From Chaetoceros tenuissimus (Eukaryota > Bacillariophyta > Thalassiosirophyceae > Chaetocerotales > Chaetocerotaceae): a DNA stretch of 64,000 bases. Made by a program: the position numbers and the translations under genes. Where the stretch lies: contig BLLK01000027.1 of assembly GCA_021927905.1 (NCBI GenBank), forward strand, positions 186,001 to 250,000, given 5' to 3'. The notes under the pieces were generated by a model. The model did no database searches, was not told the DNA's origin, and saw only the letters and a list, made by a program, of their open reading frames with translations. Of the stretch, positions 1-64,000 are shown in pieces. Each line of letters opens with the position of its first letter. Positions within the stretch are counted from its first letter, which is position 1.

Positions 1-1359
1 AGACTTTACATAATCACTCTCCAAGAGTTGATTTGCAATCTGAAGCATTGCTATAGCATCAGAGTATTTTCTTTTGGTTATAAGTTGATTGGTGATTGCG
101 CATGTATTTAAGACAAGTTGCCTCCACGCTCTTTCACCTTCCCTCGGGGCCAGTTTTGACGAACAGATGGTTGTCATCAATACGTTCACATAATGAGTGT
201 ATTTCTTATCATTATACAAGTTGCGAACATGTTGTTTATTGAAAGACAAAGTGGCTTAAATAGAAATGTGTGAGGAAATTCTTTTTCAAGTTTATTTCTC
301 AAAAGACAAGTATTTCTTACATTCAAGCTCTGTCCATTCGTGGCGAACATCTCCAGTTCCTACAATCCAAACCATTTGTGGAGTAGCGTGATTCAAAGCA
401 TTTTCAACTTGGTTTGAGCGCACATTGTGTGCTGAATTCGAATTACGTAAAGAACCTTTCTGTTTACCTCCAAAATCTGAGCCACTCAATTCTGATGATA
501 GAGATTCACACACTGTATGGTTTCCTAAATTCGATACAATTTTATTATTGTAGACATTCACAATGTGTTTTGCTAACTCATTCTCCCAGGCATTATTGTC
601 CAATGATGTAGGGAGACTACCTCGACTGATGGCTTCATCTCTATTACTAATTGGAAAGAATAATTGGTTAGACAACTGTTTTGCTTGTGCCCTAACTAAG
701 AAGGCAGTACTAGGTCGTGTAGGAGCTCTTCTCTCGAGTGCAGTAGAGGTTGCTAATCTCTTGGTCGAATTCCTTTGAGTACGTTTCGATGGTTTTAATA
801 TAAGCCTATCTTCTTGAGAACTAGTAGAGGAATGTGCGTTTTCTTTGTCACACCCACTTTTCTCAATGGTATTTTTAAACGATTCTTTTCTCATCACTCC
901 AGTTGCAACAGGTGTCACATTGCAGATGTCCTCACTCTTTTTATTGATCAAAGATGCACTTTTCTGAATCCATTTTGTGGAGCTATATGACAACTCTGAT
1001 CGATCGGTATTGCAATTTTTATTTCCTGGAGTTGGTTTACATTCAAGACTAATCTTTCTTTTTGGCATGGGTATATTACTCAAGCTTTTAGTCCGTCGAG
1101 GACCATAATTTGTTGTCAAGTTGCGCAACCGGGGTGTTGCAGTTGTGGGCCTCTTTCGACATAGTTTCTTACTACTGGTATCATTTCTTTGTTTGAGCAG
1201 CGCTCTGTTTTCATTTTTTGACAATGATATGGTTGATTCTCCAAAGAAAGTGTCAGACAAAAGTTTTCTCATTTCATCTCTGGCACAAGAGATGATGGCA
1301 TCTTTCAGGTCATTTTGAATAGGTCCAACACCGGAACTGCCTCCTCCAAACTCATTCAT
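1..1359 (-). CDS. Hypothetical protein with disordered N-terminus and helical-repeat C-terminus (partial at left edge)
   Basis: The first exon (1359 to 321) encodes about 346 residues rich in Ser, Asn, Lys and Arg, with no domain I recognise. The uninterrupted reading stops at 292, but a GTAAGA donor begins at 320 and a TTTAAG acceptor ends at 255. Removing that 66-nt intron keeps frame and opens a second exon from 254 to the window edge. That exon adds about 84 helical residues with a stretch like one TPR helix pair (KYSDAIAMLQIANQLLES). The C-terminus therefore lies outside the window. The intron is inferred from splice consensus, phase and coding character. TPR-like is a guess from the helix pattern. 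Confidence 0.6.
255..320 (-). other. Intron of the left-edge gene
   Basis: It has a GTAAGA donor, a TTTAAG acceptor and a length of 66 nt. It joins GAA-T to CC-ACT in phase 1. Without it the reading frame stops six codons past the last shared residue. Confidence 0.6.
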
Positions 1360-1554
1360 ATCATTTCATTATTTTCAATTCTGAAGTCTAGAAAAGAAAA
1401 AGAAGAAGGATTACCAGTGTACAAAAGTAATCACATGAGCATCAATAATGTGAGACTGTGCGTAAACATCAACATTACTATTGTTTTACAGACGTGTAAT
1501 TCTCTACTAGAAAAATGATGCAAATTACATTAGACTAATGAAATTCTTTCACCA

Positions 1555-3159
1555 TTACTCTATTGAAAGGTCCTTTTTATGCATACTTTTTAACAAGACA
1601 TTCTTTGCATGGGAATCAAGTGCCTTTTCCTTATAGCGATGCGCTCTTTTCTTGGTTTTTTCGGCCAATGCCTGAGCATTCTTTCGCTCCTGTACTTCGT
1701 AGTCTAACAGTTTTGCAGTCTCTTTGAGCTTACCTCGCAACTCAGCCACTGTATCTTCAAGCTTTGAATTTTCATTCATGGTTGTGTTTTTTGCATCAGT
1801 CGAATCATTCAGCTCATTCTGTAAATGTGTACACTTTGCAATTGTCTTCTCCAGCAGATCCTCCAGTGACTGGCATTTTTCCTTGACAAATTGATTCTCG
1901 TTAACCAATAAATGTTGTTTTTGAGTGGATTCTTTCAAGTCTAGCTCTGATTGGGAGAGACTTACTTCAAGCTCTGCATTCCGTAAAAGCAGTTTTGTGG
2001 ATTCAGTTTCAATTTCTACATGTTTGACAGGAGGGATCTGGTTCTCTCTGTTGGCCTTTTCTCTTGCTGATACCTCCTGTAATCGATACTTTCGCTGAGC
2101 TAAATTCAATTCTTCGACTTTCTTTTGGAGAGATTCGATTTGTTGTTCAAGAATGTTTCTTTCTTCTTGAAACCTTGCTTGTAAAGACTTGATCTGACTT
2201 CCATAGTCTTTCTTTGCTGCGACTAGTTCATCCTTGACGTCTGCAATGATTCTATCCTTTCTCTCTACCTCATCCTGCCATTGAATGTTATCTCGTTCGA
2301 CCTCTTTCAGCAATTGAGATACTTTTTCATGCTCGACTTTTGTAACTTCAAATGCTTCCAAAGCCATTTCCGAGTCCCCCTTCATCCTCCTCAAATCGAT
2401 TTCTAGCAAAGCTTTTGCTGTCTGGAGGTCGTGCACCTCTTTCATCAACTTCTCGCTGTTTTGGAACCTCGCAATAGTATCTTTGTGTTTCGTAGACATG
2501 ACTTCTTGAATTTCCTGCTTGAGGTCATTCTCCAATTCAACCTTTTGTTTGACAATGTTTTGAAGCTCCTTTACCTTTGCTTCTAAAATTTTGATCTTAG
2601 TAGAGTATTCGGCATTCTCCATCAGCACAGTGTCCACCTTCGTACGTAATCTTTCAGAATCCTTGGTTCTACCTTCTTTTACAATCTCGAAATTCTTGAT
2701 AGCATTTGACAGCTCCATTTCTTTTTCAGTAACATAGACTTGAAATTCTTTGTCAAGTAAATGAAACTTTGTCTTTAGATTTTCTTGCTCCTTTATACTT
2801 TCTTGATACTTTTCTTCCAGTGGATGTGACGTGACCTCTTCTAGATCCTTTCGCGTTCGCTCAATCTCTCGTCTTTCATTTTCCACTCTTGCTCTCCACT
2901 GTTCTTCTATCCTCACCAACTGGGTCTCTCGAGCAAGAGATGATTCTACTTGTTTTCCCAAAGCAACTTTTGACTCTTCTAGTTGGACTTTGATAGCTTC
3001 ATTTTCTTTTTGAGAGATTTGCAATGCCTTTTGCAATCCATTCTTTTCATTGTCAATGATTGAAATGGTTTTGAGGGTAGTTTCAATCTTTGCATTGAGT
3101 TCATCGACCTCTTCTGAATGAAAGTCCTGCTCGTATGAGTAAGAGTCATCGTCGTCCAT
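1555..3159 (-). CDS. Long coiled-coil protein
   Basis: This 534-residue protein has an acidic start (MDDDDSYSYEQDF) followed by almost unbroken heptad-like sequence rich in Glu, Lys, Leu and Gln from about residue 17 to 520. It ends in a basic segment (KTKKRAHRYKEKA). There is no signal peptide or membrane segment. Such proteins are often cytoskeletal, centrosomal/basal-body or Golgi tethers, but the sequence alone does not say which. The family is not recognised. The start is the first ATG after an upstream AT-rich stretch (TAAGATGG context). The neighbour upstream at 1-1359 is on the same strand, with a gap of about 195 nt. Confidence 0.75.
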   Translation of the reverse strand: MDDDDSYSYEQDFHSEEVDELNAKIETTLKTISIIDNEKNGLQKALQISQKENEAIKVQLEESKVALGKQVESSLARETQLVRIEEQWRARVENERREIERTRKDLEEVTSHPLEEKYQESIKEQENLKTKFHLLDKEFQVYVTEKEMELSNAIKNFEIVKEGRTKDSERLRTKVDTVLMENAEYSTKIKILEAKVKELQNIVKQKVELENDLKQEIQEVMSTKHKDTIARFQNSEKLMKEVHDLQTAKALLEIDLRRMKGDSEMALEAFEVTKVEHEKVSQLLKEVERDNIQWQDEVERKDRIIADVKDELVAAKKDYGSQIKSLQARFQEERNILEQQIESLQKKVEELNLAQRKYRLQEVSAREKANRENQIPPVKHVEIETESTKLLLRNAELEVSLSQSELDLKESTQKQHLLVNENQFVKEKCQSLEDLLEKTIAKCTHLQNELNDSTDAKNTTMNENSKLEDTVAELRGKLKETAKLLDYEVQERKNAQALAEKTKKRAHRYKEKALDSHAKNVLLKSMHKKDLSIE

Positions 3160-5106
3160 CTTAGGTTTAGTATGGGAACTGTCCAGAGTGAAGTTGATGG
3201 GAGTGAAAAATGAAAAATCAAATTTTCTTTGAAGTTTTCAAATTTTGTGGCATTCCTTAGCGTAGAGGTTGGTTTGAGCGAGTGCTAGAACAACCAAGCC
3301 ATTGTTTCTATTTATTCTATACAGAAATTCGTAAAAGATTGCTACATACTCTTTCATGCACGTAATTAGCTGATATGGACGATAGAAACTTTCCATCTAT
3401 GAACTGAACACAACAAATTTCGAGGAGTATGACTCTTTCTTTCTCACCTCAGAGGAAGAGAGAATATGTTTTCGAAACACTGGATACATCACACGATGAA
3501 TGGAGATCGCATCTGCTGTGCATTTCATACAGAGATTGAGAATTAGTAGGTAGAAGATATTCATGTGCTTACTGTTGGAAAAAACTGCGTCTCGTTATCA
3601 GTATTCATACCATTCCAATGGGACAGCGTATGTGCTTGATAAAACTTTGCAATTTAGGTGAGCCTGCTGGTGTACTTCACAACCTCAACAGCATCAGCAT
3701 TCAATGCTATTCAAGTAATATGAGAATTCATACATTGGTCAAACTAGTGATGTTGAATAATGAGTTTTACACGTCGATTTGATTGAATTGTTGAAGAGAT
3801 GAGTGTCTGCGTCAATATTGACTTTCTCCACAATCCTCAGACCTCTCGATCAAGAACAACAGCAGACCAAAATAAGATTGGACAGCTGCTGACAAGCTTT
3901 GACCCTCATCTCTCTAAGTTTGGGAGATTATCTTCCTACAAAAGTTCTTTGAATGACCATCATCACATCGTCTATTGAGCCTGTAAATATCTTTAGGAGA
4001 TTGATATTTGATGCTCATGGAATCGAAATCGTGACATTTCACTTCTCTCGTAGATTATCTTTCAGTTTTTAGATATGGGATTGCCCTTGCATCAGAGAAA
4101 AGTATACTGTATGCACTCGAAAGTCTTACCACCATTGTGTACTACGGCGCCAAGTTCCTTTTGAAGGATAAAAAATATAGGGTTTCTCACCTCATCATAC
4201 TTCGAAGTATAGGCATTGAAAAAGATCATTGTTCATATTGAACGTTGTAAACATGTCCTTTTATAGAGTAAGATAGCAATATTTGCGAACTATGGGAGAG
4301 TCAAAACTTTTTACAAACATTCAAAACTTCTATGATCAGTACTTTTTTCTCTCGATTGTAGAACGAGAGTTTTCTGACATTCAGAGGGATTATTTCTCTA
4401 TGGTTCTTCTTTAGCTCTGCCGAGGATGGAACTGACACTTGGATTGTGTGCGATTTTGGTAGGTCGCCTCTAAACTTTCATACAGGAGCTTGTGGACTTG
4501 CAATGAAAATACTGATGGGCTTTGTTTACCAAGTTCGTGATACAAGATAATTTCGACTAGGTATCTCTTCTTTCTTCATCCAGCTCCATACCTCAATCAA
4601 TACATTCTCTCACACTAGGCAGAACTATTCAGATTTCGATGCTTACTTTTTCCAACTGCATGTGTGAACGACAATGACTACTCGCTTATTTCGTCTTTGA
4701 CTTGCTATGTAATCCCATTTGGAAGGACCTATCAATGCAGAACCATAAAATCATATTTTGAAAATGCGATGGCAGAAGTCCAATTGTGCTCTCCCTCTTC
4801 CTTTCAAAGTCAACAGAAGAGTAATTTTGGCGGTTGCCTACACAGAATGCTTGAACACACTTGGTCCAGGTGAAACTTTAATCACTTTTGTTTCAAAGGA
4901 GCCTCATTTCCGTTGGTACTTTATTCAATCTTATAAATAATTCCCTCACTCTTGATACCATAAAGTATCCTCCAAGTGAATTTAGTCCAACTAAGGCAAA
5001 ATTGTCATTTTATTCTTACTACGGTCTATATTATTTAGAATAGATTACTCTTACGGCAAACGCTAACATAATTAGTAAACCTCTTGCTCCCTCATGAAAA
5101 TCTGAA
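3160..5106. other. Gene-free stretch of about 1.9 kb
   Basis: This is the longest stretch without a convincing gene in the window. Frames on both strands are broken. The two short ORFs at 4664-4940 overlap each other and have no recognisable content. A short open segment near 4490-4550 reads GACGLAMKILMGFVYQV and could be a relic, but I could not connect it to neighbouring exons. It also holds the promoter of the coiled-coil gene at its left end. A non-coding RNA or a decayed gene is possible. Confidence 0.4.
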
Positions 5107-6066
5107 TCATAGTTCCATTCGCATTACATCTCCCACAACAGGTGCTTCAAGTAAGAAGTCAACCTTTCCCATAAGAGACAATTTGACAGCAACTAAAAAG
5201 ATCAAAACAGCCATAATAATAAAGGTGAAAAACCCAATGCCACCTCCACTACTCTTGGCAGTATCAACTCCACCATCTCTTGTCTTACCCGCTGCTAAAT
5301 CTTTATTCTTTGCAACTTCTCTGTTCAGATCCCTCTTTGTTTGTTCTAGAGTATTGTTGAGAATATCCCTCTCTGCAGTCAAGTTAACACTAAAAGTGAC
5401 AAGCTCATCATATTTGCGACGAAGAGAAGAAATTTCAGCAAACATTTGATCAGGTGTCATACTTTCCAAACTAGTCTTGTCCGAAAATTTTCCCTTAGGA
5501 GCTACTTTCGATGGAGTCTCTTTTCCCGAAGATGCAGCCACCACATGTCTCACTTGTAGTTTGCGATTGAAAATTCTGCTATCCTCTCCCGAACTCAACT
5601 TATTCCACATGGCAGTGAGTGACTCAGCTAGGTCTTTTGAAGCCTTTGCTCCATCTGGTGAATGGTCATCTACCAATGTTCTTTTTTGCTCAAGGTAGTT
5701 TTTCCCAAATGTTTCATCGATCATACATGATTGAACTAGGAATTTATCTTTGGAGTGATCAAGTGCAGATTGTCCAAGGCGATCAAAGGACTGGAGAAGC
5801 ATCTGTTTATCTTTTTCCACGAGAACGATTTTGACAGTTTCAGAAGTTCCTGGTGCAACGATTCCCTGATTTGGTCGTACAAGGTAACGACGCGGCTGAG
5901 TAGTTTTGACTTTAAATGCAAGGTAAGCGTTTCCACCAGGATGTTTGAGGGTCATAAGGCAGCTAGCTGTTCCATCAGATGTCTTATCAGCGGAGGAATC
6001 ACGGGTCAGAGTGAATTGAAGTGCCGATTCTGGTGCTACTACGAGTGCATAATTAGTTTCGTCCAT
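5107..6066 (-). CDS. VAP-family ER membrane protein (MSP domain)
   Basis: VAP/Scs2 proteins sit in the ER membrane and bind FFAT motifs of lipid-transfer proteins at membrane contact sites. The 319-residue product has an N-terminal MSP domain at about residues 7-125. It includes the conserved strand AFKVKTTQPRRYLVRP at residues 50-65, which in the family forms the FFAT-binding surface. A predicted coiled coil follows at about 205-258, then a hydrophobic anchor at about 278-299. Unlike typical tail-anchored VAPs, about 20 residues follow the anchor. The start is ATG in an AAAAATGG context. Confidence 0.85.
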   Translation of the reverse strand: MDETNYALVVAPESALQFTLTRDSSADKTSDGTASCLMTLKHPGGNAYLAFKVKTTQPRRYLVRPNQGIVAPGTSETVKIVLVEKDKQMLLQSFDRLGQSALDHSKDKFLVQSCMIDETFGKNYLEQKRTLVDDHSPDGAKASKDLAESLTAMWNKLSSGEDSRIFNRKLQVRHVVAASSGKETPSKVAPKGKFSDKTSLESMTPDQMFAEISSLRRKYDELVTFSVNLTAERDILNNTLEQTKRDLNREVAKNKDLAAGKTRDGGVDTAKSSGGGIGFFTFIIMAVLIFLVAVKLSLMGKVDFLLEAPVVGDVMRMEL

Positions 6067-6718
6067 TTTTATTCTATGTACTGTGTGTTCGAATGTGATG
6101 TGCTATGATATTCAAATGATGACGGGAAAAGTATCTTTTCTTTGTGGAGTTTTAGGGTGAAAGATTGAGACTTCAAAGAGTTTGAAATTTCAAAATGAAT
6201 TTATGAAAATGAAATATTTTTAAGGAACGTTTATTCAATTCTTTGATCAGGAAAGATAATATATGAATATTCTATACTATTCGTCCAATTGATTCAAGTA
6301 CTGATGTTGGTTTTGTATGAGAACCAGTAAGGTACTGTGGTATGTTGTTACTGGTGATAGATGGTTCCCTCTCTTCCAAGAAGTCTTGGCGCTGCTTTAG
6401 TCGTTTTTATTATTTTGCGTGTTTTTAACCTATTTGTATTTCGAATTTTCTGCGACAGCAGTCTCTTTGATGAAATTAGCCAAGTGACAGCGACATCTTA
6501 TCGCTGAATATACATGGATCAAATCTGAGAAGAAACATGTGTTTTGTACCTCTTTTGAGATCTACATAGCATGGAGTTCTTACTTTGTCTGCTTTTTGAC
6601 TGTGGACTGCTTCTTCTGCATCTTTATTGATTCCCAAAAATATATCCCACAGATATGATATAGAATTTCGTTCTAATCAACCAAGCATGAACATAGAATT
6701 TGCGAAGTCACAATAAAA
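6067..6718. promoter_or_regulatory. Divergent intergenic region (VAP / glycosyltransferase)
   Basis: About 650 nt of AT-rich sequence separate two divergently transcribed genes. No ORF with coding character is seen. It presumably holds both promoters, but I recognise no specific element. Confidence 0.35.
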
Positions 6719-8299
6719 ATGAGATCCATACACCGACCCATGAGTCTTCATCAAAGACATGGACTATCAACAACAACTTTCAATCAAAAAATGATCCGAA
6801 TATTGGTATTATTGGCTATAGTTTTTCCAGTAATTCAATACATGTGTTACCATCTTTTGAGCTTGAACGACCCTCATTCATCACATGCTTGGAGTTTATC
6901 ATCCCTATCTTCCAATCTTGATGCTTTCAATACAGCTGATGTGATCAAAACTCAACAACAACCCAACATTCTTCACGATGATTCATTTCTTACAATGTAT
7001 GGTGAACATCGTGTACCTGAAGCTATAGATCGTTTACCTAAATGGCTAAAAGAATATATCGTATGGCATAAGAAAGAAACACAGACTAGATCAAACAACA
7101 CGAAATATGTGGTTACTTTCTGTCCAAAAGACTTTTGCGGAGGTTTGAGTGACAGGATGAGACCAATACCGTTCTTTCTTCTTTTTGCAAGTATGGTATC
7201 AAGAGTGTTTTGTATATATTATGAACAGCCTCAAACTTTGGAGAATTTTTTGGAACCTCCCAGTAATGGCATTGACTGGCGATGTCCTGCAGAAGTTGGA
7301 TCATTGATTGCCAAACAGCAAGAGATAGATTCTAAAAGGACCAAACATAGAAAGAATAGAAAGAAACCAGAACAACCATTTCCAATCTATAACATTGACA
7401 GATGTGACAAAGAAAACAAAATTATACCATGTGTGGAATCGAAAATCAAATGGATCAAAGAAAACGAGGACAGACAATTCCTGGGAATACAATTGGTTTC
7501 GAATGATGTCGCGAGCATCAACAATGCATTATATTTATTTCAAAGACAATCATATATTGATAAAATGCCCTCCATTGATCGGTGGGATTTTGCTGTTACA
7601 ATGAATCACATATTTAGAGTCATGTTCAAACCTGTTCGTCCACTTGCTATCAGAGTCAATAATACAATGGCTGCATTAGGTTTAAAAGAAAATCAATACT
7701 CCTCAGTTCATACAAGATGCCGCTATCCAGTTTACCCAGTCGTGAGAGACCAAGGAAAACAAGTTGACAAAGGCGGAGGCATGAGATTTGAAGGCAAGAC
7801 AAAAGATTTGTTGATTGAAATTATGAACAATGCTATAAAATGCGCCTACCAGCTTGACCAGACGCATCCAATCTACTTTGCATCTGATCACGATGATGCA
7901 ACGGAATACATGATTACACATGATACTACCGTCGACAAAAGTGGAGAAATTAAAGTCCGACCAATTGGAGTTAAACGAGATGCTGAGCCTTTACATATGG
8001 GAAACCTCGAAACTGCTGGTCAGCACAAGGTTGAAGAATTTTATTCAATATTTGAGGACTTGCTCATCATGGGAGGGGGAACATGCGTTTCCCACGGTGT
8101 AGGCAGCTTTGGAAGCTTTGCAGCCGCATTAACTGGTACGAATTGTCGTGCCATTCATAGGAAATTCACGGGTGGATTAGTCACTTGTCCAAATGACAGA
8201 GGCGATCGACGACTAGTGAACGTTACGGAACCCGTATTGTTTGGAATAAGTAGTGGAGACTTGGTTTCAAGTCTCAAAGATATTAAATACCAGCATTGA
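6719..8299 (+). CDS. Type II membrane fucosyltransferase-like glycosyltransferase
   Basis: The 526-residue protein has a short basic N-terminus and one hydrophobic anchor (about residues 25-49), the layout of a Golgi type II glycosyltransferase. The segment FCGGLSDRMRPIPFFLL resembles the GGLGDRLRG-type nucleotide-sugar motif of the O-/alpha-1,6-fucosyltransferase superfamily. It is followed by an HTRCR segment. A C-terminal stretch (LLIMGGGTCVSHGVGSFGSFAAALTG) fits the GT-B C-terminal subdomain, where a serine-rich loop binds the donor. The exact family (GT23, GT65/68 or a NodZ-like relative) and the acceptor are not decidable here. The ATG at 6719 follows an AAAA context. Met25 is an alternative start. 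Confidence 0.55.
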   Translation: MRSIHRPMSLHQRHGLSTTTFNQKMIRILVLLAIVFPVIQYMCYHLLSLNDPHSSHAWSLSSLSSNLDAFNTADVIKTQQQPNILHDDSFLTMYGEHRVPEAIDRLPKWLKEYIVWHKKETQTRSNNTKYVVTFCPKDFCGGLSDRMRPIPFFLLFASMVSRVFCIYYEQPQTLENFLEPPSNGIDWRCPAEVGSLIAKQQEIDSKRTKHRKNRKKPEQPFPIYNIDRCDKENKIIPCVESKIKWIKENEDRQFLGIQLVSNDVASINNALYLFQRQSYIDKMPSIDRWDFAVTMNHIFRVMFKPVRPLAIRVNNTMAALGLKENQYSSVHTRCRYPVYPVVRDQGKQVDKGGGMRFEGKTKDLLIEIMNNAIKCAYQLDQTHPIYFASDHDDATEYMITHDTTVDKSGEIKVRPIGVKRDAEPLHMGNLETAGQHKVEEFYSIFEDLLIMGGGTCVSHGVGSFGSFAAALTGTNCRAIHRKFTGGLVTCPNDRGDRRLVNVTEPVLFGISSGDLVSSLKDIKYQH

Positions 8300-8619
8300 A
8301 GCATCTGGTTGAACACATCATTTTTGATAAGTTCTAGAGAAAGTCTAGTGTATAAATGAAAATTTGTAAAGTAGAAAGGTAATAGAGTATTTACACTTCT
8401 TAGATTCTACCCCTAAAAACAGTTTGCGACTAATCTGTATCGCATCAATACTATTCATTCTCATTCTAAAATTTCCAAGAACTCAAGCATTGATATTTTT
8501 AAATTTCAGTAGAGATTGCTTTCCATTCTCAAAAGAAAATCATTTTGAGTAATTTCAACCAAATTCTACCATCAAACGTTTTTTCGTACTTTTTTCCTAT
8601 AACTAAAAATGTATTTTAT
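8300..8619. other. Convergent 3' intergenic region
   Basis: About 320 nt lie between two converging genes. The sequence is AT-rich and presumably 3' UTRs. No gene or structured element is seen. Confidence 0.35.
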
Positions 8620-9030
8620 TTACATTCCGTTCTTGCGCTGAATCCAGGAAGCAACGTGAGTTCCCCAAGCAAGAGGTCCTCCGAAGGATCCAAGAACGTA
8701 GTACCACTTAACCCAGGATCCATTCTCGAATGCACCTGGTTCTTGCTGAAGAGCTCCAGATTGAGCGATAGAGTAAGCACAAGCAGCTGCACATACAACG
8801 GAGATCAATCCAAGAAGTCCAGATGGCATCTTAGACATGATTGGTCCAAGAACCTTGGATGGTGGGTACTCTCCCTCCCAAGTCATGTCCTCGGAAGCCA
8901 TGTTAAGTGCGAAAGAGTGGGAAGATGGCATGGAGGTGGTCTTGGTGGAAACTGCAGCATGTGGCATAGGTGCAAATGCAGCAGAAACAGCAAGGATAGC
9001 GGAAAGGATGAAGAAAGTAAGCTTAGCCAT
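8620..9030 (-). CDS. Plastid-targeted small membrane protein, two membrane helices
   Basis: This 136-residue protein opens with a signal peptide (MAKLTFFILSAILAVSAAFAP) ending in an ASAFAP-type cleavage motif, then a Ser/Thr-rich transit-like segment to about residue 45. The mature part (MASEDMTWEGEYPP onward) carries two hydrophobic segments, about residues 71-92 and 107-128, and ends in a short basic tail. Size and topology fit a thylakoid membrane subunit. A diatom photosystem I accessory subunit is a possibility, but I cannot confirm it by motif. The third positions look GC-biased, as in highly expressed genes here (aldolase, ribosomal proteins). The start ATG lies in a CAAAATGG context. 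Confidence 0.7.
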   Translation of the reverse strand: MAKLTFFILSAILAVSAAFAPMPHAAVSTKTTSMPSSHSFALNMASEDMTWEGEYPPSKVLGPIMSKMPSGLLGLISVVCAAACAYSIAQSGALQQEPGAFENGSWVKWYYVLGSFGGPLAWGTHVASWIQRKNGM

Positions 9031-9778
9031 TTTGTATTATTCTATTGTCAGGAAGAAAAGAGTTAGTAAAATGGCAGTAAAAAATCAAAATTGATGTGTG
9101 CTTTGTCAAGGTTTATGAAATGAAAGAGATTTATAGTCCAGTTCTCGCCATATATGCGAGTCAAAATGAATTGATTCCTTCCCATCTGAAAAGAGAAGAT
9201 AATGTAATTCGGGCACACTGACATCAAATATTTCGAAGCAATCTCTTCAAGCTATCAAATGAAAGATTTTCTCCCAACATATGTTCACTGGGATCTCCGT
9301 CTCTTTATGAACGAAAAGCCCCCACTTCATAGATATATTCACATGATTGATCCAATCTCCAGAAACCTTCATACAACCAATACACTCCAGTTGCATCTAC
9401 ACACCTAAAGATCAAGTGTAATTACAACTCAAAGGTAGACAAGAAAGCGTTGCAGAGGTTCATCAAAGGCGAGCCTCTATGAAAATTCCTGGCTAAAAAG
9501 AGGAGGGTGACGAAAGTTGAAGCGTATCCTTCCTCTGAAAACTTGTCTTCCCTTTTCTCTTTCTTTCTCTTTCTTTCTCTTTTCATAATTACTGACTAAA
9601 TTAGATTTTGACACGAGAGAATTCCGAGGCCGCTCTTCCAAAAATGAGAGATGAGAGGGGTCATTGTTGGTGCACGATGAGCACAAAAAGGCAGTTCTAG
9701 TACTTTACAACAGAAGCATAGACCCAGGCAAAGGTAATTGCATCTTCACCATATCCCTCTCTAGAACGACATATCAAG
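9031..9778. promoter_or_regulatory. Divergent promoter region with pyrimidine tract
   Basis: About 750 nt lie between the plastid membrane protein and the ENTH-like gene. A CT-rich microsatellite (repeats of CTTT and TTTCTC units) lies at about 9545-9585. No coding exon is recognised. The tract may belong to the 5' region of the adaptor gene. Confidence 0.35.
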
Positions 9779-11533
9779 ATGTTCAAGGCAACAATTCCAG
9801 GTCTATTGAATAAGTCCCGAACCCTTGTCGCAAGACGGTTTGGGAGTGAAACACAAAACCTAGTGGCACAGATGATCTTCAATGATGACGTGAATGTCCT
9901 TACAACTTTTGATATGAATCGCGTGGCATCCTTTACTTTTGGAGATCGAGTCTGCGGAGAAATATTTGAAATGCTAGAGCATTGTCTTAGAAATCCTCTA
10001 GAGTTTACTGTTCTTAGTCTGCATAAAACTTTGGTTCTATTGCATCATCTTGCAATTTATGCATCGCAAAAGGCAGCTAATAATGTCTGGATATTGAAGC
10101 CACATATCAAACCTTTACTTAATTACAATACAGTTTTGATGGCTCAAAGTGAACCAAAATCTATCATGGCCAAGATTCAAAAGATTAAGGGTGGATCAGT
10201 AGATAGAGGTCAGCCAGTCCGTCAAGCTGCCAAAGTTTTGTTCGATTTGCTCTCCGATGTTGAAATGTTCAAGAAGGTGAGAGAAACTAGTGCGGATCCT
10301 GATTCACTCGTTCCTGTAGGTCACCATGAACAAGTAGGATTTGTATCGGACGAAGTTCGCAAAGCTACCTTGGAAGAGAAACTTCAAAAGCAACATGATA
10401 TTCAAATCAAGAGTAACTTGAAAGATGGTGGTAAAGGTGGTTTTGGATCACATGGGCAAACAGTTATTGGTGCAGCACATTCCATGGAAGAAATGCTAAA
10501 AATGGCAATGAAGAATAAGACAGGATATAGAGATGGGAATCTTTCACCTGAAGAAGCGGCACACCAAGCACATTTGCGACAGCTGGAAGAAGACCTGAAG
10601 AATGGAAAGTTTGGTGGCGATCCTGTTCCTCAACCAAAACCAGAGGTTGTGGATTTACTAGATTTCGGTAATGATGAAGTAGCTATGAAGGAAGAAATTC
10701 CAAAGGTTGATTCTGTTGGAGAATTACCATATGAAGTAGCAAACGAAGATCCATATGTAGTAGATTCTTCCGATGAAGCAGATGCGCAAAACGATGAAGC
10801 ACATGATCCATTTGATCCAGTTCAACCTCCGATGACAAATGATTTACCAAAAGAGACAGCATCTTCTACACATGCAGATGATTTGTTATCATTATCAATG
10901 ACCGGAATGAACATTGGCAGTGAACAAAACTCTACGCATGGATCTACTTCTAATCTTTCCGAACAAGGTGGATTGACAGCAAATGTTGCTCAGACAGTGC
11001 CAGATCCAATGTCAGCATTTGACGCTTTGGCTGAAGCAAATGTGCCAGATTCTGGACTTTCAACTTCAGTGCATTCTAACTCCTCTGGACAACTTCCAAT
11101 ACCAGAAATGCCACCAGCACCACCAGCACCACCAGCACCTCCTGCTGAGTTGCCACCTTCTCCTCCGGTAGAAACACATCCAGTTGAAAAAACAGCTGAT
11201 GACTCTTCTCTTCCGCCATCAGATAATGCGAACCCTATGAATGCAGCAATGAACATGATGGGCAATATGGGTATGAATATGAACAACACAAGCCAAAATA
11301 ACATGGCGATGAATCCAATGATGATGATGGGTAATCCAATGATGATGCAGCAAATGATGCAAAACATGCAGAGTATGCCGCAGGAGCAACAGGCACAATT
11401 TATGCAACAAATGATGTTGATGAATCAACAGATGATGCAAATGATGATGCAAAATAATCAACAGGGTTCCGACAATGGTCAAGGCCAAAATGGAAACACA
11501 CAGAACAACTCTGGCAACCCTAGTTGGATGTGA
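9779..11533 (+). CDS. ENTH-like clathrin adaptor with Met/Asn/Gln-rich tail
   Basis: The N-terminal 160 residues form a helical domain resembling ENTH/ANTH membrane-binding modules, with the characteristic helix LSLHKTLVLLHHLAIYAS at about 79-96. The rest is disordered and carries linear endocytic motifs. A clathrin-box-like DLLDF sits at 292-296 and a DPF motif at 343-345 (HDPFDP), the type that binds the AP-2 appendage. A proline run (PPAPPAPPAP) follows. The last 100 residues are very rich in Met, Asn and Gln (MNMMGNMGMNMNN and similar). The motifs suggest a role in coat assembly at the plasma membrane or trans-Golgi. The domain assignment is by eye and moderately sure. Confidence 0.65.
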   Translation: MFKATIPGLLNKSRTLVARRFGSETQNLVAQMIFNDDVNVLTTFDMNRVASFTFGDRVCGEIFEMLEHCLRNPLEFTVLSLHKTLVLLHHLAIYASQKAANNVWILKPHIKPLLNYNTVLMAQSEPKSIMAKIQKIKGGSVDRGQPVRQAAKVLFDLLSDVEMFKKVRETSADPDSLVPVGHHEQVGFVSDEVRKATLEEKLQKQHDIQIKSNLKDGGKGGFGSHGQTVIGAAHSMEEMLKMAMKNKTGYRDGNLSPEEAAHQAHLRQLEEDLKNGKFGGDPVPQPKPEVVDLLDFGNDEVAMKEEIPKVDSVGELPYEVANEDPYVVDSSDEADAQNDEAHDPFDPVQPPMTNDLPKETASSTHADDLLSLSMTGMNIGSEQNSTHGSTSNLSEQGGLTANVAQTVPDPMSAFDALAEANVPDSGLSTSVHSNSSGQLPIPEMPPAPPAPPAPPAELPPSPPVETHPVEKTADDSSLPPSDNANPMNAAMNMMGNMGMNMNNTSQNNMAMNPMMMMGNPMMMQQMMQNMQSMPQEQQAQFMQQMMLMNQQMMQMMMQNNQQGSDNGQGQNGNTQNNSGNPSWM

Positions 11534-11653
11534 TGAAGCAATCCCAAAGAATATGAATACAAAATGATCATACATTGAAGTTTTTTAGGAAAATGATTAG
11601 TAAATACTCGGCCATTTCGTACAACTATTAAAATAATGATTATGCCTTGATAT

Positions 11654-14080
11654 TTATTCATTTTTCTTCAGCTCCATGTCTATTCGATGCCTAATTTGAC
11701 CTAAATCTGCACTGACCACACTCCACCAGATAGCAGATCCACAGCAAAGAATGAGAAGAGGAGGAAAGCCAAACAGTGATTTTGAACCATCCTCCAATGT
11801 CCGACCAATGCCAGTATACATCATTATTCTATCTAATAAAGCAATCAAAAATGCTGCACTACCTCCTCCCCAGCGATTTGCTAAAGCATCGACAATTGGC
11901 TTTGCTTCATATCTGGCTTCATTCGAAAGTCCTCTCCACAGATTTTCTCTGACAGGTTTTGCTACCGCAAAGTTGATAACTTTAGTCAATTCGTCCAAAA
12001 TGAGGAAAAGAACTAGATTTGGAGGTTCTCCATCAGCTTTTACATGCCATAGTGCAAGGACAGACACACCGAAAAGCCGAACAAGAGGGATCAAAGAAAG
12101 AGTACCACGAAGCCCAAATGAATTGGCAACATATGCACCAAGTCCACTTGCTTGTAACGCAAATGTAGCTACACTGGAAGCAATGTTAATATTCGCCAAA
12201 AACGCAGTATCTGAGTCCACACTATTGTTCGATGATCTATTTGCAACAAGCTGTGCTCTCTGGAAAGATAAAAGAACATTTGTCGTTGCATACAAAGCAT
12301 TATAAGTAAAAATGGTCATGAGCAATCGCGATTTCAAAATTGTTGTAACTCCTCGCAGAAGTCTCTTCTTGAAAGTTGTTTCATCTTCTATTTCTTCTAA
12401 TGGCAAACCATTTTGTTTTGTCTCATGGTTTGCAGTTTGTTCTTGACCAACATGAATTGCGGTATTGATTGGATCAGATTGTTTGTTACCTAGATTGCTC
12501 AAATTATTTCCTGAACTCATAGCACGTCGTATACTGTTAATTGAACTTCCACTTGCAATGCGCTTCATACTACCGACTGAAGTGACTTTCTTCATCGAAC
12601 TATCAACTTCTGCAGCTGAATTGATGGATGCCATGGACATGCCACTTGCAATTCTCTTCATTCCACTCCCAAAAGATGTTATTCTCTTCATGGACGAGTC
12701 TACTTCTTCTTGATTATCTGATGATGCAGATGCGTTCAAGGTCGACTCAGAGGATTCGGAATGACGATCGCTCACTGTAGACGGATTCACATCTAGTAAT
12801 GTCAGATCTTCCTGGGAAGAGTAAGTTTGTTCTTCTTGCCAATGTCTCAGCATAATTTGACCCATTTCTATAGAAAGCTCAGCTGATAACAATAGTAAAA
12901 TCGCAGCTACAATCAAAAGTCCCGATAAATGAAGCTTATGTGCAGTCATCGACACGAATACGCTTCCTGCGATTCCTCCCACAGTTCCACCAAAACCAAC
13001 AAATGCAAGTCTCTTCAGCCTCGCCCTAGATTTTCCGCCAGTGCCTTTCTTATTTTCATCATCTACCTCATTTTGATTTTTCAAGCCATGCGATGTTAGC
13101 AGTCGCTGTCTCTTCTTTTCTCTGATTTCAGCTTGCTCTTCGTATTCCATAGCTTCACTTGTGACACCCCACATTAAACTGATTGAATGTAGTTTCATCA
13201 AGTGCACCACTAGGAAAAACATCACGTAGAATGCTTTCCCAAATTTTTCCATGACAAATGATGCAATTTTCATAGCGTATCCTAGTATTGATTCTCCTTC
13301 ATTGAAAATCAGAATTTTTTCAATTTGTTCCCAAAGAACCAAGACACCGTCTGCATCTGTCAACTGAGCATCATCATCTTCTTCTCCTCCAAATCCTAGT
13401 AAATCCATGAGTTTAAAACTAATGGCATATCCAAAGAGGCAAATCGCAAAGCATCTCAAAAACAAAGCTAAACTTGTGCCTTGTGTTTCACCTCTTGTAA
13501 ATCCAAGCTTCACTCTCCACGGCGGCCATTTTCGTTCAGGATTCGGTGCTTCGAACAACCAACCTACAGGAACTGAACTTGCAAACGCAAGGATGGTACT
13601 AACAAGTGTTAAAATGGGTATATAATTCACACCTACTTTCAGCGCAGCTGCATCTCTCATTGGTGCCAGCATATAGTTGGACATGGTAAGGAGCAAGAGC
13701 GAGAAGAAACCAGCAATTGTCGCGGGTGATCTGGACGATTTACCGTTTATTTGACTCCGTTTGAAACGAAAAGATTTTTGTTCAAGACGTAAAAATAGAA
13801 AGTATACTCTAGTCAAAATTCTCCCAGTGCTTGAGTCTTGTGTAAACATTACTTTTTGTGGATTTATCGAATGCATATTAAATGATGTAGGTGGCGGTTG
13901 AGGAGATGCATCCATTATGGTAGGGGCAGTTAGTTGCGAGTGATCATTACTTTGCGATTGAGCAATATCATGCCTTCCATTTGAGTAGTCCTCGTCGGAA
14001 TCATTTTCTGCAATAGTTTGTTCGCCCATCATGGCAGCTCTGTGGCGATTCCGAAGACCTGCAGTATTTTGAAAGCTCAT
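11654..14080 (-). CDS. Polytopic membrane protein resembling ATP:ADP antiporter / nucleotide transporter family
   Basis: The 808-residue product has a disordered N-terminus of about 110 residues. Hydrophobic segments include FFSLLLLTMSNYMLAPMRDAAALK at about 122-145, which matches the opening helix and RD signature of AAA-type ATP:ADP antiporters (TC 2.A.12), the group of diatom NTT proteins. About ten more membrane segments follow. A long cytoplasmic loop (about residues 405-560) is rich in Ser and Lys and contains an internal duplication. It could be a divergent NTT or another MFS-like carrier, and the substrate is unknown. There is no clear plastid leader. The gene converges on the adaptor gene with a 120-nt gap. 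Confidence 0.55.
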   Translation of the reverse strand: MSFQNTAGLRNRHRAAMMGEQTIAENDSDEDYSNGRHDIAQSQSNDHSQLTAPTIMDASPQPPPTSFNMHSINPQKVMFTQDSSTGRILTRVYFLFLRLEQKSFRFKRSQINGKSSRSPATIAGFFSLLLLTMSNYMLAPMRDAAALKVGVNYIPILTLVSTILAFASSVPVGWLFEAPNPERKWPPWRVKLGFTRGETQGTSLALFLRCFAICLFGYAISFKLMDLLGFGGEEDDDAQLTDADGVLVLWEQIEKILIFNEGESILGYAMKIASFVMEKFGKAFYVMFFLVVHLMKLHSISLMWGVTSEAMEYEEQAEIREKKRQRLLTSHGLKNQNEVDDENKKGTGGKSRARLKRLAFVGFGGTVGGIAGSVFVSMTAHKLHLSGLLIVAAILLLLSAELSIEMGQIMLRHWQEEQTYSSQEDLTLLDVNPSTVSDRHSESSESTLNASASSDNQEEVDSSMKRITSFGSGMKRIASGMSMASINSAAEVDSSMKKVTSVGSMKRIASGSSINSIRRAMSSGNNLSNLGNKQSDPINTAIHVGQEQTANHETKQNGLPLEEIEDETTFKKRLLRGVTTILKSRLLMTIFTYNALYATTNVLLSFQRAQLVANRSSNNSVDSDTAFLANINIASSVATFALQASGLGAYVANSFGLRGTLSLIPLVRLFGVSVLALWHVKADGEPPNLVLFLILDELTKVINFAVAKPVRENLWRGLSNEARYEAKPIVDALANRWGGGSAAFLIALLDRIMMYTGIGRTLEDGSKSLFGFPPLLILCCGSAIWWSVVSADLGQIRHRIDMELKKNE
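12520..12715 (-). repeat. Internal repeat in the transporter loop
   Basis: The reading frame contains two copies of a module of about 28 residues. Each starts VDSSMK, continues with T-S-x-G-S, then MKRIASG and an S-x-NS segment. The repeated units lie around 12630-12715 and 12530-12610. Clustered Ser next to Lys/Arg suggests phosphorylation sites, as an inference. Confidence 0.6.
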
Positions 14081-14746
14081 GATGAAACTTTTACCAAACT
14101 ATGGAAAAATTGATATTGCTTTCAAGGCTTTTTGTATGTGTTGTGTTTAGAAATCTATTTGAATAGATTATCTGGTTATCTTTATCCACGTGAAAAAATG
14201 CAAGAGGTGAGTAGAGTTGGTGATGAAGACTTCCAGTTTGTCTACTTTTTATCAATCTGTAATGCGTTATCGTCACCTAATAAAAGTGGAATAACAGCAA
14301 AGCACAATAGAGATAGAAATAGATGATTCTGATGAGAAAAGTCCGCCTCCTCTTCAAAATATATGTATTAACTCGTGCGTCTTGCAGATTTGCTTTTGAT
14401 GCAATTCTTCTGATGATACGGTAGTTAAACGGTAGTAGTAGTAGGAGTAGCAATTTTGGGGAAGAAAGGTGAAGTCTTTCTTCTTGACAGGTCTATGATG
14501 TAATAAAGAGCCTCGTTTCAGACTTCAGTTTTTAGTGGCTGTGAGAAGCAAGATGTCCTTTCTTTCCTCTCCCTTCCTTACTCTTTTGATAAATAAACAT
14601 GGCAAAGAAATCCAATGATACCTCTGCAAACTGCACAAGACACAAGACCTCTCTCTATTGTAGGCATTATTGACGAACTATCCTCCTTGTACCAAGAAAC
14701 TGAACATTGGATACCATTTGTAGCTACTTTATCGAGACATATAACT
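14081..14746. promoter_or_regulatory. Divergent region upstream of nucleoporin
   Basis: The region spans 14081-14746 if the nucleoporin starts at 14747. It includes a short GTA repeat near 14430. The frame is open upstream of 14747 back to an ATG at 14615, but those 44 codons look like leader sequence, not a conserved domain. Confidence 0.3.
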
Positions 14747-15931
14747 ATGGGAGAAGAAGTAAAAGCAAACGGAGAAGCAAAGCAAGAGGACAAAGGTGTC
14801 TCTACAGAAGAGACTACACAAAGTAGTCCTTCATCTAAAACAGAGTCTAAAAAGAGATCGCTGGAAGAGGACAAAGATTCTACAGCAGAAGCAGTCGGCG
14901 AAAAAGATCCATCGGCAGCTGAAAATGAAAAGGATAAATGCGAGCAACCAAAAAGTAAAAAGACACGAACTGAGGAATCCATAGAAGCACCGAGTAAAGA
15001 AGAATCCAATGATTCACCTCCAAAATCTATCTTTGGAAGTTCAACTTCATCCGGTTTTGGATTTGGATCATCAGCACTCAAAGGAACTTCTACAGATGGA
15101 GAGAAGCCAACATCATCATTTGGATCAGCTACAGGATTTGGATCATCTACAGGCTTTGGATCAACTACATCAACAGGTTTTGGATCTTCGTCTGGATTTG
15201 GTTCTAGTACTTCTTCAGGATTTAAAACAACACCTCTTTCAGCAGGATTCGGATTTGGAAATTCATCATCTACAGGATCTAAAACTGTGTTTAACCTTGG
15301 AGGATCAAGCAAAGATGAAGATTCAACAAACAATGCATCTCCATCGAAATCTACAACGACACCGATCGTTGCACTTCCAGTTAGCAATGAACCAATTACA
15401 AATGGGGAGGAGAACGAAAAGGCTATCATCACTTTGAGAGCAAAATTATTCAAACTTTCAGATGTCAAGGTAAAGGTACAAGCTGCACCTAGTGAAGAAA
15501 AGGAAGAGAAGAAGGTTGGTATACAAATGGCAACAAAGGTTGGTCAAAATGTAGATAGTAAACAAGCTGATGAAAGTGAATCATCACAGCCTGCTGCAAA
15601 GAAAGACTGGAAAGAAGTTGGTATTGGTCCATTGCGTGTATTGACTGATGGTGAACACACAAGGATTGTGCAAAGAAGAGAAAATACACCAGGTGGACAA
15701 GGAACTCGATTAATATTGAATGTGCCACTACGAAAGGAATGTAGAGTTGAGAAACCGAATGATAAATTTGTCAAGCTTGCGGCTGTTGAAATTGTAGAGA
15801 ATGATGATGACGACAAAGATAGCGACAAGAAATCAGTGAAATATGTTCCTGCTCATTTCCTATTCAAGGTGAAGACGGTTGCTGAAGCAGACAGTTTATT
15901 AGAAACATTACAGAAGTATTGCGGAAACTAG
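14747..15931 (+). CDS. FG-repeat nucleoporin with C-terminal Ran-binding domain (Nup50/Nup2-like)
   Basis: Nup50/Nup2 proteins act on the nuclear side of the pore, binding Ran and importin alpha to help recycle import complexes. From the chosen start the protein has 394 residues: an acidic/basic head with KKRS and KSKKTRT stretches, then an FG region (many FGS, GFGSS and FGFG units at about 98-185). A C-terminal PH-like RanBP1 domain covers about the last 120 residues (WKEVGIGPLRVL, a RIVQRRENTPG loop, LNVPL, and a final helix EADSLLETLQKYCGN). The frame continues 44 codons upstream to 14615, but the ATG at 14747 begins the hydrophilic head and has a better context. The distinction from RanBP3-like proteins is not certain. 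Confidence 0.8.
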   Translation: MGEEVKANGEAKQEDKGVSTEETTQSSPSSKTESKKRSLEEDKDSTAEAVGEKDPSAAENEKDKCEQPKSKKTRTEESIEAPSKEESNDSPPKSIFGSSTSSGFGFGSSALKGTSTDGEKPTSSFGSATGFGSSTGFGSTTSTGFGSSSGFGSSTSSGFKTTPLSAGFGFGNSSSTGSKTVFNLGGSSKDEDSTNNASPSKSTTTPIVALPVSNEPITNGEENEKAIITLRAKLFKLSDVKVKVQAAPSEEKEEKKVGIQMATKVGQNVDSKQADESESSQPAAKKDWKEVGIGPLRVLTDGEHTRIVQRRENTPGGQGTRLILNVPLRKECRVEKPNDKFVKLAAVEIVENDDDDKDSDKKSVKYVPAHFLFKVKTVAEADSLLETLQKYCGN

Positions 15932-17165
15932 GCGAATATACATTACCGTGTATATTCTGTGAATCTCAACGGATTGATATTATGTGAATGTAGATGGGGA
16001 TTATTGAACATGTATGGTCTGGGCATACTTTGTAAATGATTCTTAATTTTAGGATGTTATGCGACAAAAGTTTTATTTGTCATTTTCATACTTTTCCTAT
16101 ATAATTTTAAAACAAAGGACCCCTCGATTGTTAATATTTTTGCATTTGTCATCAGAAGGAATCTTTTTACTTTAATAATGATGTATTTATATGCAATCGA
16201 CCCAGATGTACTCGTCTATATTTCTTATGTTGTAAACCTACACTTTTTCACCATTTTCTTTTCAGCAATGTACTGTAGTAAGCGAAAGTAGGAAGTACAG
16301 TATGTATTTTAGGTAATACGTTTATAAGTTACACAGCTTTGGACAAAATGTGTTAGTGTAATTGTAAAAATGAACAAATTATTTCACAACTATTATACTT
16401 CTTCAGCATAACAAAATCAAACATTATTTATTTTTAGAAACAATGCTGTAAACCTATAAAAAGGATCATAACCTGTATATTATCCTTCGTAAATATGTTT
16501 CATAACATCCTACCCAACATGGATTGTTATGGGTCACCGCTTACTAAAACGAGATGATAGCTGAAAAGGCAACAGACCCCTTCAACGAAACAGCACCTCC
16601 CTCCTTTGTCTAACTTTCAAGGTTCATTCAAGCTCTTCAGGTATGCATCTTCACCGTACTACACGATTTTTAGATGAAATTTCTAGATGATACAATGTTT
16701 TTGACGATTCGATGATGTTGCGGCGGGGGATTGGGCAGTTTTGTTTTAAAAAAGAATTCAGTGAACTTTTGAGGTTACTATGTATGGAAGCAGGAAGTTT
16801 TGACTGCACTTCTATCAAACCAGCACATGATGAAAGAAGCAACTCAAACATAAAACTTGGAAGAACTTACTATCTTTCGGGTTTCGGGAAAGATTTTAAT
16901 ACGGCATGATTGGAATGATGGAATTAAACTCTCAGAATTGAAAAGGAATAGGAGTGGTTGGTGTCTATGGAAAAAGAACGAGAGCACAGGATAGAAAATT
17001 AGAAATTCTTATTTGACAACGCGAACGAAAGAAAAAAACGCATCAAAGCTGCAATATCATCATCATCTATGCAAAATCTGAAAAGAATCAGGAAATCAAT
17101 TACCCGAAAAATTCAACCTTGACTCTTTCTAACTTTATTCTGTTTCCCCTACAGGTTTATTTAAA
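15932..17165. other. Intergenic region with probable leader exon of eL13
   Basis: About 1.2 kb hold no convincing coding gene. The ORF at 16712-16909 lacks recognisable content. The right part probably contains the eL13 promoter, a leader exon and a leader intron (separate entry). Confidence 0.35.
16641..17154 (+). other. Candidate 5'-UTR intron of eL13
   Basis: A CTTCAG|GTATGC donor-like site lies at 16641. A strong pyrimidine-rich acceptor (CCCCTACAG) ends at 17154, eleven bases before the eL13 ATG. Introns just before the start codon are common in ribosomal protein genes. The acceptor is convincing, but the donor is only one of several options. Confidence 0.35.
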
Positions 17166-17768
17166 ATGGTTAAGCACAACAATATCATCCCAAACATCCA
17201 CTGCAAGAAGAAGTGGCATACCTCCACCAGAGGACCACTTAAGGTAAAGCTTGCACTTAACCAGGCTTCCAAGAAGAAGTCTCGCCGTATTGCTCGTGCT
17301 GCTAAGGCTGCTGCTATGGCACCACGCCCAACTCAGCTTCTTCGCCCAGTTGTAAACGCACCAACCCAAAGATACAATGCTAAGGTCCGTCTTGGAAGAG
17401 GATTCACCGCTGCAGAGCTTAAGGCTGCTGGAATTAGCCCAGCTTACGCACGCACTGTAGGAATTGCTGTAGATCTTCGCCGTACTTCCCGTTCTGTTGA
17501 GGCTATGGAGAGAAATGTTGCTCGTTTGAATGAATACAAGTCCAAGTTGGTTGTATTCGGACAATCTACCAAGGAGGAATTCGCAGCTGCTTCCCAAGTT
17601 GTTGGAACCATTCAGCCAATTTCTAAGCCAGCATCTGAGATTGTTATGGCTGAAGTAACCGATGAGATGAAGGCTAGCGTAGCATTCACTCAAATGAGAC
17701 TTGCAAGACAAGAGACCAGACTTGCTGGACTCCGTATTGCAGTAGAGGCAAGAAAGAAGAAGGACTAA
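17166..17768 (+). CDS. RPL13: 60S ribosomal protein eL13
   Basis: This is a structural component of the large cytosolic ribosomal subunit. The 200-residue product matches eL13 end to end: the N-terminal VKHNNIIPNIHCKKKW box with the following basic HTSTRGPLKVKLALNQ region, the PRPTQLLRPVV segment, and the core RYNAKVRLGRGFTAAELKAAGI with YARTVGIAVDLRR. Codon choice is biased to GC-ending codons such as AAG, CGC, CTT and GCT, typical of highly expressed genes in this window. The length is normal for the family (about 200). The start is ATG in a TTAAAATGG context. Confidence 0.96.
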   Translation: MVKHNNIIPNIHCKKKWHTSTRGPLKVKLALNQASKKKSRRIARAAKAAAMAPRPTQLLRPVVNAPTQRYNAKVRLGRGFTAAELKAAGISPAYARTVGIAVDLRRTSRSVEAMERNVARLNEYKSKLVVFGQSTKEEFAAASQVVGTIQPISKPASEIVMAEVTDEMKASVAFTQMRLARQETRLAGLRIAVEARKKKD

Positions 17769-18521
17769 GAAAATTGTGATAAAAGTAAAGAAAAGATGCT
17801 TGATCTAAAATGATTTTTCCTTGTTTTCCGTTTATATCGAGAAAGTAGATGTATATTTCTTCTTCAATGTACATTTACCTTCAACATTCAAATTATATTC
17901 AATGAGGTGTGGTTAATACACAAAGACAACTCCTTTGTTTTGAATATGGGTAAACTGCTTTTGATTGAACGAAGTACGCAGCACGCAGTACCTTTTGTCA
18001 TCAAAAAATGATGTAAGGAGGGAATCTGTGTTGGAATAAATATTGTAGCTAAGAGAGTGTAAAATGAGACTATAGCATGCCAGAAAATTCTTTATCTCTG
18101 TACTTCCCAAAATGGCGAAAGCGTTTTCTATTCTTTACTTTACCAGCAATTGACATCAGAAATCATACTCGTCCAATTCAAGTAAAGCTAAAATATGAGC
18201 AGAAATATATTGGTTGAATGACGGTTATTGAATGTTCATGCAGGACTTGAAGAAAGAATGTGGTTATGAGCTTTCCATGCAACTGCATGCAGTGTACCCT
18301 TTTATAAGATATTATTGTACATTTTATCATGTAAAATGGCACCTATCACTGTCAGAGTTTCTTACAAAGGAAGATGAGATGAAATCCACGTACCAGATTT
18401 TTTTTTCCTGACACGTACGAGCGCCGAGGCAACCCAAGATTTCTCTTTGTGTGGAGATAAACGAACCTTGACAACAAATTCCATCGATCTCATACTTCTT
18501 TGCAATTAGATATCAATAACA
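17769..18521. promoter_or_regulatory. Intergenic region, aldolase promoter
   Basis: About 750 nt between eL13 and the aldolase. The right end should hold the aldolase promoter and a leader of unknown length. I recognise no TATA box or specific element and no coding exon. Confidence 0.35.
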
Positions 18522-20021
18522 ATGAAGCTCGCTCTTGCTACTATCGCTTTCGCTGCATCTGCACAGGCTTTCGCTCCTACTGCTTCTTACGGAGCAAGCT
18601 CTGCTCTTAAGATGTCCACCGAGACCTCTGAGGAGAAGGTAAGCTCTTTTTGTGAGAAAGATGTGTTTTAGATTCGAATTTGCACCGAGAATCGCCAAAA
18701 CTTTGGTGGAATTCATCTACAGTTTAATCTATGAAGAAAAGGAACCCATACATCTGGAAAATTGTGGTATAATATGGTTTGCCGACTTGCAGAAAAAATG
18801 GAAACTCTTTTTTTCTCGAAACTTGATGCTAACTTTCTTCTTCCAAATAGGCTTTCGCAAAGCTCCCAGCTTCTGTTAAGCCAGGTGTTGTAACCGGAAA
18901 GGCTCTTGAGGATCTTCTTGACAACGCTAAGGAGAACGGATATGCTATTCCAGTAAGTAACTCTGATGTTTCTTGTATTCGCCTTTCCTGTTTTTTGACA
19001 TCACTTTTCTTACCTTTTTCACTTTTCCTCTCAGGGAGTTAACATTGTTGGAACCAACTCTATCAACGCATGTATGGAGGCTGCTGCTAAGTACGGAGGA
19101 CCAGTTATGGTAACTTTCTCCAAGGGAGGTGGACAGTTCATCGCTGGAAAGTCTCTTGACAACGATGCTGACTCTGCTTCCATTGCAGGAGCTATCGCTG
19201 GAGCAAAGCACGTACATGAAGTAGCAAAGCTTTACGGAGTTCCAGTTGTACTTCACACTGATCACTGTCAAAAGGCATGGCTTCCATGGATCGACGGACT
19301 TCTTGCAGCATCTGAGGAGCACTTCGAGAAGACTGGAGAGCCACTTTTCTCTTCCCACATGCTTGATCTTTCCGAAGAGCCTCTTGAGGAGAACATTGCT
19401 ATCTGTAAGGAGTACATGGAGAAGTTCGCTAAGGTTAACATCCTTCTTGAGTTCGAGCTTGGAGTAACCGGAGGAGAGGAAGATGGAGTTGATAACACCG
19501 ATGTTGACTCTTCCCGTCTTTACACTCAGCCAGAGGAGGTATGGTACTCATACCAGGAGCTTTCCCAGGTTCCAAACGCTATGTTCACCTGTGCAGCTTC
19601 CTTCGGAAACGTACACGGAGTATACGCACCTGGAAATGTTGACCTTCAGCCAGTTATCCTTCACAACTCCCAAAAGTTCATCTCCGAGAAGCTTGGAAAT
19701 GGAGATGACAAGCCAATGAAATTTGTATTCCACGGAGGATCAGGATCTGATGTTGCAGATATCAAGTACGCTATTGAGGGAGGAGTTGTCAAGATGAACA
19801 TTGATACTGATACTCAGTGGGCATTCTGGGATGGAGTACGTGAGTATGAAGCAAAGTACCACGATTACCTTCAGGGACAAATCGGAAACCCAGATGGAGA
19901 TGACAAGCCAAACAAGAAATACTACGATCCACGTATGAGTCTTCGCGCTGGAGAGGAAGCTATGGCTGCACGTTTGGTTAAGGCTGCTGAGGACCTTAAC
20001 TGCGTTAACGTATTGAACTAA
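18522..20021 (+). CDS. Plastid class II fructose-bisphosphate aldolase (3 exons)
   Basis: It interconverts fructose-1,6-bisphosphate with DHAP and glyceraldehyde-3-phosphate, in the plastid Calvin cycle or pyrenoid, using a metal ion. Exons are 18522-18638, 18851-18952 and 19035-20021, with introns of 212 and 82 nt, both phase 0 GT-AG. The product is 401 residues. Exon 1 is almost entirely the targeting peptide (MKLALATIAFAASAQAFAP), with an ASAFAP-type site. Class II marks include GTNSINACMEAA, the zinc-binding LHTDHCQKA stretch, the ELGVTGGEEDG loop, VHGVYAPGNV, the FHGGSGS phosphate loop and VVKMNIDTDTQ. The 3' end faces the aldo/keto reductase with about 210 nt between. Diatoms have several class II aldolases, and which paralog this is remains open. 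Confidence 0.93.
18639..18850 (+). other. Aldolase intron 1
   Basis: It runs from GTAAGC to AAATAG, 212 nt, phase 0, between the targeting-peptide exon and the mature protein. Confidence 0.9.
18953..19034 (+). other. Aldolase intron 2
   Basis: It runs from GTAAGT to CTCTCAG, 82 nt, phase 0. It splits AIP|GVNIVGTNS. Confidence 0.9.
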
Positions 20022-20235
20022 GCACATACAATAGAGTCAAACAAATGATCAGCGCACTTTGCTGTCGATAGACTTCATGTAAATATATTTAACTGCAAAT
20101 TTAAAAAGAAATTACATTTACAAGAAACTAGATTCCCATGTAAGAATTTCTTTGAAACGTTGACAGCATCAGTCTGGATAGAAATACTGCATCAGTGCTA
20201 GTCTTCAAATCCGAATCTACTATTTAGGTTAGATA

Positions 20236-22033
20236 TTACTTTCTCTCCGGAAACGCGGTCCATGGTCTCATATCAAATGCAGTCGTCCACTCATCTGGAA
20301 TTTCTCCTTTTTCAGTCACAGTATTACTGCAAAATTTATGAACAAATTTCATAGCATCTAGAACCTTCTCTTTGTTCTGATCTGGAACGTCTTTCAACAC
20401 CTCAGAATAGTCTTTTCCTCCATCATAAGCAACACCTGGCATGTACCCCCACTTTTTTAAAGAATGTGTTAGATTGAAGAGATAAAGGATATATGAAATA
20501 GACAATGGTCGAACTTACCATAATATATTTCTTTTGGATGTTTTCTTCATTACTGAGCGTGGAATCCCATCCTTTAAAATTACTATCAAAAGTACCATAT
20601 CTATCCTTTGCAAATTCCCACATTCCGTATGCCTTGATAATGTTGTACAGCCAAACAAGTTGGCCAATAGGATCAATCTTATCATCTCCATTGCAGTTTG
20701 GTAGACCATGGTGCCATGTCTTCGCCCATTCTTCACCATGGGTATCAACCATCGCTTGATTTAATCTATCTTTTACTGACTTCACCTTTGCCAAGGTCTC
20801 TTCCTTTCTTGCAGCAAAAAGATGTGCTGCATATGCTGGTTCATCAAGGTCGGAAGGACGAGCTGCTCCACATACAATTGTGTGAGCTGGGCAACTTTGC
20901 TCATCAAGACTCTCATGATGAAACAGGTAGAGAGAACCATAATTGATCGGTTCAAACTCAGGAAGAGTCAAAGATCGGAGTTTCTTTGAAGGAGCATAGA
21001 GACGCCCACCCTTATCATATGGACTAATGATGAAAATTCCCATGTCTCTCTCCTTCATTAAACGGGCACATTCTAGATTTCCACCTTCCATTCCTCCTCC
21101 AGATGCAGTGTACGATCCAAAGGCATGCAAATGAATATTGGCATATGAGAATGCATCACTCTTGATGCATTTCGCAATCAATTCAGGTTGTGCATGTGAC
21201 GAAAAACCAACATGCCGAATCTTTCCCTTTGCCTGATATTCTTTTGCAATATCCATGAGATTTTCTCCGTCTTGATTGTTAAACATCAAATCATATTGTT
21301 TGTAATAATTGACTCCATGGAAGGAGAACAAATCGATATAGTCAAGCTTCAATTTTGAAAAAGAATCCTCCAGGGTTTTACGGAATGTCTCCGCATCAAA
21401 GCAGTTTACTTTGGTCTGAATAATTACATCCTCGCGTTTAATACCACTTTCTGGTTTGAAAAGACGTTCGAATACTTCACCCAGCTGGATCTCGCTACTA
21501 CCATACATATTTGCTGTTTCAATATGATTGATTCCAAGTTCCTGAACTGAGTACTTGAGAATCTCGTATAGATTATCTTGACACTCTTGCAATACGTTGT
21601 CACCTACTTTGAGATTAGTAATGGTAGGTGCCCAAGTTTGCTGAAATCTCATGCAACCGAGTGTTACGATTGGCATCTGAATCTCGGTCTTACCGAATCT
21701 AACCTTTGGTACTTTCAGATTGCCTTTACCAAGAACATCGCACTGATCCACAATAGTCTCTAATGCTGAACGGATGGTATCATCAGTAGAGATCTCGATC
21801 AAATCAGCGATAGATCTTCCAACTTTTACGAGGCGATCCTCATCCTGGCCAGCCTTGGATGTGAGAAAATATGGACAAGTTTCCGACAGGAATTGCTTCG
21901 CTACAGCAATAGAAATTTTATTGTCAGTACTGTTGTTTGTGTTTGGGTCAACAATTGGAGAATCAGTTTTGTGATCCTCTTTTGCCTGAGCAACTGCCTC
22001 CTTAGCGGTATCAACAAGTGTCCACAGAACCAT
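20236..22033 (-). CDS. Aldo/keto reductase family protein with N-terminal extension (2 exons)
   Basis: Exon 1 runs 22033 to 20519 and exon 2 runs 20451 to 20236. A 67-nt intron (GTAAGT...AAAAAG) separates them in phase 0, giving 576 residues. An extension of about 125 residues with no recognised domain precedes the AKR barrel. Barrel signs are VRFGKTEIQMPIVTLG, the NHIETANMYGSSEIQLGE motif, IIQTKVN (catalytic Lys), DYIDLFSFHGV (catalytic His) and HVGFSSHAQPE. The usual catalytic Asp of the DTAxxYG motif is Glu here, with the Tyr kept. A long C-terminal part includes VCGAARPSDL and a helical domain. No targeting peptide is evident. The frame runs 14 codons upstream of 22033, but only from a TTG, so the ATG at 22033 is preferred. 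The substrate is unknown. Confidence 0.85.
20452..20518 (-). other. Aldo/keto reductase intron
   Basis: It is 67 nt with a GTAAGT donor and an AAAAAG acceptor, and joins YIM|WGYMPGVAYD. Confidence 0.85.
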
Positions 22034-22410
22034 TTTGAATTCTCCACAGATATTTAAAAGTAAATACTTATGCAATAAAAACTTTATTCCAGAAGGAAAG
22101 AGTGTTGAATTGAATTACGTTTTGTAACACTGCATACTGCATGATCGTGTTGTTGGATGACGAAAGACGAAAATGCAATGACGTGGAATTGTTTCCCTCA
22201 TTATTGAGCTATTTGACTTCTCTCATAAACATCTATCGACATTGTATTCTAAGTTGAACTATCACCGAGATGGACATCGTTTATGATTCGATCAAGAAGA
22301 AGGCAGTACTGAGTAGTCTAGATGATGAATGAACATCGAAAAGGTAATACCATCATTGAAAAACGTAACGTACATTACGTTCATGGTCATAGTAAAAACA
22401 ACATCACCAG
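22034..22410. promoter_or_regulatory. Divergent promoter region
   Basis: About 380 nt lie between the aldo/keto reductase and a membrane protein on the other strand. A TGACGT core, the half-site of the cAMP/CO2-responsive element described in diatoms, occurs near 22180 (AATGACGTGG). A short ACGTAACGTACATTACGT run lies at about 22364-22381. Function is inferred only. Confidence 0.35.
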
Positions 22411-23574
22411 ATGATGCACATTAACATGAAGAAAGCTGCTCGTGCCATTTTCATTGCAAAGGTTCTAAATCTTCCTCAGCAAACAATGGGTTTCATTGGC
22501 ACAAGTGAACACAGAATGGTACGACGTCTTACAATCCCCACTTTGGAGCCGGCCCGAACATGGACATCATGCAAAGGCAGTAGAGACAACATGGCTCCTT
22601 TGAATCTTGTTGATGAAAAAATGGCAACCACAAGTGATGCATTACTTGACGACTACTTGATTACAGACTCAAAGCATTTGACAGAAAGACCTTCAATATT
22701 TAGTGTCATCAACACTCCAAGAGAATTTGTTTCATTAACACTTGTGTTTGTAGGATTGTTGATATCAGCTTGCAATGTGGTGGGGAAATATGACGACACC
22801 TATGTTTCCTTGGAAAGCACAGCAATTACTCTTGGTTTTGTTAGTACATTTGCATATTTTGCGGAAGTTGTTTCTGGTACAAACATAAGTAAAAATGTTC
22901 GTAGAGGCATTGTTGACGATGCCACAGTTACAGTGTATGCTGCATGTTACACTGCGGCAGTGTCTTGGTTGGCATTGAGAACTAGTGAATCATGTCCAGA
23001 TTGGATAATTCAATTTGATTCTGTGTTGCCATTCATGAGTATTGGCGTATTTCTGTTTTCTTTGATTGCTCCATTATTGACTTTGTCGGGAAATTTCTAT
23101 GAAAGTGATAGGAAATCTGAAACAAATAGTATACCACCGTATCAAAGCATTGTGAAGTTTTCTCGATCCTTGAGTATACAAAATGACAATGACAGTTCCG
23201 ATTATTATGAACCAGCTACACTATCAGACACAGAACTACTCAGAGCCAATGGTCTACTTGCCATTGGAGTTCTTGCGTGTGTTTTTGCACCAGATGCATT
23301 GAGTTTTGCTCTTGGTTCACAGTCTTGGTGGGAAAGAGTGACCACAATTCATCCTTCTCAAAAGATGCTTGAATCTTCAACATCTATTTTTGCATTGCTT
23401 TCGGTTGAGGCATCAATGTTATCTCATCGTGTAGGTAAAACAGGCGCGGCATCCTTTGAGGTAATTGTTCCTGCGTTTGTGATTGTGTGTTCATTTCTTG
23501 CCATTTTACCCTGTATATGCGCATTGCACTGGCTCGGAGATGATGTTTCCTTCTTCAGTTTCTATAGAGAATGA
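22411..23574 (+). CDS. Polytopic membrane protein of unknown function
   Basis: The 387-residue protein has a hydrophilic N-terminal stretch of about 100 residues and then about seven hydrophobic segments. Examples are FVSLTLVFVGLLISACNVVG, AITLGFVSTFAYFAEVV, TVYAACYTAAVSWLAL, VLPFMSIGVFLFSLIAPLLTL, LLAIGVLACVFAPDALSFALG and VIVPAFVIVCSFLAILPCICALHWL. I see no conserved family motif. The start may be 22411 or the in-frame ATG at 22426. The gene is convergent with the next, with an 81-nt gap. Confidence 0.7.
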   Translation: MMHINMKKAARAIFIAKVLNLPQQTMGFIGTSEHRMVRRLTIPTLEPARTWTSCKGSRDNMAPLNLVDEKMATTSDALLDDYLITDSKHLTERPSIFSVINTPREFVSLTLVFVGLLISACNVVGKYDDTYVSLESTAITLGFVSTFAYFAEVVSGTNISKNVRRGIVDDATVTVYAACYTAAVSWLALRTSESCPDWIIQFDSVLPFMSIGVFLFSLIAPLLTLSGNFYESDRKSETNSIPPYQSIVKFSRSLSIQNDNDSSDYYEPATLSDTELLRANGLLAIGVLACVFAPDALSFALGSQSWWERVTTIHPSQKMLESSTSIFALLSVEASMLSHRVGKTGAASFEVIVPAFVIVCSFLAILPCICALHWLGDDVSFFSFYRE

Positions 23575-23655
23575 ACTAAGATTATAATATTCGATTTCTA
23601 TTTATTACCCCTTACAAAGCTATATGTAACATTTTCTATAAATTTCACCACACCA

Positions 23656-25128
23656 CTATGTCAGTGGATTCGTTTCCATGTATATTTCTATCTCCCTTCT
23701 CAAGTATCCTGCAAACTCTTTGTGCAGAGGAAGAACACAGAACGCATTGAATTTGGTAGAGATAATACTCGTTATGTCTTTTCTCCATCGATTTGTCACA
23801 AAGCCTACAAGAACATTCACCGCGGCACAAGTTTGTGCCATGGATTCCCCAGTACCAGATTTCTCCATTGTGGCCTTGACTGCGTCAACTACATTTCGCA
23901 AGATCTCATCAGTGGCAGGGTCAAGAATGTTACCCGGCTTCCGTTTCATAGGAGCAAGATCAAGACGTCCTGTTTCATTTGGAATTGCAGCCTCCGGTGC
24001 ATCATCCTCTTCATCTAAACCTTCTATCTTGACAATACACCCATCAACACCAATTGTGCTCTGAAATCTATCACCAAAAGCGAGATCCCAACTAACAAAT
24101 TTGAACATGGCCTCAACATCTTCCTTTACTAATGCATATGCCAATTCACACTTTTGTCTCACGAACTCGTTATACTTTTCTTTCGCAAACTTGATCAAAT
24201 CTGCCTCAAGATCCTTCAGTCTTTGTGTTTCATCTTGGTCAGCAAAATTAGAGGCACTTCCTTCTGTGAAATCAATGTACTTGTACTGAGCCCAATTTCT
24301 TCTCTCGCTTAGGGTAGACCTTATATCACTTTCAGACCTGACGAGTTGAGTATACTCAACTACATCCCACATTCTTTTGAGAACAAATTCCATTCTCTTT
24401 GCCAACTCTACTAGAACTTCATCCATAATCAATTGCATTTTTCTACTAGAAAGCTTTGCAACACTGCGTAGAAGGTTCACACCGTTATGAGAATTATCGG
24501 GTATCCCTTGAATCAACAATGCAATCTCATCAGAAGTCGATTTATCTACAGGAATATTTTCAATAAGAGTGTGGAATTGCGCCATGGCTCTATGATACTG
24601 GGCTCCTCCATATAATTTTCTATTATGTGTAGGATCCATGGCAGCTAGTTGCTGTTGACGCATCAATTGTCTCTTTTTCATTTTCAATTCATTCTTTTCT
24701 TGAGCTGTTTTGGACTTTAGCTCCTTATCTGTCATATCAGAAAGGTCGTATTCCTTGATGTTTGAATAAAGATTGTTTTGATTAATGTATGTGTCGAGCA
24801 TCCTGTTGAGCTCAAACGGAGATGCGGCTATTTCCTGATCAAGTGTCTGACCATAAAGATCAGCTGGAATGGCACCTGCAAGGTCTCCCTTGAGAACTTT
24901 GGAGAGTGTTGAAGAGTATGAATGTACTATTTCATTGTACATTGCTCGTATTTTGTTCTTTGTCTGCTTAGTTGCCTTATAGACTACCTTAGGCTTAGGT
25001 TTACTATCTTTGGCAGGTGGCTTTTTGTTGGCAGGTGGTGGTTGTGTTCGTTGTGATGCTGATGCAGTGCCAAGTATTACGAGACAACCGAGCAACAACA
25101 AAGGTCGAGTTTGCCTCCTGTTCTTCAT
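23656..25128 (-). CDS. Secreted or ER-lumen helical protein, unknown
   Basis: The 490-residue protein begins with a signal peptide (MKNRRQTRPLLLLGCLVILGTASAS), then a Pro/Lys-rich linker (about 26-48), and is otherwise helical and soluble. It has no ASAFAP site, so entry to the secretory pathway is more likely than the plastid. Noticeable features are an acidic loop EGLDEEDDAPEA and a C-terminal helical segment TKFNAFCVLPLHKEFAGYLRREI. No enzyme motif is recognised and there is no transmembrane segment after the leader. A dynamin-stalk-like fold came to mind for the C-terminus, but I cannot support it. Confidence 0.7.
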   Translation of the reverse strand: MKNRRQTRPLLLLGCLVILGTASASQRTQPPPANKKPPAKDSKPKPKVVYKATKQTKNKIRAMYNEIVHSYSSTLSKVLKGDLAGAIPADLYGQTLDQEIAASPFELNRMLDTYINQNNLYSNIKEYDLSDMTDKELKSKTAQEKNELKMKKRQLMRQQQLAAMDPTHNRKLYGGAQYHRAMAQFHTLIENIPVDKSTSDEIALLIQGIPDNSHNGVNLLRSVAKLSSRKMQLIMDEVLVELAKRMEFVLKRMWDVVEYTQLVRSESDIRSTLSERRNWAQYKYIDFTEGSASNFADQDETQRLKDLEADLIKFAKEKYNEFVRQKCELAYALVKEDVEAMFKFVSWDLAFGDRFQSTIGVDGCIVKIEGLDEEDDAPEAAIPNETGRLDLAPMKRKPGNILDPATDEILRNVVDAVKATMEKSGTGESMAQTCAAVNVLVGFVTNRWRKDITSIISTKFNAFCVLPLHKEFAGYLRREIEIYMETNPLT

Positions 25129-25683
25129 GGTAAATAGGTTTTGTTTATCAAACGAGAAATTTCAATGCAATCAAGAGTTTATTCGAACAATGTACTAATG
25201 CAATGATGGCATTTCGCTTCAACTCAAACAAAGGGTGTTGTGCGCTCAATTTTCAAATGAACTTTTTAGCACTAAAATAGTACATGACATCTTGTTTTCA
25301 GCTTTTTGCCCTTACCAGAACTTTTCAGAAAAAATGAAAAATACATTTGAAAGAACTTAAGTCTAGAAGACCGACTATCATCTACAAGTAATGGTGCATA
25401 TCAATTGTTTTTCTCTGGATATTTTCATTAAGGAAATCCAATGGATACGTAACATAGCAAACTTGTCCACATGTTCTTAGCGAAGCATTGAGGGAGTCAA
25501 GGAGCAAATGGTTGAGAAAAGAACTGAAAAAAATCGAGAGGGTGTATATAATTCAAATATTCTTCAGTCAATAATCATAGCAAATAATAAAACTATTCAA
25601 AATATGATGATGTGTAAGTATAGCTATTCGAAATTTTACATAATAGTTAAGTCTTTGCGCGGTGAAACATCATAGTAATCTGC
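25129..25683. promoter_or_regulatory. Intergenic region
   Basis: About 550 nt of AT-rich sequence upstream of the secreted-protein gene and downstream of the plastid 145-residue protein gene. No coding or RNA feature is recognised. Confidence 0.3.
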
Positions 25684-26121
25684 TTAGATCTCCATATTTG
25701 TAATTGTTTGTGTCTCGACCTGGCTTACTCCATCAATAGCCTTGATCTTCTCCAAGAACTCTGCCTCTGGTGCATATCCAGACTCTTCCCATGGACCGAA
25801 GTCATCAAGTGGTACAGTCATCATCAACTTAAAGTCAAGGCATCCTCCACATACCAATCTGTTTACAGTGATATCTTTGCTGATGCCCTTGATAGTAGGA
25901 AGAAACTCATCAACAACCTTTGCAATTGCCTCAAGGGACTCAGAAGTTGCCTTATCTCCCTCGTATTTACAACGCCATTCTCTGCATACACGGTTGAAGG
26001 ACATTGCCCCGTTCGCCAAAGGTACATCTTCTGCGTTCAATGCAGTAGAAACGCGGGAGATGGAAGAAGGTGCAAATGCAGCAGCAGTAGCAAGAGTAGA
26101 TGCAAGAATAGAAAGTTTCAT
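25684..26121 (-). CDS. Plastid-targeted small soluble protein, unknown
   Basis: The 145-residue product starts [20 protein letters not shown], a signal peptide with an ASAFAP-type site, so plastid import is likely. The mature part of about 115 residues is soluble. It contains four cysteines, in CREWRC and VCGGCLDFK, and the pattern could bind metal or form disulphides. A C-terminal alpha/beta stretch ([25 protein letters not shown]) resembles a ferredoxin-like fold. No family is recognised. Codon use is GC-biased, suggesting good expression. Confidence 0.7.
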
Positions 26122-26284
26122 TTTTATTTGTTATAGATCAAAACAGATATGTAATTAGTTGATTGTCGCTTTGTTGTTCTATTATTGGATCTTTATGGAT
26201 CTTTTCCAAGAAAGAAAAGCAAAACACACGTATGACGATTGACCATGTCGGATAGGGGTCAAGAAGGACTTTGATTAAGTAGTA

Positions 26285-26305
26285 AGTATGGTATGCTACC
26301 ATACT
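26285..26305. repeat. Inverted repeat / hairpin
   Basis: AGTATGGTA and TACCATACT pair perfectly around TGC. It may be a terminal structure of a small mobile element or a transcript hairpin. Confidence 0.6.
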
Positions 26306-26385
26306 ATTTTTTGAATGTCCTTCAATTTAGTAGGGGCGTAGCATAGGGGCTATTTTTTTGTTAAGAAACAGGAAAACCTACATAG

Positions 26386-26515
26386 TCTACTATGGTATTC
26401 TATCTCCTCTTTCAAAGTCCCAAATTGAAATGATCACTTTAAAACTTTGAAAACCTGATTTACAAATTTTCATCAAAAAAGGCCCCTCATAATATCGCTG
26501 GTGGAGAGTGCAGCG
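26386..26515. repeat. Dispersed repeat, copy A
   Basis: This shares about 125 bp, with a few indels, with 29345-29475 in the same orientation. Shared blocks include CTATCTC, CTTTCAAAGTCC, AAATTGAAATGAT, CTTTGAAAACCTGATTTA, CATAATAT and TGGTGGAGA. Both copies are intergenic. Confidence 0.8.
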
Positions 26516-26819
26516 GAACTGATCTGAATCCTGACCATGACGGACAGAATGTTAGATAATCAAGAAAAACACCGCACCACGGCCAGCCGGCGAACTGGAC
26601 AGTACAGCAGTCAGCGGTAAAAGATGGAGCAAGGGAGGAGATAATTTCAACTTTCAACCAAGCAAGGCCGTGCGTGATGAGCTGACCCCCACCCGGGTGA
26701 CGTTTAACTGGAATTTGGTGTGGTGTTTGGTGTGTTGGGAAGAAGATGATTCCGATTGATTCTGGAATATCTCACCTTCACCAGAACCTACCTGAAGACA
26801 AACATATTATTCGGACACG

Positions 26820-27845
26820 ATGTTCCTAGCCGTCACCTTCTTGGTTTTACTTCAGCAAACCGTCTGTGTATCAGGCCTGGCCAGTACAAATACTGCTAGT
26901 CCAACAACATCCTCATTTACAAATGATGACGCCGCTAGCGCTCTAAGAGCAACCGAAGCAAATACATTTAAATTGGACCTTGACAAAGCCGGGTTATCAT
27001 TATGTCACGGTATACTTCACGCATCGGGTTGCCGTCAAATATCTGATCTCAGAAAATTGACACCAATCCAAATTACAGCGATGGGCATAGATCGCTTCGA
27101 CAGTGCAGTTATAAGTCGTGTTATTCAGGAGCAGAAAATTATCATGCATGCTCAAGACAATAACGATGATTATGAATCTACTCCTGTCAGTCTGTCCACT
27201 TGCGTGAATGGCGCATTTGGGAATTCAAGAAAACAACTGTCGCGCTTCGAAGTTCCAAAGGCACAGGACTTTAACTTTGAAGTGATTTGCTCAAAGAACG
27301 ATATTTATAAGGGGAGATTGTTCACTGTGGAACAATGCGCCCAATTAAACCGTATGTCAGAGTATCATGCCTACAAAAGCATCGGCACTGTGAATGCTGG
27401 CTGGACCGATCAAATTTATACTTTAACGGCCCAGCACATGGCATGTGAATCTATTCCAGGTTTCATCTCGACGACAGAGGAAATTTTTCGTCAACTTTTA
27501 CGTGAGCTGTACCCTCTGTTCCAAGGAAGGGTGAAAAGGGGATCGATAGAGATGGAGACATCTGGAGAACCCCATCTTGTCAAGTATAATGGCAAGGCCA
27601 AGGGCACTGTACTACATACCGACAATGATGATGAGTATTCAGCTAACTCGATTACTGTGAATGTTCTCCTCTCTGATAATGATGACTTTGGTGGCGGTGG
27701 AACTTACATCAGCGCCATTGATAAAACCATCAAGCTAGAGCAGGGAGAGATGTTAATTCACTTGGGAAATCTAGAGCATGCAGGTGCAGATATCACATTC
27801 GGTGTCCGACGCCTTCTTGTTGCCTTTTTGGCGTGCGAATGGTGA
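26820..27845 (+). CDS. 2OG-Fe(II) dioxygenase, prolyl 4-hydroxylase-like
   Basis: It is expected to hydroxylate a protein or small-molecule substrate using 2-oxoglutarate, oxygen and iron. The 341 residues open with a hydrophobic leader (MFLAVTFLVLLQQTVCVSGLA). A helical segment at about 58-104 follows, then a double-stranded beta-helix with H266 and D268 (LHTDND) and H320 (LEHAG) as iron ligands. R330 (FGVRRLLVAFL) is the 2-oxoglutarate binder. The GGGGTYI strand is also present. The leader suggests ER or plastid entry. Local GC is higher than in neighbouring genes. The start is the first ATG at the leader. Confidence 0.82.
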   Translation: MFLAVTFLVLLQQTVCVSGLASTNTASPTTSSFTNDDAASALRATEANTFKLDLDKAGLSLCHGILHASGCRQISDLRKLTPIQITAMGIDRFDSAVISRVIQEQKIIMHAQDNNDDYESTPVSLSTCVNGAFGNSRKQLSRFEVPKAQDFNFEVICSKNDIYKGRLFTVEQCAQLNRMSEYHAYKSIGTVNAGWTDQIYTLTAQHMACESIPGFISTTEEIFRQLLRELYPLFQGRVKRGSIEMETSGEPHLVKYNGKAKGTVLHTDNDDEYSANSITVNVLLSDNDDFGGGGTYISAIDKTIKLEQGEMLIHLGNLEHAGADITFGVRRLLVAFLACEW

Positions 27846-27997
27846 CTTTCAAGTATTCTATCCTCGTGTCGACTGTCAGTTATTCGGGCCATTTCCGGAG
27901 TTTATGTCGCTAGAGCTAGCAGTGTAAAGATAAAAGTAACCTTTACTCGTACGACTATTTTTATCTTTGAATCTAACATTTTCTAACTTCGTTTTAT

Positions 27998-29149
27998 TTA
28001 CAGATAAGCGATAGCTCCATTCAACATGAAATCAACAATCTTCCAATTCAATTCTCCATTTTTCTCATCGTATTCTCTTTGTAAAGCAGCGACGTAGGAG
28101 TACGCTTTGATGTCATCTTCAGAACCTTCTACAATCTCTCCGGTCTCCTTCTTCTTTACACAATTAATTTGTTGACACATGAAATGTACTGTAATAATTG
28201 GACTGCCTTTGTTCACATTGTCAGGAGTACAAGCCAAAATTTCAGAATTCATAATTCCCAAAACATTGGTGTCTACATATACACCTTCCTTTTTTCTCGC
28301 TCTGGATTCAGCAGCAAGACGATTATATACAGCCTCCCCAAGAAAAGGTTTGAGCTCTTTAATTCTTCCTTCTAGAAATAGCTTCATAATCTTTGGCAAA
28401 GTTACTTCAACCAAATCTTCTTTCCAAGTTTCTAAAGAAAAGTCTGGATCTAAATCTCTCAACTCTCTTTCCACCATAGCTGTCTCAGATTCTGCAGTGA
28501 CAGTTTCATATACACTGGAAACTCTATAAACCCACGGATTCTGCGATGTCTCCCAAGCTTCTCTAGCATCTTCTTTTACATCTTCCAACTTTTCCTTTGC
28601 CTCTCTAGCTCCACTCTTTTCATATATTTGTTGCCCAGAATTCATAATACCCTGAATGATTGGAGCTTCACTCAATCTCTTTTGAATTCTTTCAAATGCG
28701 TTAAGGTTCTCATCCTCATCGATGATCATGACTGCAGTCGTTCCTTCATATTTATCAGCTGCTTCATTATCATCGTCATCTACTGAACCTGGTCTGGATT
28801 CATGTAGCTTCTTGTTGATATCTTTTGGTTTATTTGAGTTGACCAATTCATCCCATGTCTCAGATAGTGACACCGAGAAAGATCCAAAGGTATCTGCAAA
28901 CTTACTGAACATTTCATTGGTTTCTGTCGATGTTTGATTAGAACCATCTGCTTCTTTCTCCCCCTTGAGACGGTTCACAGTATCATGAAGAGATTCTTTC
29001 TTCTTCTCATCAGTAGAGAAATGTACATAATTTTGGAGAAAAAAATGGGATGAAGCTTCTTGCCGTCCATACGCTGGACTTCGTATTCTCTGAACACCAA
29101 TCTTGCTCGCGCGCCTTGTAGCAGCACTAATTACTTTCATACTCATCAT
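27998..29149 (-). CDS. TIM44: Mitochondrial import protein TIM44
   Basis: Tim44 anchors mtHsp70 to the TIM23 channel on the matrix side of the inner membrane. The 383-residue protein has a basic N-terminal presequence (MMSMKVISAATRRASKIGVQRIRSP). A charged helical region with KLEDVKEDAREAWETSQNPWVYR follows. The C-terminal Tim44 domain is at about 240-383 (LRDLDPDFSLETWKEDLVEVTLPKIMKLFLEG through WKIVDFMLNGAIAYL). Length and domain order fit the family, somewhat shorter than animal Tim44. Confidence 0.9.
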   Translation of the reverse strand: MMSMKVISAATRRASKIGVQRIRSPAYGRQEASSHFFLQNYVHFSTDEKKKESLHDTVNRLKGEKEADGSNQTSTETNEMFSKFADTFGSFSVSLSETWDELVNSNKPKDINKKLHESRPGSVDDDDNEAADKYEGTTAVMIIDEDENLNAFERIQKRLSEAPIIQGIMNSGQQIYEKSGAREAKEKLEDVKEDAREAWETSQNPWVYRVSSVYETVTAESETAMVERELRDLDPDFSLETWKEDLVEVTLPKIMKLFLEGRIKELKPFLGEAVYNRLAAESRARKKEGVYVDTNVLGIMNSEILACTPDNVNKGSPIITVHFMCQQINCVKKKETGEIVEGSEDDIKAYSYVAALQREYDEKNGELNWKIVDFMLNGAIAYL

Positions 29150-29615
29150 TTTGTCGAGTACCTGTGGTATATGTGTCTATGTTTTATGAGAGAGAAGCTA
29201 AAAGAAGAAAAAAGAAAAAATCCATTGTAGAGTGGGCGGTGGAGTTCGCTGCATTTTTGTGGCTGTAATCAAAACCTCAAAACCTATTTTTGCTCCACTG
29301 GAAGTACAAGATGTAATGACATAGAGCAAGAAAACAACCAATACATTTACTACATCATGGTAGTCTATCTCTTCTTTCAAAGTCCAAAATTGAAATGATG
29401 TACTTTGAAAACCTGATTTATATATTTTTTTTAAAAAAAGCCCTTCATAATATTTAGTATCCTTGGTGGAGACGACGAACATCAATTTCTTTACTCCTGA
29501 ATTGAAAGAAAATCCGCTAGCGCGACTTAAAATAATCTGATGGATTTCTAGTTCAGAAAAATATGATTCTATGACCTTTATATTAGGTGAACTAACACTA
29601 TATGAATATTTTTAC
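29150..29615. other. Intergenic region with dispersed repeat copy B
   Basis: About 470 nt between the TIM44 start and the ClpP stop. It carries repeat copy B (29345-29475). No coding content is supported; the 95-codon minus frame is a chance reading through the repeat. Confidence 0.4.
29345..29475. repeat. Dispersed repeat, copy B
   Basis: Second copy of the element at 26386-26515, in direct orientation. It lacks about 6 nt before the CTTTGAAAACC block and has a longer T run. Confidence 0.8.
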
Positions 29616-30660
29616 TTAATCTTTCAAAGATGGCATTGCTGGTACAGGAATATGACTAGTCTTGGTGGTGATAACTTCGTCAATAATTCCATAATCCAAA
29701 GCCTCGTAAGGGGTCATGAAGAAATCTCTATCAGTATCTTCTTCAATCTTTTCAATTTCCTGCCCTGTGTAATCAGCCATGTATTTATTCAAACAAGCCT
29801 TTACAAACAAAATTTCCTTAGCCTGAATCTCAACATCAGAAGCTTGTCCCTGTGCTCCTCCCAACGGCTGATGAATCATAATTCTTGCATTTGGAAGAGA
29901 CTTTCTCTTTCCTGGAGTTCCAGCTCCCAAAAGGAATGCTCCCATAGATGCAGCCATTCCAAAACAAACAGTTTGTACATCACATGGAATGAATTTCATA
30001 GTATCGTAAATTGCCAATCCAGCAGAAACTGATCCTCCAGGAGAGTTAATGTATAAAGTAATATCAGCATCTGGATCTTCATTTGCAAGATACAAAAGCT
30101 GAGCCACAAGAACATTTGCTACTTCGTCATTTACATCTGTTCCAAGAAGAAGAATACGATCTTTAAGAAGACGAGAAACAACATCAATCTGTCCAGAACC
30201 ACCGTCTACAGTTGGAAGTGGAGGAGGGGAACGTGGGCGCTTTGGTGTCTTCTGAGGTTCTTTCTCAGGCTGAAATTATGAGAAAATTAAAGTAAAATTA
30301 ATCGTTTAGTTCAAGATGGGGAAAATCAAAAACGGATTATGAGCGAGGTGGGAAGAAGACAAAATTTGTTTGTTAAAATGATACTGTGGAAGTGTTGACA
30401 ATCAAAGTCAGCCTCTGTAACTTACCTCATCCATACGCCATGCAGATTGAAGATTCAAAGAAGTCTGCGAAGCAACAGATCTACCTGCATTTCCCATAGT
30501 GAAAGCAGCTACAAAGAAAGACAACAGTCAGCGAAGAAAAGAAAGATGACAAAAAGATATGAAGACAAACACATGATCAATTATTCCTGTCGAGTAAAAA
30601 CGTTCACTTACCAGCAGTGGAAGCAACTGCAAGGAGAGCAACAACTTTTCTCATCAACAT
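29616..30660 (-). CDS. Plastid-targeted ClpP protease subunit (3 exons)
   Basis: This is a serine protease subunit forming the barrel of the Clp protease, used for plastid protein turnover. Exons are 30660-30612, 30508-30426 and 30269-29616, with introns of 103 and 156 nt; phases check, giving 261 residues. The leader [20 protein letters not shown] has an ASAF-like site, so plastid import is inferred. The ClpP core follows: [32 protein letters not shown], the catalytic Ser in [10 protein letters not shown] (S152), His in MIHQPLGG (H177) and Asp in TDRDFF (D226). All three catalytic residues are kept, so it is not a ClpR-type inactive subunit. Diatom plastid genomes generally do not encode ClpP, so a nuclear copy is expected. 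Confidence 0.93.
30270..30425 (-). other. clpP intron 2
   Basis: It runs from GTAAGT to ATTTCAG, 156 nt, phase 0, in the linker before the protease core. Confidence 0.85.
30509..30611 (-). other. clpP intron 1
   Basis: It runs from GTAAGT to TTTGTAG, 103 nt, phase 1. It interrupts the targeting motif STA|AAFT. Confidence 0.85.
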
Positions 30661-31378
30661 TTTTATTTGTTCAGTGAATGGAGTTAGATATTACTTCAGT
30701 ACACAATACTTTTTACGTAGAAGATGCTATTCAGGGAGAGAGTGATGTGGATGTGCGATGAATGTTTTAGATCTCGCGATTCGCGATGGTATTCGTCATC
30801 CAAGTGGAGGAAAATCTATGATGAGTTTGCCTTAGGGTTTATAACCTATTCTCATACCCGTATTTTACCTGTTATATTACGTTCACATTTCTGGTAATAG
30901 AGTGAAGAGTATCATCTATCCACACTTTGAAGTGAATGATGAATGATTGATGTCCTTACCTTTTGCGACTATGTCCTGATCTTCAATCTACAGTGATGTT
31001 CATAATTTATGATCGAAGTGAATTGCACTGGAGATCTAAATGTCTTCTACTTTGGTCTAATTTGATTTTTAATCAAGTTCAAAACAATATTTTCTGTATC
31101 TCATAGTAGCATCAATCAAGCAATTCAATTTTATGAATTGAATTGTTACTTTTAAGGTTCAAACGAAATTTTCCATCAGTGCCCTAGGTTAGAAATGTAT
31201 AAATTTCGATTGAAAACAGGAGCCCCATTCTGCGACAAAGTTCAGATTGTACCTTCGGGAACTAAATAATTCATTGTAAGTGCTCGTCCAAAAAAAAACA
31301 GTCAATAGTCGCACATGCTAAATAATCTAAGCTTTTCATTTGTTTGTTTTTATTATTTAGTCAGTACAGTAAAGTTGT
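30661..31378. other. Intergenic region
   Basis: About 720 nt: the clpP promoter at the left, the eL24 3' region at the right. No gene or repeat is recognised in between. Confidence 0.3.
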
Positions 31379-31810
31379 TTAACGCTTTACGTTCTTTGGC
31401 AACTTGGTTCTCTGTCCAGCTCCAGATCCACGTGCCTTATCAGCTCTCTTCTGATCCTTGGCAACGGTCTTTCTTGCCTTAACCTCTTTAAGAGCAGCCT
31501 CTCTTTGTGCGGAAGTTCTGGTAGCCTTCTTCTTGATATCCTCGAGGGAAGCTCCTACAACAGCTCTTGCTACCTTAGCAACACGACGAGTGCGCTTCTT
31601 CTGGGTGGTCTCAGCAAGACCCTTCTTGTGAAGACGACGCCATGCCTGGGTCCACACAAGCTTAGCTGGCTTCTTACGCTGAAGGGTGAGAGAGTATGCC
31701 TTAGAAGATCCAAGGAAAACTGGCTTTCCGTCACGACGGATGAAAAGCTTTCCGTTTCCAGGGTAAATTCTGTATTCGGACAATGCACAAAGCTCTGTTG
31801 CAATAACCAT
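31379..31810 (-). CDS. RPL24: 60S ribosomal protein eL24
   Basis: This is a large-subunit protein of the cytosolic ribosome. The 143 residues match eL24: the N-terminal zinc-ribbon-like domain region (TELCALSEYRIYPGNGKLFIRRDGKPVFL), KPAKLVWTQAWRRLHKKG, the basic linker QKKRTRRVAKVARAVVGASLEDI and a Lys/Arg-rich tail. The cytosolic-type cysteine pattern is reduced, with one Cys visible in TELCAL. Codon use is strongly biased as for eL13. The ATG lies two bases after a CAG acceptor-like site. Confidence 0.95.
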   Translation of the reverse strand: MVIATELCALSEYRIYPGNGKLFIRRDGKPVFLGSSKAYSLTLQRKKPAKLVWTQAWRRLHKKGLAETTQKKRTRRVAKVARAVVGASLEDIKKKATRTSAQREAALKEVKARKTVAKDQKRADKARGSGAGQRTKLPKNVKR

Positions 31811-32562
31811 GGCTGTTGAAAAAAAGAGAGAAAATTGTTAGCATAATTTCCTTTTCATAATTTTGCGATAGATTATGCCTTCGCACATATCAATACATCT
31901 GTTCATCAAACAGAGGCAACATCTATTCAGGGTTCATCCATGAGTGGTATATGTGGGGGAAATTCCTTTTCTGTTGTCCACACGAAGCTAGCTTCTTCTC
32001 TTTCATAATAATTCTATGTAGATTCCTTTGTGTATTTTCTCTAATAATGTTTTTGATTCATGTTTCTTCAATGTGTGTAGCATTTCGAAGTCTCTCCAAC
32101 TTTTGCCTAACACATCATACGCAGCACCTAGCGACATGTAAACAAGTCCACATCCACTTCTCCAGTTAGAACCTTTCATTTCTATCGCACCCCACGCCAC
32201 CCCAACCCATGAATTATTTGTTGATGTATAGATTTTTCCCACAATGTAGATGTTTAGCATAGTAACTCACTGTTGTTTTAATTGACTATTGATTTAGTGC
32301 AGATTCAGCGTTAGGTACCTGCTTGTTAGTTGAAAATCCAGAGCCGACAAGGGACGCTACTCCTAAAATCAGTAGAAGGTAACTGAGGGGGGCAAGATAA
32401 AATTCTTTGACCCCCACCCCAAATTTTGCTCATAGAAGTACGGACAGACGATAGCGACATAGACATTTTTTATTTGTAAAGAAATCATCTATCATTTCTT
32501 AAATATTTACCTTTATCTTTTTCTCAGCAGTGCTTCAAGGCTGCTGCTAACAGAGCTTCCTA
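31811..32562. promoter_or_regulatory. Divergent region between eL24 and SGNH-like gene
   Basis: About 750 nt. Apart from the candidate leader intron, no gene is supported. The two overlapping ORFs around 31950-32260 are on opposite strands and without recognisable content. Confidence 0.35.
31813..32270 (-). other. Candidate 5'-UTR intron of eL24
   Basis: A pyrimidine-rich acceptor (TTTTTTTTCAACAG) ends at 31813, just before CC-ATG. A possible GTGAGT donor begins at 32270. The arrangement parallels the one proposed for eL13. The acceptor is good but the donor is uncertain. Confidence 0.3.
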
Positions 32563-34431
32563 ATGAACTATGCGGAGGATAGATTAGATAGGAAAGTGCG
32601 TCATTCGACAAGCGAAGGTGGTTCTCTACTTGAAAAGGACTTGACCAAGGCACACGAACTACTGAAGACAGCAACAACACCATATTTACAATTTCAAGGT
32701 CATGAATTGGCAGGTAGAACTATGCGAGATGCAGGTCTTTCACCTCAAGCAACATTTCACTTTGGTATGGCTTGGATCATATCTTTTACTATTGATGGAA
32801 AAGATGAGGATTGTTCTGGTGACTCTGAACTCAAATTGACATTACAAGAAAAAAGTGTTGGTGATTATGCTCAAATCGTTGAACTTGTAGGCTTTCCAGA
32901 CATTGGTGCGATAATATTGCTCTTTCATATGAATGGAGGATCTATAGAAAATGACGAATCAAACATAAGTCATAGAGTGGATTCATCAGATTTTATATTA
33001 GAAAATGATTCTCCAGATAGATTCCATCAAAATTGTGGTTGTGGTCTTGATCGATGTGGTACAAGCTGCTGCTTCATTCCCGAGGAAATTGCTTCCTCAC
33101 AGACCTTCCAAATGCTGATGAACTCATTTAAATGTCTTCAGTCAAACATTAGAATTTCTCGAAATAGGGAAGATACTACAGCGGGTGATATTATTGAATC
33201 AGTTACGAAAGCAACTCAAAAGAAAAATCCAGTAGTGGTGTCACCAATATGCCCTGATTACATTCCAAACACACTAAGATTCTGGAGTTGTGATATTCAG
33301 AGGCCGCTCCCTCCACTTCTACAAACATTACTTTTGAAGCAACTGTATTCGGCACCTATAGGCTCTTCTTTCATTATACTAGCAACGGAAGCTTTACGAC
33401 ACTTGGCCATTCACTTACCATTGTCCTCTAAAATTGGAAGAAAGATGGCACAATTATATAAATCTCATTGGGCTTACTATCTCTTGATTCATAAAATTGT
33501 TCTTGGAGAGCGTATTAAAACGAGTAGAAGGAACTTGATACCTTATCACGTCCCAGTCTGGGATATTCAAAATTTGTTAGACAACAGGAAGTGTTATGAC
33601 TTGGATAATCATCGCGTCATTTCAAAGGAAGACGATTCGTTGATGCATTACATCCACAAGACTTTATTAGAACTATCAGATCCGAGCATTAGTAATGTGA
33701 CTGAGATGAAGTACCCATTACCGCGTTTTCCAAACTACCAGTGTCGAGAATTTATATATGCAATAGGAGATTCACACTGTCTTTCTATTGGATGGCAAAA
33801 TCTACATATAAAAAAGAATGACATTCATAAATACAGGACTATTGTTCCATGCCCGACTACCGGATTAAAGGCATGGCATACGAGACCAACTACAAAGTTT
33901 TTCACGAAATACAATCTTGATCAAGTTCTAAGACGACTGCCTGAAACATGTAGAACCATAATACTGAGTGCTGGTGAGATAGATTGTAGGGAAGGAATCG
34001 GTGGAACTCAACTCGAAGGTTACAGCGATGGCTGCGATGAAGCAGTGCGAAATACTGTCGATGAATATGTGAATTCTGTTTTAGTTTTATCCAAATTTCA
34101 TGACCTACAAATTCTTTTGTTACCCGTAGCTCCTCATGCATATCGTAGCTCAAAGAATGGAAAATCACTAGGGCGATCATTACGGAGACAGAGGATGCTT
34201 CTTTGGAACGAAACTCTGCGAGAAAAGTGCAATCAGATTAATTCTTTGAAAGGTGACAAAGTCTTCCTTCTTGACTATGAAGAAGGATTAAGAGAAGACA
34301 ATGTTGAGAGTCCTGTAGGATTTGTCTTGAACATATATTACAATGCAGATTTTACACATATGAACAGTGCCTTTCTTCCTTTATTAGAGAAATCTATTGA
34401 AGAATCGGAATGTAACTTTGACTTAATTTAA
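32563..34431 (+). CDS. Large protein with C-terminal SGNH-hydrolase-like domain
   Basis: The 622-residue product has no signal peptide. The N-terminal 400 residues are mostly helical and of unknown type, with a cysteine cluster (CGCGLDRCGTSCC, about residues 163-175). The C-terminal part from about residue 400 reads like an SGNH domain: AIGDSHCLSIGW (block I, the Ser being the nucleophile candidate), then LSAGEIDCREG (block III-like), then LLLPVAPHAY (a strand with a His). The final catalytic Asp-His pair could be DFTHMN near the C-terminus. Catalytic activity is inferred. An in-frame stop lies upstream of the ATG. The gene ends 30 nt from the convergent neighbour. Confidence 0.6.
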   Translation: MNYAEDRLDRKVRHSTSEGGSLLEKDLTKAHELLKTATTPYLQFQGHELAGRTMRDAGLSPQATFHFGMAWIISFTIDGKDEDCSGDSELKLTLQEKSVGDYAQIVELVGFPDIGAIILLFHMNGGSIENDESNISHRVDSSDFILENDSPDRFHQNCGCGLDRCGTSCCFIPEEIASSQTFQMLMNSFKCLQSNIRISRNREDTTAGDIIESVTKATQKKNPVVVSPICPDYIPNTLRFWSCDIQRPLPPLLQTLLLKQLYSAPIGSSFIILATEALRHLAIHLPLSSKIGRKMAQLYKSHWAYYLLIHKIVLGERIKTSRRNLIPYHVPVWDIQNLLDNRKCYDLDNHRVISKEDDSLMHYIHKTLLELSDPSISNVTEMKYPLPRFPNYQCREFIYAIGDSHCLSIGWQNLHIKKNDIHKYRTIVPCPTTGLKAWHTRPTTKFFTKYNLDQVLRRLPETCRTIILSAGEIDCREGIGGTQLEGYSDGCDEAVRNTVDEYVNSVLVLSKFHDLQILLLPVAPHAYRSSKNGKSLGRSLRRQRMLLWNETLREKCNQINSLKGDKVFLLDYEEGLREDNVESPVGFVLNIYYNADFTHMNSAFLPLLEKSIEESECNFDLI

Positions 34432-34461
34432 TTTAATATAAAGATCTTCTTACGAACCATC

Positions 34462-35433
34462 TCAATGGTTATTTTTTGCTCTGACACGTTTCCCATGTTT
34501 CCTACTTGTCCATTTTGTTTGATATCTTCCCCACATTTTTGATTGCCTTGCAATTTTGGTAGGCTTTTTCACCTGTTTCCTAGTTCTCACATAGCTGACA
34601 TCTTCGTTGCATTTGTTGTATATCTTTGTCTTTGGAGTTTTTGTCGAACGACTTGCAAAGCTTGCTTTTACCTTCACGGTCTCCCTCAATACTACAAAGG
34701 AACTCCCATCCTCTCTTTTGATTTTAGCGATTGGACTGAATTCCAGAGGGTAAGAATCGATGACTGTGTGTATTCCTTTGGTATTTATTAATGCACTATC
34801 GAGGCACTGAAAACTTTCATGGGTGAAAGACTCGACAAAATATTTCTCCTCAACTCTACCGTTCATGTTCACATGCATATGAAATTGTGATGAACTCTCT
34901 TCAGCATTGAAAACTATATCCAGCCATTTCATAGCAGTTGGGCATGTTCCATAGTTCTTTCCTATGATGATAAATGCACCGGGCTTTTCTCTACTTATTG
35001 AAAATGCCGAAGCAGCATCTAACAAATTCAATGACGTAGACTGCATATTATCAAGATCGACCGTGCCTTCGGTAGAAAAAAGAAAGACGTTCTCGTCCTT
35101 CAATACTATACCTAATTCATATAGATTTGATAGACGTGCGTTATGATAGATAGAGGATTCATCATCACATCCTACAGCATTGTCAAGGATTAGAATAGCA
35201 TCATACTGATGAAAATCTGAAGCGCTGAGTTTATTCCAATCCTCTAGACTTTTCAGGTCAATATTTTTGCTCAACTTTGCGTAGCTCAGAATTAAATATT
35301 TGAAAAGATTAATATCATCACTGGTTACTTTTTCTGGGAGAAGCGTTACAATACGACCATTACCCGCAGATGAATTGGATGGAAAAAGAAATGCTATGAG
35401 GAATAGAAAGTAGACTCTTTGTAGTGAAATCAT
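34462..35433 (-). CDS. Secreted/ER protein with basic tail, unknown
   Basis: The 323-residue product begins with a signal peptide (MISLQRVYFLFLIAFLFPSNSSAG). The next 200 residues alternate strands and helices (YDAILILDNAVG, NVFLFSTEG, GAFIIIGKNYG), suggesting an alpha/beta fold. The last 65 residues are very basic (KQVKKPTKIARQSKMWGRYQTKW, RKHGKRVRAKNNH). This bears some likeness to the lumenal OST48/WBP1 subunit of oligosaccharyltransferase in the N-terminal part (leader followed by an ILILDNAVG-type strand). But there is no C-terminal membrane helix, so I do not name it. Confidence 0.65.
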   Translation of the reverse strand: MISLQRVYFLFLIAFLFPSNSSAGNGRIVTLLPEKVTSDDINLFKYLILSYAKLSKNIDLKSLEDWNKLSASDFHQYDAILILDNAVGCDDESSIYHNARLSNLYELGIVLKDENVFLFSTEGTVDLDNMQSTSLNLLDAASAFSISREKPGAFIIIGKNYGTCPTAMKWLDIVFNAEESSSQFHMHVNMNGRVEEKYFVESFTHESFQCLDSALINTKGIHTVIDSYPLEFSPIAKIKREDGSSFVVLRETVKVKASFASRSTKTPKTKIYNKCNEDVSYVRTRKQVKKPTKIARQSKMWGRYQTKWTSRKHGKRVRAKNNH

Positions 35434-35827
35434 GATAACTTTGTTGCAACGAAAATATGTGAATTATGAGATGAAAATGTTCTAGAATAGCACAGTAATA
35501 CCATCTTTTGTAGCGAAAACAGATTTGGGAAATTCTGTGCAAGACTGAAATGGATTTGAAGTTTTTTCAATATGAGCTATTTTGTCTGTTTTCCACTTCA
35601 AAAACATTTGATCACGTACGTACTATTATGGTATCATTTCCCGATGACGTGATGTTTGAAGGACGAAAAACAAATCCAGAATAGACAACAGACAAAAGAA
35701 GAACTAAATCAACAGCTCAAATGATTTCATAATCAACGTATGTTTGTGACGAAGTATCAAAACTACTTTTGTTTTCATCATATATTTTCATTTTTGAGTT
35801 TTAAATTCCCTTTAGTAGCGGCTGGTG
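35434..35827. promoter_or_regulatory. Divergent promoter region with TGACGT site
   Basis: About 390 nt lie between the secreted protein and the PGAM fusion. CGATGACGTGATG near 35640 contains the TGACGT core known as a CO2/cAMP-responsive element in diatom promoters. That it acts here is inference. Confidence 0.4.
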
Positions 35828-38628
35828 ATGGTGAAATTGCTGAATATCACATTGGCAATCTTGCTTTTATCAAGCAACTATCTCTTGTCCATAGCTTTCT
35901 CATTTAGTGCAAGGAATGTGTGTAGATACTATGATAAATGCAACCGACCAACAACTTCATCATTGAATCTGCAAGATTTAAAATCAGGATATGATACAGA
36001 TGATGGCTACGCTAGATTTTTATACTCTTCCAAAAGGAAAAGACGTGAAAAGAGAATAGTTGATAGGGTCCGTTCTATAGATGAAGAAGATGAAGATGGA
36101 TACAAGGCGATGATGTTGAGTAAATATCCACTTTGGCAGAGACCTTTGAAAGTATTATATAGGGGCGTCAAGAGAATCACGCTTGGCAAGAAAGAACCAG
36201 GGACACTCATTCTTGTACGTCATGGTGAATCGGAATGGAATGCAAATAAAACATTTACTGGATGGGCCGACCCTGACCTGAGCGAACAAGGAATCCGCGA
36301 AACTGAACATGCGGCAAGATTGCTGTTGGCTGGTGGTTATGATATAGATGTTGTTTTCACTTCTAGATTAAAAAGAGCAATTAGGAGTGCCTGGATTATT
36401 CTTGGTGAGATGAGCCAACTTTACATTCCAGTATTTAAAAGTTGGAGATTGAATGAACGTATGTATGGAGCACTCACCGGATTATGTAAGAAAGAAACTG
36501 CAGAACAACTTGGCGCAGAGCTCGTGCAGAGTTGGAGAGGCAGTTTAAAGTCGCGTCCTCCGCCTGTACACATCTACGATAAACATTGGCCCGGACGCGA
36601 TAGACGATATTCAGATTTGTCGATGGATCAAATCCCATATACTGAAAGTCTCCTCGATTGCATGGAACGCACGAAACCAGCATGGGAAGAAAAGATAAAA
36701 CTTGAACTAAGGATGGGTAGAAATGTCATGGTTGTTGCTCATGCAAATACACTGAGAGGGCTCGTAAAACTTATTGATAACATTGGCGACCAGGAGATCC
36801 AAGAAGTTGCCTTGCCTACTGGAATCCCAATCGTTTATAAGTTTGATGCTAATATGAACCCAGTGAAACCAGACGAAGGACTGACCCAGAAACATATGAC
36901 TGGTATTTTCTTGGAGAAGCCAGGAACATTGAAGGAAGCAATCAAAAGGGAGAAAGAGTGGCTCGAAAACGTGCCGTAAGTATCTTCATATTGACTTTGT
37001 AGTTTGAAGTCACTGACATTTGTATTACAAAAACTAATATCGTGTAAATATTGCAATTCTTAGGGGGTACTCTCGTACTATGGGTAGAAGTAAAACAGTG
37101 ATGAGTCCGGTGGAACGAGCACTGAGCAAGCTTAAAGCCGAAAAAGAACTCGGCAAGTGGGCAGGTCAATTTATTGACGAAAATGCAGTTGAAGAAGATG
37201 ATGGCAGTGACGGAAATCTGGGAAAACCTATCCAGCTCGAAGATCAAGATAAGATTTGGCAGGAAGGTCTGCAGGATTTAGAAGAAGGACAACAATTTGA
37301 CCCAGATGGAACCTTTCATCCAGATAACAACACAAAGATACTTGACGAAGACGACGAAGAAGAAGAAGATATTGCTATACCACAAATGGTCACAAGTAAT
37401 GTACCTTGCATGCAGGCCATGCCTTCAGAATCAGTTGTACGTGGAATTGGTCAGGTTCCAATCCGAAAAGATCCAGTTGTCGTGCTAATCAGGCATGGTA
37501 AAACTGAGCACAACAAATTGAAGTTATTCACTGGTTGGTATGGTATGTAGTATTGAAATTGACTATGAGTAATTTCAATGTATTTTTACTAACAATGCAC
37601 CCATTCATCTCTCAAGACGCACCTCTAGCCCGGGAAGGACGTGAAGAAGCCAGAATGGCTGGCAAACTGCTCAAGGCTCATGGGTTTGAATTCGACGTCG
37701 TTTATACTTCGTGGCTTTCGAGAGCTATCGAAACAGCTTGGCTTGTCATAGATGAAATGGATGCTATTTGGCTTCCTATAATAAAATCATGGCGTTTAAA
37801 TGAACGTATGTACGGGAGCTTGACCGGAAAGAGTAAAAGCATGGTCTCACAGAAGTATGGAGAAAAGCAATTCAAGGCGTGGCGACGTGGATACAGTGTA
37901 AAACCTCCACCTGTATCCTCTTTTTCTGTGCATTATCCTGGGAATGATCCAAGATACAAGCTTATCAACGATATCAGAATTTCATTGAGTGAAACCATCA
38001 TGCGCTCGTTTGACAGTGGTCGTCCCACTATTTATCGAAAATTACCCAAGAGTGAGTCTCTCAAGGATTGTATGGACAGAACAATCCCATACTATGAACA
38101 GCAAATTGTTCCTGAAGCCCTCAATAAAGGGAAACGCGTTTTGATTTCATCGTCGGAAAATGCGATCCGTGGATTACTGATGGTGTTGTGTGCAATACCA
38201 CAAGACAAAATTTCAGGTTTGGAAATTCCAAATGGTGAGCATCTATATTGGTATTGATTGTGTCAATTTAAACATACATTTTATTCTCACTTGCTCTTTT
38301 CCATGAAAAGGTTTACCATTGATTTATGATGTCAAGTCAAAATGCATCAAACTACTCGATGATGGATCGGGAAGAGATCCTCTTGAGGAATACAACTTTG
38401 GAAGCGCAGCAAACTATTTGTTCCGCCCTTGTACAAATGATGCTGGCGAGGAGGAGGTAAGTCATGAAGAAATGGCGCTTTGAAAAAAAAATGCAGAAGA
38501 AAATCTAACACTCGTACTTTGTAAAGGAATGCGACATCACACTAATGAGTGACTTGATTACATTTGACGAGCAAGATACACAGACCATTGAATCAATAAG
38601 AAACACGACTGTAATTACAAATTTGTAG
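35828..38628 (+). CDS. Tandem phosphoglycerate mutase fusion, probably plastid-targeted (5 exons)
   Basis: Cofactor-dependent PGAM interconverts 3- and 2-phosphoglycerate. Exons are 35828-36975, 37064-37542, 37617-38234, 38311-38456 and 38527-38628, with four GT-AG introns of 70-88 nt; all phases check and total 830 residues. A hydrophobic leader (ILLLSSNYLLSIAFSFS) suggests plastid import. Domain 1 (about 124-340) has LVRHGESEWN with H132 and AHANTLRG with H305, so it looks active. A linker of about 140 residues, acidic in its second half, follows. Domain 2 (about 530-755) has LIRHGKTEHN (H527), TGWYDAPL and IKSWRLNERMYG. In domain 2 the second catalytic His position is S722 (ISSSENAIRG), so it probably lacks normal mutase activity. 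The stretch EIPNGLPLIYD crosses intron 3. Confidence 0.9.
36976..37063 (+). other. PGAM fusion intron 1
   Basis: 88 nt, GTAAGT to TTCTTAG, phase 2. It lies just after PGAM domain 1. Confidence 0.85.
37543..37616 (+). other. PGAM fusion intron 2
   Basis: 74 nt, GTATGT to CTCAAG, phase 1. It restores GWY|DAPL in domain 2. Confidence 0.85.
38235..38310 (+). other. PGAM fusion intron 3
   Basis: 76 nt, GTGAGC to GAAAAG, phase 1. It restores IPN|GLPLIYD. Confidence 0.85.
38457..38526 (+). other. PGAM fusion intron 4
   Basis: 70 nt, GTAAGT to GTAAAG, phase 0. It is followed by a 33-codon last exon ending in TAG. Confidence 0.8.
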
Positions 38629-39128
38629 ATTTTTCGATGGTAGATATAGGTAATAGATAAGTAATAAAATTAGATGAAAGATAGACGACTATCTTATAAC
38701 GCCAACTACTTCCAAAAGATCACGATATTTTTCTTTTACATCATATCTTCCTACCCACTACACGCCACAAATTGACTCTATTCTTCAGACTTTCTTCTTG
38801 ATATTGTAATAAATCTCGTCACTTAGAATAAAGCTTCTTAATCAGGAATCTATTCATTCTAATTATGAACAAAAAATGACTCCAATAATGACATCTCATA
38901 TTCTAAATGGCAAGAAATATAGAAAATATCTGGCTAGATTTTGACAAGACCCGTCATAGCTAAAAAGGCTATATATGACACGCATAAAGATATGTAATTG
39001 CAGAGGTGATGGGTGTCTTCGTCTTCTCAAAAAAGATTTGCAGAATTTCACAGATCACAGACTCGACTCCATTGTTCTTCTTATACTTTATCCTTGAATC
39101 TTCATATAGTCTATTAATTCAGTGCACT
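38629..39128. promoter_or_regulatory. Intergenic region upstream of FNR
   Basis: About 500 nt of AT-rich sequence. No coding exon is supported. The frame of FNR is open back to 39006, but that stretch has no targeting character and is read here as leader. Confidence 0.3.
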
Positions 39129-40367
39129 ATGAATCTCATCCTATCAACATCATTCTTTTCCTTTCTTACGAGCTGCGCGGCTTTCCAGTCTACTCCTGCT
39201 GCGAGGCTTCCAACTCGTCTGAGTCTAAGTAACGAGAGAATCAAGGCCAGTGGATGTGGCATCCCAACTGTTCGCTCCGGTGATTGCCTCTTATTCGATC
39301 CAGAAGTTGAAGGAAAACTTCAGGGAACTGGAGCTCTTGCCTCTCGCATCAAAGCTGGAAGTGCATATAATCTTCCACACGATGCTACTATTATTGAATA
39401 CAATGGAGCTAGTGTTCCTCATTCTGCAGAAATTCTAGATGCACAGCATTGGCTTGAGTATCTTGATGAAGGTTCTGATCTCCCTCTCAATTTTGCCAAG
39501 CCAAACAACCCTGTTACTGCGACTGTTTTAGCTAGAACTAGAATCATAGCTGATGATGCTCCAGGAGATATTCAGCATATCATTCTTCGTCTTCCTGAAG
39601 GTATGCACTACGTTGAAGGACAGAGTTTATCAGTCATTCCTTCTGGTACTGATGCTGCAACTGGAAAGAAACATAAGCCTAGATTGTATTCAATTGCCTC
39701 AACTCGTTATGGAGATATACTTGATGGAAATACCATTAGTCTTTGTGTTCGCAGAGCTGAATACTATGATCCTGCCACTGGTCTTCCTGACCCAGCAAAG
39801 AAAGGAGTTTGCTCTAACATGCTTTGTGATTCTAATCCAGGTGATATGATCAATGTTGCAGGACCTGTTGGAAAGACTATGCTCTTGCCTGAGAATCCAA
39901 ATTCAGATGTCATCATGATAGCAACCGGAACTGGTATTGCTCCATTCCGTGGATTCATGCATCGTCTATTTATGGAAAACACCGTAGCTCGTCATATGTT
40001 TGGTGGAACTGCTTGGCTAGTGTTGGGAGTCCCAACAACAGGAGGCCTTCTATATAAGGAAGAATTTGATGCTATGCAGAAGAATGCTAGCCCAGGTTCA
40101 TTGAAAATTGATTATGCTATTTCCAGAGAAATGACAAATGAGATTGACGGGGGAAAACTGTACGTTCAGCACGTTATTGCACAGAACGCTGTCGAGTTTT
40201 TCAATAGATTGGATAATGGCGCATCTTGCTACTTTTGCGGTTTGAAGGGCATGATGCCACCTATCCTGGAAACGCTTGAACAAGTAGCAAATGCGAATGG
40301 AATCGATTTTGATAGCAAACTCAAGGAGTGGAAAGCTAACCATCAATGGCATGTAGAAGTCTACTAA
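39129..40367 (+). CDS. petH: Plastid ferredoxin-NADP+ reductase
   Basis: It transfers electrons from reduced ferredoxin to NADP+ at the end of photosynthetic electron transport. From the ATG at 39129 the product is 412 residues. A signal peptide (MNLILSTSFFSFLTSCAAFQS) ends in an ASAFF-like site, so 39129 is preferred over the in-frame ATG at 39006. The FAD domain has RLYSIAST. The NADP domain has IATGTGIAPFRGF and CYFCGLKGM, and the chain ends in the typical aromatic Tyr (HVEVY). A stretch of about 65 residues between leader and reductase core (GCGIPTVRSGDCLLFDPEVEGKL...) resembles the linker seen in algal FNRs. Confidence 0.93.
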   Translation: MNLILSTSFFSFLTSCAAFQSTPAARLPTRLSLSNERIKASGCGIPTVRSGDCLLFDPEVEGKLQGTGALASRIKAGSAYNLPHDATIIEYNGASVPHSAEILDAQHWLEYLDEGSDLPLNFAKPNNPVTATVLARTRIIADDAPGDIQHIILRLPEGMHYVEGQSLSVIPSGTDAATGKKHKPRLYSIASTRYGDILDGNTISLCVRRAEYYDPATGLPDPAKKGVCSNMLCDSNPGDMINVAGPVGKTMLLPENPNSDVIMIATGTGIAPFRGFMHRLFMENTVARHMFGGTAWLVLGVPTTGGLLYKEEFDAMQKNASPGSLKIDYAISREMTNEIDGGKLYVQHVIAQNAVEFFNRLDNGASCYFCGLKGMMPPILETLEQVANANGIDFDSKLKEWKANHQWHVEVY

Positions 40368-40582
40368 TAAGTTCAAGTGCAGATATGGTATTTGGAATAG
40401 GGAAACATTGGATTTAAAAATTAACAGTGAGACTGACTTTATACTACTTAGGGAACTAATATTTCTTTTGATATCAATTTGATTCTCTTTTTGAACTAAA
40501 TCTATTTGCATGTAGTAAAACTTTTCCGCCAAAGAGACTTTCCACTGTTTTTTGGTCATTTTGGCTTAGGCCAGAAGGCAAC

Positions 40583-41836
40583 CTATCGTCCACGTCCTCT
40601 TCCGCGACCTCTTCCTCTAACGGAGCGTTTCTTTTTCTTGGTCACGTTGCCTCCTTGTGTTGAATCTTTCTTTCTCTTATTATTGGCTTGAGTTTTGTTT
40701 CCTTGTTGACGTGTCTTCTTGACAGGAGTTTCACCTATTGTTTTGGTAGTTGTAGAATTTGCTCTTTTCCTATTTTTCGTGTTGGTCTTCTTCTTAGCAA
40801 TGGTACTAGCTTCATTGTCGACCTTATTTTTCTGAGATGCATTTTCTTCGGTACTTTCTTCATTCTCGTTTGCATCTCCTTCATCTTCATCATCGTCGTT
40901 ACTTTCGTTTTCCTCCTCGTCATCATCGTCGTCGTCTTCTTCGTCCTCGCCTTCTTCCTCGTCTTCATTTGATGGAGACGATCCAACTTGATCATCGTCA
41001 ATACCATCCTCTTCATTTTCGCCCTCTACAATGACAACATCATCAGAGTCATCCGCACTATTTTCAAGTTGCTGCGTTTCCTCTTTGATGACCTGCTTTT
41101 CCACAAGTTGCACATTTGATTCCTGTGAATTTGCTTCATTTTCCTTGTCTGAAGATTTCATTGATGGATTGCTATCTTCATTGACTGGCGGTGATGATTG
41201 AGTTTGAGATTTTTGCTTTTGCATCAACTCCATCTTTTTCTGCTGTAGTATTTGTTTCTTATAAAACATTTGTAGCTTCCGCTTCAGCGGAACGAAAAAG
41301 AATTCATCAATTACACCATCACTGACGTGCCATTGTTCAATCTTGATTTTGGAAATACAAGAAGATATATATGCCTCAGGAGAATTGGTAGTAGATGATG
41401 TGGACTCGAATGAAGGAGGATGATATTGCGAGAGGAATTTCGAATAATATTCTTTTGCGGCGGTTATATAGTTTTCTGAAAGTGAATTGTGCATGGATTT
41501 TATTTCATCCTATTCAATTTGTGTTAAAAATTGTTTTCGTTTTCATAGTAAAAATGTTATAAGCAACAGAAATGACGAAAAGTGTTGAGTCGAGGCTTCA
41601 TGCTAGTGCTTCTTCGTAGTAAGGTTGATCGGATAAGACCCGGACCCACCATATCGGAATCATAAGCAAGAGCCTCATATACTTACCAAGATAGTCTGTG
41701 AATTCTTTTTACAATGCGCTTCTAGTCGGCTCCAAGAGGATTCTAGGTCTTCGTGGCTTATACCACTCTTGAACTTGTGCTTCCGTAAAAGCATGCCTAG
41801 ATATACCGAATGCTGCTCAAATGACTCCTTACTCAT
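40583..41836 (-). CDS. Acidic/basic low-complexity protein, probably nuclear (2 exons)
   Basis: A short first exon (41836-41687) is joined to the long exon (41509-40583) across a 177-nt phase-0 intron with a GTAAGT donor and an AATAG acceptor, giving 358 residues. The first about 150 residues are helical and look folded (SVYLGMLLRKHKFKSGISHEDLESSW and, later, HVSDGVIDEFFFVPLKRKLQMFYKKQ). A long acidic tract of Asp/Glu/Asn at about 220-280 follows, then a basic end with KKKTNTKNRKR, KKKKRSVRGRG and a run of RG repeats. This layout is typical of nucleolar or chromatin-associated proteins, which is inference. The family is not recognised. Confidence 0.7.
41510..41686 (-). other. Intron of the acidic/basic protein gene
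   Basis: 177 nt, GTAAGT to TTGAATAG, phase 0. It joins SQTIL to DEIKSMHNS. Confidence 0.75.
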
Positions 41837-42194
41837 GGTGCCTGTTTCTAATTCTTGAAGATTGTGATAAGTTATGAGATAATGGACTTTCCAATGTTAT
41901 CTATCAAGCCTAGTTTATGTTTGTATTCAATCAATTGACGATGGACTGAAAGTGAAAAGAACTCGATTGTGTTCACCTCTCCCCTCCTCCTTTTGTTTTC
42001 ATTGGCTTTTGTTACAGTCTAGCCACATACCCTATCTGGCTCCGAAATCTAAAAAAGCAGCTCATCTTTCTGCTCTATCTTCATCTCTATTTTGTTTGTT
42101 GCACTACCATACTTTAGGTATTTACTATCTTATTTTATTTTCAAGTTTCAGACCATTTATCATCTATTTATCTAGAAATTAAAAGCGAAGGAAA
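41837..42194. promoter_or_regulatory. Divergent promoter region (acidic protein / MED22)
   Basis: About 360 nt separating two divergent genes. No ORF with coding character and no specific element are recognised. Confidence 0.3.
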
Positions 42195-42700
42195 ATGAGC
42201 GACGAAAAGGCTGCTAAAGAATGGAAGACAAATCTAAACGCTACCCTCAATAGATTATCCAACCAATATCTTACACTACTGAGAGCTGCTTCTTCCGAGG
42301 TAGCCCTAGAGGAAGCACAAGTAGATCAAAGAGGTGTGTTATTATTGTAGTCCAATTTATCCCTATAATTCTCTGATCAAATCTGACACATTTTGTAACT
42401 CTTAATTTTCATCCAGCGGGAGGTGGACAAATGAAGAGTCAAAATGAACCACCTCCACCTTTGGCAGCATCGGCTGAATTATCAGAATTATCAACTGCAG
42501 TTGCGACTGAAAACATATGTACATCTGTAAATACATTGTTAGATTTAATTAGGACGTTACGGTTATCAGTGACAATTATGGGGGAAGAAAGATTTCGAGA
42601 AGAAGAAGTTGAATGTTGGGAAGATGGTGTTGTGATTGATGAAATTTGTGAAGAGACAATGCAATTAGAAAGAGAAATAAGAAGTATCATGAACAAATAG
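42195..42700 (+). CDS. MED22: Mediator complex subunit 22 (2 exons)
   Basis: MED22 (Srb6/Surf5) is a small subunit of the Mediator head module, which links transcription factors to RNA polymerase II. Exons are 42195-42333 and 42417-42700, with an 83-nt phase-1 intron (GTGTGT to ATCCAG), giving 140 residues. The product is helical. The pattern AATENICTSVNTLLDLIRTLRLSVTIMGEE matches the conserved MED22 helix pair in which the subunit packs against MED11. It is preceded by WKTNLNATLNRLSNQYLTLLRAAS, and the family length is normal (about 120-200). The identity rests on pattern recognition without alignment. Confidence 0.75.
42334..42416 (+). other. MED22 intron
   Basis: 83 nt, GTGTGT to TCATCCAG, phase 1. 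Confidence 0.75.
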
Positions 42701-43639
42701 GAGTTTGAAAAATGGAATAGGGGAAAGGAGTGTCGGTGTTGGTTTTTTGTGTACATGAAGTAAAAATCGCATATGGATATCTACAAAGGTACAATGAAAG
42801 AAAGAGAATTTTGGAATGGAAGACAAAGAAGTTTCAACCCTCTATTTTTATCCAAACAAATAATCGCTACCAAGAATATGAACATAATATACCCTCAGCT
42901 AAAATGAGTGTTGTAAAAATAATTTTTTATAAAGAAAAAAGTCGGAAGTACAGGTAGATCTTTTTCGAAATAGTTGAAATGCAATAGTCACTCTGAGTGG
43001 AATGTTATCATTATTTTGAATGAAAATCATGATCTTACCACCCATGATGAAACTGATCATCTCATTCATCCATTTCTAGCCGGCTCGTCCACTTTCTTCA
43101 ATTTCAATTTGAAATGCTCTTGTCGACGCTATCTGACGTCAGATATCAATAAGGCCTTTTGACACTAAATGGGACGTTCAAAGAATTCTTGCTTCACAAA
43201 TTCTTCCGCCTGCAGACTGCGTTGAAAGAACTCACGCACTCATCAGAAAATAGGCAGGTGATGCTTTTGCTTGACATCATCCATCTTCTACTTTTAAAAT
43301 TCTTTCAAAGTAAAAAGGTATGTTACCATTTGTTGTGTGTTGTACCAAAGCCACAGTGAAACAAAGAGTGTGATCACTGATCACTGACAACTGACAACAA
43401 TAATTCCAGGCTTCTTATCGTGAGATTCAAACCAGGGTTCTGTTTCTTAATTCCTTGCGTGAAGCCACAGAGCACATTCTCATAACCCACGCGATTGGCA
43501 CTCTTCTCATTAGCACATATTGGCACAGTCTCACCATAATTTCAAAGAACTTTCTATTGGAGAGTCAATCTGATTTCCAGCAGTTTCCACGCCAAGACTC
43601 CTTCCATTTTTCTTTTTTGAAAGCACACGCTCTGAAAAC
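42701..43639. other. Intergenic region with CRE-type palindrome
   Basis: About 940 nt without a supported gene. Short ORFs at 42730-43655 have no recognisable content. It contains a perfect 16-bp palindrome centred on TGACGTCA (separate entry). The right end is the leader of the F-box gene. Confidence 0.4.
43130..43145. promoter_or_regulatory. 16-bp palindrome with full CRE (TGACGTCA)
   Basis: TATCTGACGTCAGATA is a perfect palindrome. TGACGTCA is the consensus site of bZIP factors of the CREB/ATF type, and related TGACGT elements control CO2-responsive genes in diatoms. It lies about 500 nt upstream of the F-box gene. Confidence 0.5.
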
Positions 43640-45319
43640 ATGGTGTACAAGTTGAGATTATCTCGTCCGGCACGGTCCTCTCATAATGCTAGCAATACAG
43701 AAGGAAGAAGTGTAACGGAGCACCCTTCGGTTTCAGGTCCATTGCAAACTATTGATCGCAATCACAACTCTCCAAGTCGGTCTCCCATGAAAAAGGTTAG
43801 GAAAGCATCAAAAATAGTCATGGGAATTATTGATTCGCCACGCCGAGCTTTCAAGAAACGAATTGCAGGAAATGAAAATCAACATGGGAACATTCCCATT
43901 GAATTTCCTGATATTTCCGATGTGAATATGGAATCTTGTCACTCTGTTCAAAGTAAAAGGCAGAATGTTTTGCTTTGGCTAGAGGAAAGTGCTCCCCATG
44001 ACATATTACCCAAGATTCTAGCCTTTACAGGTCCAAAGAAAGTTCGAGCTTTGATGCAAGTCAATAAATCATGGAATGCAATCTGTGATTCTGAAGCTGT
44101 ATTTCGGACTTTATCTGAAGACTATGGGAAGTGGGTCCATAGTGAGCAAGAAGAAGATTCTCCCATGATGGGACAAGATGATCGATTCTGGAAGAATTAC
44201 TATTCAAATAATCCTATTGTTCCCTTGGACTTTTCAACTATACCGATTGCTGCTGCATCGCGTTGCCGTTTGGAAACATGGGGAGGAAGACAGTATTTCC
44301 AATGTGACAAGAATGTTCGGATTCTAGTACAACCAGGTCTACACGTTCTGGAACGAGAGGTATTGGTTGAGACTGTTGGGAATGCTTCATTTGTGGTTGA
44401 AAATCATACGAAATGTTCCAATTCCATTGAACCTATGGAATTCTCTAGCAGACCTTCAACCCCAAGCTCTGTTACCAGTAGCAATTCTTCACATTCAAGT
44501 TCGTCATCACCAGCAAGACGAAGATTAAATAGTGGAATTCGAAATCTTTTATCCTGCCGATCCTTTGCAGGTGTTGAAGAAGAAGACCATACTGAACTAC
44601 TTGGAAAATTAGAGAATTTGGAAAGGGCAACCATTGTTCTTACGACAAAGAGAAAGGACTGCCCTATTTTTCATGTTCGTGAAGGGCATATGAGATTAGT
44701 GGGTTTAGAACTCATGCATTGTTGCGGAGGAACTGATATTTGGAATGGAAACACTGCTGTTCAGATTCAGCCCAGACTTGATGAAAACAATCGTCCTCTA
44801 CTACCAAGACGTTCATCTCAAATCCCAACTGCTTTCATCAAAGAGTGCAGAATCATGTCTGCAAGTGGGAGAGGCATTGTTACAATTGATGGTTCAAGAG
44901 CATTGGTTCAAGATTGCCATATTCATCGTTGCGCTGCAACTGGAATTTACATAGGAGGAAACGGAAGCGTGGCAAAGATTTACAACTGCGACATTGTAAA
45001 TAATGGCATTGGAAACCAGGTTGCTCGTAGAGGTATTGCTCGAGGTCACTCCGGAGTCTACCTTGAACAAGGAGCAGCGCTTTTGTCTGATTGCAATATT
45101 TCGCACAATGCCCTGACTGGAGTCTCTGCTGTTTCACCAAACAACGCAATCCTCAAGCTAGAGAACTCAGACTTGGTTGGTAATGCTTCTCATCAATTAG
45201 AGATGCCTCCACAAGGTTCTGTAAGTTACAGGAAAAGTTCAGAAGAAAACAATACAATTGAGCAAGATGGTACCATGAGAGTTCGATCAAAATTCAAGGT
45301 GGAAGAAGAGATGATCTGA
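43640..45319 (+). CDS. F-box protein with right-handed beta-helix repeats (FBXO11-like architecture)
   Basis: F-box proteins recruit substrates to SCF ubiquitin ligases. The 559-residue product has a disordered basic N-terminus. An F-box-like segment follows at about 118-170 (PHDILPKILAFTGPKKVRALMQVNKSWNAICDSEAVFRTL). The rest contains parallel beta-helix (PbH1) repeats with the usual N/G-turn pattern: FIKECRIMSASGRGIVT, ALVQDCHIHRCAATGIYIGGNG, KIYNCDIVNNGIG, HSGVYLEQGAALLSDCNISHNALTGVSAV, LKLENSDLVGNA. The order F-box then beta-helix resembles FBXO11. A Ser-rich insert (about 270-300) interrupts it. The substrate is unknown. Confidence 0.8.
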   Translation: MVYKLRLSRPARSSHNASNTEGRSVTEHPSVSGPLQTIDRNHNSPSRSPMKKVRKASKIVMGIIDSPRRAFKKRIAGNENQHGNIPIEFPDISDVNMESCHSVQSKRQNVLLWLEESAPHDILPKILAFTGPKKVRALMQVNKSWNAICDSEAVFRTLSEDYGKWVHSEQEEDSPMMGQDDRFWKNYYSNNPIVPLDFSTIPIAAASRCRLETWGGRQYFQCDKNVRILVQPGLHVLEREVLVETVGNASFVVENHTKCSNSIEPMEFSSRPSTPSSVTSSNSSHSSSSSPARRRLNSGIRNLLSCRSFAGVEEEDHTELLGKLENLERATIVLTTKRKDCPIFHVREGHMRLVGLELMHCCGGTDIWNGNTAVQIQPRLDENNRPLLPRRSSQIPTAFIKECRIMSASGRGIVTIDGSRALVQDCHIHRCAATGIYIGGNGSVAKIYNCDIVNNGIGNQVARRGIARGHSGVYLEQGAALLSDCNISHNALTGVSAVSPNNAILKLENSDLVGNASHQLEMPPQGSVSYRKSSEENNTIEQDGTMRVRSKFKVEEEMI

Positions 45320-46287
45320 AGAAACTTTGAACACATAAATTACATTTGTACATAGTATATAAAAACAGACTTATATATGGAAACTGTTGTAGTGTTTTTA
45401 TTTTCGATTGTCTATGGTACAGAAGGACGAAGATTAAAATAAATAAAACGTATGTCTATGATTGTGAATGGATTTTACTATCAAATCCATTCATTGAAAT
45501 TAGAAAATTCCGATTGCCAATTCACACAGACACAAGAAATGCATCAAAACAGCAAAATTACAGCTAAAACAGAGTACGAACAAACAGTATTTGATGAAAT
45601 GTGATAACCAAGGAGACACTGGAGAGTGGGATTGTGTAATTCAGAAAGAATCGCACGTTCTCCAGAGTACTATGAGGCATCTTATTTGCTATAGGTAATT
45701 TTGGAAGCGAGAAGAAGAGGAACAGCAAAACGCTGAGCAACTCTCCTTGGTCGATAGTTTCAGTTTTATCGCTCACTGACTAATCACCACAGTTTCAAAT
45801 TTGGGGGATTGTTGTGTTTCAAACAAGAGAGACATGTATCAAGAACGAAATAACAATGGACTATCCGCTATCTATAGTTTCATGGGAGCATTATAGATTC
45901 CATAACACATATCTACAACTATGTGGTTGCTGCGGTAAGTCGAATGTGTGCTATTTAATAGATGATGCTACTACCATTTGCCATTTTTTCAACGAAGGAG
46001 TGAACGAGAACGAAAAGATTTGAGGCTAGGTGAAGGTACTTAGAACCCCAACCATAGAGGGTTTAAAAACTCATTTCATGATAGGTATAGATTTTGTCCC
46101 CCTAAATGTCATTCCTGCGTCTTGCTTGCTTTGCGCACTGTAGACATCACACGACATTGTTTGACACGTGAAAAGAACAACAATCTCAAATTCTTGAAGG
46201 TGAAGAATTCATTCATAGTAGTCTTAACTTCAATTAGCTATCGATAGTGGATACAAAAGTTCAAGAGGAAGAAATACTTATTTAAAG
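45320..46287. other. Intergenic region
   Basis: About 970 nt between the F-box gene and the GH28-like gene. Overlapping short ORFs at 45346-46023 show no coding character. No repeat or RNA is recognised. Confidence 0.3.
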
Positions 46288-48165
46288 ATGATTTGCTTCT
46301 ATGCATTGGTTTGTTTTGCATTTTGCTCTGGAATAGAAGCTAGGATCATTACAATTGAAGATTTCGGAGGTAAGCAGGGTTCTTTCTTGATCGCGTTAAT
46401 CCCATTTTGTCTCTACACATATTTTTTTAAACATATAAAACTTTTTGATTCATAGGCAAACCTGATTCACAAATTCCAAGCCCGAAAGAACCTCTACTTC
46501 ATTCGGAATTTCATCATTCTTCTGTGAAAAAAGTGAACACGTTGAGAGTAAAACATCATAGAGCAAAGGATGATGAGAATATAAAGAAACAAGCTATTGA
46601 AAATACAAAGGCGTACAATTTAGCTATGCAAGCAGCGGAGAGAGGTGACAGGATTTTACTAAAGGAACACGAAACATATACCTTTATAGGAGGTATTGAA
46701 GGTGTGAATTTGAATGGTGTTACTTTAGATTTTGCAGGATATACAAGGTTTATCTTTGATTTAGATCAATGGCCCATGAGAAATTATACAGGCGGTGCGC
46801 AAGATGTAACAGATCTGGAATATGTCCCATGTATTGATTTGGTAGATTGCAAAGATGTAGTCATTACATGTAGCGCACAAGATAAGGCCATTGTGGATGT
46901 GGATTATGAAACAGATGAAATCTATTTGGATCAAGATAGTGGTAATGGAGGAATTATTGACGGAAGAGGCAAAAAGTGGTGGGACAGTGCAATCATTGGT
47001 GATATTGATGTCGAGAATAGACCAAGACTGATTGACATTCGAGGCAGTATGAATGTGACTGTAGAAAATTTGACCTTGGTCAATAGTCCTTATTGGAGTT
47101 TGACTTTGGAAGCTATAGGCGCCGAAGTACATCATGTAAATGTGCTTATCGACCGAAAATATCAAAGAAGGATACATAATAATACAGAAATACGCCAACA
47201 ATTTGTAGGCACCGAAGATGTTGAAAGTGAAGCGAGAACCGCACGTCGACTGAGGTCCCGGGAGCTAAAGTTTCATTTTCCTGATGTATTTCCTGACTGG
47301 GTGCTTCAACCCCAAAATCTGAATACTGATGGCATTGATCCAATTGGACAGAATATCTACATTCATGACTGTATTATTTTGAATGATGACGATTCTATAG
47401 CTGTCAAGCCTCCAAGACATGGGAAAAGAGGTAGTATCTTGAATGGTACCATTCCATATGACTGTACGCGAAATGTGACTGTAGAAGATGTGGTATTGAC
47501 AGGATTCGGTGCTTCAATAGGTAGTGTAGGGCCATCGCCTATGAGTGACTATCATCCTTGTGTAGATCAGGTCTCATTTAAAAGGATTAAAATGCCAGGG
47601 ACTGGTAAAGGCATATACATCAAAAGCAACAAGAGCGATTGTAATAATGGTGTTGGATCAAGCATCACGAACATTTTGTAAGTTGGATAAGATTTTATAG
47701 CCTCATTGTAATAGGCTTCCTCACAATATACTTTCGTTCACCACTAGGTATGATGATATCTACATCAAGAGCCCAGTTTGGTGGCCGATCTGGATTGGAC
47801 CTCAACAGCAACATGAACCTCATTCTTCCTTGGGAGGAAATTGTGAATTAGATTACCCGATTGGGACTGTCAAATGCCCTACGCAAGGTTGTACAAACTT
47901 TGAAAATATAACAATTCGGAACGTTTTGATTGAAGATCCATTGCTTTCTCCAGGTGTTTTGATGGGGAATGCGAGCTCCCCAATGAAGAATATCTTTTTT
48001 GACAATGTAACTATGAATGTACCTTTCAAATATTATCTGACACATGGAAGACTCCCATTTCATACTAGGCGATTCCCATTCAAAGGAAGGTACAAAGTGA
48101 AAGGGGTGCAAGGTGTGGCAAGGAACTGTAATCCTATCCCTGATGGGTTTGATGTAATTGAATAA
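46288..48165 (+). CDS. Secreted GH28-like (polygalacturonase-fold) protein with altered active site (3 exons)
   Basis: GH28 enzymes hydrolyse pectic polymers. Exons are 46288-46369, 46456-47677 and 47748-48165, with introns of 86 and 70 nt; phases check and give 573 residues. A signal peptide (MICFYALVCFAFCSGIEA) is followed by an EDFGGKPD motif usual at the start of the fold. Active-site blocks are present: NTDGID (N317-D322), LNDDDSIAV (D339, D340) and IYIKS with K417. The GHG histidine is replaced by F378 (TGFGASIGS) and the RIK arginine by Y415. The protein keeps the three catalytic Asp positions but lacks the conserved His and Arg, so specificity or activity may differ. Downstream strands (NILYDDIYIKSPVWWPIWIG) continue the beta-helix. 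Confidence 0.85.
46370..46455 (+). other. GH28-like gene intron 1
   Basis: 86 nt, GTAAGC to TTCATAG, phase 1, shortly after the signal peptide. Confidence 0.8.
47678..47747 (+). other. GH28-like gene intron 2
   Basis: 70 nt, GTAAGT to CACTAG, phase 2. It joins ITNI|LYDDIYIKS. Confidence 0.8.
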
Positions 48166-48276
48166 GTTTAAAAGTGTAGTTATAAGATTTTAAAATTAGG
48201 TGCTTTTTTTTCAATAATATTGTACAGGTCTAGATAGAAAGCCTTTGAACATGGCATTATGATGAAATGAAGTAGC

Positions 48277-49994
48277 CTATTGCTCTTCCTCATCACTACT
48301 GTCATCATCATTTTGTGCCTGATCTACTACTTCGACCTCCTGATCAACCTTTTCAAGCTCTTTCATTACATTTTCAGTTTCATTTTCAAGTTTCACATGC
48401 GACCGCCTCCCAACATCTAAAGCAGTTAAAACTATTTGTTTTGCTTTAAGCTCTTTTGCTCTACGCTTGGCTTCTTTGGACGCTTGGAAGAGTGATCTTA
48501 AGCTTCTCGCGGAAAGACAAGCATCGTGTGGTTTTGTCTCTGCTTTTCCAAGTACTCCCAACAAGGAAGATAACAATTCCCGTTTAGATATTTCTTGGGA
48601 TTCCTCAAGGAATGTGTTGGCTGAGGGTTTCTCTTCTTGTGTCTTAACCATGGCATTTCCATGTACCTCGAGAACTTCCAGTGCATTTGCTAAAACAGCA
48701 AGGGCGAGGTTGTGAAGAACTTCATTGAATTCTCCTTCAATACCAGTGACGTTATCGTCTCCTTCATCATCACTATCAAATTCACAATATTCTCCAAGTT
48801 TTCCAAACTGAACTAATGACAAAATAGCTTCTCTGATTCCAAGTTCATCTGGAATAAAGTCTGCTTCGTTACCACTCTCCTCTTGGACAGAACCAAAGAG
48901 AACAATCTGACTTGCTAGAAGAGCTGTTTCAATACCAGTTTTTGACGGATCAGTTAAAAGCATCAAGCTCTCCATTCCCAATCGTCTTGCATCCATTCTA
49001 TCTTTCTTCAAAAGACTGGCAGCAATCTCGATGGCAAGTAAAGAATTCTCTTCCTCATTATCTTCCTTCTTTTCAACTTCAACTTTACGAAGCTGTCTTT
49101 CTGAAGCAGATGAAGATGGCTCAAATAAACCTTGTGCTGCATCAAATAAGTTTCTACAATACCGATGATACGTTACCGCACAACCCTTTCTTCTTTGTGC
49201 CTCGATAATAGTAGCCTTGATATCACCTCCTGATGTCACTTCTGGAGTAGACGACGCCGCTCTCGCAACGTTGGTGTCACTATCACCATCATCTGATACC
49301 GCAGCAGCTGTTTCATCTGGAGTAGAAGGTTTGGCATCACCTCTCCAAAGTGTAAGATGAATCTCTACATGTTCTTCAGTGATCAATTCTGCAGTAGCAA
49401 GTTCATCGTTAAAATTTGCGTGTATACTGAGTAGACGACATGCGTCAGATAACCTCGAGGCAACGTTTGAAGGAGTATCTTGAATCACTTTGGAAGAATG
49501 TTCCAAGGGGTAAAAGGAAGGTATATGGCGTAATTCATTCGAGGATACTTTCCAGTTTGTTCTTTTAGGTAAAGGCATTTTTAGATCAGCACTAGTTCGT
49601 TTGACCAATGGAGATGGTCTCTTCATGTTGGCACTTGTAGACGATGGATCTGGACTGTGATGACGTTGAGAAGTAGATTGGTTAGGTTTTCACACTTTTT
49701 GAATATAACATGAATCAAAATATAGATGTTGTGTATTTCTCGACAGACGAAGGGAACGTGAAACGATCTCACATAGAGATACTCATTTGTTACACACAGT
49801 GTTGTGCCATCGTCGCGATTCTCTCACAGTGTGAGCGTTTTTACTCGTGTTGAGGAAACGTTTTTATCATTTTAGTAGACTTACCTTTGCTCTCCCATGA
49901 GTGTAGGTGTAGCTGATCGAATAGCTGACTGATCTCCTTCCTTTGAGGAACTGCCTACTTGAGTTGGATTCGTTGCTTTCGATGCTTGGTCCAT
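48277..49994 (-). CDS. Unrecognised protein, member A of a tandem paralog pair (2 exons)
   Basis: Exon 1 is 49994-49885 and exon 2 is 49654-48277, with a 230-nt phase-2 intron (GTAAGT to ATCACAG), giving 495 residues. The first about 100 residues are Ser/Pro/Lys-rich, followed by a folded region. Two segments recur in the next gene (50327-51946): the SNVASRLSDACRLLSI region followed by HLTLWRGD, and the AVTYHRYCRNLFDAAQG region. So do KDRMDARRLGMESLMLLTDPSKTGIE and a late LHNLALAVLANALEVLE helix. This pattern looks like armadillo-type helices. An acidic tail ends in DDDSSDEEEQ. No family is recognised and no localisation signal is seen. It converges on the GH28-like gene with about 110 nt between them. 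Confidence 0.75.
49655..49884 (-). other. Intron of paralog A
   Basis: 230 nt, GTAAGT to CATCACAG, phase 2. Confidence 0.7.
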
Positions 49995-50326
49995 TCTATT
50001 ACTTGTTTTGAATGGAAAAGGTGCACTGTGTACAACGATGCAATTGGTATTTTCTTTCAACGTAAAAGCAGCAACAGCGTGCTACTATGAGGCAAATATC
50101 GCTCAAGGCTGGAGACTGTTGGCCACGACTCAAGCGGATAACTAAAAACGCTAATTTAGCTACATCAAAAATGTGCCGGGTTACAAAATGGTCACACAGA
50201 CTGTTTGTTTTCGCGGGAAGTGATTTGACTTCAATTTGAATGAATCAATTTGAATATAAAGTTTTCAAGTGTGAGCAAACGTTGTAAATTTTCAGGAATA
50301 AAATTTTTATAATTGTCAAATGTAAA
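49995..50326. other. Spacer between the tandem paralogs
   Basis: About 330 nt upstream of paralog A and downstream of paralog B. No coding content is seen. Confidence 0.3.
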
Positions 50327-51946
50327 CTATGAATATTCTTTCCCCGTCAAAGTTTCAAGTGCTACTTGCGCCTCTAATTCTAACGCTCTGTGACACGAAA
50401 CTCCTGCCCGCAAAGCTTTCTCTAGAAGACTTTCTATGGACTGAGGTGGACTTCCTACAGTGGCTCCGCTTAAAAATCGTCGCCCTGTAACTGAATAAGA
50501 TGCCATTAGATGCAAATATTTTGCAGCATAGGTTGCTTCATGAGCTGTACCGATTTCATGAGCTGGTGGTCTATTGGCTCCTGCCAAGTCATTTCCAATA
50601 GTATTCAGTATTTCCGTCGTCATAAAGTGTTCACAAGAAGGCTTTACCAAAAGTGGAAAATCGCTCGAGTGATTGATAACTATTTGCAGTGCATTGGTCA
50701 AAATCTGCAATGCAATTCTATGAAATTTGACGTAAAAATCTGAAAATATGATACATTCAGATTCTTCTTGATCAGAATCATTTGCACTGCTTTCATCATC
50801 AAGTCCACTTCCAGCGATTAAATGGGTAGAGGTGGATGGATTTGAAGAAGAAGCATAGTTACCAGACACAAATGACTGTATCCGTTCGTGTAATCTAGAT
50901 AGAGAACGCATCCGTCTCTGCTCTTCGCTATCTGCAACATTATCCCATTTTTTATTTGACGAACCCAACACTGTTAGACTTGACAAATATGCTTGTTCTA
51001 AACCAGATGAATTGATGTCAGTAAGTAGTGCAACACTTTCTAGACCTGCTAATATTGCATCTAATCTATCCCTTTCCAAGTTTTCCAATGCTACAGAAAG
51101 TGCATGAAATGTTGCATCAGTTCCTTTTCTTATAGGACTGTGAAGGCAAGAAGCAGCCATCAAGTTCAGTTTTCGGACATCCACAAGACCTGGTAGAGCA
51201 TCACTATTCATAGATTGTATATACTCTGTTGAAAGTTTTCCAAATGGAATCATGGCTCTCGAACGTTTAAACCCAAATCCGAGTGGATGCATCAGAGCAA
51301 CTTTTGTAGAAAGTAAATCATGAAGCCCATCACTTTCTCCTTTGGCACTTGACAGTATAGCTCGACAGTCTCTATGAAACGAAATTGTATCGCCTCGAAT
51401 TCTCAAACACTCGACAATAATTCCATGTGAAAAGTCCAACTTTGAATGTGCTAATGACTGAGCACCACTATCTGTTGAATCCATGGATAAGTCTATAGAA
51501 CTCTTCCCCACTTCTCTATTTTGATTCCTAAATTGCCCACTAATTGTTCCTTTCCCACCCCTATACAATGATATTGAATATACAACCCCATTTTGGTTCA
51601 AACAAGTTGCAGTAGGTGTTGCACCTTCCGAGTCATATTCGACAACAATACTTCGTTTCAATAAGCACTGTGATATTCTACTTGCAACTATGGATGGTGT
51701 AGCAGATGTATCCCCTATATATGCCATACAATTTGGGGGGATAGGAGGATGCAAAGGTGGGATGCTTTTTAATTTTGAATCTTGAACATCCCAATTAGAT
51801 CGAATAGAAGTATTATTTGTAAATGAAGTAGAAGAATGACTATGTGAATGGTCTGGAGATAAGATTTCATCATATTGTATGGTAGGCAATCCCTCTGATA
51901 ATCTTGGTAGCGATATTGGAGACGGTCTTTGCACTGCTACTGACAT
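50327..51946 (-). CDS. Unrecognised protein, member B of the tandem paralog pair
   Basis: From the ATG at 51946 it has 539 residues. It aligns by eye along most of its length with the neighbour at 48277. Shared blocks are PSIVASRISQCLLKRSIVVEY and SISLYRGG; TISFHRDCRAILSSAKG; RDRLDAILAGLESVALLTDINSSGLEQAYLSS; and FHRIALQILTNALQIV. The frame stays open upstream of 51946 for 33 codons to an acceptor-like CCTAG at 52047, so the coding region probably begins earlier. A donor-like GAGCAAAG|GTATGT ends a candidate exon at 52694 in the same phase as paralog A. But no in-frame ATG is visible there, so the true N-terminus is unresolved. Confidence 0.7.
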   Translation of the reverse strand: MSVAVQRPSPISLPRLSEGLPTIQYDEILSPDHSHSHSSTSFTNNTSIRSNWDVQDSKLKSIPPLHPPIPPNCMAYIGDTSATPSIVASRISQCLLKRSIVVEYDSEGATPTATCLNQNGVVYSISLYRGGKGTISGQFRNQNREVGKSSIDLSMDSTDSGAQSLAHSKLDFSHGIIVECLRIRGDTISFHRDCRAILSSAKGESDGLHDLLSTKVALMHPLGFGFKRSRAMIPFGKLSTEYIQSMNSDALPGLVDVRKLNLMAASCLHSPIRKGTDATFHALSVALENLERDRLDAILAGLESVALLTDINSSGLEQAYLSSLTVLGSSNKKWDNVADSEEQRRMRSLSRLHERIQSFVSGNYASSSNPSTSTHLIAGSGLDDESSANDSDQEESECIIFSDFYVKFHRIALQILTNALQIVINHSSDFPLLVKPSCEHFMTTEILNTIGNDLAGANRPPAHEIGTAHEATYAAKYLHLMASYSVTGRRFLSGATVGSPPQSIESLLEKALRAGVSCHRALELEAQVALETLTGKEYS

Positions 51947-53220
51947 TGTTTTCTGTGATGATGACGGCGTCTGTGAAGATTCTGTTGAATGACTAGCGTC
52001 TCTTGAATTATCTGTTCTTGCAATATATGAACTATCTTTTTCTTTCCTAGGAAATGGAAAAGGTAAAAAGATCGTGAGGTTTCAATCGTGGTATTGAAAC
52101 TAAGCGCATGGAATAAGATCAAAGAATCTTGCAAAGCTTTGATGGTGAACAGAAATACATGCGTATCTTGACTTCAAGAATCAATCAGAATTCACTTGAA
52201 TTGGGTTGATAATATCAAAGACTGTAGAAAGAGTCTCAGAACAAATGCCCGAATCCTTCTCTGTGCGTATTGTCAATACCTTTAAACCACAGCCATATAC
52301 ATTTCATAGATACTTACTTTTGTGCTCGTGTTTTCAAATTTTGCTTATGTGCGCCATCTTCCTCCATCTTCTCAAATTTTTTAGAACCCAACTTTTTTCG
52401 TAAACGCCTCATTTTCCTATTTTATGTAGCGAGCAATACGAGCGCAGGTGATTTACTCTTTTCCTATGATAAAGTATACTTGCTCCAAGTAAGAAGTTTT
52501 CTGTTTGTTCTCTTAGTAAATTATCTCTTTCACACATAATGAAACATGCAGAGAAGCTGAGTCGTTTTAATAGCTCATAGAACTAAGAATGAGTGCGAAA
52601 TTATCATCAGCAGCAAGAAAGTTAGATGGGACTGGGATCGGCTATTTTTGACGCTAGATGACGTTTTTATGAGGATATTTTAGTAGTACATACCTTTGCT
52701 CGCAAAACTGCAAGTTACTAACTTTTTGCTCTTTTGTGTTGACCCAACTTCCTCTTATGCCTCTCCTTTAGCTGTTGTGTACTGCACGGTCTTCGAAGCC
52801 ATCCTTCCTCGGTTTATTTGAAGTGTAAGGATCAGGTAAGCCACTGCTTCTAATCTATTAAGAATCTTTATTCCTAGTGTATTTGTCTAGGTGGACAACA
52901 GGGTTTTGGTGCATGTGTTTGGGCGAATAGGCGTTCCAACAAACCGTGATGAGAAGCTTGGAATTACATTATTTACGAGTATGTCAAACCTGTAATTATG
53001 AATCTGAAGCAAACTAAATCAACACAAAAAAAAGAGAATATAATAGTGATACATATAAATCCATTGCACCCGCTAGACTCCAAGAGGAGAGAACCATAGT
53101 TATATTTTTTATTGACATATCGCTCACCAAAAATTTCGCCTTTTACAGTTGGAGTATTGGTTCTTTTCCGACTATCAAGTCGATCCTCACTGAAAACATC
53201 AAATCACCCAATAATAAACT
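51947..53220. other. Region upstream of paralog B and PP1-A
   Basis: About 1.3 kb. On the minus strand it probably holds the first intron (52047-52693) and leader exon of paralog B. On the plus strand a GATCAG|GTAAGC donor at 52836 and a TTTTACAG acceptor at 53148 suggest a leader intron of PP1-A. The ORFs at 52206-52539 have no recognisable content. Confidence 0.35.
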
Positions 53221-54421
53221 ATGATCCGTCAAAATAGTCACTCCAACCAGCCGGATGAGGCATGGGTAGATGGGATTATTGATACTCTTCTATCCGCCCG
53301 TTCTAAAAAGCCAGGTACCCCGACTGACTTGCCTGTAAATGATATCTTGACTTTGTGTAACCTTGCTAGGGAAATTCTTTTGAGTCAGCCAATGCTTCTA
53401 GAGCTTGGGGCGCCAATTAAGATCTGCGGTGATATTCATGGACAATATAATGATTTGTTGAGGCTTTTTGAATATGGAGGATTTCCTCCTGAGGTGAGTA
53501 TTGGAAATGACCGTTCTCGGAAGAATTAAAATACTTTGCGCTTGTTTTAAGAATATATACTATTGTCATAGATATGATGATCATAGTTTTCTCATCTTTG
53601 TGTGTCTCATTCTTTCAAAATACAATGTTCTCACCTTTCTCTTTTCATCCAAAGTCCAACTATCTTTTCCTTGGTGACTACGTTGACCGTGGAAAGCAGT
53701 CAATTGAGGTTGTCTGCCTTCTTTTCGCTTATAAAATCAAGTATCCGGAGAATTTCTTCATCTTGAGAGGAAACCATGAGTGCGCAGGTATTAACCGCAT
53801 ATATGGATTCTATGACGAATGTCGCCGTCGTTTCAGCGTGAAAGTATGGAAGCAGTTTTGCAACACCTTCAATTGTTTGCCATGTACTGCAATTATCGAT
53901 GACAAGATCATCTGTATGCATGGAGGATTAAGTCCTCAGCTGAGCAACGTTGATCAAATACAGAATATTAGTAGACCTTGTGAGGTACCTGACACAGGTC
54001 TCCTCTGTGATTTGTTGTGGTCCGACCCAGATGTTGACCAATCGGTGAGTTTTTCTTGTAGTCAGCATATCATATTTCTTTTTGTAAACGTTTCTAACTT
54101 GTACGTATGTAGGGATGGAATGAAAACGATCGTGGTGTTTCTTTTACTTTTGGTATAGATGTAGTACATGAATTCCTTCATCGTCATGATCTTGATCTTG
54201 TAGTGCGAGCGCATCAAGTAGTTGAAGATGGATATGAATTTTTCGCGAACCGTGAGTTGGTAACAGTTTTCTCTGCTCCGAACTATTGTGGAGAATTCGA
54301 TAATGCTGGAGCTATGATGACTGTTGATGACACGCTAATGTGTTCCTTCCAGATATTGAAACCTGCTAGTGCAGCGCAACAAGCAAGAAATGCACAGAAC
54401 GGAAGAGGAGGAAGAAGATAA
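53221..54421 (+). CDS. Protein phosphatase 1 catalytic subunit, copy A (3 exons)
   Basis: PP1 is the Ser/Thr phosphatase that reverses phosphorylation in many pathways. Exons are 53221-53493, 53655-54044 and 54113-54421, with introns of 161 and 68 nt, phase 0, giving 323 residues. Full PPP-family signatures are present: [57 protein letters not shown] and [16 protein letters not shown]. The last motif is typical of PP1. The metal-binding His/Asp/Asn residues are intact. The short tail ([12 protein letters not shown]) is basic. It is a tandem neighbour of copy B. Confidence 0.93.
53494..53654 (+). other. PP1-A intron 1
   Basis: 161 nt, GTGAGT to ATCCAAAG, phase 0. It falls at [12 protein letters not shown], the same site as in PP1-B. 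Confidence 0.85.
54045..54112 (+). other. PP1-A intron 2
   Basis: 68 nt, GTGAGT to GTATGTAG, phase 0. The position is shared with PP1-B. Confidence 0.85.
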
Positions 54422-55031
54422 TCACCAAGATTTATTAGGAGTCAAGAAAGAGCCAAATATTTTAAAGTATTGCCTGGAGGATGTCGTAGGCTCTGTTTTG
54501 ATTTGATTTTTGCATTGGATAGCAGAGGGTGTTGTTATATTCAATTTTCCAATAAGATTCTATTTTTCACTGAAAACTGAGGAGAGTTGGATATTCCATT
54601 GCACACAGACAAAACTAACATGGATATAAGAAAGCATTGCTATACCAGCACATTATTATTTTTTAATTTCACAATTTTATTGTTGAATTTGATATCTATT
54701 TAGTTTCTTTATGACGTATCTACTGTACTTACAGAACTATTGGTGAAATTGAAAAGGCCTTTAGTTTCAAAATATCGTCTGGTCTTCATCCGTCAGCTCC
54801 CTGCAACCAGCAGTTTTTCAACGAGCACTCGTACAAAAAGTACTTACGTGCCAACAATGCTGCAACATTTTCCAGTTGGCAAAGTTGAGTGGGCAGACAT
54901 GCATATTCGCCTATTTGTTGCATTTGCTTCCTTCATTGCCAAAGTTTCCTTCCTTTTCATTTATCTAACAGTTGCAGAAACAATACATAGTATCTTCACT
55001 ATTTAGAAAAGTATAATTTCAAATAAATATA
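54422..55031. promoter_or_regulatory. Spacer between PP1 copies
   Basis: About 610 nt. An 88-codon ORF at 54740-55006 is open, but a second frame is open over part of it and neither has recognisable content. It should hold the PP1-B promoter. Confidence 0.3.
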
Positions 55032-56145
55032 ATGACAGAAAACAAAAACGAGCAATGGCTTGATAATATCATTAGCAATCTTATTGCGGCGAAGAATAGC
55101 AAGGCTGGTACACCTGTGTCCTTGAACCAACAAGATTGTACACAACTATGTGAACAAGCCAGGATGATCCTCTTGGGTCAACCGATGCTATTGGAGCTTG
55201 GTGCTCCAATCAAAATTTGTGGAGATATCCATGGGCAGTTTAATGATTTGCTGAGATTATTCGAATATGGTGGCTTCCCACCAGAGGTGAGTGAACATTT
55301 GACGTGCACCATTATCACAGATTACATATTCCACAATATTCAAAGCTAATGTATGTTTATGTACCATTTATTTTGTAGTCCAACTATCTTTTTCTCGGAG
55401 ACTATGTTGATAGAGGAAAGCAGTCCATTGAGGTAATATGTCTTCTTTTTGCTTACAAGATTAAATATCCCGAGAACTTCTTCATTTTGAGAGGAAACCA
55501 TGAAGCTTCAGGTATTAACAGAATTTATGGATTTTATGATGAGTGTCGTCGTCGTTACAGTGTTAAAATGTGGAAGACTTTTTGTAGTGCATTTGAATGC
55601 CTTCCGTGTACTGCTGTTATTGATGATAAAATCATTTGTATGCATGGAGGACTAAGTCCTGAATTACAAAAACTTGAACAAATCAGTGAAATTCAGCGTC
55701 CATGTGATGTACCTGATGTAGGTCTTCTTTGTGATTTGTTATGGTCTGATCCAGATGCTTCAAGTGAGGTAAGTTGACTTTGGGTCTTTCTCGTTTTGAA
55801 CAAATGTGGTCATTCGTGTATAATCTCATATTACATTCTCTCTTTCTTGAATAGACTTACCAACACAATGATCGAGGAGTTTCTTTCACTTTTGGCCCAA
55901 GAATTGTCTCTGATTTCTTAAAGAAGCACGATCTTGATCTTGTAGTACGAGCGCATCAAGTAGTTGAAGATGGATACGAGTTTTTTGCCGGAAGAGAACT
56001 TGTCACTGTTTTTTCAGCGCCAAATTATTGTGGAGAATTCGATAATGCTGGAGCTATGATGACTGTTGACGAAACTCTGATGTGTTCGTTCCAAATTCTG
56101 AAACCGGCTACAAATCAACAGAGAAAACATTACAATGGATTTTAA
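55032..56145 (+). CDS. Protein phosphatase 1 catalytic subunit, copy B (3 exons)
   Basis: Exons are 55032-55286, 55379-55768 and 55855-56145, with introns of 92 and 86 nt, phase 0, in the same places as copy A; the product is 311 residues. Catalytic motifs are intact ([60 protein letters not shown]). It differs from copy A mainly at the N-terminus, in the stretch after DPDAS and in a shorter tail ([10 protein letters not shown]). It is a tandem duplicate with divergent synonymous sites except for nearly identical patches in exon 3. Confidence 0.93.
55287..55378 (+). other. PP1-B intron 1
   Basis: 92 nt, GTGAGT to TTTTGTAG, phase 0. Confidence 0.85.
55769..55854 (+). other. PP1-B intron 2
   Basis: 86 nt, GTAAGT to TTGAATAG, phase 0. 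Confidence 0.85.
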
Positions 56146-56722
56146 ACAAATGGTATACAGGAAAGGGTGATGATTTTTACTTGTGGATCGACAATTGCAA
56201 AACTACCGCTACAGTAGATGATAAGAGAATACTAAATTGCATATAGGGACTTTGCATTTTACGTTTCGGGTGGTTTTGTGACTGACATCATCTTGTACTT
56301 TTAATTTCGCTTCTCAATGCCTGTTTTTAAAACACACTCCCAAGGTCCATGATGTATCTTTTATCTAATATTTCGAGCAATTTCTCCATTAATATCAATC
56401 ATAAATTACTCTTTTCGTAGCACTATGAAGATATCATACCTACATCATAGCGGCTTGAACTTCTAAGAACAATCAAAATTTAAAAATTTACCATGCGTGA
56501 TACCCTAGCTAGATAGTAGTCTTTTCTTATTATGTGGCATGCAGTTGGATGAGTCATTTGCCACCACATCCAGTCGTATCTTCCCTCGCATCAGCACAAA
56601 AGCATTCATCATACGTACATCATCATCATACCACTCCTTTCTTCTTTTCAACTCTCTGTTTCACCATAAAAATACACCGTCAACAGATCAGCTAACCATT
56701 TCGAAGTAATTGACCTAAACTT
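56146..56722. promoter_or_regulatory. Intergenic region upstream of KMO-like gene
   Basis: About 580 nt, AT-rich. The right end is the promoter and leader of the monooxygenase. No gene is supported. Confidence 0.3.
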
Positions 56723-58222
56723 ATGTCCAGTTCTACAAAAGAAATCAGAAAGGTTGTTGTTTCAGGGGCAGGCCCAGCGGGTATTCTGTGCTCGGCATTG
56801 CTTTTGGCAAGAAACGAGGAGGAAGACGCAACAATCATTTACGATGTCACTTTGGTGGATGGTCGCCAGGACTTTGGTGCTCTTTCCAAAGAGGAACTGT
56901 CTGAATCGTTCCGTAGTTGGATGTTAGGACTCGCAAATCATGGAATGGATAGCATCAGAGAAATTCCTGATCTTTACAATAACTACGTAAAAGGAGAAGG
57001 AGTGGAGCTGGAAGAATTAAATCTCTATCTTGGTAGCAAAAAGATTACACAGGGAGTCGCCGATGATATTGATACAAGTAATCTTGATGCATTTATCGTG
57101 GATAGAAATTTTATCGTGGCTGCTCTTGCTAGATATGTGAGAGATACCCATACCTCAAATAAGTATTACACAGCGATGTATGACACCACTTGCCAGTATG
57201 TAGACTATGAAAACAAACAGGTTCTTGTCAGAAATGTTCAAACAAAAAAGGAAGAGTATATTCCATATGATTTGCTAATTGGCTGCGATGGTGTGCGATC
57301 CGTTGTGAGAGAGGCGTTGATTAAATGCCATTCTGATTTCACATGCAAAGTATCAGATATCTTTCAAGAATTCAAGGCTGTTCATGTAGACAGGCCGAAA
57401 GAATTGTCTGCAAAGGGTATGAGCTTGCTTCCTAACATTTTTAAGAACTGTCAAGGAATTGCACTTCCTGAGACTGGTGGAAAGGTCAATATCTCGATCG
57501 GAGTGCCAAGAAACTTGTATGAAGAACTCGATGAAGAATTGAAGAGTGACGATTATAAAGTTGTTTCAAAATATCTTAAGGAGAACTTCAAGGCATTTGA
57601 ACTTGTAGACTACGATGACTATGCAAAGCAGTGGGTTGGTCAGCGTTGGAATCAAACTGGTATGGTTCATTGTAACAAGTACCATTCCAGCAAGATGAAT
57701 ATTGTTATTATGGGAGATGCTGCTCACGCTACATCTCCAAGCATTGGTATGGGTATGAATACTGCTCTGAGAGATGCCAGAGTCTTTTATCAATTACTCA
57801 AAAAGAACAAGGATGATATTGAGAAGACTCTCCCTCAATTTTCTGAGGAAAGAGTCAAGGAAGGCAATAGTCTTTCCTCTTTAGCATTCAACTTGTATTG
57901 CTTGGATAGTAAAATGCAGACAATGGAAGTATTGCATATGATCATACGAACTTTTTTGCACAAGAAGTTTCCGAAACTAGTCACTAACCATCCTCAAAAC
58001 ATGATTGGGATGAGAGATGTTGCATTGAGTGATGTTTACGATCTTGCTACGAGACTGAACATTATCCCCAAACTTCGTGCGAGAAATGAACTCATTCAAC
58101 ACCAGTACTTTGAAAAACTTACTGGAATGACGAAGCCTGAAAAGAAGAAGTATACTGGAGCCATCATAAGTGCTTTTGTTGCAATTTCAGCAGTCATGAT
58201 CGCGTTAATAGTGAAGGAATAA
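56723..58222 (+). CDS. FAD-dependent monooxygenase, kynurenine 3-monooxygenase-like
   Basis: The family uses FAD and NADPH to hydroxylate aromatic substrates; kynurenine 3-monooxygenase acts on the mitochondrial outer membrane. The 499 residues show the Rossmann GAGPAG motif (15-20), the DLLIGCDGVRSVVR (DG) motif and the GDAAHATSPSIGMGMNTALRDA (GD) motif that binds the FAD ribityl. A C-terminal hydrophobic anchor (IISAFVAISAVMIALIV) with two basic or acidic residues after it matches the membrane-anchored KMO layout. The substrate is inferred from architecture only; another aromatic hydroxylase is possible. Confidence 0.8.
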   Translation: MSSSTKEIRKVVVSGAGPAGILCSALLLARNEEEDATIIYDVTLVDGRQDFGALSKEELSESFRSWMLGLANHGMDSIREIPDLYNNYVKGEGVELEELNLYLGSKKITQGVADDIDTSNLDAFIVDRNFIVAALARYVRDTHTSNKYYTAMYDTTCQYVDYENKQVLVRNVQTKKEEYIPYDLLIGCDGVRSVVREALIKCHSDFTCKVSDIFQEFKAVHVDRPKELSAKGMSLLPNIFKNCQGIALPETGGKVNISIGVPRNLYEELDEELKSDDYKVVSKYLKENFKAFELVDYDDYAKQWVGQRWNQTGMVHCNKYHSSKMNIVIMGDAAHATSPSIGMGMNTALRDARVFYQLLKKNKDDIEKTLPQFSEERVKEGNSLSSLAFNLYCLDSKMQTMEVLHMIIRTFLHKKFPKLVTNHPQNMIGMRDVALSDVYDLATRLNIIPKLRARNELIQHQYFEKLTGMTKPEKKKYTGAIISAFVAISAVMIALIVKE

Positions 58223-58340
58223 GTTTCCGTGCAAAGAGTATTCGTGTTGTGAATAAAATAATATTAGTACATTGATTTTAGATTTTTCCGTGATTGCCAA
58301 CTACTTAGGAATAGTTTCGCTCCGAATTACGTATTGCACT

Positions 58341-59231
58341 TCACGATATTACACAAATTCTGCTTTCAGTCTCATTCCCTACTTCAAACTCATTGTCCTC
58401 TTCGTCTTTACAAATATTTATATCGTCAAAACACATTCCCTCTATACTCTTTGACATTGCTTCTGAGATTGAAGCATGACTAAGTTGAAGAAAGTTTCTT
58501 TTGAAATCTTGGTCAAGAGGAGGTTTAACTTCTTTTATCCAGTTCCAATAGTCGTCAAGTTCTCTTCCATCATTGTAAGTTGATACATATTTGATACTCT
58601 GATTACATGCAGGACAACTTTGAAGTGCGTCTAGTTGGAAATAGCAATCGTCACAGAGACACATATGTTCACATGGAAAGAAAACTTTTGATATTGTTTT
58701 TACATTTGGGTTGAATACAACTTTGGTTTCTTTTCCTGATATTTTCTTTGCAGGAGAGTTACATGAGTGACAAGTAATCTCTTCCTCCTCGTTGTAAGGT
58801 CTATATTTTAGATTTTTCGTATAATTATCCACCATAGCTATGTAGTCTTTTGTATATCGGTGATTTCTTTTGCTATTCAACAGTCTAAAGAATCCTGTTC
58901 GATCCATTATCATTCTTGGCTTGTTAGTCTCATGTCTTCCTCGTGTTGCGTTTGATGGAAGAATCAATTGTTGGTGAATATGTGGCTCATGTTGCACTCT
59001 AAGCAGAGAATTCCGTTGTTGTAAAAGGTTTTCCTTCAGTTTTTCGATATGTCGAGACGATTTCTCTATCTTTGAAGTAATTTCATCCCTCTGTTCAAGA
59101 AAGCTCTTCATCAATGAAACATTCGATGTGATTCTAGAATTATGAGAAACATCTGTACTGTAAGATGAAGATAGATGATTTCTCATTGCCAAGAAGTCGT
59201 TCCTCACTTTGTCTCTTTTTCTTTCCTCCAT
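58341..59231 (-). CDS. RING-type zinc finger protein
   Basis: This 296-residue protein is a likely E3 ubiquitin ligase. A coiled-coil-prone N-terminus (about 50-85) is followed by a cysteine-rich segment: CHSC, then PCEHMCLCDDC about 30 residues later, then CPAC after another about 14. This is a C3HC4 RING pattern with a longer first loop. The acidic tail (EDEEDNEFEVGNETE) is unremarkable. The ATG at 59231 follows a GTG that would add two residues. The gene is convergent with the KMO-like gene (118 nt). Confidence 0.75.
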   Translation of the reverse strand: MEERKRDKVRNDFLAMRNHLSSSYSTDVSHNSRITSNVSLMKSFLEQRDEITSKIEKSSRHIEKLKENLLQQRNSLLRVQHEPHIHQQLILPSNATRGRHETNKPRMIMDRTGFFRLLNSKRNHRYTKDYIAMVDNYTKNLKYRPYNEEEEITCHSCNSPAKKISGKETKVVFNPNVKTISKVFFPCEHMCLCDDCYFQLDALQSCPACNQSIKYVSTYNDGRELDDYWNWIKEVKPPLDQDFKRNFLQLSHASISEAMSKSIEGMCFDDINICKDEEDNEFEVGNETESRICVIS

Positions 59232-59543
59232 TTTCACTCTATTGTCATTGAAGAGATGAGCAGTGAGTTCAAAGTATGTTCATGAATTCGAAATGAAAAT
59301 CCAAATGAAAAATTCGAAAAAAATCATGTAGATAGCTATTTAACGTATTGTAGCTATATCGTAGACACCAATCCCCCTTCCCCTCTTGTTCAAACAAAAG
59401 GATCTACTTCGTAAAAATGGTCATGGACATCGATTTTTAAATTTTTGAACCTTCTTTCCTCTCTCGTCTATGATTGCATTAGTTGCAACTGTCATTTGCT
59501 TGGTATCCATATCACAAGTCTAGTTTATTAAACAAATCTAAAT
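59232..59543. promoter_or_regulatory. Divergent promoter region
   Basis: About 310 nt between the RING and GT90-like genes. It is AT-rich and no element is recognised. Confidence 0.3.
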
Positions 59544-60968
59544 ATGCGAATTAGGAAGAAACAGCGCACAGTTGCTGGACAGGCAGTGAAAATTCTGTTG
59601 TTGATACCCATATTGATGTCAGCATTTTTATTGTACAATGCTTTATCGCATTCTAAATCAAATCATCTAGACTATGGGATTAAGCCTACGATAGATACTT
59701 GGATCACTGAAGATTTTGGCTTTGAAATGAGTAGACAACCAAAGCTAAGAAAAGATAGGTTTCCTTCGAAAGAAGATAGGTTGAAAATATATCTCAGTAA
59801 TTGGTATGCTCCACCTTGTATCAAAGATGACATGGATGAACGTGTGGGCTATGCTTACGATTTTACCTTGAAATATCCAGACCTTTCATTGAATAATCGA
59901 CAAGATCAAGAACTCTTGGGAATGATACCTGGAAGTTTTGTTGATGATATGCCAATGGTACTGACAGAAGAATATCTCAAGGGATGTTCAACTTTTATTT
60001 GTCAAGCTGGTCAAAGAATGCTACATGATGTTTGTCAAAAATACTTTCATAATGATTTCAGTGGTACATCAAATATTGGACATGAGGAATGGATTCCCGT
60101 AATTATGTATTTTGGTAAAGGTTTATTGGAAGATATGGATATCGCTTATCCATTCTTTGCCTCTCATAGACATGCTGCCAAGACCGAAAAGAGTATATCG
60201 AAAGCAATCAAAGATGTAGATTGTAACAATAGAGGTGAAAGGCAGTACAAGAATCGCCTGCACACTGTTTCCAAAGTAAAAGTGATGAGTCCAATCATTT
60301 GGGATACTTTTGATTTGAAATCTCAAGCAATCAAAGTTCTCGACGTAGATATTTCTTGGGAAGCAAAAATCAGCAAGGCAATATGGAGAGGTAAACTTAG
60401 CGGTGCAGTAGAAGGTGAAACATTTGATGCAAAATGTGCGAGCAATCTTCGGTGTACAATGGTGCTCAAGTCCACCAAAATGAAAAATGTTTGTGTAGGA
60501 ATCACCCAACAAAGAGCAGATTTATTCTTGGACTCAAAAATACATCCTGTTGTATCACCAATGTCTATTGGAGAGTTGTTGCAATATAAAATGATCATTG
60601 TGACAGAAGGTGACGGTTTTGCTACATCATTAGCATGGGCACTGTACTCGAGTAGTGTTGTCATTATGCCAAAGCCAAAAAATACGTCGTTCCTTCTTGA
60701 AGAAAAGCTAGAGCCTTGGATACATTATATCCCTGTCGAAGATGACTTCTCAGATCTTGAGAAAAAGGTAAAATTCGTAAATAAGAATAGTGAAAAGGCA
60801 AAGAAAATCTCGGAGCGAGCAACTTTATGGATACACGATTTGTACATGAGTAACGAGGCTGAAACAGAGAATGAAGCAATATCAAAAGAAATCGTAGGAA
60901 GATACATGAAATTCTTTATAAATGAGAACTCAGAAGAGTCTTTGAGCAATTATCAAGCGATCAACTAG
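59544..60968 (+). CDS. Type II membrane glycosyltransferase, CAP10/GT90-like
   Basis: GT90 enzymes transfer glucose or xylose to protein or glycan acceptors in the secretory pathway. The 474-residue protein has a basic N-terminus and a single anchor (about 15-31, ILLLIPILMSAFLLYNAL). The C-terminal half carries the family pattern: a KAIWRGKLSG motif at about 277, then SIGELLQYKMIIVTEGDGFATSLAWALYSSSVVIMP, where GDG is the binding loop, and WIHYIPV with a following coil. No ER-retention signal is seen. The acceptor is unknown. Confidence 0.75.
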   Translation: MRIRKKQRTVAGQAVKILLLIPILMSAFLLYNALSHSKSNHLDYGIKPTIDTWITEDFGFEMSRQPKLRKDRFPSKEDRLKIYLSNWYAPPCIKDDMDERVGYAYDFTLKYPDLSLNNRQDQELLGMIPGSFVDDMPMVLTEEYLKGCSTFICQAGQRMLHDVCQKYFHNDFSGTSNIGHEEWIPVIMYFGKGLLEDMDIAYPFFASHRHAAKTEKSISKAIKDVDCNNRGERQYKNRLHTVSKVKVMSPIIWDTFDLKSQAIKVLDVDISWEAKISKAIWRGKLSGAVEGETFDAKCASNLRCTMVLKSTKMKNVCVGITQQRADLFLDSKIHPVVSPMSIGELLQYKMIIVTEGDGFATSLAWALYSSSVVIMPKPKNTSFLLEEKLEPWIHYIPVEDDFSDLEKKVKFVNKNSEKAKKISERATLWIHDLYMSNEAETENEAISKEIVGRYMKFFINENSEESLSNYQAIN

Positions 60969-61170
60969 TAACATGTAAAAACTATACTTTATCAGTGACG
61001 GCAGAGTTTACTTTTACATACGTAGGAAATGGTGGCAAAAAATGTATCTGATGGACTTTTTGGACTTGTCGTCATTTCAACGTAAATAGGGGACTCAAAT
61101 CATTTCTTTTTCATATCATAAAATTTCATTGCAATTTTATTTCATTTGATACATCTTTGTAATTTGACTT

Positions 61171-61709
61171 CTAGTTTGCACCCTGCTGTTTTCTGATTGC
61201 TTCAGCTTCTTCTGCAGTCTTGATATTGTACTTTAGTTTCCAAGAAATCAACTCCTTTTGTTTCCCTTCAAGCGTCGATCTCAAATTATCAACAACCTTT
61301 TCAAGCTTTATTTTTGGAATTGAATAAATGAATTAGTATGCCTACAAAATTGAATCTATATGAAAATGTAATTTGCAAAATCACTTACGTTTTCACGATT
61401 TGTGACAACACTTGGAAGCACCTCTCCAACAGTACGTTCCACTAAAACACCTCCGACAAGTCTGAACGCTCTTCTCTTGGAATCAAGAGGCTGTAATGTC
61501 TCTTCTACAAGTCTATGAATAAAATTTGAAAGTGTTAGATTACTTCCATATTGATTCCTTTAAAAACTATTGAAAAAGACTTACCGATGCTCTCCCAGCT
61601 CCTGTTCCAAATCTGAAATTTTGCCTTGAAATGATTGGCATTCACTCTGCAGCTCCTTGTATCTAGCAATCACTTGATTCTCATCTAATGGCTTCTCACT
61701 ATCGCTCAT
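61171..61709 (-). CDS. PFDN2: Prefoldin subunit 2 (3 exons)
   Basis: Prefoldin delivers unfolded actin and tubulin to the chaperonin CCT; subunit 2 is a beta-type subunit. Exons are 61709-61585, 61512-61389 and 61305-61171, with introns of 72 and 83 nt (phases 2 and 0), giving 127 residues. No exon alone is long enough to stand out. The coiled coil NQVIARYKELQSECQSFQGKISDLEQELGEH is followed by the family hallmark RAFRLVGGVLVERTVGEVLP, then LEKVVDNLRSTLEGKQKELISWKLKYNIK. The length is normal for PFDN2. Confidence 0.92.
61306..61388 (-). other. PFDN2 intron 2
   Basis: 83 nt, GTAAGT to AATAAAG, phase 0. Confidence 0.85.
61513..61584 (-). other. PFDN2 intron 1
   Basis: 72 nt, GTAAGT to TTCATAG, phase 2. 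Confidence 0.85.
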
Positions 61710-61773
61710 TTTATTTAGGGGTGATATTCAAATGAATCTAATGAAATCTATTACGGAATGGGAGTTCAAGTTA

Positions 61774-61911
61774 TTATTTCCAATTTATGGTGCATTGAGC
61801 AGGAGCAATTTCAAACTGTGTGGCTCCTCTCTCCTCTCCTGTAGCAGGATGGACTACCGTGTAGAAGGATCCTTCCATCTCTTTGTTTAGTCCCGTAGCT
61901 AAAATCTTCAT
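61774..61911 (-). CDS. Small ORF (45 codons) upstream of PFDN2, candidate uORF or microprotein
   Basis: The frame starts MKILATGLNKEMEGSFYT and ends CTINWK. It reads like natural protein and begins in an AGCTTTATG context. It stops 64 nt before the PFDN2 start codon, a space too small for an ordinary promoter and polyadenylation site. It may therefore lie in the PFDN2 leader. No family is recognised, and coding is unproven at this length. Confidence 0.35.
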   Translation of the reverse strand: MKILATGLNKEMEGSFYTVVHPATGEERGATQFEIAPAQCTINWK

Positions 61912-62117
61912 AAAGCTATTTTTATCTAAATTCTAAGTTTTTTAGTGATCTCAACGGAAGGTTGTCGCTAATCGCTTCATCTCTGAGAAAAACATTCTTT
62001 TGTAATTTTACAGAGGTCAAATACTAGGAGTAGACACGAAATAAAGCTTGATTCAAGTACAGACTGTTCTGAAGGAGGCATCTCCTGATCATATATCTAT
62101 AGAGTTATATATTCAAA

Positions 62118-63413
62118 ATGTCGTCTACTAAGAATAGGTTTGGAAAGAAACCGACTAGACAGACTTCGGCATCTTCATGCGATAGCAAGAGCAAGAAAGA
62201 AGAGGCAAGCTATTTGGAAAGCTTCATCAAAGAAAAGATGAACAACCTAATGAGCTTGGGTTATGCATGTGGGGTGGCAGATGGTGAATCCGAATATAAT
62301 AAAGTTGTTGAAGATGAAGAAGTAAAGATTACTTGGAGAATGGACCCTATCAGATCAAAGAGTGATTGGGTCTTGGTTGTCAAAGATGGACGACAGAATT
62401 ACATCTATCATGTTCATCAAAGTAGTCTCGTTTATGGTCAACGAAAGAGTGGATTTTTCCTTAAAAAGTTTGACGAGATCTATGCAGACAGTAACAGAGT
62501 AGATAAGAAACCAATCACAGAGGTGTTGATTGATGCTTCAGTTGCGCCTTTCATCCCTATGATGTTGGACTATGTATACGAAGATAAGCTTGACCTCACC
62601 ATTTCAAATGCGGCAGCACTCCGAAAACTTTCAAATCAATTTGATATCAGAACTTTGTATGCACTAGTTTCGTCATTCATTCAGCAAGATATAACTTTCA
62701 ACACTGTGGCTGGATACATCGAACAGGCTGATGTTGTCAATGACAAAGAGTTATCGAAAGTATGTGTGATGATGGCACTCCAGCTCTTCAATAAGATCCC
62801 AGACAATGAGATTAGTAAGATTCCTATTGATAAAATGCAAAACTTAGTTGCAGATCAGAAATTGAATGTATCAACACCTGAACGTTTGTCTCAGCGAATC
62901 GCAGCATATATCAAGGGGAGGAATGATATTGACCACGAGACATTTTATTTCTTGACCCATGCAAATATTCTCCCTTCTTTTCATCCGAAAGAAGCTATGT
63001 GGTATTTGAGCTATGCTAGTAAAAACTTTCCAAGTACTCTTACTGAAGGAGAAGATCGTGAATCAACATTGCAATATCGATGTGTTGTTGCAGTGACCAA
63101 AAACTGGCAAGAGAATCTATTGGGACCTGTTGAAAGTGCAGTGAAGCGTACATCAGGCAGTTTTGATAGTGAAGATAATCAAGGCCGTCTCTTTCGTGAT
63201 GGAGATAGCTCCAACGACGAAAGAGCAAGGGACTACATGATTCTTCCTGATGAAATAAAGGTGGACATTCTTCAAATGGCCCTTTTAAAATCAAATAGTG
63301 GATTTATGGGGAAAGTAAATATGAAACGGCAGTCGAGATCTGAAGTGACTAGTACATCTCGAGCACACAAAGATGTTCGAGAGATTCCACAAAGAGCTGC
63401 AGGTTTCTATTGA
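62118..63413 (+). CDS. BTB/POZ domain protein with BACK-like region
   Basis: BTB proteins are usually adaptors for CUL3 ubiquitin ligases or scaffolds. After about 60 mostly hydrophilic residues, a BTB-like fold spans about 88-185: DWVLVVKDGRQNYIYHVHQSSLVYGQRKSGFFLKKF, then ITEVLIDASVAPFIPMMLDYVYEDKLDLTISNAAALRKLSNQF. A helical region consistent with BACK follows (about 195-330). The C-terminus is hydrophilic. The product is 431 residues. The ATG lies in a CAAAATG context. Confidence 0.8.
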   Translation: MSSTKNRFGKKPTRQTSASSCDSKSKKEEASYLESFIKEKMNNLMSLGYACGVADGESEYNKVVEDEEVKITWRMDPIRSKSDWVLVVKDGRQNYIYHVHQSSLVYGQRKSGFFLKKFDEIYADSNRVDKKPITEVLIDASVAPFIPMMLDYVYEDKLDLTISNAAALRKLSNQFDIRTLYALVSSFIQQDITFNTVAGYIEQADVVNDKELSKVCVMMALQLFNKIPDNEISKIPIDKMQNLVADQKLNVSTPERLSQRIAAYIKGRNDIDHETFYFLTHANILPSFHPKEAMWYLSYASKNFPSTLTEGEDRESTLQYRCVVAVTKNWQENLLGPVESAVKRTSGSFDSEDNQGRLFRDGDSSNDERARDYMILPDEIKVDILQMALLKSNSGFMGKVNMKRQSRSEVTSTSRAHKDVREIPQRAAGFY

Positions 63414-63687
63414 ATAGGCTGAATAAATACTCATGCAGACTATCTCTCCCGAATTAGTTTAGCTTACCTAGGAATGGTGATGTGCATAGGACTAATTCGA
63501 GATTAAGAGTCGCCAGCCAACAAAGTATAATAATATATAGATCTAACGACAAATTAAATTCAAGGCATAGTAATTATTCAATGGTGTTTGTGATTGCGTT
63601 ACTTATTTCAGCACTGAATTCATTAAACCAGAATATGCAAATGCGTTTGAAAGAAAACATAGTTGGTGAAATAATAAATTGTGTTTT

Positions 63688-64000
63688 TTAAAGTAGAACA
63701 ATACCAATATCCTTGTCCTCCATGGTTGGGCAACACCAGTTATACAAGTAGTATTGTAAGTTTCCATCTCCCATTCCAAACTTCAAGTCAGAAAAGAATT
63801 GCTTGTTTTTCATCTGCTCCAAAGCGTTGAAGACATCCATGTTTTCGTTCTTTGCAAGAATCAATGCATTTCTCATCAAATCTTCCAACTCAACGGTTGT
63901 GGCAACATTGTAAAAACTGTATGCAGCATTCAATTTGTCATGAAGCTCGTGATTCACGATAGTGGAATTCAAGTGATAGTAAGAAATCATATCTGTCACG
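63688..64000 (-). CDS. NMT: N-myristoyltransferase, C-terminal part (gene runs off right edge)
   Basis: NMT transfers myristate from myristoyl-CoA to N-terminal glycines. About 104 C-terminal residues are visible: [56 protein letters not shown], then [20 protein letters not shown], and a C-terminal leucine (VLL). These match the family's conserved end, where the C-terminal carboxylate acts in catalysis. The N-terminal part and start lie beyond position 64000. Confidence 0.93.

Follow-up and report, generated by a model that had tools for sequence, protein, structure and literature searches.

A tandem phosphoglycerate mutase lacking a catalytic histidine in one half, and a paralogue lacking one in the opposite half

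The gene at positions 35828 to 38628 of the window (the whole 64,000-nucleotide stretch of DNA that was analysed) has five exons, which on splicing give 2493 nt including the stop codon and a frame open for 830 amino acids (Table 1). Pfam matched PF00300 in two stretches of this protein. The initial annotation had described an 830-residue product with four introns and two phosphoglycerate mutase (PGAM) domains, and the gene model bears this out; both domains are of the cofactor-dependent type (dPGAM).

Table 1. Coordinates of the tandem gene, its key residues and the related genes elsewhere in the genome (window positions unless a contig is named)
Feature	Position	Strand	Basis or remark
Bipartite plastid-type leader, signal-peptide-like stretch ending ...LSIA-FSFSARN	35828..35920	+	by eye in translation
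Exon 1: leader (aa 1 to ~122) and entire domain 1 (~aa 124-375)	35828..36975	+	open frame, gene model
TIGR01258 match within exon 1	aa 126-349	+	profile search
H132, phospho-accepting His of domain 1 (E. coli H10)	36221..36223	+	translation, alignment
G238 (GGC), domain 1, where dPGAMs carry Arg116 (E. coli numbering)	36539..36541	+	active-site table
H305, second catalytic His of domain 1 (E. coli H183)	36740..36742	+	translation, alignment
Intron 1: 88 nt, phase 2	36976..37063	+	gene model; spliced VPG motif agrees with C34 paralogue
Exon 2: acidic linker and start of domain 2	37064..37542	+	gene model
H527, phospho-accepting His of domain 2 (RHG)	37494..37496	+	translation, alignment
Intron 2: 74 nt, phase 1	37543..37616	+	gene model; FTGW-D-PLA rebuilt on splicing
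Exon 3: bulk of domain 2	37617..38234	+	gene model, alignment to solved dPGAMs
S722 (TCG), domain 2, where dPGAMs carry the second catalytic His	38153..38155	+	alignment
Intron 3: 76 nt, phase 1	38235..38310	+	gene model; PNG-PL-Y rebuilt on splicing
Exon 4: end of domain 2 and FGSAA(N/Q)YLFRPC tail common to paralogue	38311..38456	+	gene model, paralogue alignment
Intron 4: 70 nt, phase 0, GTAAGT donor	38457..38526	+	gene model, without homology support
Exon 5: final 34 codons including stop, without counterpart in C34 paralogue	38527..38628	+	gene model
Second tandem dPGAM gene (L012)	C34:2051107-2053496	-	TIGR01258 search; 751 aa spliced
Canonical single-domain PGAM (L013), both His and both Arg	C19:532943	+	leader VANA-FMS, plastid-type by eye
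Enolase (L056)	C19:532434	-	leader NTFA-FVT, plastid-type by eye

All four introns are of the GT-AG type and AT-rich (27 to 33% GC, versus 35 to 43% in the exons). The first three junctions rebuild motifs that are present in a paralogue on contig C34 (VPG, FTGW-D-PLA and PNG-PL-Y). Junction 4 falls outside the homologous region, and a protein of 805 residues would result if intron 4 stayed in. If intron 1 stayed in, translation would stop after domain 1, at 383 residues, as an in-frame TAA (36977-36979) overlaps the intron 1 donor; such retention is a possible switch between one-domain and two-domain forms. The linker between the domains is strongly acidic, with 26 Asp or Glu against 3 Lys or Arg in residues 421 to 500.

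Upstream of the gene, on the minus strand, is a 333-residue open frame with a signal-peptide-like start (34465-35463), for which a Pfam search gave no match. The downstream neighbour (38988-40367) has a plastid-type leader by eye and a PF00175 match, and looks like a ferredoxin-NADP reductase. Further along the window, at 46449-47678, an open frame matches glycosyl hydrolase family 28, the polygalacturonase family; such a pectin-type enzyme is set here in a genome that looks algal.

Among the enzymes of glycolysis, dPGAM is highly conserved. Both domains of the window protein cover most of the dPGAM family model TIGR01258, to which E. coli GpmA (1e58) and human PGAM1 (1yfk) belong, scoring 272.6 bits (domain 1) and 250.0 bits (domain 2). 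As the cut-off is 81.7, neither match can be due to chance. Stricter equivalog models were missed by both (the best, PRK14115, gave 276.2 and 247.4 against a threshold of 305). By sequence, the nearest solved relatives of both halves are dPGAMs. The window protein differs from a dPGAM in having two domains on one chain, together with the acidic linker and the leader. Domain 1 has both histidines, as in dPGAM, but lacks Arg116 (E. coli numbering), whereas domain 2 has the RHG motif and the Arg pair but lacks the second His and carries an insert of about 21 residues. AlphaFold, run on single sequences, gave a mean pLDDT of 36.1 for exon 1 (domain 1) and 36.3 for exon 3 (most of domain 2), too low for either model to be used.

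The residues on which the original description turned (H132, H305, H527 and S722) are all at the positions claimed, both in the translation and in an active-site table. Domain 2 had been said to lack its second catalytic histidine, and a test for His at that position found none. The region around S722 was ungapped in alignments with four solved dPGAMs. The only histidines in the 830-residue protein are at positions 132, 161, 248, 253, 305, 356, 468, 527, 532, 564 and 648, and since there is none after residue 648 in this model, domain 2 genuinely lacks its second catalytic His, and no structure-based alignment could supply one. A shifted alignment that hides a nearby His is ruled out, none being present. 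With intron 4 unspliced, one further His would come in with the tail (...VSHEEMAL), approximately 78 residues past S722 and outside the domain match. A sequencing error is also ruled out as the origin of the His-to-Ser change because three base changes would be needed, the S722 codon (TCG) matching neither His codon at any base.

The active-site table covers E. coli positions 9, 10, 11, 13, 16, 61, 88, 91, 99, 115, 116 and 182-186. All 33 control rows (L023-L055, of which 31 come from bacterial genomes and 2 from IMG/VR contigs) were the same as E. coli at all 16 positions, Arg116 and His183 included, in a control biased towards best-scoring matches that are nearly all of one phylum. Window domain 1 departs at positions 116 (Arg to Gly), 184 (Gly to Ala) and 186 (Ser to Thr), of which the changes at 184 and 186 are common to other domains of this genome. 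Window domain 2 departs at 183 (His to Ser) and also at 13, 182, 184 and 186. At the Arg115-Arg116 pair domain 1 reads WRG, the glycine being G238, and domain 2 reads WRR. Otherwise domain 1 keeps both His, Glu88, Arg9, Arg61, Lys99 and Arg115, and domain 2 keeps Arg9, His10, Arg61, Glu88, Lys99, Arg115 and Arg116.

Human BPGM contacts the phosphate of 3-PGA through its equivalent residues, Arg116 and Arg117, according to passages of PMC8972806, so G238 would be expected to weaken substrate binding by window domain 1. Domain 1 had been described as retaining both catalytic histidines. It does retain them, but with Arg116 replaced by Gly238 it cannot be counted as a plainly active domain.

The same genome carries another tandem dPGAM gene, on contig C34. 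Over 690 aligned positions its product shares 54% identity with the window protein, which it resembles in domain order, N-terminal leader, linker ends, domain 2 insert and C-terminal FGSAAQYLFRPC tail. Its linker has no intron: a single exon spans the end of domain 1, the linker and the beginning of domain 2. This is the best evidence here for a real fusion and, together with the gene model, it upholds the two-domain reading. The C34 copy differs from the window gene in being shorter (751 residues, with a shorter linker) and in having no intron position in common with it. In its active sites the pattern is reversed. Domain 1 has lost the first His (RGG for RHG) and Asn16, departing at 10 (His to Gly), 16 (Asn to Ser), 184 and 186, whereas domain 2 has both histidines and departs at 13, 182, 184 and 186 only.

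Each tandem protein therefore has one His-complete domain, domain 1 in the window protein and domain 2 in the C34 copy. The full His/Arg/Lys/Glu set is found in C34-copy domain 2 alone among the four tandem domains, and in neither half of the window protein. The initial annotation had placed a pseudo-enzyme in the second position; domain 2 of the window protein does lack its second catalytic His, but the putative pseudo-domain is not fixed to domain 2, since the paralogue lost a catalytic histidine in domain 1 instead. Both tandem proteins carry the insert of domain 2 and the C-terminal tail (window 37617-38456), neither of which was seen in the remaining dPGAM rows of the active-site table.

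A profile search of the whole genome (41.0 Mb, 68 contigs) gave 18 TIGR01258 stretches. Sixteen of these were read as making up nine genes of dPGAM type; the other two, isolated and weak (28.3 and 25.9 bits, under the cut-off), were excluded. The seven genes other than the tandem pair encode one domain each, and both histidines are kept in 7/7. For comparison, 116 of 150 genomes of one bacterial phylum had some TIGR01258 match and 42 had one above the cut-off; by eye, no two joined full dPGAM domains were seen among the matches listed for these 150 genomes. G029, G044, G096 and G103 each had more than one dPGAM match above the cut-off, at separate places. A domain 1 query gave 43 pattern matches in viral contigs, of which two were relatives, both dPGAM. 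With domain 2 as query there were no relatives among 69 pattern matches in viral contigs and one, a bacterial dPGAM, among 32 in genome contigs.

The history of the two genes was examined in a tree of 16 rows (L025 left out), in which 8 of 13 inner branches were unresolved and the row from C21 was very long, so that its deeper groupings are unsure. The first domains of both tandem genes grouped together (100/99), as did the second domains (100/100). An alternative with the two domains of one protein as sisters was rejected both for the window protein (AU 3e-38) and for the C34 copy (AU 3e-52). As far as sequence comparison goes, this grouping shows that the tandem genes are two copies of a single old fusion, which preceded the duplication. 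The simplest ancestor would have had both His pairs in both domains. A single clade of all four tandem domains, as descent from one doubled domain would give, was not rejected (p 0.44). The saturation of synonymous sites points to an old duplication.

Between the window gene and the C34 copy, identity and NG86 dN were 59% and 0.39 for domain 1 and 66% and 0.32 for domain 2, compared with 16% and 1.15 for the leader and 22% and 1.07 for the mid-linker. As the domains are far better kept than the leader and the mid-linker, both are constrained by comparison, which suggests that both may still be under constraint; saturation of dS rules out the use of dN/dS, and the branch on which constraint acted cannot be told from two sequences compared as a pair. 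The end branch of window domain 2, which lacks its His, was the shortest of the four (0.18) and that of C34-copy domain 1 the longest (0.50). Polarised differences, window against paralogue, numbered 21 versus 38 in domain 1 and 21 versus 25 in domain 2 (Fisher P = 0.32). Relaxed constraint is thus not apparent in window domain 2 and is possible in C34-copy domain 1.

The leader of the window protein had been described as plastid-type, and by eye it looks so, with a Phe following the apparent signal-peptide site (SIA-FSF). The whole leader, MVKLLNITLAILLLSSNYLLSIA-FSFSARN, resembles that of diatom plastid proteins, which has an ASAFAP-like motif. By eye, the leader of the C34 copy (...YAHG-FVQ) is also plastid-type. 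On contig C19 a canonical PGAM gene and an enolase gene, both with such leaders, are oriented divergently, their start codons 508 bp apart, and they possibly share one promoter for plastid lower glycolysis. The one other enolase found in the genome has a leader that looks mitochondrial.

Plastid-targeted PGAM1 (dPGAM-type) proteins and a plastid pathway are described in diatoms in sections of PMC11371179, with which a standard PGAM-enolase pair in the plastid seems to agree. Together with that source, the leaders suggest that the genome is a diatom's. The source treats cpPGAM1A, cpPGAM1B and PGAM2, and the window protein, itself dPGAM-type and perhaps plastid-targeted, would resemble its PGAM1 proteins. 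In its main text the words 'fusion', 'two PGAM' and 'pseudoenzyme' are absent, and 'tandem' occurs only in tandem mass spectrometry. Given the canonical plastid-type PGAM and enolase, basic lower glycolysis in the plastid would seem not to need the tandem protein. A link between the gene and that pathway had been suggested from the leader; the leader does look plastid-type, but the link is weakened by this canonical pair. An additional role is likely for the tandem proteins.

The reading that we favour, and in which our confidence is about evenly balanced, is that of a tandem dPGAM with one His-complete half in each copy, the other half being kept as a structural or regulatory partner. One half would carry out phosphohistidine chemistry on phosphoglycerates. 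The other would be a built-in partner that replaces the second subunit, dPGAM being usually a dimer, and might have kept a regulatory site for 3-PGA or 2,3-BPG. Regulation, dimer mimicry or a new binding role, first suggested for the pseudo-domain, may each apply. For the window protein this reading makes domain 1 the working half which, lacking Arg116, would probably be a weak mutase or lean towards phosphatase or BPG-handling activity. As domain 2 keeps the nucleophilic His and the substrate-binding Arg residues, it could bind ligand or be phosphorylated without turnover. The bulk of plastid flux from 3-PGA to 2-PGA would be carried by the separate canonical enzyme.

Three points count against this reading. 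Without Arg116 the 'one good half' of the window protein may not be a good mutase. The reversed pattern of loss could be chance, as there are only two genes with one His loss each. Finally, the long end branch and the larger number of derived differences of C34-copy domain 1 are as relaxed constraint would give.

The main rival reading, possible although we consider it unlikely, is that neither half is a working mutase and that the protein senses 3-PGA or 2,3-BPG in the plastid, or works as a phosphatase or a synthase of 2,3-BPG, the canonical enzyme with its plastid-type leader performing the mutase step. R116G in domain 1 and H183S in domain 2 both fall at positions that were invariant in 33/33 control rows, and the use of the Arg pair by the human relative BPGM to bind the phosphate of 3-PGA (PMC8972806, in part) points the same way. 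However, the remainder of the active site of domain 1 is kept (both His, Glu88, Arg9, Arg61, Lys99 and Arg115), loss of one of two paired arginines need not abolish activity, and domain 2 of the C34 copy has both histidines and the Arg pair.

There is a small chance that domain 2 is still a slow enzyme in which S722 or a neighbour partly fills the role of the second His. The conserved state of the domain, with seven residues of its active site kept from Arg9 to Arg116, would fit, but there is no His nearby and we know of no Ser that substitutes for the second catalytic His. The changes A182S, G184E and S186A are uninformative either way as they also occur in His-complete C34-copy domain 2.

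It is very improbable that the locus consists of two adjacent genes, with exon 1 ending at the TAA over the intron 1 donor and exons 2 to 5 forming a separate transcript. Unspliced exon 1 does meet an in-frame stop at once, and exon 2 has an ATG at 37080. Against this, the parts are separated by a mere 88 nt of AT-rich sequence bounded by GTAAGT and TTCTTAG, the paralogue has the same order without a linker intron, and the spliced VPG motif and linker ends agree between the two. Two separate genes were therefore rejected as the main reading, the paralogue linker being unbroken. Decay of a redundant duplicate, with domain 2 losing function in a genome rich in PGAMs, is likewise very improbable: seven further single-domain genes, the loss of an essential His and the longest end branch on the disarmed C34-copy domain 1 would suit it, but the frame is open across five exons, window domain 2 is 65 to 68% identical to its paralogue with the shortest end branch, and the change to Ser must be old, its codon having undergone three substitutions.

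An extension of the favoured reading, of a tandem dPGAM with one half kept as partner, is that losses in opposite halves make the two proteins a matched regulatory pair, each supplying the half that is disarmed in the other and together sensing or setting plastid 3-PGA or 2,3-BPG. This seems improbable. If it were true, the 2,3-BPG pool in question would be the cofactor needed by the canonical plastid PGAM encoded beside enolase. To our knowledge, how this cofactor is made and controlled in plastids with dPGAM is not settled.

Mammalian hexokinases I and III are glycolytic enzymes doubled in one chain, one half of which is no longer catalytic. The window protein is similar to the hexokinase I type in having two homologous domains per chain, one without an essential catalytic residue, from which loss of activity would follow. 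In the hexokinases it is the same half, the N-terminal one, that is lost, whereas here two paralogues have lost a His in opposite halves. BPGM, as described in passages of PMC8972806, offers another likeness: this relative of dPGAM has an altered activity, a ligand-binding site where its subunits meet and two active sites that are not equivalent, but it is a dimer of one domain and has both Arg116 and Arg117. No paper on a tandem or half-inactive PGAM was found among the open-licence papers listed, judged by titles and the starts of abstracts, nor is one mentioned in passages of PMC5715807 and PMC6198282.

A doubled enzyme with a dead half is thus familiar from the hexokinases, and a dPGAM version with His losses in opposite halves seems to be new. 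Sister genes with opposite halves disarmed are a natural test of why a dead enzyme half is kept. The opposite disarming in the sister gene suggests that the dead half may be kept for a purpose, and a few assays of the separate and joined domains could tell what that purpose is.
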